A DNA stretch of 32,502 nucleotides from an uncultured Saprospiraceae bacterium (GTDB lineage Bacteria; Bacteroidota; Bacteroidia; Chitinophagales; Saprospiraceae). Below the pieces are notes generated by a model, which was not told the DNA's origin, searched no databases, and saw only the letters and a program-made list of their open reading frames with translations. Shown piece by piece: positions 1-32,502 of the stretch (position 1 is the stretch's first letter; each line of letters begins with the position of its first letter). The translations under genes and the position numbers were made by a program. The stretch covers positions 1 through 32,502 of the forward strand of contig CALJVI010000313.1 of the NCBI GenBank assembly GCA_937974575.1, given 5' to 3'.

Positions 1-7
1 CAAGGAA

Positions 8-1336
8 ATGGAGCGGCATAAGACGCTCTTTGTTAAGGGTGCAGCAGAGAATAATATTGATGAGGAAAAAGCCTTGGAGATTTATGACATCATGTTCAAG
101 TTTGCCAACTATGGTTTCAATAGATCGCATGCTGCTGCCTACTCCGTTGTAGCATTTCATACTGCATACTTAAAAGCACATTATCCTGCTGAGTTTATGG
201 CAGCAATCCTAACACATAGTAAGAACAATATCGAAAAGCTGACTTTCTTTTTGAGAGAATGTAAGCGTATGAAGCTGACCGTACTGGGACCTGATGTGAA
301 TGAAAGTGAAATGAATTTCACGGTGAATGAGCTGGGGCATATCCGATTTGGTTTATCAGCACTCAAGGGGGTAGGTGAAGGCCCAGTAGAAGAATTGGTA
401 AGATCCCGCACAGAGGAAGGGCCATTTACGACAGTATATGAGATGATGCGTAGATTGAATCTGCGGACCATCAATAAGAGATGTATGGATAGTCTGGTCA
501 AAGGGGGGGCATTGGATCTGTTTGGAATAGCTCGTGGAAACTACTTTGCACCTTCTGATAAATTTGATACTTATCTCAATCATTTGTTGAAGTATGGTAA
601 TGTTTATCAAAAACAAATAATAGAAACCGCGAACTCTCTATTTGGGACTTCTAGTGAGATCATGGTGCCTGAGCCAAAGGTACCTGAACATGTGCCATGG
701 CCACTCATCCAAAAGTTGACAGAAGAGCGAGAGGTAGCAGGTATTTATATCAGTGGCCATCCGCTCGATGATTATAGAATGGTTGTAGAGCACTTTACGA
801 CTTGCTCGCTCGAAGATGCCACCTTGCATCCACATCGACCTTCCAAAGTAGCAGGTATTGTAACCATGGCTAATCATGGTTTTGATAGTAAAGGAAATGG
901 ACGTGGATTTTTTGCCTTGCAAGATTATACCAGTGGAATCGAAATTTCTCTTTGGCGTGATGACTATCAAAAATTTAAACATCTGTTTGAGGTAGGACAG
1001 TGTCTATATCTGAGAGGCGTGTATGAACCACGATGGAGAGGTGCCGATACTTTTGCTTTTAACATTAAAGAGGCTAAACAACTGGCAGTAATGGAGGATG
1101 AGGTGGTAAGCAGTCTGACTATAAAGGTTATGCTGGATCAGATAAACGAAAACTTTGTCAAAGAGATGAAGAATATCGTAAGCAATAATAAAGGAAGCAA
1201 TATGCTCAAATTGGAAATCCGAGATATTGAAGAGCGCTTACTGTTACCGATGTACAGTAGAACTTACAAAGTGAAGGTGGATAATAAACTGATCGAAAAG
1301 TTGGATGAGATGAGTATACGGTATAGTTTGGAGTAG
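8..1336 (+). CDS. dnaE: DNA polymerase III subunit alpha, C-terminal portion (5' end outside window)
   Basis: Translation contains the typical DnaE stretch FKFANYGFNRSHAAAYSVVAFHTAYLKAHYPAEFMAAILTHSKNN, followed by the HhH-type region and an OB-fold region (VAGIVTMANHGFDSKGNGRGFFALQDYTSGIEISLWRDDY). Confidence 0.95.
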   Translation: MERHKTLFVKGAAENNIDEEKALEIYDIMFKFANYGFNRSHAAAYSVVAFHTAYLKAHYPAEFMAAILTHSKNNIEKLTFFLRECKRMKLTVLGPDVNESEMNFTVNELGHIRFGLSALKGVGEGPVEELVRSRTEEGPFTTVYEMMRRLNLRTINKRCMDSLVKGGALDLFGIARGNYFAPSDKFDTYLNHLLKYGNVYQKQIIETANSLFGTSSEIMVPEPKVPEHVPWPLIQKLTEEREVAGIYISGHPLDDYRMVVEHFTTCSLEDATLHPHRPSKVAGIVTMANHGFDSKGNGRGFFALQDYTSGIEISLWRDDYQKFKHLFEVGQCLYLRGVYEPRWRGADTFAFNIKEAKQLAVMEDEVVSSLTIKVMLDQINENFVKEMKNIVSNNKGSNMLKLEIRDIEERLLLPMYSRTYKVKVDNKLIEKLDEMSIRYSLE

Positions 1337-1371
1337 GAAATTCTAACCTTAGCGAATCTAGATTAGGGCTC

Positions 1372-2691
1372 TTAGAATAGCCTAATAAAGTAAATCGTGC
1401 ACAGTGCAGCTGCTAAAATAAAGGCGACTTTCCAGTAATAACTTTTTGATTCCAGAAGGAATACTGAAGCATTGCTCTTGCTACTGAGTATGGCAAGTGA
1501 AAGAGCTGCTATGATGGGTAATCCATAAAAGGCGTTGTATCCATTGTAGGTGCTGCCGTATACTAATGTCACTATCCCGAACAACATAAGAGATACACTT
1601 GCTGCTATCTCTACTTTTGATAATAGGGCTCTTTCATTAAAAAGACGTAAGAATGGCAAGATGCCTATGTAGGCATAGATAATCATTCCGATAATGCCAC
1701 CCTCACAAAGGATACTTTGCAAAGAACAATTTGGATGAATTTTTTCTGTTGACCCAAGAGTACTAGAATCTTGAGAGATATAATTTTGATAAGCAGGTTC
1801 CCAGTTGTTTTTACCATGTCCTATGAATGGCGAATTCGAAAATAGATGAGTGCTGTGATCTAAGATCTGAACTCTGGTAAATTGTCGTCCATATTTTTCC
1901 ATCATAAAGGATGTGTCGCCCGTTGCTTCGCTTGATATATGGTAGGTAGCCATGTACAGAGCACTTATCAATAAGCCCAAAAATCCAATCAGTACAAAGT
2001 ACTTGTAGTTACTTTTATAGCTTACGGTATAGAGTGTGTAAATCACCGAAACCAGCATAAGCAGAATAGTCACTTCTATTAGGTCGGAAGCAATACTAAC
2101 TATCACTGATGTTGCGAGTATCAAAGGCCCTATATATCGACTGATGGCTTTGTTGCTGAAAAGTATAAAGGGTAATAAAATGAGAATTAAGGAGGCTAAG
2201 CGTTCTTGGTTAATTCCCATTGTAGACAGGACAAAAGTGTCAGTCAAATGGCTTGCACTGAAATCAGAACCGATGGATTCTTTTAGGAAATATATCTGTA
2301 AGCAGAGTGCTATCACTAATGAAAACCCTGCAGCCCAAAATAGATAATCTCGTACTTGCTTGACTTCCCAATCTATGGTTTCAAATGCCTTGTAGCACAG
2401 ATAGATGAGTGTAGTTGTCAAGGTGCCATATATGGCATAAGTTGGGTTGATGGACCAGAGTGTACTTAATCCTGAAAATACAATGAGCACTACCCACCAA
2501 AAATCAACCGAATAAACTTTTGTATTACGCTCTTGATTAGCAATCTGAAATCCAAAGATAAGCATCAAGAATATACCTACCCCAAGTGCTCTTCCAGAAG
2601 AAGCAGACTGTAGTAATAGTCCCTCAGGTACGAAGAGTGTACCCAGTAGGAATACTGCTAACAAACAGAGTAAAGTGATTTTTCTGGTCAA
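1372..2691 (-). CDS. O-antigen ligase/polymerase-like multi-pass membrane protein (Wzy/WaaL-like)
   Basis: About 10-12 hydrophobic segments. Large loop with GHGKNNWEPAYQNYISQ...EKIHPNCSLQSILCEGGIIGMIIY, characteristic of O-antigen ligase-like proteins (H-S/C-x(n)-Q/E pattern). Confidence 0.7.
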   Translation of the reverse strand: MTRKITLLCLLAVFLLGTLFVPEGLLLQSASSGRALGVGIFLMLIFGFQIANQERNTKVYSVDFWWVVLIVFSGLSTLWSINPTYAIYGTLTTTLIYLCYKAFETIDWEVKQVRDYLFWAAGFSLVIALCLQIYFLKESIGSDFSASHLTDTFVLSTMGINQERLASLILILLPFILFSNKAISRYIGPLILATSVIVSIASDLIEVTILLMLVSVIYTLYTVSYKSNYKYFVLIGFLGLLISALYMATYHISSEATGDTSFMMEKYGRQFTRVQILDHSTHLFSNSPFIGHGKNNWEPAYQNYISQDSSTLGSTEKIHPNCSLQSILCEGGIIGMIIYAYIGILPFLRLFNERALLSKVEIAASVSLMLFGIVTLVYGSTYNGYNAFYGLPIIAALSLAILSSKSNASVFLLESKSYYWKVAFILAAALCTIYFIRLF

Positions 2692-2927
2692 TTCGTTTTA
2701 ATAGTAGGTTGTAAATGTTTTCCAATATAGTGTTAAAGTTTTTAATTACCCGACTCATAATGTTGTGATATTACATTTTTTTTATTGTAATATATCATGT
2801 GGCTATTAACATAGAACTTACGCTTGATCAATGATTCTAATTAGATATAATTACTTTCAACTCTAGTCATAGTTAATAGAGATACCCTTTAAAAGAAACG
2901 TTCTATTTTTTATCTTCACACAAAAAA

Positions 2928-3662
2928 ATGAAATTCAATTCTACATTATTATTCCTTTTTATTAGCGTTTGCTTATTCTCCCAAACCAAAGATCCCAAAG
3001 ACACCGAAGTCTGGGAGCCAGAACCACGTGTCGTTACTTCAAAGGTAACTGGCGCTGCACCTTCTGATGCAATTGTACTTTTTGATGGTTCCAATCTCAA
3101 TGCTTGGCAAAGTACTAAGGTAAAGGAAGGCCCTGCGGAGTGGACGCTCATAGATGGAGATGCAGTACAGGTGAAGCCTGGTACAGGAGATATCATGACG
3201 AGGCAAGCTTTTGGTGATGTGCAGCTGCACCTTGAATTTAAAACACCTGAAGCCATAGAAGGGGACGGACAAGGAAGAGGCAATAGTGGAGTATTTTTTC
3301 AGGGAAGATACGAAGTGCAAATATTAGATTCCTACGAGAATAGAACCTACTCAAATGGGCAAGCAGGAGCAGTATATAAACAACACTTACCATTGGTCAA
3401 TGCATCGCGTCCTCCTGGGACTTGGCAGACGTACGACATCATTTTTAAGGCACCTACCTTTAATAAGGATGGGATAAAGACCAGTCCAGGTTATGTCACT
3501 GTTTTGCATAACGGAGTTTTGATTCAAAATCATGTAGAAATTTATGGTACAGTAGAGTACATCGGTTTGCCAAAGAACAAAGCTCATGGCGATGACTTTA
3601 TCAAACTCCAAGATCATGGCAACCTCATCCAATATAGAAATATCTGGGTCAGAGAGTTATAA
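2928..3662 (+). CDS. DUF1080 / 3-keto-disaccharide hydrolase-like secreted protein
   Basis: Signal peptide (MKFNSTLLFLFISVCLFSQ), then IVLFDGSNLNAWQ...EFKTPE...GRGNSGVFFQGRYEVQILDSY, the DUF1080 signature. Confidence 0.9.
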   Translation: MKFNSTLLFLFISVCLFSQTKDPKDTEVWEPEPRVVTSKVTGAAPSDAIVLFDGSNLNAWQSTKVKEGPAEWTLIDGDAVQVKPGTGDIMTRQAFGDVQLHLEFKTPEAIEGDGQGRGNSGVFFQGRYEVQILDSYENRTYSNGQAGAVYKQHLPLVNASRPPGTWQTYDIIFKAPTFNKDGIKTSPGYVTVLHNGVLIQNHVEIYGTVEYIGLPKNKAHGDDFIKLQDHGNLIQYRNIWVREL

Positions 3663-3684
3663 TTATTATTTAGTTTGGACTAGC

Positions 3685-3888
3685 GCTGAGAAGGAGGGCT
3701 ACTAGTGTAGAGCCTGGTAGCGCAAGCAGTAGCAGACATCTTGCACATCCCAATGACCAGCGGGAATGGGATGTGTAAGATGGCCGAGCGAATAGCGAGC
3801 TCCGTATCATAGCGACTCCGTCTGTGCGTCAGGCAGTCGGGTAGGGTATGTGGCGAAAGCTAGAAGTAGTGCTGACGGAGTAGGCCCC
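3685..3888 (-). repeat. Copy B (inverted, diverged) of a structured intergenic element family: GGGGCC - stem - TCGCTAYG - structured tail
   Basis: Reverse complement reads GGGGCCTACTCCGTC...GACGGAGTCGCTATGATACGGAGCTCGCTATTCGCTCGG..., the same architecture as the elements at 6027 and 23133. Outer stem arms 3815-3822 / 3874-3881. Second hairpin 3737-3752 / 3767-3782. The inner boundary is approximate. Confidence 0.6.
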
Positions 3889-3908
3889 AGAAAGATAACA
3901 ATATAAAA

Positions 3909-4592
3909 ATGGATTTTTTTCTTCAAACTTGTACGCCTCAACCAGCACAGAGCAAAGACTATTTTGTTAAGCTTGGTTTTAAAATTGTAGACCACGAGAA
4001 TTATTTCATTGCCTATGATAGTCAGATGAAGTTGCTCATCGGGTATGATCGTAAAACTCGTCCTGGAATAACTTTGCTAAAAGAAGATTGGAGTCTCGAA
4101 CTAGAAGCCATCAAGATGCATACTAGAGTAGTGACAAAAGAGGAGGGTTATTTTTTTTCGGATCCATCTGGATCTTGGTATCGCTTGATAGAAGGGCCGT
4201 CTTTAGCAGTGCCAAATACGACAGCTGCCTGTATACTTGGAAATTTTGCGGGCATCAGTTTAGAAACTTTGGATATTGCCCAATCTTTAAAGTTGACCAC
4301 AAGCCTAGGCTTTGAACTATCTGCAGGGGCGATAGATAAGGGTTGGGTAAGCTGCACGGATCAGCTAGGGAATACGATTAGTCTGATGACTCCATTCTCT
4401 TGTCCACATATGTTTCTGAATCCATCTGCAACCTTCTTTAATGGCAAAGAGAATACACAAATCATAGCGAATATCCGCTCATTGAATATTTCGATTATGG
4501 AAGAGATCACTGCCTTTGATCCCAAAGGTCAAGTGGATAATGTTATTTTAAGGGAACCAGGAGGCTATGGTTTTTTTATATTTAATGACTGA
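3909..4592 (+). CDS. VOC-superfamily (glyoxalase/bleomycin-resistance-like) protein, likely two tandem modules
   Basis: FFLQTCTPQPAQSKDYFVKLGFKIVDHENYFIAYD...FFSDPSGSWYRLIE...SLKLTTSLGFELS: VOC beta-alpha-beta-beta-beta style with two repeats. Confidence 0.6.
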   Translation: MDFFLQTCTPQPAQSKDYFVKLGFKIVDHENYFIAYDSQMKLLIGYDRKTRPGITLLKEDWSLELEAIKMHTRVVTKEEGYFFSDPSGSWYRLIEGPSLAVPNTTAACILGNFAGISLETLDIAQSLKLTTSLGFELSAGAIDKGWVSCTDQLGNTISLMTPFSCPHMFLNPSATFFNGKENTQIIANIRSLNISIMEEITAFDPKGQVDNVILREPGGYGFFIFND

Positions 4593-4837
4593 TGAATCAT
4601 ACCATATTCAATAAAAGACAGTAAACAGGCTTCTGTAAATTGGTCCATTGGGTCAATATTGCTTCGAAGCAGTTTGTTATCTTCAGATCTAAATGTTATA
4701 AAAAGTAAGCATTGCCTAAAAAAGATGTCTTTTTCACGATCCATATTCCATTTGTGACGTTAAACGGATGTATCCATCGTACAGAATATCGTATATTGTG
4801 ACGTATATTATTCAATAAATTATCTATCGCAGCAGCT

Positions 4838-6001
4838 ATGTATTTGACAGAAGAGCATGAATTTTTTAGAAAGAGCTTTGCAGATTTCTTAAAAAAAGAA
4901 GTAGTCCCTCACATTGATAAATGGGAATCCACAGGAACAATTGATCGTTCTATTTGGCCAAAATTTGGGGAGATGGGCTACTTTGGAATTAAGTATCCAG
5001 AGGCTTATGGGGGAACTGATTTGGACATGTTTTACACTGTTATTTTTCTTGAAGAGCTTCAAAAAATAAATTCTGGAGGTTTTGCAGCAGCCATGTGGGC
5101 ACATGCTTACCTTGCGATGACGCACCTCAATGCAGAAGGATCCGGTGCTATCAAAGAAAAATATTTGGCAGCAAGTATTGCCGGAGAAATGATAGGCTGC
5201 TTGGCTATTTCAGAGCCTTTTGGGGGTTCAGATGTGGCTGGTATGCGCACTACAGCAGTAAAAGATGGAGACCAATATATCATCAACGGAAGTAAAACAT
5301 TTATTACCAATGGGGTATATAGTGACTACTTGATCGTAGCTGCCAAGACTAGTCCTGAGGCAGGTAATAAGGGCATCAGTTTATTCTTGATAGACAGGGA
5401 TACACCGGGTGTGAGTGCTTCCAAATTGGATAAGCTGGGATGGCGTGCGAGTGATACTGGCGAAATAGCTTTTGCGGATGTCAAGATCCCTGCTAGCAAT
5501 CTCATGGGTGAGGAAGGTAAAGGTTTCTTTTATATTATGCAGCACTTTGCTTTTGAGCGTCTCATCATGGGCATCAATGCACATGCACGTGCAGAGCATG
5601 CCATCGAATATACCTTGCAGTATATGTCTGAGCGTAAAGCTTTTGGAAGAGAGATCAATAAATTTCAAGCCTTGCGTCACACTATGGCGGAGCATTTGAG
5701 TGCAGTAGAAGTCAATAAAGTATTTAATTATAATGTAGCATACCGTCTCGATCAAGGGGAGTATGTTGTGAAGGAGGCAAGTATGTCCAAGTTGATGTCT
5801 ACCAAAATGGCAGATGAGGCTATATATGACTGCCTGCAGATGCTGGGTGGATATGGATATATGGAAGAGTACCCATTGGCACGTATGCTGCGTGATTCTA
5901 GGTTAGGACCTATCGGTGGGGGAACTTCAGAAATACTCAAAGAGATCATCAGTAAAATGGTGATTGACAAAAAGAGCTACAAGCCGAGTACAAAAGTATA
6001 G
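4838..6001 (+). CDS. Acyl-CoA dehydrogenase
   Basis: Full-length family features: CLAISEPFGGSDVAGMRTTAVKDGDQYIINGSKTFITNG, RKAFGREINKFQALRHTMAEH, QMLGGYGYMEEYPLARMLRDSRLGPIGGGTSEI. Confidence 0.95.
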   Translation: MYLTEEHEFFRKSFADFLKKEVVPHIDKWESTGTIDRSIWPKFGEMGYFGIKYPEAYGGTDLDMFYTVIFLEELQKINSGGFAAAMWAHAYLAMTHLNAEGSGAIKEKYLAASIAGEMIGCLAISEPFGGSDVAGMRTTAVKDGDQYIINGSKTFITNGVYSDYLIVAAKTSPEAGNKGISLFLIDRDTPGVSASKLDKLGWRASDTGEIAFADVKIPASNLMGEEGKGFFYIMQHFAFERLIMGINAHARAEHAIEYTLQYMSERKAFGREINKFQALRHTMAEHLSAVEVNKVFNYNVAYRLDQGEYVVKEASMSKLMSTKMADEAIYDCLQMLGGYGYMEEYPLARMLRDSRLGPIGGGTSEILKEIISKMVIDKKSYKPSTKV

Positions 6002-6026
6002 ATTCTATTTTTCATTAATTTTTTTT

Positions 6027-6183
6027 TGGGGCCATCCCATACTAGAAGAGACCTTGCGCGCAAGGTCTCTTCTAGTATGGGTCGCTACGTTTCAGGACTC
6101 GGTGTTCACCTCGGTACGCGGCTTGTCCGACATCCTCAGCGCGCACTTCCTCGTACCTCGTCACCCTTGCACATCGCTTGTCC
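6027..6183 (+). repeat. Copy A of the structured intergenic element family, containing a perfect 46-bp palindrome
   Basis: GGGGCCAT followed by CCCATACTAGAAGAGACCTTGCG|CGCAAGGTCTCTTCTAGTATGGG (6036-6081, two perfect 23-nt arms), then TCGCTACGTTTCAGGACTCGG...CTTGCACATCGCTTGTCC. Aligns along its length with 23133-23291. Confidence 0.85.
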
Positions 6184-6296
6184 AAAAGAACTCATATTTC
6201 ATTCTGTAAAATAACAAAACAGTATGACCTATAAGTAGTAAGTAATCCATATCTTAGACCAGCATGTAGAGATTATGGATGTTGAAAAATTGATTT

Positions 6297-6848
6297 ATGG
6301 GGATTAAACATATTGAGATAATACTATGGCTTAGTATGCTTGGATTGGTCTTTACTTGTGACCAAAAGAAGAGTATAGATGGGGGCGCTGAGCAGATAGC
6401 TCAAGTGGGAACATCAAAGGATGAGGTCATTGTCTATGAGCAATTTGATGACATGGCATTTCGGTTTGAACATGAAAATGATACTACTTATGTGATCAAT
6501 TTTTGGGCTACCTGGTGTAAGCCTTGTGTCGAAGAGCTACCATACTTTGATCAATTGTTTAAAGAGTACAGTGATCAAAAAGTAAAAATAGTTTTAGTTA
6601 GTCTAGATTTTCCAAAACAAATTGACAGCAAATTGATTCCTTTTATAACAAAGCATAAGATATTGCCAGAGGTCGTTGTACTGAAAGATCCAGATGCTAA
6701 TGCTTGGATAGATCGCGTGAGTGAGGATTGGGATGGTGCAATACCTATTACCCTGATTTATAATAGAAATAGACGTTTATTTCTTTCAGGGGAGCTTGAC
6801 GATTATGAGGGTTTAAAAGATAAAGTTGAATCATTAGTCTCTAAATAA
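6297..6848 (+). CDS. TlpA-like thioredoxin-fold lipoprotein
   Basis: Lipobox-like N-terminus (LVFTC), NFWATWCKPCVEELPYFDQLF active site, and VPITL-type cis-Pro loop (AIPITLIYN). Confidence 0.85.
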   Translation: MGIKHIEIILWLSMLGLVFTCDQKKSIDGGAEQIAQVGTSKDEVIVYEQFDDMAFRFEHENDTTYVINFWATWCKPCVEELPYFDQLFKEYSDQKVKIVLVSLDFPKQIDSKLIPFITKHKILPEVVVLKDPDANAWIDRVSEDWDGAIPITLIYNRNRRLFLSGELDDYEGLKDKVESLVSK

Positions 6849-6860
6849 AAATCAATAATT

Positions 6861-7541
6861 ATGAATATTAAAAATCTATTAATTCTAGCTACTTCTGTTT
6901 TATTCTCGCTTGGCTTTACGAGCTGCACCTCAAGTAATGCCAAAGTAAATGCAGAAAGTACACAGATAAGCACAGCCGATAAGAAGTCAAAAAAGGAAGA
7001 AGCCACTCATGGGGGCTTGCATGTCGGAGATACTGCTCCAGATTTTTCTCTAAAAGGTACAGATGGCAAGATGACATCATTAGCTGACTATAATGAAGCA
7101 AAAGGCTTTATCCTCACCTTTACCTGCAATCATTGCCCATATGCTGTGATGTATGAGGATCGTCTCATTGCTTTGCATAAAAAGATGTCCAAATTGGGAT
7201 ACCCAGTAGTAGCCATCAATCCTAATGATCCAAAGGCAAAGCCGGAAGATAGCTATGATAATATGATTGTCAGAGCAAATGAAAAATCATTCCCATTTGC
7301 TTACTTGTTTGATGAAGGACAAAAAGTGTATCCTCAGTACGGCGCCACGAAAACACCACATGTGTTTTTATTGGACAAAGAAAGAAAAGTTAGATACATA
7401 GGATCTATCGATGATAGTGCAAGAGATGCGGATGCTGTTACTAAAAAGTATGTGGAAATGGCGATAGAGGCCTTAGAGAAAGGTGAAAATCCCAAGCCAG
7501 AATATACCAAGGCGATTGGTTGTTCTATCAAGAAAGTGTAA
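6861..7541 (+). CDS. Thioredoxin/peroxiredoxin-like (redoxin, AhpC/TSA-like) lipoprotein
   Basis: Lipoprotein signal (FSLGFTSCTSS), GDTAPDFSLKGTDGKMTSLADY, TFTCNHCPYAVMYEDRL, GATKTPHVFLLD. Only 12 bp downstream of the preceding TlpA-like gene. Confidence 0.88.
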   Translation: MNIKNLLILATSVLFSLGFTSCTSSNAKVNAESTQISTADKKSKKEEATHGGLHVGDTAPDFSLKGTDGKMTSLADYNEAKGFILTFTCNHCPYAVMYEDRLIALHKKMSKLGYPVVAINPNDPKAKPEDSYDNMIVRANEKSFPFAYLFDEGQKVYPQYGATKTPHVFLLDKERKVRYIGSIDDSARDADAVTKKYVEMAIEALEKGENPKPEYTKAIGCSIKKV

Positions 7542-7560
7542 GTAAAACAGACTGGATAAA

Positions 7561-7600
7561 AAAACGCGTGACTTGAAACAAGTCACGCGTTTTTTTTTGG
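7561..7600. terminator. Bidirectional intrinsic terminator between convergent genes
   Basis: AAAACGCGTGACTT (7561-7574) - GAAAC - AAGTCACGCGTTTT (7580-7593), perfect 14-bp arms with T-run on the + side and A-run (T-run on the - strand) on the other. Lies between the stop at 7541(+) and the stop at 7624(-). Confidence 0.92.
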
Positions 7601-7623
7601 GATTATATCTTATGATTCATAAA

Positions 7624-8433
7624 TTAAAATAAAAATGACCGAACAGACTCTACAGAATAAGAAATCCACTTCGACGGTTTTGTAGAGAAAAGAGGCTTGA
7701 AGTTATAATTTAAAGCAATTTTTATCAGTTGAATTGGAAATTGAAAAGCATCTTTCAAGGTGATTTTGGAGCCTTCTACTTCAGTCCATTTTTTTAGAGA
7801 GACTTCTTTAAATTTTTTAAGCATGGACTTCTTGCCATATTTATTGCGCATGCGCATCAATAATTCAATATCAAACAGCCACTTCGATATAAAGGCTTTC
7901 TGAAAAAGCGTGTTTGCGGTATGTCTAGTAAACACCTTCGCACCACATTGGGTATCGTTTATTTTTAGTCCAATGATCCACTGGATAATTTTGTTGAAAA
8001 TATTGCTACTGGCTGATCTAAAGGGAGTTCTTTGGATGGTTGCAGTATTGACTCGAGTACGAGATCCGATCACCATGCCCCCCTCATCAAGGTCATCATC
8101 TAGAGAATGAACTAGGTTTTCATAATCTTCAAATCCGGTGGCTAGATCCGCATCCATAAAACCAATATTCTTAGCATTAGTATTCTGAAGCATATAGTTT
8201 ACTCCAGAACGTATAGCTTCAGCCTTACCGTTATTTCTAGGCGCATCATATACGTGCACACGTGATTCTCGTCCCGCTTGAAAGGTTTTTAGCATCTTAA
8301 GCGTACTATCTGAACTTCCATCATTTACGAAACAAACGGTGTAATTCTTATGCTCGGCGAGAAATTCGTGAAAAGATTCAAGATCCAGTCTGTCTGCTTC
8401 ATTGTAGCAAGGTACTACTATTGCATTCTCCAT
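7624..8433 (-). CDS. Family 2 glycosyltransferase (dolichyl-phosphate-sugar-synthase-like)
   Basis: AIVVPCYNEADRLD, VCFVNDGSSDSTLKML, RNNGKAEAIRSGV, IGFMDADLATGFEDY, INDTQCGAKVFTR: GT2 signatures. Confidence 0.9.
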   Translation of the reverse strand: MENAIVVPCYNEADRLDLESFHEFLAEHKNYTVCFVNDGSSDSTLKMLKTFQAGRESRVHVYDAPRNNGKAEAIRSGVNYMLQNTNAKNIGFMDADLATGFEDYENLVHSLDDDLDEGGMVIGSRTRVNTATIQRTPFRSASSNIFNKIIQWIIGLKINDTQCGAKVFTRHTANTLFQKAFISKWLFDIELLMRMRNKYGKKSMLKKFKEVSLKKWTEVEGSKITLKDAFQFPIQLIKIALNYNFKPLFSTKPSKWISYSVESVRSFLF

Positions 8434-8639
8434 ATTAGTTGGGCTATGTATGGAGGGTATCGGTTAAATTTATATGGGGAGACAGTATGTTATATTCAAG
8501 ATTGTTGCCAAAAAAACAGGCTGTGACGACCTGGACGTCGAATTTAGAATTTTATTTTCACCTATATATATCTTTATGGTAATCAACTCGTAATACTATA
8601 GTTAGGATTGTAAAGCCTACTAAATAGCCTAAAATTATT

Positions 8640-11600
8640 TTGGATAAAGGAAGAACATATTATTTGATTGCACTGCTATCGGTCCTGATATTGCACGCAA
8701 CCACTAATTTTTTCACATTTGATCAGACTTATGATGCTTATGTGCACATCTTCTTTGCCGATCATTATGCTGAAAATTGGTTTGACAACTGGGATTACCG
8801 TTGGTATACTGGATTTAACATTACGTCATATCCACCTTTAGTACATCAGATTGTAGCCTTGCTTTCAATGGTAATGGGCTTAAAGCTGGCATTTTTCTTT
8901 TGGTCTGTGCTTATGGTCTTGTGGTTGGTAAGAGGGATGTACTACTTTGCGCAGCTGTGGGTCAGTAAAGAGGCAGCAGGTATTGCTGCAATTTTGATGG
9001 TGTTTACGGGGAGTCTTACAGAAGCAATGCATATTTTTGGTCAGATCCCTAGTATCACGGGAATTGCTTTTCTACTGAATTCATGCCCAGAAATATATAA
9101 GTGGATCATCACTAATAAACGATCTCATCTTTGGTTAAGTATTGCATTTTTAAGTGTTACTTCAGCAGCACACCATGTCACTACCATTTTTGGAATGGTG
9201 TTTTTTATTTTTCCTACTATTGGTTTAGCCTTAATAGATCTTTGTATTCAAGATAAAGGATCTATAGAGGATGTCCGTATCAAAGACTTTTTTACAAAAA
9301 TGGCAAGCTACTTAACACGGCTTATACCATTTGGTGTCGCAGTGGGACTGATTGTTATAATTGTTATTTTTCCTTATTGGGTCTGGACCAACTCGGATCC
9401 AATAAGTCAAGTCCCGATTCCGCATGGCTCTAGAGAGTCATTTATCGAACAGCCGAATTTGGGCGTTATATTCTTTATCTTTCCATGGGGTATTATGTTG
9501 TTTGCCTTACCATATATAATCTCAAGATCATACTATCGTCGCCATATATTTATCGGCTTATCCTTGACCTTATTATTGATTTTAGGTACTGGTGGTACAA
9601 CCCCTATACCCAGATGGATACTTGGAGATCATGCATATGAAATTCTTACTCTAGATAGATTTACATTCTGGGCAACTTTAATTTCTGTCCCATTCTTTGG
9701 GGAATTTATGCATAAGTTATATACTGGTGAACTTAAGAAAATTAAATACAACTCACACTTTAGAAAATTTACTTTAGTGTTTTTCTCTCTGGGTATTATT
9801 ATTTTTAATGTCCTGATTGTGAATGCGGGTTACTTTCAAGCTTTCCAGCCAAAAGAGATAGATCCCAATCCTATAGTTAATTTCCTAAGTCGAGATAAGC
9901 ATAGTGACTGGCGATATATGACCTTAGGCTTTGGAGATCAAATGGCGTGGTTATCTGCTAATACGGATGCCTTATCCGTTGATGGCAATTACCATAGTGC
10001 AAGAAGACTGCCTGAGATGACCTCAAAGGCTGTAGAACGATTAGAAAATGCAAAATACCAAGGGGAAGAAGGCATTAGTTCTTTAAGAGAGTTTTTAACG
10101 GTACCTGAAAAGTTTAGCTTGAAATTCATTTTTGCAAATGATAAATTCTATGAACCAATTCTGTTTTTTCTCGGCTGGGATAAGATTAGTCAATTGGAAA
10201 ACAATGTCGTAGTATGGCAGCGGCCAGATGTACCGCCACTTCCAGATTTATTGCCCAGAAAGAATATCCCTTCTATTCAAAGATTCATGTGGGGTGTTTT
10301 ACCGCTGATCTGTTTTTGCTTTGCTGTCTTTCTTTACATCAAGCAGCTATACACGAAAAATTGGGTTATGTTCAATTCTTCATTGTCGCAATTGATAAAG
10401 CTAACAAAGCCAGAGATTAGGAGAAAGTCCGTATGGTTTACCCAGTCTGCTTGGATGATATTCTTGCTTCTTCTATCCGTTGGGTTTGCTTCTTTCGTCG
10501 CCATCAATCATGACGATCATGCCAGCCCTGAACGAGTTATTAACGCATATTTTGATGCAATAAATTATAAGAAATTTAAGAAAGCTTACTCCTACTTAGA
10601 TAAGGAGACGAGGCCAACGATGGATCAGTATATGCTGGAGCTTTCCTTGGAAGATGGAATTTTAGCCTCTTACTCGATTCTTGACTCTATTAAAATGTTG
10701 GATGTAAGCTATGAAAGTGCTACTGAGGCTAAGACAACAGTGGGCGTATTGTCTACGACTTCACTTATGAATTATAATACCACTGAATACTTGGATTTAG
10801 TAAAAAGAGATGGAGGTTGGTATTTAAAGCATGATGTATTTGAAAAGGATGTTCCTGCAGATCAATTCTTCGGTATTCCCGATATTTCCTTTCATAAACA
10901 AGGTAGAAGAAAAGCGGATGTCAGTACAACACGACGTGAGGATGTTTTGGATCGACCAGAAGCATTCATTCTTCAATCCTCGCTTGTGCAAAAAGATGGC
11001 AACTATTACATCGTCGGTGAAGTACAAAATGTAGATAATGTACCAGCTTATATCACAGTAGAGGGATCATTGTTGGATGAAAAAGGGAAACTAATTTCGA
11101 GGTATAATGCAGGAAATGCTATTGTGCATAGGTTATTACCAAACGAGAAGACTCCTTTTAGGATTGATTTTGAAAGTCAATTGGATTCTTTAGAAGAAAA
11201 CTATTTGTACCTAGAAAGTAACCAGGATTATGCAAATGAAGTATACAAGGTACCTGATGACTTCAATGTTTTCATTAGAACTATGGTTAGCGGGCAGAAA
11301 ATGTATAAACTGATGGGAGTTAAAGAGCTGTCTGTCAGTGGAAATGATGTGAATGGTTCATTGGTTAATTATGGGACAAATGAAATAAGTATTCCTCAAA
11401 TTTTACTTGCAGAATATGATCAGAGTAACCAGTTGAAATGGATAGAAACTAAATACCTGAACAGTGGTCTTAGGCCTCAACGTAAAAAGAAATTCAAGAT
11501 TAAGTCTAAAATAGACGAAGTGTTGCTGGTGAAAACGGGAAGTGAAAACCAACTATTTGTAAACGGAACTTCCAAAGGGCAAATGAAATACTTCGATAGA

Positions 11601-11702
11601 ATTGAAGATCATCTAAATGAACAGAATAATATAAAACTAAATAAAATTGATAAGAGTACTTTGAAAATCTATATGAACTGCTTTGTATATGATTTAAATT
11701 AA
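8640..11702 (+). CDS. Large multi-pass membrane protein of the 6-pyruvoyl-tetrahydropterin-synthase-related (PTPS_related, GT-C-like) type, with C-terminal NTF2-like and FxLYD-like extracytoplasmic regions; TTG start
   Basis: N-terminal membrane half with HIFFADHYAENWFDNWDYRWYTGFNITSYPPLVHQ. C-terminal soluble part ERVINAYFDAINYKKFKKAYSYL... (NTF2-like) then YYIVGEVQNVDNVPAYITVEGSLLDEKG (FxLYD-like). In-frame stop upstream at 8625; only TTG at 8640 (or ATT) gives this start. Confidence 0.72.
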   Translation: MDKGRTYYLIALLSVLILHATTNFFTFDQTYDAYVHIFFADHYAENWFDNWDYRWYTGFNITSYPPLVHQIVALLSMVMGLKLAFFFWSVLMVLWLVRGMYYFAQLWVSKEAAGIAAILMVFTGSLTEAMHIFGQIPSITGIAFLLNSCPEIYKWIITNKRSHLWLSIAFLSVTSAAHHVTTIFGMVFFIFPTIGLALIDLCIQDKGSIEDVRIKDFFTKMASYLTRLIPFGVAVGLIVIIVIFPYWVWTNSDPISQVPIPHGSRESFIEQPNLGVIFFIFPWGIMLFALPYIISRSYYRRHIFIGLSLTLLLILGTGGTTPIPRWILGDHAYEILTLDRFTFWATLISVPFFGEFMHKLYTGELKKIKYNSHFRKFTLVFFSLGIIIFNVLIVNAGYFQAFQPKEIDPNPIVNFLSRDKHSDWRYMTLGFGDQMAWLSANTDALSVDGNYHSARRLPEMTSKAVERLENAKYQGEEGISSLREFLTVPEKFSLKFIFANDKFYEPILFFLGWDKISQLENNVVVWQRPDVPPLPDLLPRKNIPSIQRFMWGVLPLICFCFAVFLYIKQLYTKNWVMFNSSLSQLIKLTKPEIRRKSVWFTQSAWMIFLLLLSVGFASFVAINHDDHASPERVINAYFDAINYKKFKKAYSYLDKETRPTMDQYMLELSLEDGILASYSILDSIKMLDVSYESATEAKTTVGVLSTTSLMNYNTTEYLDLVKRDGGWYLKHDVFEKDVPADQFFGIPDISFHKQGRRKADVSTTRREDVLDRPEAFILQSSLVQKDGNYYIVGEVQNVDNVPAYITVEGSLLDEKGKLISRYNAGNAIVHRLLPNEKTPFRIDFESQLDSLEENYLYLESNQDYANEVYKVPDDFNVFIRTMVSGQKMYKLMGVKELSVSGNDVNGSLVNYGTNEISIPQILLAEYDQSNQLKWIETKYLNSGLRPQRKKKFKIKSKIDEVLLVKTGSENQLFVNGTSKGQMKYFDRIEDHLNEQNNIKLNKIDKSTLKIYMNCFVYDLN

Positions 11703-11705
11703 ATA

Positions 11706-12914
11706 ATGAAGAAATATTGTTTCTTTCTCATGAGTATTGGGTTTCTAGCCTTGACTTTTGGTTGCAATGTCAGCACCATAGAGAATGTACAATGTATGTC
11801 AAAAGGGAAAGCGGAAATAAAATACTTTAAAGACAAATACAAAGCTGGAGATAAAATCAAAATCAAAGTAGAAACCAAAGACTTGGACCGTGAGGATATT
11901 CTTATCGTCTGGGATGGAAAATTTGGGGAGCAATATTTTGAAAAGAAAGTTTACAGTGAAGATTTTATATTTAATTTTCCGGATTCCATTAGTAACTACA
12001 GTGGCTTTGCTTCCATAAAAGTAGTTCACTGCAATAAAATTTTAAATAGAAAGAAAACTTATATCACTAGTCTCCATCCTAAAGGAGCTATAGAATCCTA
12101 TTTGGGTCCAAAAACACTAGCCATAGACCAAAATATGGAATCTATGCTATGTCTAATTCCAACAGATAAATTTGGTAATGCCCTTGAAATTACGGACACT
12201 GTTTTGTTCAATACCAAATATAACAATATGGCTATGCAGTCTGTATCCAAAGGAATTGAAAACCTGGTGACTTATATCAAAATTGAAAATAATCAACAAG
12301 TAGGAAAAGTGCTTTTAGGGGCAAAATGTGACGATACTTATATTGATGAACAAGAAGTGGCTATCGTACAAGGTCCTATGAAAAAGGTTAAGATCAATGT
12401 TGTCGAGATGCATCCTTTCAGTGATCAAAGACAATTGGTGCATTTGAATACGGATGTGATTTATGATGCAAAGAATAATATCGTAGCTGATGGTACTAGT
12501 ATCATATTTGTTGTTTATGAGAATGACGAAGTCATTGCTCAATACCAGACATATACGGTAAGTGGAATTGCTAACGTATATATCGAAAACCCAAAGAGTA
12601 CTGCTGAGTGGAAGGTGTCTATATCTGGTGCTCCTCAAAAAGCAAGTATCCGATTGAATTTCGAAGATAATATAGAGTCTATTCCAGTGAGAATCGAGAA
12701 GAACCATCTCGTAATAGGGCCAGTTATTGGATCCTTGGATCAGTATATCCCTGATGGTACAGAGGTTAATGTTGTTTTTAATTATAGTATTTCTGAAACA
12801 GCCGACATAGAACATGGATTTGCACGATTGAAAATCCCAGTAAGCTTGACTGAAGCAGATGAGTTGATTTGCGAAGTTGAAATTAATGGGCAGAAAGTAA
12901 AACTGATTTATTAA
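11706..12914 (+). CDS. Hypothetical lipoprotein, probably Ig-like beta-sandwich domains
   Basis: MKKYCFFLMSIGFLALTFGCNVS lipobox. Repeated beta-rich segments (KAGDKIKIKVETKDLD; IPDGTEVNVVFNYSI). Starts 3 bp after the previous stop. Confidence 0.65.
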   Translation: MKKYCFFLMSIGFLALTFGCNVSTIENVQCMSKGKAEIKYFKDKYKAGDKIKIKVETKDLDREDILIVWDGKFGEQYFEKKVYSEDFIFNFPDSISNYSGFASIKVVHCNKILNRKKTYITSLHPKGAIESYLGPKTLAIDQNMESMLCLIPTDKFGNALEITDTVLFNTKYNNMAMQSVSKGIENLVTYIKIENNQQVGKVLLGAKCDDTYIDEQEVAIVQGPMKKVKINVVEMHPFSDQRQLVHLNTDVIYDAKNNIVADGTSIIFVVYENDEVIAQYQTYTVSGIANVYIENPKSTAEWKVSISGAPQKASIRLNFEDNIESIPVRIEKNHLVIGPVIGSLDQYIPDGTEVNVVFNYSISETADIEHGFARLKIPVSLTEADELICEVEINGQKVKLIY

Positions 12915-12917
12915 AGA

Positions 12918-14900
12918 ATGGTGATAGAGAATAACTTTTTACGATATCTTTTACCAAGATTAGCTTACCTAATCATGTTGGTAATTGTATTGTCTTTACT
13001 CGCCAATGTGTTTGCTTTTTTTAGTCATGCAAACTATATGCAACCTGAGAAAAAGGTCAAATCTATTTATAGCACCTCTTATCATGTTCCAACTACTGTG
13101 TGGGATCAACCTCAAGTAGCCAATGGTAGAATGCTAGAACAATTTGATAACGCTGAGATTACTAGAGCTTATCAGAATGCATGGTACTTTCTCAATGAGT
13201 CGCTTAGAAAGAAATCAACAGTAGGTTTGGAAGACTTTTTTGCGGATCATCTCATTGAAGAAATAGAAAAAGTAATCACCAAAGATCATGACTATATCGA
13301 AGATAGAGTGGATTTGGATCACAATATTGATTTGCATCTTTTTTCTATCGATAAGCAAGTTGCAGCTTTTAAAGACACTAATGTTAGAATAAAACGTAAA
13401 GTTGTTAATAAGGGTAGTATCGTATATGAAGAGGAAGTATACAAGAATTATGAGGTAGTTATGACTCTTGCGGACGGAAAATGGAAAGTATTGCATCTCA
13501 AAGAGATGGAGAATACAATAAAGGCGCCCGACTTTAAAAATGAACCTCGGTTTGTAATGGACTCCATCGTGACTTACGTCCAAAGTGGCGAGAGCGAATA
13601 TGGTAAAGCAGCAAAGGTAAATTGCAAAACAAAGCCTCTAAAGGGATATCATAAACTCATGCCAGGAGAGACACTCTACAGGCTTTCCAAAAAGTATAAT
13701 GTTTCGGTAAAACAAATGATGAAGTGGAACAAAATTGCAAATCTGGCAGACATAAAAGCATGCAGTCATCTAAGGGTAGTTCCTCAACAAAAGGATCGTA
13801 AAAAGATAGTCTTAGTAACGCCACGTGTCGAGCGAGAAGCAAAATTGAAAATAAGAAAAGTAGAAAAAGGAGAAAGCCTTTTTAAGATTGCTAAAGAGTA
13901 TAATCTACAACCCTCTGTTTTAAAAGAAGCAAATGGGATAGAGGACATTATAATTAGCGAAGGTCAAATTTTGGAAATACCTAACCTCCTTGAGATCAAT
14001 AGGTCAAAGATAAACAAGTTGAAAGGTATTAATTACTATCCGCAGGATACTCCATGGTGGGATTTTTGGACGGCATATGACTCTAAAATAATTCGTAAGG
14101 ATCTGCTTACGATTAAGAAATTGGGGATGAATACCATACGTGTTTTCGTTCCAAGTGATGGTGTGATTCCAGGTTTGCAGTTCAATACTATGCTGGATAA
14201 ACTAGAAAGCCTTTTGGATGAATGCGAAACGCTAGATTTGGATGTGATGGTTACCCTATTTGATTTTCCAGTTAGTTTTGATTTATCTTATTATACCAAA
14301 TCAGAAAGACAACTAGAAGGATTGTTGACGAGATTTAAAGACCATCCAGCATTATTGGCTTGGGATTTAAAGAATGAACCTGATTTAGACTTTAAATTAC
14401 ATGGTAAAAAGAAAGTGATTCAGTGGCTAAGTTACTTGATAGAGAAAGCAAGAGTTTATGATCCAAATCATTTATTGACAATTGGTTGGTCCAATCCAGA
14501 GTCGGCTATAAATTTGAGTAAGGAGTTAGATTTCATAAGCTATCACTACTATCGAGAGGTCAGTTCATTAAAGTTGGATATGCTTAAGCTGCGAGAAGCA
14601 GTGAATAATAAACCTTTAGTCTTGCAAGAATTCGGGATTCCGTCGGATAGGAAGTGGTACAAGCCTTTAGGTTACTCAAAGGATGACCAGTCAGAATATT
14701 TGTCAGAATTCAAAAAAGAAATGGAGGCTAATAATTTACCATACATGCTTTGGACATTATATGATTTTACTGATATTCCTACGGAAGTATTTGGTCATAA
14801 ACGATGGGCGACTAATAAGCAAAAGTACTTTGGCCTCATTGACCATGATGGTAAGAAAAAACCATCCTATTACATATTCTCTCCCGAATCAGCGAAATAA
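12918..14900 (+). CDS. Membrane-anchored protein: TM + NTF2-like region + two LysM domains + GH5-like TIM-barrel glycosidase
   Basis: TM near N-terminus. LysM-like GYHKLMPGETLYRLSKKYNVSVKQMMKWN and RKVEKGESLFKIAKEYNLQPSVLKEANGI. Glycosidase region LLTIKKLGMNTIRVFVPSDG ... LAWDLKNEPDLD (acid/base NEP) ... KPLVLQEFGIPSD (nucleophile E). Starts 3 bp after the previous stop. Confidence 0.82.
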   Translation: MVIENNFLRYLLPRLAYLIMLVIVLSLLANVFAFFSHANYMQPEKKVKSIYSTSYHVPTTVWDQPQVANGRMLEQFDNAEITRAYQNAWYFLNESLRKKSTVGLEDFFADHLIEEIEKVITKDHDYIEDRVDLDHNIDLHLFSIDKQVAAFKDTNVRIKRKVVNKGSIVYEEEVYKNYEVVMTLADGKWKVLHLKEMENTIKAPDFKNEPRFVMDSIVTYVQSGESEYGKAAKVNCKTKPLKGYHKLMPGETLYRLSKKYNVSVKQMMKWNKIANLADIKACSHLRVVPQQKDRKKIVLVTPRVEREAKLKIRKVEKGESLFKIAKEYNLQPSVLKEANGIEDIIISEGQILEIPNLLEINRSKINKLKGINYYPQDTPWWDFWTAYDSKIIRKDLLTIKKLGMNTIRVFVPSDGVIPGLQFNTMLDKLESLLDECETLDLDVMVTLFDFPVSFDLSYYTKSERQLEGLLTRFKDHPALLAWDLKNEPDLDFKLHGKKKVIQWLSYLIEKARVYDPNHLLTIGWSNPESAINLSKELDFISYHYYREVSSLKLDMLKLREAVNNKPLVLQEFGIPSDRKWYKPLGYSKDDQSEYLSEFKKEMEANNLPYMLWTLYDFTDIPTEVFGHKRWATNKQKYFGLIDHDGKKKPSYYIFSPESAK

Positions 14901-14915
14901 TTTTAGCGTTACCAA

Positions 14916-16208
14916 TTACTTGTTTTCTGTAATTAGCTTCTGAAAATGCATGATATACCAATCTGCAATATCAGACATTGGTAAGCCATTTGCCGCTACA
15001 AAATTTTGTTTAGCATTTCTTTTTCTATGATCATTATTTGTAAGCAACTTCTGCATGGCCATTGCCATTTCAGGTATACTATCCGGAGTAAAATATTCTC
15101 CGGTATATCCTTCTTCGGTTATGAGTTCTTTTAGATCTCCGATGTTGGGCAGCATAACCGCTTTTCCATAACTACCTGCCTGATGCAATACTCCAGAGCT
15201 TCCAGTAGTACTCGTATAGTCAAATGCGACAATAGTACTTGAAGAAAATAATCCAGCTACGTCTTCCTCTTCAACATATCCTGTAAAATGTATTCCTTCT
15301 GTATCTGCATATTTTTCTTTTACATTCTGTAAGTACCCTTTTACATTTGGATTGTCTGTCCCTGCTATGGTCAATTCAATAGGGAAGTCTACCAGACTTC
15401 TGACTTCAATCATTGCTTCTATTAGATTTTCTACTTTTTTGTAGGTGCCAAATTTTCCAAAAGTCAATATCTTTCTCACTTCAGGATTGTAGTCGAAGTC
15501 TGGTGTTTCCGCCGACTCAAAACTTCCATGCGGCAGTAGTGCTACATTTTTGCAGCCATACTTTTTTTCTAGGATATGAACATACTTTGGTATAGTTACC
15601 CCGACTAGATTAGCTGACAGTATGATTTTAGTTATTTGTTTTCCTATGAAGTTATACATGCTCTTCATTATGGGATTCTGTGTGATTCCTGCTGAATCAT
15701 AATCTACCGTCTCTATGATATTGTGTAGCAATACCATAGAAGGTATACCATTCCATTTTGTCATCAATGGACTAAGGAGTCCAAGGGTTGCCGCAACTTT
15801 GCTGTCTCCAAAAGACAAAAATTGTAGATTATACAAAACTACATCTGGCTTAATGTCATTAATAGATTTTTTAATCTTTACTGCGGTATTCATTTTATTA
15901 AACGACCATACAGGATGAATAAACAGATTTTTAGGTCTATCCTTTGCAGGATAAGCCTTATTGTCTGGCAATATATCTGTGATGATATGAATTTCCTTAA
16001 TATCTCCTTTTTGCTTGAATTGTTCTATAAGATGAAATGCATATTCGTTCAATGTTCCCTTACTAGGTGGATATGGAGAAACTATAGCTACGACTTGTGC
16101 TTCATATGCAGTAGATACTTCCTTATGATGGGCTATAGTTGGATTGCTTTTGGGCAAATCAGCTACAAATTTAGAGGGACGATTAATGCTTGAGGCGTTA
16201 TTTTTCAT
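14916..16208 (-). CDS. Family 4-type glycosyltransferase (glycosyl transferase group 1)
   Basis: VAIVSPYPPSKGTLNEYAFHL; KILTFGKFGTYKKVENLIEAM; HFTGYVEEEDVAGLFSSSTIVAFDYTSTTGSSGVLHQAGSYGKAVMLPNIG: GT-B E-x7-E-type region. Confidence 0.85.
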   Translation of the reverse strand: MKNNASSINRPSKFVADLPKSNPTIAHHKEVSTAYEAQVVAIVSPYPPSKGTLNEYAFHLIEQFKQKGDIKEIHIITDILPDNKAYPAKDRPKNLFIHPVWSFNKMNTAVKIKKSINDIKPDVVLYNLQFLSFGDSKVAATLGLLSPLMTKWNGIPSMVLLHNIIETVDYDSAGITQNPIMKSMYNFIGKQITKIILSANLVGVTIPKYVHILEKKYGCKNVALLPHGSFESAETPDFDYNPEVRKILTFGKFGTYKKVENLIEAMIEVRSLVDFPIELTIAGTDNPNVKGYLQNVKEKYADTEGIHFTGYVEEEDVAGLFSSSTIVAFDYTSTTGSSGVLHQAGSYGKAVMLPNIGDLKELITEEGYTGEYFTPDSIPEMAMAMQKLLTNNDHRKRNAKQNFVAANGLPMSDIADWYIMHFQKLITENK

Positions 16209-16210
16209 AC

Positions 16211-17539
16211 TTAGGATATATCAGTTTTCAATCTAATTTTTTTCTTAGTTATTCTATTTTGACTATTCGTTTTTGTGTACATGTATTGATATATGACCAT
16301 GGCTAAAAACATACTGCCCATTAACACTACTTGTACCATTATGACTTCTTCCATAGACCCATGAAATAGAAAAATGCCTAAGATCTGAAGAAAGCCAACA
16401 AGCAATGAAATAGCAACTGGCGTATAATTTTCCAGTGACATATGGTAATAGACAAATACGTTAGCACAGGAGAATAGGGTAGTTGCTACAGCATACTTCC
16501 ATAACAAGGGAGCAGTGATCAAATATGCGCTACCAAAAAGAATATTTACAATGAAGGTATCAAGAAAAAAGCAAGCAAGTATTATCGCAAATCCAAAGGC
16601 TCCTACTGCACCTACTGAAGCCCAAAAGAGTTGAATATGTGATTCCCCTTTCTTTTCTTTCTCAATTACTTTTGGAAACAATAAAGTAACGATTGTCCAA
16701 GTAGCAAAAAATACTACTCGCCCTATCAATGCTAGCGATGCATATAGACCAGCTTCTTTGTTTTCGAAGAAATGTTTTGCTAATAAGACATCACTATTGT
16801 TGATAATGATTTGGCTGAATTCATATAAACCTACTATTCCAAGAAAAAATAGCAACTGTCTGGAATGAGCAAAACTCACACTTTTGAAAAAACTGATCGT
16901 AGGGATTCTGGCTATAAAGGCTCCAAAAAGAAAGGACATAATAAAACCAAAAGAAATGGCTTCAATTACCCATGTCTGATGTAGAAATACACAGATGTAC
17001 ACCAATACACAAGTGAATACCAAACGACCCAGCATCTCTGCAATATACGTGTTGGCTAACTTTCTAAATTGATTGCTTCCTTGAAAGTATCCTCTTGACA
17101 CACTCATGTCAATATACAAAGGAATAGCTACGAATAGCATTACCAATGGAGTCGTCGAACTAAAATTTAGAAATCCTCTTATTGCTTCTTGGAAAATAAT
17201 AAGTAGAAAGGAAGTGCTGACCGAAAAGATCAAAGCATACTTTTTCATCCATGATATGAATGCTTCAAGTCTAGCATTCTCACCATCTGCATGATATGTG
17301 GATACAAATTTGGTGGTCGCTAGTTGGATGCCTAATGCCGTAAAGGAAAGTACTAAAACCAAGGTAGCGATGATGTTTGCCGCTGCAAACTCTTCTGGAC
17401 CTAGATATCGACCCAATAATAGATTAAGTCCGTAATTGCCTATATTGACTAATAGGGTACTTGCGAATAGAAATCCAGCTTCTCCAAACTTATCTATTAA
17501 GCGCTTCATAAGTTTACTTAGCGATTGCTTTTTAAACAA
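16211..17539 (-). CDS. Polysaccharide flippase/exporter (Wzx / MOP superfamily)
   Basis: About 12-14 TM segments. LLGRYLGPEEFAAANIIATLVLVLSFTALGIQLATTKFVS, typical of the polysaccharide biosynthesis protein family. Confidence 0.85.
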   Translation of the reverse strand: MFKKQSLSKLMKRLIDKFGEAGFLFASTLLVNIGNYGLNLLLGRYLGPEEFAAANIIATLVLVLSFTALGIQLATTKFVSTYHADGENARLEAFISWMKKYALIFSVSTSFLLIIFQEAIRGFLNFSSTTPLVMLFVAIPLYIDMSVSRGYFQGSNQFRKLANTYIAEMLGRLVFTCVLVYICVFLHQTWVIEAISFGFIMSFLFGAFIARIPTISFFKSVSFAHSRQLLFFLGIVGLYEFSQIIINNSDVLLAKHFFENKEAGLYASLALIGRVVFFATWTIVTLLFPKVIEKEKKGESHIQLFWASVGAVGAFGFAIILACFFLDTFIVNILFGSAYLITAPLLWKYAVATTLFSCANVFVYYHMSLENYTPVAISLLVGFLQILGIFLFHGSMEEVIMVQVVLMGSMFLAMVIYQYMYTKTNSQNRITKKKIRLKTDIS

Positions 17540-17832
17540 TTCAAATCTAATTTACTCAAATGCAAATATTCTTGAAATGTTGGATTGTTATTAGCCTGGA
17601 TACAAAACTTGCAATCATGGTCTTCAGCTTCTTTTTTTAACATCACGAGGGCATTAAACCCAGTAAGGTCTATAGACTTCATTTGCTCCAAATCCACGAG
17701 TACTTGATCAGCATTCTTATCAACGTATGTGCTGATCGCTTGTCTGAACTCCAATGCCTCTATTCCGACTAAGTCACCAATTAAAGCCATATGCTGATTG
17801 TATTCGTTTGTGTCTATTTCTACTGTTAGCAT
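17518..17832 (-). CDS. Stand-alone STAS domain protein (anti-sigma-factor-antagonist-like)
   Basis: VLVDLEQMKSIDLTGFNALVMLKKEAEDHDCKFCIQANNNPTFQEYLHLSKLD matches the STAS core. 3' end overlaps the flippase start by 22 nt. Confidence 0.75.
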   Translation of the reverse strand: MLTVEIDTNEYNQHMALIGDLVGIEALEFRQAISTYVDKNADQVLVDLEQMKSIDLTGFNALVMLKKEAEDHDCKFCIQANNNPTFQEYLHLSKLDLNCLKSNR

Positions 17833-17843
17833 GAATTTCTATT

Positions 17844-19934
17844 TTATTTGTTGATTGTCTTTTTGCCAAATGTATATACACCTTGTACACCAAATGCTTC
17901 ATATCTAAATCCTGTAACCGTACTTTGTGAGGCATTACTATTTCGGTAATAAAGGAAAATGTGTCCATTTTCTTTAAAGCGATATCCAAGTTTTAGATCC
18001 AGTCTTCTTGTGGATTCAGAAGCAGTCTCTCTAGTAGATTGTGTACCTAATGCAATAGTGATGTCATAGATGACCTTATCCTTCTTTCTTTCTATATTGT
18101 TAATGTTAAAAAAGCCTTCTGTTCCTATAAAGTATTCTGGACTAAAGTATAGGGTAGGGTACTGTTCTAGATGTGTCATTACATTATAGTTGACACCAAA
18201 TTTGATGAAAGGTATTTCAGAAAGATTATAATATAGGGAAGCAAATAATAGATTCCTTTTATTCTCATCGGTTTGAGTAGTAGCTATAAACTGTGTATAT
18301 AGCCCGATTTTAAACGGAGTTCGAATATGATAGAATACTTTGTGGTGACTCATCACTATTCCCGATCTTAAAAGATCTGCATTGTAATTATGTGCTTCTT
18401 GTACAAAGTTGTACCCCGCAGTTTGACTTTTGTTGATATCATACTGCATTCCTACATCCAAAAGGATGTCATTCCTAATAGAAGAACCATCACGATCTAC
18501 ACTTTTTGTGGGGATCATTTGAGCCATGAAACTAAGCTGCTTAAACGCTTGAAACTTAGTACCGATTCCAATGCCCATTTGAGTAGCATAGTTCTCGTTG
18601 CTCACTTGCTCAAGACGGCGATGAGTATAGTGTACAAATGATCGAAATCTTCCATTATCTCCAATTTCAAATTTTGCTTGTTTAACATGTGCAAAATTAT
18701 TTCCGATATCCCGTGCATACATATAATCCAAGGTTAGCTTAGGTCGATACTCATCTTTTACACGTTCTCTTAGATATACAGCGTCTGGCTGATTTGGTAC
18801 TATCTTTAAAGCTTGATTAATATAATCTACCGAGGCTTTATATTTTTTCTCTCCTCGCATCGCCTCCGCTATTCCCATTTTTACTTCAAAGGATGGTGCA
18901 TAAGTACTATCAAGGAAGTGATAGTAACTCAGTCCCTTATCGGTTTCATTATCCCATACATGCATTCTTCCACGAGCCAAAATAAGTTCTGGGACATCAT
19001 TCCCATACGTTGTCATCAGCGTATCAATAAGAGCATGTGCTTTTTCATATTTTCTACTAAAGCCGAGTGCATTCACCATGCTTATACTAGCTCTCAGCTT
19101 GTCCTTTATTGTTACATCTGGACTTTCTGCTAGCTCCATAGCCATTTTACTATATTCTCTAGCTCTCTTTTTTTGGTGCAATAGAACATTGGTATATGAC
19201 AGTCCGATGGTAGACTCCATAGGCTCTATCTCTTTGTCATTCAGTTGTTGATAAACCTTATTTGCCTTGAATGGCTTATCCATCCATAAATAGTTGACTG
19301 CTTTGTTTAGAAGCGCTTCTCTATCATCGGGATTTTTAGCAAGTATCGTATCCAGATGCATCATGGACGTATCATAGCTCAGCTTATTTCTATATTCCGA
19401 GGAGATAGCTAGTAGGATGTACTTTTTACTGACTTCAGCGTTTGCATTCTTAGGTTCTATGACCAGAGATTTATCAATATATTCCAATGCAGTTTGATTG
19501 TTCTTTAATCCAGCATTGGCGTTAGCATATCCAAGATTGACTACAAAATGATCAGGATTTATTTCTAAAAGTTCTGTATAAAGCTGAGCCGCTTCACCAA
19601 ATCTTTCGTTCCACATGAACGCTTCAGCTAAGTTTAATAGGATTTCAAAATCACCAGGATAGTGCTCTTGTAAATGTTGAAATTGTTCGAGAGCTTCTGC
19701 TTTGCTTCCCCCCAGTCCCATTGCTCTAGCATAGCATATTTTCGCAGTCTTATTGGTAGGATAGGATTTTAGTATATTGTCAAAATATACTTCAGCTTCA
19801 GAAAACTGGCCTGTCTCTAACATAGAATAGCCCTCCTGCATATCGGCTTGCGAATATGCAAAATGGCTTATAAGGCAAAGAATCATGCCTAAGAGTAAAT
19901 TACTTTTTTTTCTCACTTCTTCCTTTTCAGTCAT
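17844..19934 (-). CDS. TPR-repeat periplasmic region fused to an outer-membrane beta-barrel (YaiO-like / polysaccharide-export-porin-like)
   Basis: N-terminal TPRs (EGYSMLETGQFSEAEVYFDNILKSYPTNKTAKICYARAMGLGG...). C-terminal amphipathic strands ending VTGFRYEAFGVQGVYTFGKKTINK; ...RPKLTLDYMYARDIGNNFAHVKQAKFEIGDNGRFRSFVHYTHR. Confidence 0.75.
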   Translation of the reverse strand: MTEKEEVRKKSNLLLGMILCLISHFAYSQADMQEGYSMLETGQFSEAEVYFDNILKSYPTNKTAKICYARAMGLGGSKAEALEQFQHLQEHYPGDFEILLNLAEAFMWNERFGEAAQLYTELLEINPDHFVVNLGYANANAGLKNNQTALEYIDKSLVIEPKNANAEVSKKYILLAISSEYRNKLSYDTSMMHLDTILAKNPDDREALLNKAVNYLWMDKPFKANKVYQQLNDKEIEPMESTIGLSYTNVLLHQKKRAREYSKMAMELAESPDVTIKDKLRASISMVNALGFSRKYEKAHALIDTLMTTYGNDVPELILARGRMHVWDNETDKGLSYYHFLDSTYAPSFEVKMGIAEAMRGEKKYKASVDYINQALKIVPNQPDAVYLRERVKDEYRPKLTLDYMYARDIGNNFAHVKQAKFEIGDNGRFRSFVHYTHRRLEQVSNENYATQMGIGIGTKFQAFKQLSFMAQMIPTKSVDRDGSSIRNDILLDVGMQYDINKSQTAGYNFVQEAHNYNADLLRSGIVMSHHKVFYHIRTPFKIGLYTQFIATTQTDENKRNLLFASLYYNLSEIPFIKFGVNYNVMTHLEQYPTLYFSPEYFIGTEGFFNINNIERKKDKVIYDITIALGTQSTRETASESTRRLDLKLGYRFKENGHIFLYYRNSNASQSTVTGFRYEAFGVQGVYTFGKKTINK

Positions 19935-20068
19935 GCATTAGAATCATTTCTAAACATGCGATTTTGAATTTATTTTGCTGGTATTTGAGGAATAAGGAGC
20001 GCAAACCATTTTTTTAAAACAGTTCACACTCCCGTTATTCATCTATTGCAAAATATCTTTACCGTGCA

Positions 20069-22837
20069 CTATGGCGCACTCAATATTATCTTTGAAGTGT
20101 AGATCTTTCCTTCTCCACTTATTATTTGTATAAAGTATATTCCAGGTATCATTCCATCCGTCTTACCTAGAGAGAATGAATTTATTCCTTGCATTAAATT
20201 TCCTTTCTCCTCCATGATCATTCTACCAGTATTATCTGTAAGCTTCATCTCATAGCTTGTTGCATTCTCTGCATGCATATAGTATTCCGTATAATCCACA
20301 AAAGGATTAGGCTGTACTACCAGTTTTCCATCTTCAGGATCTGGAGTAAGCAATGGTATTTCACTATTATTGAAGTTTAGATTTCTTAAGTTCATTACCA
20401 CTTCCTTCGTATTGGATTCTGTATTTAGTACTTCAAATACAACCATTTTCACATCCTTCCAGTCCATCTCCTCATTTCCACTAAAGTCTGATTTTGTCAA
20501 AGTGAATTTCTTTGCATCTGGAGTTAGGCGCACTGTTGTACGTGGTTGATCTTCCCAAAGAACAATGCTCTCTTTTACCACCACTACATTGACAATTGTG
20601 TTTCCTGTAGCAGTAAAAGTAAAGTTGTTGTACTGGTCCATATCCATCGGCCTAAACTTTGGCCCCATCCCTCTGAATACATTCATAGATGTATTTATCT
20701 GAGCGTTTAACGATACATCTCTATGGAGTTGGTAGGCACTAGCGTCTTCTATTTTTTCTGATGGAGAGACGGTATAGTCCACTAATGTATTTGTAGATTC
20801 TTCAAATTCAGTTCCCCATGGGCCATCCGCAAAAAACAAATCATCCATTGCTCCATATTCCGTACTGAGTCTAAAACCTACATCATATGCCTCTTGCATA
20901 TCTAGCGAGATTACATGACGCAATGATTTATCTAATTCATAAGTTTGGAAAGCACTTTCAGTTCCACTAGTCTCCGTCACAGTCTGCTTACCTTCGATAG
21001 TTATACTTTTGCTTTGGTTCTTATTTATTATGTGTAAATCAAGCTTACCATTATTTATTTTTCCGTGACTTACAAATACTCTTGGTGGCTTTGTAGTTTC
21101 TATACTAGCTATCTCACTATGTTGACCAACTCTTTGTAGGGTAGCATCTACCAGTTGAGTAAGTGAGGCGATATCATTGGCCCAGATTTGGAAATTATAC
21201 ATTTCTGCTTTCTGAGAGTAATGTTCCTTTAGCCAGTGATTTTCAATGTGAGCCCCCTTATCATCAATATATGCTGCGAATGAACATACATATTCGATGT
21301 TGCCATCCAACTGAACTATTTCAGTAGTGATCAGCTGTGCATCATCAAAAAACATCGTAGAGATATCCTTGATTTGTGCACCATCCAATCTGTCGCAGAT
21401 ATACTTGCTGTGTTCATAAGTATCATTTTCAGTTTTTAACAGCAGGAGTGAAGCAACTCTTCTTTCCGCCATTACATAGTCTGTACTGATTACTTCTGTA
21501 GCATTGGTGATATCTATCAAGTCCTCTGGAGAAGAGTCTACAGTGATAGCTTCTGGAAATACATCTGCTGGAATAAACATGGACATATCAAACCCAGATC
21601 TCAAATTAGGATCTATAGGTCTTGCATTGAATATTGGGAAATGTTTTGTGCCAATATCTTCTCTTTTGCGTACAAAGTTTCTACTTGCGATTTTACTGCC
21701 CAGTCTTCTATTACTCTCTAGACCACCTAGATTACCACCGGAAGTATTACACTGTGGATCTGCATCATCAATCAGTCCATCGCCATTATCATCAATTCCA
21801 TTATCGCAGATTTCTACACATACCGTTACCGTTTGACATTCAGCATCTGCACAATCTACAAAGCCATCCCCATCATCATCGATCCCGTTATTACAGATTT
21901 CTACAATACAAGAGTTCGAGTTGAAGCAATCTGGATCTTCACAATCAATCAGTCCATCCCCGTCATCATCAATTCCATTACCACAGTCTACCTCAAATGG
22001 AGCCGTCGCCAAGCCACAATTAAATCCATCATTCGAATTAAGGTTAGCGGTAGCATTCATGACTTCTGTCGCTATTTTTGTTTCTATATCTATGTAGTAT
22101 ATTTTTCCTGATACGCCATTTGCGACAAATAATTCACCGCCTAGATTTGCCCATACAGCTCCATAGTACCCTGCGTCATTATTGATAGGTCCTATGAGAT
22201 CTGAGTACACTACAGTTCCAGTATTTTGATTTATTTGTATGAGTCTGCCATCGTTGCCTACAGCATACAGGTTGCCATCACCATAGTGATATGCAATGTC
22301 TGTACCTCCAGGATAAGGTATGCCCGTATCCTCCCAAGCCAGCGTAGATTGGTTGAGATCTATACGCAGTATATTTGACTGCGTATTCCCTAGATACATG
22401 ATGCCAGCGTCATCTATAGTCGCCATGAAATATACATTGTTACCTGGCAGTACCAATCCCAAATTTCCTAATGTACCATTGTTACCAACTAGTACTAATA
22501 TATGATTTCCATTTGTTGTAGCCGATGCATACACATGACCATCCTTCGGATTCATAGCTGCACCATTGATTTGATTTATACCGTTTAGTACAAAAATATC
22601 CTTGTACCATTGGTTTGCAATATCTAGTGTAGCCAAGTATCGGTTATTGATTACTTGGTAAAATCTATCATCACATTCAAAGCAAAAATTATATGCTTGA
22701 CAATCTGAATCTCGGCAATCCACTTCACCATCTCCATCATCATCTATTCTATTCCAGCAGATTTCTGCTTGAGCAAATAGCGATTGAAAATTCAAGCTAA
22801 CAAAAAACAATAAGGTATAAGTCAGAAGTTTTTTCAT
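20069..22837 (-). CDS. Secreted T9SS-sorted protein with four C-x-N-G-I-D-D-D-G-D-G calcium-loop-like repeats, a propeller-like N-terminal region and a CBM-like region
   Basis: Signal peptide. Repeats CWNRIDDDGDGEVDCRDSDC, CGNGIDDDGDGLIDCEDPDC, CNNGIDDDGDGFVDCADAEC, CDNGIDDNGDGLIDDADPQC. C-terminus PNPFVDYTEYYMH...YEMKLTDNTGRMIMEE...GIYFIQIISGEGKIYTSKIIL is a T9SS type A sorting domain. Confidence 0.85.
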   Translation of the reverse strand: MKKLLTYTLLFFVSLNFQSLFAQAEICWNRIDDDGDGEVDCRDSDCQAYNFCFECDDRFYQVINNRYLATLDIANQWYKDIFVLNGINQINGAAMNPKDGHVYASATTNGNHILVLVGNNGTLGNLGLVLPGNNVYFMATIDDAGIMYLGNTQSNILRIDLNQSTLAWEDTGIPYPGGTDIAYHYGDGNLYAVGNDGRLIQINQNTGTVVYSDLIGPINNDAGYYGAVWANLGGELFVANGVSGKIYYIDIETKIATEVMNATANLNSNDGFNCGLATAPFEVDCGNGIDDDGDGLIDCEDPDCFNSNSCIVEICNNGIDDDGDGFVDCADAECQTVTVCVEICDNGIDDNGDGLIDDADPQCNTSGGNLGGLESNRRLGSKIASRNFVRKREDIGTKHFPIFNARPIDPNLRSGFDMSMFIPADVFPEAITVDSSPEDLIDITNATEVISTDYVMAERRVASLLLLKTENDTYEHSKYICDRLDGAQIKDISTMFFDDAQLITTEIVQLDGNIEYVCSFAAYIDDKGAHIENHWLKEHYSQKAEMYNFQIWANDIASLTQLVDATLQRVGQHSEIASIETTKPPRVFVSHGKINNGKLDLHIINKNQSKSITIEGKQTVTETSGTESAFQTYELDKSLRHVISLDMQEAYDVGFRLSTEYGAMDDLFFADGPWGTEFEESTNTLVDYTVSPSEKIEDASAYQLHRDVSLNAQINTSMNVFRGMGPKFRPMDMDQYNNFTFTATGNTIVNVVVVKESIVLWEDQPRTTVRLTPDAKKFTLTKSDFSGNEEMDWKDVKMVVFEVLNTESNTKEVVMNLRNLNFNNSEIPLLTPDPEDGKLVVQPNPFVDYTEYYMHAENATSYEMKLTDNTGRMIMEEKGNLMQGINSFSLGKTDGMIPGIYFIQIISGEGKIYTSKIILSAP

Positions 22838-23132
22838 GACTAGGTATATTTTATGGTGTTATCAGGGATACCCTACAAGTATGCTATATAAATCTTCCTC
22901 TATGACCCTATCATTTTTGTATTTTGTGACGAGCTCTTTAGCCTCATAGTAGCTTTTGATTATATCTATTTTTCATCTGTTGATTTTACTTTATGCATAG
23001 ATAGCTGACAGCTAATTTATTGAAGGTGTGTTCTATTAGTATATATAGCTATTATTTATTTCTCCTATATTTTTGGTGACGATGTCAAGGGGTGGATTAG
23101 TTTGGTATTTATATGTAGACATAACAATATTT

Positions 23133-23293
23133 GGGGCCTACCCATGCTAGAGAAGACGTTGAAAATAACGTCTCCTCTAGCATGGGTCGCTACGTTCCAT
23201 GACTCGCTAGTCAGCTCGGTCCTCAGCCTGCGCTACATCCTAGGCACGGACTAGCGCCTTATCAGTCGCTACCATTGCACGTCGCTAGTCCGT
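23133..23293 (+). repeat. Copy C of the structured intergenic element family
   Basis: GGGGCCTA followed by CCCATGCTAGAGAAGACGTT-gaaaat-AACGTCTCCTCTAGCATGGG (23141-23186, 19/20 paired), then TCGCTACGTTCCATGACTCGCTAGTCAGCTCGG...TTGCACGTCGCTAGTCCGT. Second stem 23246-23256 / 23283-23293 (ACGGACTAGCG / CGCTAGTCCGT, 11 bp perfect). Confidence 0.85.
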
Positions 23294-23490
23294 AGATCTC
23301 GATAATAATGGAATTAGGGCATCTCTATTACGCTGTTCCTTTTTTGCTTCGCAATGATTGATCACATCAGCGGCTATAATGACGACTTGAAATGCAAATT
23401 ATCTACTTAGTCAATAGTCTTGTCTTAAGTTTTTTACGACAGATGCATTGCATGTGAAAGACTAGGTCGGTGAAGGCTCTATATAATCTA

Positions 23491-24366
23491 CTAAGAAACT
23501 TCAGCTAACCAAGCGACCAACTCTTTGCGCATAGCATTATCTGTATGCGCCCAGGATGCAGCATCAAGATGAGTAGCATTATCAATAGTTTGATATTGCA
23601 GCATATTTGGATATAGATCACTATACTTTTTTTGCAGGGACTGGGAGGCTGCTTGCTGAACAAAAGCATCTTTGTTGCCATGCGTACATAGGATTGGAAT
23701 AGGTCTGCTGTTTTCAATAAAATTAATAGGACTAGCATTGTAGAATCGCTTCGAGTTTCTGCGGCCTGCATATCTATACAACACTGGTGTCTTCTTCATT
23801 CCACTCAAATCAAAAGGGGGAGCGTATAAGAAAAGACCACAAAAATTTTGTTGTGAAAAAACAGCCTGTTCATGCAGATCCTTTCTGAAGTATAGCAGCG
23901 ATGCTAGATTCGCACCTGCACTTACACCTCCCAAAATGATGCGATCTAGCTGGTTGATCTTTCCTTCTTTTTGTAAGGTGCGCAAATGATTTATCATAAG
24001 GGTGACATCCTCTAGTATATGATCTGCATGATACAAAGGCACTTTGCGATAGCAGGGCATGATGATCTGATATCCAAGTTGCGTAAAGAGCTCGGCCTTC
24101 TTGCTGAATAATTCAGGCTTACCGAATATCCATCCACCTCCATGATAATAGATAATAAGGGGCTTGTTGGGATCTATTTTCAAGGGAGAGTAAAGCATTA
24201 GATACTGTTTGGCATGTGGGCCAAACTGGATTCTCTCGGACCTCAGATTCGTGTTTTTGCTCGTAGATAGTGTTTTGAACCAGTATCCAGCCAATTGCAA
24301 CAGCTCATAAACAATAGTACCACGTAGCATATCCGATAAATATAGAAAATTTAACAAAATCATCAC
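23491..24366 (-). CDS. Alpha/beta-hydrolase esterase/lipase (HSL/BD-FAE-like)
   Basis: PLIIYYHGGGWIFGKPE oxyanion motif, IILGGVSAGANLASLL nucleophile elbow (GVSAG), and TIDNATHLDAAS catalytic His. Confidence 0.88.
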   Translation of the reverse strand: MMILLNFLYLSDMLRGTIVYELLQLAGYWFKTLSTSKNTNLRSERIQFGPHAKQYLMLYSPLKIDPNKPLIIYYHGGGWIFGKPELFSKKAELFTQLGYQIIMPCYRKVPLYHADHILEDVTLMINHLRTLQKEGKINQLDRIILGGVSAGANLASLLYFRKDLHEQAVFSQQNFCGLFLYAPPFDLSGMKKTPVLYRYAGRRNSKRFYNASPINFIENSRPIPILCTHGNKDAFVQQAASQSLQKKYSDLYPNMLQYQTIDNATHLDAASWAHTDNAMRKELVAWLAEVS

Positions 24367-24423
24367 ACATATTTCGTCGCTTGGTACGTTTTATGACTAT
24401 ACATACATTATAATAATCTGAAT

Positions 24424-25473
24424 ATGAAAGCGAATATATCCCTCTACCTATCTCTATTTTCAGTATTGTTGATCTGGTCCTGTAAGCCAGATGACGGAAT
24501 GAACGTCAACCCTGACAATACCGATCCAAGTAACTTTGAAATTAAAATTCAAAACGAATTTGTTTCTGCACCTTCCAAGGTGTCGGTTTTTTATCGAGTA
24601 CTTGATGGCTTAGGAGCTCCTGTATCTGGACTTACTGAAGCGGATTTTAATATCTTAGAAAAAGGTAGGAATGATGCAGATTTCAAATTGATCTCTACAG
24701 ACGAAGCGGATAGAGTCATTTCAGACAATAAAGATATCTTTCGTTATAATGTCGTTCTGCTCTTAGATTTGAGTGGGTCTGTGATCAATAATGATTTGGA
24801 TGCACTAAAAATTTCTGCAGAACAATTTGTTACCAACCTTTTGAGTACAAAAAACAATTCTACCAAGATTGGTATTTTCTGGTTTGATGGTGTAGATATT
24901 CTGCACGAGCTGGTTAGTTTTACAGACAATCTCGAACAATTGACTAATGGAATCAATGGCATGAATGAGAATATGTCTAATGACAAATCAACAGATTTGT
25001 TTGGTGCCATTCTTAAAGGAACAGAGAAAGCAAAGAATGCAGTTGCGGATAATATTGCTAGTGGTTTTCAGTCCGCTGCTTCTGTGATTACCTTTACAGA
25101 TGGGACGGATCAAGCAGCACGTTACTTGCGTAAAGATGCATTCCAGGCAGTAGAGGATGCATCGGAGACTTTGGACTATTATACCATCGGTCTTGGTAAT
25201 GAAATAGACGATGAAGTTCTTTCCGCTTTAGGACCAAATAGCGCCTTGTCAACCGATGACCCAGATGACCTCTCCAATAAATTTAGAGAAATCGCCGATT
25301 ATATCTTTGACGAAGCCAATAGCTTCTACCTTTTTGAATATTGTACTCCAAAGCGAGATGGTTCTGGAATCAATGGGCTACGCCTTGAAGTAAATACACT
25401 AGAAGGTTCAGCATCTATCACCACCACCTTTGACGCTACAGGATTTGAAAGTGGTAGCTGTGAACTCAGATAG
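24424..25473 (+). CDS. VWA-domain lipoprotein
   Basis: Lipobox (LLIWSC). NVVLLLDLSGSVINNDLDALK MIDAS motif (DxSxS). ASVITFTDGTDQAAR. Confidence 0.87.
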   Translation: MKANISLYLSLFSVLLIWSCKPDDGMNVNPDNTDPSNFEIKIQNEFVSAPSKVSVFYRVLDGLGAPVSGLTEADFNILEKGRNDADFKLISTDEADRVISDNKDIFRYNVVLLLDLSGSVINNDLDALKISAEQFVTNLLSTKNNSTKIGIFWFDGVDILHELVSFTDNLEQLTNGINGMNENMSNDKSTDLFGAILKGTEKAKNAVADNIASGFQSAASVITFTDGTDQAARYLRKDAFQAVEDASETLDYYTIGLGNEIDDEVLSALGPNSALSTDDPDDLSNKFREIADYIFDEANSFYLFEYCTPKRDGSGINGLRLEVNTLEGSASITTTFDATGFESGSCELR

Positions 25474-26479
25474 TCAAATTTGGCAAACTTACCGCTTTAA
25501 ATATCTTGAAACTACTCAGATAGTTGAAAAACTGAGTACTCACCTTTGGACGTATTCCTTTTGATCTTGCTATCCTATAATGCGCTTGATAATAAGGTGG
25601 GGTATATCCAAATGGCGGAGGTGTCAAAAAAGTGAAAAGAGCTGCCAGCTTTATCAATGCAGAAAAGATCAATCTCATCAGTGTAGTATATCTTAAGTCA
25701 AAAGAGGTTCTTAGTTGAAAAGGCAGCAGACCTGCAGCAAATAACTTTGCTAAGTATGCAGGTACATATGGAGGATCAAAGATGACCTTCGCCAAGTCAC
25801 GGGTTGTTTTGTCTACACGCAGATAATCGCCAGCAAGCATATCCTTGTAGTATATTTTGAAGGCAGCATAATCTTCTGGATAGACATCCTGAGCTATACC
25901 CATTACCAATGCAGTTCGTTTTGATTCTTGATAGAATTGTTCCTTTTCTTCTTTACTTAATCGTCTATTTACCAATTCAAATACTTGTATTGAAGTATGC
26001 AAGAGCGTTGCTTGAACCCAGCAAAGGTGATGGTGGTCGTTGGCGCAATATTCTTGCTCTAGTTTTTTCCCATTCACGTTTACGACGATCGTTCCACGAA
26101 TAAAATTATGGATTTGATGTAGTTTTCTTCCTGAGGCCAATGCTGTTTTTTGATCTCCAAAATATATTTTAATCATGCTCGTAAATGTCCGCTCTGCTCG
26201 CCCAAGATAGTCCTTACTAAACTGGCTAAACCTCGCTACACCATCTGCTACTGCAGGATGTGCTATTTGAGATAGGAGTGCGCTATAGGCTCCGAGTATT
26301 ACTGCAGGGCAGCGGTATATTTTCCAATGCATACTTCCAGGTCCAAAGAGCCCTTCTACACTATTACCAGCTGGAAAGTAGTGATGGATATGCTGCTTAT
26401 ATACCGCTGTTCTTTTTTGAGCATCAAGGACTACTTCCTCTTTTTTAAACTTAAAATTTGAAAATGGACACTTATTCAT
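25466..26479 (-). CDS. DUF2236 / MpaB-family (latex-clearing-protein-related) putative oxygenase
   Basis: GPGSMHWKIYRCPAVILGAYSALLSQIAHPAVADGVARFSQFSKDYLGRAERTFTSMIKIYFGD...IHNFIRGTIVV...YCANDHHHLCWVQATLLHTSI. Tail-to-tail 8-bp overlap with the VWA gene. Confidence 0.85.
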   Translation of the reverse strand: MNKCPFSNFKFKKEEVVLDAQKRTAVYKQHIHHYFPAGNSVEGLFGPGSMHWKIYRCPAVILGAYSALLSQIAHPAVADGVARFSQFSKDYLGRAERTFTSMIKIYFGDQKTALASGRKLHQIHNFIRGTIVVNVNGKKLEQEYCANDHHHLCWVQATLLHTSIQVFELVNRRLSKEEKEQFYQESKRTALVMGIAQDVYPEDYAAFKIYYKDMLAGDYLRVDKTTRDLAKVIFDPPYVPAYLAKLFAAGLLPFQLRTSFDLRYTTLMRLIFSALIKLAALFTFLTPPPFGYTPPYYQAHYRIARSKGIRPKVSTQFFNYLSSFKIFKAVSLPNLTI

Positions 26480-26516
26480 GAGGTAGAATTTTTCACTTTA
26501 AATAATAGAAATGGAA

Positions 26517-27053
26517 TTATAAATAGATTGCGCGTTTATGAATATTCTTTTTGAGAATCATTTCTTGCAGCGTATCTACTCGCTCATGGAGCAAGTGTCG
26601 AAAGTCCCACTTTGAAAAATCGACTGCTTCTCTTCCCAGCTGATAATCTTTATAAAAGACGGACATAAACTCAGGTAAGAAGACAGCACCAAATATCAAA
26701 GTGAGTAGAGTAGGTGCGGAAACTTTGCCTGCTCCAAACATGAAGCTGTACATACGTGTCTCCTCTATGATCGTAGTCCGATAACCCAGTATGACATGCG
26801 TAATGTCATGCTCTTCGTAGTTCGCACTTATAGTAAAGCCTTGCCCTTCGTAAAATTCAAACCATTTTCTACCTAGACTTTCTTCTGGGTGAGCAGCCAA
26901 TTGTTCCATGGTGATGTTCCACTTACTGACAGCCGGTTTGCATAATTTCTTATAAAGAGGCACTGTGATGGTAGTCAAGAAATAGCATAAGTATTCTCTC
27001 CACTCAATTGTTTTTTGATACAGAGTATTTGGTTTGACTAGGCTATAGTTCAA
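26517..27053 (-). CDS. Coq4-like protein
   Basis: Contains YEEHDITHVILGYRTTIIEE, which fits the HDxxH-x(11)-E metal-binding signature of the Coq4 family, plus SLGRKWFEFYEGQGF. Confidence 0.72.
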   Translation of the reverse strand: MNYSLVKPNTLYQKTIEWREYLCYFLTTITVPLYKKLCKPAVSKWNITMEQLAAHPEESLGRKWFEFYEGQGFTISANYEEHDITHVILGYRTTIIEETRMYSFMFGAGKVSAPTLLTLIFGAVFLPEFMSVFYKDYQLGREAVDFSKWDFRHLLHERVDTLQEMILKKNIHKRAIYL

Positions 27054-27184
27054 CCAATTATTTTTGGCGCTTTTAAAGGATAGTGTTTAATATTCATGTT
27101 ATTGGATTTTATGTTTCTTAGATCTTGCTATCTTCTCTAACTTAAAGTGCAAAGCAATAAGCAAATGAGCCAAGATTGAATTAT

Positions 27185-27209
27185 TTAAAAGTACTTTGAA
27201 AATCAAAGT
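27185..27209. promoter_or_regulatory. Operator-like site 1: TTAAAAGTACTTTGAA-aat-CAAAGT
   Basis: Contains the inverted repeat ACTTTGA-aaa-TCAAAGT and the palindrome AAAGTACTTT. Same 16-mer plus 6-mer at the same spacing as 28261-28285. Confidence 0.6.
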
Positions 27210-27293
27210 GAATGGACAAAAAAAATATACATTCAAGACCTGTTTTTAGCAAACAGCAGAGATGTAGTATTATTTCATTAAGTGTGGTCATTT

Positions 27294-27593
27294 TCAATGT
27301 TGTATATTAAGCAGCGCTTCCAATCCATCAAGATGATCTTTAAACGCTTTCTTACCTTCTACAGTAGCGGAGTAGGAGGTGAGAGGTTTCCTACCTACAA
27401 ATTCTTTTTTCACTTGGATGAACTTATTCTCTTCCAATGATTTTATATGACTAGCAAGACGACCATCAGTTAAGTCCAACATCTCCTTGAGTGTCTTGAA
27501 GTCTACCCACTCATTGACCATCAACATGGACATGATACCGAGTCGGACTTTATTATCGAATGCTTTGTTAAGCTTGCTAATTATTTTTTTCAT
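27294..27593 (-). CDS. Winged-helix transcriptional regulator (small MarR/ArsR-like family)
   Basis: MKKIISKLNKAFDNKVRLGIMSMLMVNEWVDFKTLKEMLDLTDGRLASHIKSLEENKFIQVKKEFVGRKPLTSYSATVEGKKAF. The track start (27674) extends into the upstream gene; the ATG at 27593 is the natural start. Confidence 0.85.
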   Translation of the reverse strand: MKKIISKLNKAFDNKVRLGIMSMLMVNEWVDFKTLKEMLDLTDGRLASHIKSLEENKFIQVKKEFVGRKPLTSYSATVEGKKAFKDHLDGLEALLNIQH

Positions 27594-27601
27594 TTTCGGC
27601 C

Positions 27602-28252
27602 TTAGCTGCTTTCGTATTTTTTGTACATAGTGGCACCATAAGCTATGTGTAGTGCACCGAATCCAAGTGCCCATAATTCAATACCAAACTGCGGAATGAA
27701 TAAACCAATGCAGCCCAATATTAAAGTACAAATACCTAAATACAAAATGTCATTTACAGTATACTTACTAGCATTGATACATGCCAATCCATAAAATATT
27801 AAAGAGCTAGGAAGTAGTAGATCAAGATCTCCCCTTTGTATCAAGGCCAAACAAAATATCCCGCCAGCTGCTAGTGGAAGCACCCCATTGACTAATAATC
27901 TTTTTGAAGGAGCACCCCATATCTTTTGCCCTTTTTTGTCAGCTGTCCTCCGGGTGAAAAATATCCCTATCAAGGCAGCCAATCCAAATACGACCAATGC
28001 GTTGCTGATCAAAAATGATATTATACCCATTCCCCAATTAGAATAATTCTCAGCACCTATTTTGTCAAGATGCAAACCCTCAAAAGGCCTCGATCCTAAA
28101 TAGGAATAGGTCACAATGACCCCTAATGTCGCAATTAGTCCAGCCGCAATTCCTGACAAACCACTCAGGGAAATGAACCTACTGGACTTTTCCATCATCG
28201 CCCGGATCTCTGATAATTGCTCTAATTGTTCTATTCTTTTATCCATCACCAT
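27602..28252 (-). CDS. Multi-pass membrane protein, co-operonic with the winged-helix regulator
   Basis: About 5-6 hydrophobic segments (FISLSGLSGIAAGLIATLGVIVTYSYLG...). Stop 9 bp before the regulator start. Confidence 0.65.
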   Translation of the reverse strand: MVMDKRIEQLEQLSEIRAMMEKSSRFISLSGLSGIAAGLIATLGVIVTYSYLGSRPFEGLHLDKIGAENYSNWGMGIISFLISNALVVFGLAALIGIFFTRRTADKKGQKIWGAPSKRLLVNGVLPLAAGGIFCLALIQRGDLDLLLPSSLIFYGLACINASKYTVNDILYLGICTLILGCIGLFIPQFGIELWALGFGALHIAYGATMYKKYESS

Positions 28253-28260
28253 ATCTTGAA

Positions 28261-28285
28261 TTAAAAGTACTTTGAATTACAAAGT
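28261..28285. promoter_or_regulatory. Operator-like site 2: TTAAAAGTACTTTGAA-tta-CAAAGT
   Basis: Immediately upstream (8 bp) of the 28252(-) start. 22/25 identical to 27185-27209, all differences in the 3-nt spacer. Confidence 0.62.
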
Positions 28286-28395
28286 TAATCATTTATTTTC
28301 AAAACGCAAATAGGAGACCCTTTATTATTTCAAGGTGAAATAATCTAAAATAATATACAAACTAAGAGTTGAAATATATCGTAAGCAGCATCTAC

Positions 28396-28932
28396 TTACT
28401 TTTCTCGAATCCTTTTATACATTTTTGCGAGAAAGAAGATAGCAACACCAAAGGCGAGAATATAGGGAAGTGTACCCACAAACTCTTCCATACTCCTCAA
28501 GCTGGCTAAAAGTACAATGGCCAATAAAAGTAGAGAAGGTACCTCATTGAAAAGTCGAAAGCCAAATGCAGACATCACTTCCTCATTGCGTTCTAATTTT
28601 CCAATGATCACTTTACAATAGATATGATAGCCAGTAAGGATGGCTAACAAAACCAGCTTTACATGCAGCCATGTATTCGCTACAAACCAATCCATACCAT
28701 AGAGGCAGATCATGGCTATACCACAAGACCAAGTAAGCACTGCCGCAAAATTGCAAATGATTTTATAAACTCGTTTCTGCATCAAAAGAAACTGAGCCTG
28801 CAATATTCCTTTTTCAGGTTCAGGTTTTGCCCCAGACTCGACATGATAAACAAACATCCTTACCAGATAAAACAAGCCCGAGAACCAGGCTACGAAACCA
28901 AAAATATGTAATGCCTTTAGATAGAGTATCAT
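28396..28932 (-). CDS. hemJ: HemJ-type protoporphyrinogen oxidase (UPF0093)
   Basis: MILYLKALHIFGFVAWFSGLFYLVRMFVYHVE and WLHVKLVLLAILTGYHIYCK, RLFNEVPSLLLLAIVLL: HemJ signatures. Start moved to the internal Met at 28932 (ORF-track start 28956). Confidence 0.85.
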   Translation of the reverse strand: MILYLKALHIFGFVAWFSGLFYLVRMFVYHVESGAKPEPEKGILQAQFLLMQKRVYKIICNFAAVLTWSCGIAMICLYGMDWFVANTWLHVKLVLLAILTGYHIYCKVIIGKLERNEEVMSAFGFRLFNEVPSLLLLAIVLLASLRSMEEFVGTLPYILAFGVAIFFLAKMYKRIREK

Positions 28933-29224
28933 TTTCAGTCGATTGAGATATAGCAAACATAGGGCATTCTAGTAGGACTGTCTCCATATCTTAGCTACTA
29001 AATATATGTACATCTCTTCTTTTTACCTGCTGTTGACCAAGCTGGGATCATCTTTGTTTGCCCAAGAATCTTAAAGCCTTAGTTTAGAATTAGTTCATAA
29101 CTCTCTGACAACTAACTCTAAATGATATATTTTAGAATTTCTAATAAATGTTTGACCCATATCTCTATTTATTCGTCTAAAAGCTTTGGATAAGACTGTT
29201 TAAATCCGTTGTTTTGAAGCCAGC

Positions 29225-30565
29225 ATGAAGCTAAGTACCACATACAAAGATATATTTTCTCTTTCAGGACCGATCATGTTAGGCAGTGCAGTACAGCAAA
29301 TCATTGTCCTAACAGATGGTGTATTTCTGTACCACAAAAGTGAAGCAGATTTTGGAGCCATTGGTTTTGTAAGTGTCTTTTATTTAATGATTGCTGCCAT
29401 AGGCTACAATTTTTCTAAAGGTGGTCAAATCATGATTGCCAGACGTGCAGGTGAGAATAATCCTACAAAAGTAGGAGAGGTGTTTCAAGCCATGCTCTTC
29501 TTTGAATTTTTCTTAGCCATCATTCTGTTTCTGATTATGCAATACGGGGGATACTATATCTTCTCTATTTTTGCCAATTCAGACGTGATCTTCTATAAGA
29601 GTCTGGAGTACCTAGAGTTTAGATCTTATGGAGTCTTCTTTAGTTATGTAGGTTTGAGCTTTATAGCATTATACACAGGCATCGCTAGGACTAAATTCAT
29701 CCTGATAGATTCCCTCTTTTTAGCGCTTTCAAATGTATTTCTCAATTATGGATTCATATTTGGAAACTTTGGCTTACCTGAGTTGGGGATACAGGGAGCA
29801 GGTATTGCAAGTACCATCTCTGAGGGTTTTGCTTTTATGCTGTTTCTGATCTATATCATGTTTGATAAAAAGATTAGAAAATTCAAGTTGTTTTCCATTC
29901 CTAAGATTATTGACTTTGATGCGATCCGCACACAGATAAAGATATCATCTCCAGTAGTAGTGCAAGCAGTAGTGGGCTTCGGTTCTTGGTTTGCTTTTTT
30001 TGGGATTATTGAGAATTTGGGCGAGCGACCATTAGCCATTACCAATCTGGTGAGGATGGTGTATCTCACCTTATCTATACCTACCTGGGGCTTTGCTTCA
30101 GGTGCCAACACTATGATCAGCAACTACATAGCCCTAGGTAAAAAAGAACAAGTAGTTCCTTTACTGTGGAAAATCAGTAAGATATGTTTGACTTGGACTT
30201 GTATTATGTTGCTGCCTGTGCTCTTGTTTCCTAAAATGATTTTGTACCCCTTATTCGGTAAGCAAGACATGTCTTTGATTATAGAGGCGCAGCCCATATT
30301 CTATGTCATGGGTGTTATATTGATTCTTTTTTCAGTCTCCGCAGTATTCTTTAATGGATTGGCGGCTACAGGTGCTACTGCATTTGGATTGATCATACAG
30401 ACCATATCGGTTGTGCTCTATCTGATATATGTATACTTCGTGATAGAAGTGCTTCAAGGAGGCTTGGGATGGGCATGGGCTTCTGAAATATTTTACTGGC
30501 TCATCATCTTTGTAGTCTCCTATTGGTTTTTGAAAACCAAGCGGTGGCATGATCTCAAGGTTTAG
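29225..30565 (+). CDS. MATE-family efflux transporter
   Basis: SGPIMLGSAVQQIIVLTDGVFLYHKSEADFGAIGFVSVFYLMIAAIGYNFSKGGQIMIARRAGE; 12-TM MATE organisation. Confidence 0.9.
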   Translation: MKLSTTYKDIFSLSGPIMLGSAVQQIIVLTDGVFLYHKSEADFGAIGFVSVFYLMIAAIGYNFSKGGQIMIARRAGENNPTKVGEVFQAMLFFEFFLAIILFLIMQYGGYYIFSIFANSDVIFYKSLEYLEFRSYGVFFSYVGLSFIALYTGIARTKFILIDSLFLALSNVFLNYGFIFGNFGLPELGIQGAGIASTISEGFAFMLFLIYIMFDKKIRKFKLFSIPKIIDFDAIRTQIKISSPVVVQAVVGFGSWFAFFGIIENLGERPLAITNLVRMVYLTLSIPTWGFASGANTMISNYIALGKKEQVVPLLWKISKICLTWTCIMLLPVLLFPKMILYPLFGKQDMSLIIEAQPIFYVMGVILILFSVSAVFFNGLAATGATAFGLIIQTISVVLYLIYVYFVIEVLQGGLGWAWASEIFYWLIIFVVSYWFLKTKRWHDLKV

Positions 30566-30622
30566 TTATTTCAACTATTTGTTATATGTTATCCGATGCA
30601 TTCTGCATTCCGAAATAAACAG

Positions 30623-30653
30623 CCTGAATGCATACCCTATTCAGGTTATTTTT
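30623..30653 (+). terminator. Probable intrinsic terminator after the MATE gene
   Basis: CCTGAAT (30623-30629) / ATTCAGG (30639-30645) followed by TTATTTTT. Confidence 0.6.
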
Positions 30654-30730
30654 GGCAATAAGAATTCACATTTTTTGACTTAAGGAGCCAATGAAGGTAT
30701 ATTAGAGCCTTGCGCAATTGCGCTCTAATG

Positions 30731-32502
30731 ATGAATCTTCCCATGGACAAATCTATTACTATCAGAACTATTTACACCATAGTGTTTTGTGCCCTTTTTG
30801 GTTCCTTATTTGGCCAAAACGCTAAGCCAAGGGGCCTTACTGAAAACTCCATTCCTGTCCCAACTTCTATTACTATTCCTGCTATTTCTTACGAAGCTGT
30901 TGAGAAGCGAGACAAAGCTAATTTCTGGAATGACCGTGTGTCTGTTCCAGCCTCAGTTGACCACGACCTTACCAACAGTGGGGATTGGCATACTTTAGCT
31001 AATGGTGACCGTATTTGGAGGCTTCAAGTAAATTGCAAAAACTCCAAAGGTCTTGCATTCATGTTTAGACATGTGTCGATACCTGCAGGAGCTAGCTTAC
31101 ATTTTTATTCTCTAGATGGAAAGCATATTGTCAAAAGCTTCGAGTCTATAGACATTAACAGTCAAGGTAATCTTGTAGCAGGTCCAATCGTTGGGACGTC
31201 CGCTATTATAGAATATTATGAGCCGCAACATCTCAAAGGTCAAGGACAATTTGACTTATTCAATGTGCAGCGTTTATATAAAGATTTTTTACCCTCTGCG
31301 CCATCTAGTGATCCACAAAGAGCCTTCGGTGATGCATGGAATTGTCAGGTCAATGTAGAGTGTATAGACACAGATTATTTTGATGATGCAAAGCGATCCG
31401 TAGTGCGTATCCTCATGACGATGGAGGAGGGGATGATCTACTGTAGTGGTGGATTGATCAACAATACTGCACAAGATATGACACCCTATATCTTATCGGC
31501 TTTTCACTGTTCTAGTGATCTTACTCCGATGTATGATTTCTTTAGATTTGATTTCAATTTTGCAAGTCCATTTTGTACCAACCCAACTCAAGAACCACCA
31601 TACAATTCACTTGTAGGGTGTACCTCTGTTGCAGGCAATGCGGATAGTGATTTTGAACTATTACGTCTTTTCCAATCTATACCTACCTCTTTCAATGCCT
31701 ATTTTGCTGGATGGAATAGGACATTAGATTACAGGCCTGATACGACTACACTTATTCATCACCCATCAGGGGATATCAGAAAGATATCTCAAGAATTTAG
31801 TCAAATTCTTATTTTCAATAGTACCATCGAATGGGACAATGGATTAGTGACTACACCTCGTTCTCACTATAGAGGATTTTTAGATCTTGGCGCATTTCAA
31901 GGAGGCTCATCAGGGGCACCACTATTTGATGATAATGGGCACATTGTAGCTCAGCTGCATGGAGGAGACGCAGAATGCGATAATCCGAAAGCGTTCTCGG
32001 GTATATTTGCAAAGTCTTGGACAGGTGGAGGTTCTCCCATTACCAGACTTAGAGAATGGTTAGATCCCATCAATGCTGGCAACTTGGTACAGCAGGGTCT
32101 CGATCCAAGTAATTCAAATTCTAGCCTTGGCAGCATTAGTGGCAAAGTAAAAGATGCCAACGGAGGACCTATGTCCAATACTATTGTTTATCTTAATTCA
32201 GATGGAGTATACCCACGGTCGACTGCGACGATATTGGATTCTACATTCACGGACAGCAACGGCCTTTTTTCTTTTACACAATTAGACATTGGCGTCGACT
32301 ATTATGTCTCCGCAGCTAATGACAAGTGTGAACGAGATGGTATCGCAGTGAGTGACATTACGCGCGTGATCAATCATTTGCTGTACCAGCAAAGATTTAC
32401 ATCCCCTTATCAATACATAGTAGCGGATGTAAATAATGATGGTCAAGTCAGTGTCAATGATATTCTTTTTGTACGCTTTTTATTGCTCAATAATATCCAG
32501 AG
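30731..32502 (+). CDS. Secreted trypsin-fold (lysyl-endopeptidase-like) serine protease with a Cna-B/carboxypeptidase-regulatory-like domain and a dockerin-like tail; 3' end outside window
   Basis: Manual translation from ATG 30731 is open to the window end (about 590 codons): MNLPMDKSITIRTIYTIVFCALFGSLFGQ signal; SAFHCSSD (His), FQGGSSGAPLFDDNGHIVAQLHGGD (Ser, GSSGAP at about 31904-31921); GSISGKVKDANGGPMSNTIVYLNSDG; ADVNNDGQVSVNDILFVRFLLL. Not in the ORF track because it is truncated. Confidence 0.85.
   Translation, partial: MNLPMDKSITIRTIYTIVFCALFGSLFGQNAKPRGLTENSIPVPTSITIPAISYEAVEKRDKANFWNDRVSVPASVDHDLTNSGDWHTLANGDRIWRLQVNCKNSKGLAFMFRHVSIPAGASLHFYSLDGKHIVKSFESIDINSQGNLVAGPIVGTSAIIEYYEPQHLKGQGQFDLFNVQRLYKDFLPSAPSSDPQRAFGDAWNCQVNVECIDTDYFDDAKRSVVRILMTMEEGMIYCSGGLINNTAQDMTPYILSAFHCSSDLTPMYDFFRFDFNFASPFCTNPTQEPPYNSLVGCTSVAGNADSDFELLRLFQSIPTSFNAYFAGWNRTLDYRPDTTTLIHHPSGDIRKISQEFSQILIFNSTIEWDNGLVTTPRSHYRGFLDLGAFQGGSSGAPLFDDNGHIVAQLHGGDAECDNPKAFSGIFAKSWTGGGSPITRLREWLDPINAGNLVQQGLDPSNSNSSLGSISGKVKDANGGPMSNTIVYLNSDGVYPRSTATILDSTFTDSNGLFSFTQLDIGVDYYVSAANDKCERDGIAVSDITRVINHLLYQQRFTSPYQYIVADVNNDGQVSVNDILFVRFLLLNNIQ

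Follow-up and report, generated by a model that had tools for sequence, protein, structure and literature searches.

The BIME (REP/PU) elements are high-copy intergenic hairpin repeats that are non-coding, mosaic in their motifs and not fixed in orientation. In the strict E. coli sense, they are composed of alternating REP/PU units with defined linkers. Integron attC sites provide a likeness of another kind, namely in how they work, since their function is conserved in structure rather than in sequence and their folding is strand-specific. The repeats of REPIN-RAYT systems occur in hundreds of copies with conserved ends and a diverse interior, fold as single strands and demonstrate long persistence (PMC2817692, PMC3116915, PMC8049555). 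The RPE, ERIC, RUP and CIR repeats are dispersed stem-loop elements of about 100-150 nt, and several such families may be present in one genome (review PMC2229807).

The repeats described here share many of these features and differ in others. They were identified on a contig of an uncultured Saprospiraceae bacterium (the window, 32,502 nucleotides). As elements that are high-copy, intergenic and composed of recurring motifs in varying combinations, they belong with the BIMEs in a broad sense. In contrast to the strict BIME, however, the mosaic is contained within one closed fold that has a two-strand conserved core (P1-hp1-core-P3-P4-P5), the modules are exchanged at fixed sites, and there is no REP tetranucleotide-type hairpin in alternating orientation. 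Compared to REPINs, in which a spacer separates two short REPs in inverted orientation, the ends and core are laid out differently; the elements are roughly 110-220 nt in length with five helices, a non-canonical core and in-situ replacement, and no RAYT/Y1 gene was found in two high-copy genomes. The hypervariable paired stems, modular replacement and co-switching cores are undescribed for RPE, ERIC, RUP and CIR in the text searched. Unlike attC sites, the elements carry no cassette genes and are dispersed singly, and their consensus ends are GGAC.. and ..GGCCCC instead of RYYYAAC/GTTRRRY. On balance, the family is best considered as REP/BIME-like mosaic elements that are probably kept for their fold and remodelled by ectopic gene conversion.

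The window contains three copies, all of them intergenic as the first-pass annotation had stated. Copies A and C were described there with the same order and lengths, which is borne out with ends refined to 6028-6183 and 23133-23291. The order in both is GGGGCC plus 2 nt, a perfect or near-perfect 46-nt hairpin, TCGCTACGTTYCA-GACTCG, and a tail that ends in TTGCAC-TCGCT-GTCC. The inverted and diverged copy B is indeed present on the minus strand, with an extent (3677-3888) slightly longer than the 3685-3888 first proposed. When compared to dinucleotide shuffles, the folding z-scores are -5.1 for A, -6.4 for C and, weakly, -1.8 for B. The parts of each copy are as follows.

6028..6183, + strand as first read (folding is probably on the opposite strand): copy A, whole element
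6028..6035, + strand: copy A, 5' end of P1 (GGGGCCAT), pairing with TTGTCC at 6178-6183; based on covariation of the W-W pair and the P1 pairs
6036..6081, + strand: copy A, hairpin 1, 46 nt, a 23-bp perfect inverted repeat with a sequence unlike other copies
6082..6101, + strand: copy A, first strand of the conserved core (TCGCTACGTTTCAGGACTCG)
6102..6169, + strand: copy A, hairpin modules P3, P4 and P5
6170..6183, + strand: copy A, second strand of the conserved core and 3' end of P1 (CACATCGCTTGTCC)
23133..23291, + strand: copy C, whole element
23141..23186, + strand: copy C, hairpin 1, 46 nt
23187..23206, + strand: copy C, first strand of the conserved core (TCGCTACGTTCCATGACTCG)
23278..23291, + strand: copy C, second strand of the conserved core and 3' end of P1 (CACGTCGCTAGTCC)
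3677..3888, - strand: copy B, the full element; its divergence is greater and its hairpin 1 larger, closed by a 7-bp stem
3796..3815, - strand: copy B, first strand of the conserved core (TCGCTATGATACGGAGCTCG)

Three other observations concern the window itself. A 29-nt direct repeat (TTAAAAGTACTTTGAAAATCAAAGTGAAT) at 27185-27213, 28261-28289 and also 11650-11678 is found upstream of two minus-strand genes and beside a small transcription-regulator-like gene; it is possibly a shared operator. At 7558-7596, an 18-bp perfect hairpin with A and T runs between convergent genes is probably a bidirectional terminator. The gene adjoining copy A encodes an acyl-CoA dehydrogenase, the sister-species orthologue of which (L226, G005:C61:33064-34221) has one TAG in the matched stretch.

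The family is much larger than the three copies first counted, a figure that was about twenty-fold too low. Exact matches to a 20-nt core (TCGYTAYGWTNCRNRRCTCG) number 43 in the 3.3-Mb genome of the window (G000), against none for the reversed pattern, and 65 matches against six are obtained when up to two mismatches are allowed, which greatly exceeds chance; the genome is estimated to hold about 60 copies of the element. Three of the five sister species that were checked carry the core in 15 to 30 exact copies each and two do not, and a genome of another genus (G017) has 46 copies. With one mismatch allowed, Saprospira grandis has 495 copies in strain Lewin and 436 in DSM 2844 (controls 0 and 0). 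Across 160 sampled Saprospiraceae genomes, counted by exact matching with a pattern slightly wider than the 20-nt core, there are 18 carriers with 1 to about 350 exact copies each, and these include S. grandis, Phaeodactylibacter luteus and Lewinella cohaerens. A search of Rfam release 15 returned no family at the gathering score, and below the threshold there were only hairpin-like chance matches. With further copies in the genome and in its relatives, and with no Rfam family matched, the outcomes that the first-pass annotation had named as refuting it did not arise. The genome announcement of strain WHT does not mention any repeats. The elements probably make up a family of interspersed mosaic repeats of Saprospiraceae that had not been named before, with no earlier description in the literature searched, of which coverage was partial.

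Two further families are high-copy, structured, intergenic and related in layout to the first. Family 3 (RGGCTATMCRTCACTCC) has 47 matches in G000 with none in the control, and family 2 (TAGTCTCTWACGCRCTCCG) has 21 with three in the control. Examples are L264, L310 and L316 for family 3, L281 and L299 for family 2, and also L241 at about 15790-16010.

In the fold of the family-1 element, the two ends pair with each other to form P1, which is followed by the hypervariable hairpin 1, the two-strand core, and a four-pair helix P2 that closes onto P3, P4 and P5. Pairing in P1 and between the core strands, tabulated for 105 copies, includes fixed exceptions. The stems of hairpin 1 differ in nearly every copy and most are still complementary. 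Covariation was evaluated with 44 distinct copies on an ungapped skeleton and a named 16-pair structure. In this set, 95.6% of cells were paired in comparison to 78.8% after shuffling and at most 54.5% in slid versions, over which the structure has an advantage as it was derived from the same 44 copies. Changes on both sides of a pair accounted for 117 cells against 31.9 in shuffles and were present in 11 of the 16 pairs. These double changes, along with the coupling of paired strands, are the stronger evidence for the fold. By the measure of a covarying secondary structure, the elements resemble structured non-coding RNAs. The fold is kept while the stem sequences are not.

As to which strand folds, the exceptions that are conserved oppose C to T or T to C on the strand as first read; they occupy a single position of P1, several positions of the core and the CTCG..CTCG pair in P3. 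On the opposite strand these become G.A pairs, and for this reason the opposite strand is probably the one that folds. There, P3 reads CGAG-Y-GAAUA-R-CGAG, which may be recognized as a tandem G.A hairpin from the established tandem sheared G.A motifs. Some copies have purine-rich GACGA-loop-GAGGA sequences in place of ordinary hairpins. A choice of strand from G-U versus A-C oppositions in the stems was also attempted and set aside, since isolated wobble-type mismatches (A.C 35, G.T 33) favor neither strand overall.

The features of the opposite strand also bear on whether the elements act as RNA. A structured RNA formed after transcription, be it an intercistronic or 3'-UTR element, a small RNA or a ribozyme with the minus strand active, is the main alternative to action as folded DNA. 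Such an RNA would fit the G.A pairs that appear on one strand in a conserved, non-canonical core, a P2 pair that is G-U on the opposite strand in 15 of 44 copies, tail stems with 12 A.C against two G.T on the strand as first read, and stems that are hypervariable yet paired. Many copies also start close behind a stop codon, including inside apparent operons. However, orientation with respect to the flanking genes is unbiased (++21, --26, -+18 and +-13 in a wider set), so that, within mRNAs, an RNA acting from one strand would lie antisense in half of the cases; in addition, there is no overall G-U preference and no Rfam family. The picture is similar on two plasmids, and all 27 copies there are clear of coding sequences. 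This randomness with respect to transcription favors a REP/BIME-like role at the level of DNA, and the RNA explanation is considered rather unlikely. As both strands are mixed within single regions, no replichore bias is suggested.

The first-pass annotation had proposed dispersed non-coding elements, either REP-like or structured RNAs. This was right in substance given the many intergenic copies and the covarying fold outside Rfam, and its interpretation as a whole is partly supported. The opposite folding strand, the hypervariable paired stems and the in-situ replacement of content were not visible from the window.

The paired strands are coupled to a degree that the hairpins are not. In S. 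grandis, the P2 strands are fully coupled as GCAG/CTGC, GGGG/CCCC and AGGG/CCCT (mutual information z 28.7), and the hairpin modules are near-independent, with z mostly between 1 and 4 and inflated by orthologous pairs in the sample. Among 220 elements, the core strands occur as three pairs, CGCTACG/ATCGCT (96), CGCTATG/AGCGCT (44) and GGGCTRTG/CCATCCCT (67), with no mixture between types among the 207 that were matched (96/96, 44/44 and 67/67). The exceptions are seven elements of a module-bearing variant and six with no recognized second strand. The second core type draws on the same repertoire of P3-P5 hairpins as the first. Core types also swap at a single site between strains, as seen for Lewin and DSM 2844 and, between paaC and paaD, for WH and CCB-QB6; that the site is the same is demonstrated by near-identical flanks.

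A 45-nt module (GTTACTCC..TCGTCGAACTGC..TTGTTGT) substitutes for the CTA of either core strand in S. grandis. Over 400 kb, two strains have 14 and 28 copies of it; examples are at L450 (about 30600-30750) and L452 (about 49660-49720).

The replacement of modules is most apparent between strains of S. grandis, which were compared over 400 kb each. In total, 31 sites could be matched, with the strand unchanged at each; flank identity has medians of 0.96 and 0.94. Among the 27 pairs that were parsed, hairpin 1 was replaced in 13, P4 in 14, P5 in 12, P3 in seven and P2 in six, and at eleven pairs only a single module was replaced. The swapped hairpins differ in both length and sequence, with neighboring modules unchanged and flanks that are about 95% identical. 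Many of the replaced versions recur unchanged elsewhere among the sites sampled in that strain (P5 17/24, P3 12/14, hairpin 1 14/26, P4 7/28). Replacement affects one module or a block of them, and the incoming versions are often ones present in other copies; the strain comparison points to exchange between copies. Given that the arms are replaced freely, a role for the hairpin arms as guide sequences is unlikely.

Four homologous replicons of about 53-57 kb, namely the plasmids of Lewin, WH and CCB-QB6 and a small contig of DSM 2844, present the same mosaics at fixed sites. At one of these, Lewin and CCB-QB6 have one haplotype, DSM 2844 and WH have another, and hairpin 1 is common to all four. 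One CCB-QB6 plasmid site has nothing but a short GTTACTCC..TTGTTGT module, bounded by GGGGC and GGCC. The plasmid is conserved in three Saprospira strains (NC_016936.1, NZ_CP110855.1 and NZ_CP116809.1; L450, L451 and L452), where it is about 53-55 kb, non-mobilizable and chromid-like in content, carrying most of purine synthesis (purB, D, F, H, N, Q, guaA, guaB) along with paa. Outside S. grandis, two elements about 3 kb apart in G017:C229 (L131 and L132) have hairpin 1 in common with its apical part inverted in one.

Within the genus of the window, the sites are fixed between sister species. All 26 pairs of family-1 sites are on the same strand, as are all five of family 3 (one spurious in-gene match excluded) and five of six of family 2. 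At the site of copy A, G004 has a family-1 copy in the same place and strand and G005 has a family-3 element. The site of copy B is occupied by a family-1 copy in the same place and strand in both G004 and G005. For copy C, the G005 copy (L234) is in the same place and strand, and G004 and G002 have a family-2 element. The content of these sites is less conserved: over 22 compared pairs, hairpin 1 has an identity of 0.49, equal to that of unrelated copies (0.487), in comparison to 0.85 for the core.

Drift alone, in which old copies diverge under selection for pairing with no exchange, might produce such a pattern. The flanks between sister species are mostly 65-80% identical, so that drift with compensation could explain the divergence of hairpin 1 in this genus; saturation of neutral positions is conceivable, compensatory changes may have rewritten the stems, and L019 and L032 provide instances of stepwise compensation. 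In S. grandis, on the other hand, hairpins differ wholly between flanks of about 95% identity and beside modules that have stayed the same, and their new versions turn up at other sites. Drift is thus contradicted for S. grandis and is possible as the main process in the genus of the window; as an explanation of the whole, it is very improbable.

Replacement could also be the work of a dedicated cassette-exchange or homing system that recognizes the folded ends or core and swaps cassettes at fixed sites. The switching of a core type as a unit at one site, the CCB-QB6 plasmid site with its lone short module, and the three families that are present together in G000, G002, G004 and G005 and absent together from G001 and G003 are all consistent with such a system. 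No associated gene was identified, however, and RVT_1 was not found in five carriers; furthermore, swaps of a single hairpin do not need the exchange of a whole cassette. In the window's (MAG) genus, one intergenic space is occupied by different families at eight sites, five on the same strand and three on opposite strands. As the density of elements gives about as many, family switching was rejected as a sign of exchange in that genus. A system of this kind is therefore held to be quite unlikely. Slightly less so, if still improbable, is the general notion that one or more dedicated proteins recognize the folded core and exchange gene-free cassettes among hundreds of fixed slots. If a dedicated exchange system did operate, each slot would carry a changing combination of hairpins.

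A non-autonomous transposable element of the REPIN or MITE type, spread by a Y1/HUH or other transposase and with no role for the host, would account for the high copy number, the patchy distribution (1 to about 350 exact copies in 18 of 160 genomes) and the dispersal over chromosome and plasmid. The first-pass annotation had likewise suggested Y1/HUH mobilization in trans, which found no support here. No Y1_Tnp gene (PF01797) was found in G000 or G017, for which the drafts are about 90% and 97% complete and absence is not proof, and S. grandis has one such gene per strain. No target-site duplication of the kind expected of a MITE or IS is present, as direct 4-7 nt k-mers in the flanks are about as frequent as in shuffled pairings. 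Reverse transcriptase genes, the hallmark of retrons, DGRs and group II introns, were sought as RVT_1 in G000, G002, G005, G017 and G058 and not found, with the qualification that some of these are incomplete drafts and absence is not proof. A mobilizer of either the Y1 or the reverse-transcriptase type is not supported. No clean empty site was found: a small module is still present at the shorter plasmid site of CCB-QB6, and a Lewin-only copy at position 9737 sits in rearranged flanks. Sites and strands are conserved, and copies are intact although old. Transposition with no host role is thus an unlikely account of the family, although an ancient spread by another enzyme is possible.

Returning to the REP/BIME-like elements remodelled by ectopic gene conversion, hairpins would be replaced by gene conversion or template switching between copies, with the short conserved boxes beside each hairpin serving as exchange points. 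A putative trans-acting protein would bind the strand that folds, in all probability the reverse of the one first read, and copies with mismatched core strands would be lost because it is the folded strand that is bound. The isolated wobble-type mismatches, which favor neither strand, count against this explanation, and so does a pattern seen in P2. There, both strands are sometimes changed with the hairpins in between unaltered; conversion in a single plain tract would not produce this, and either a second tract or compensatory selection is needed.

A cultured bacterium with complete genomes thus holds about 500 copies of an element that is nameless in the libraries and literature searched. 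Its site, strand and fold are kept while the sequence is rebuilt from interchangeable hairpins, even in strains that are about 93-95% identical. As a natural record of selection on a fold, the co-switching of distant core strands is unusually clean. Two long-standing questions thereby become open to direct testing: which selective force maintains REP-like repeats in bacteria, and by what route short dispersed repeats bring about conversion among themselves.
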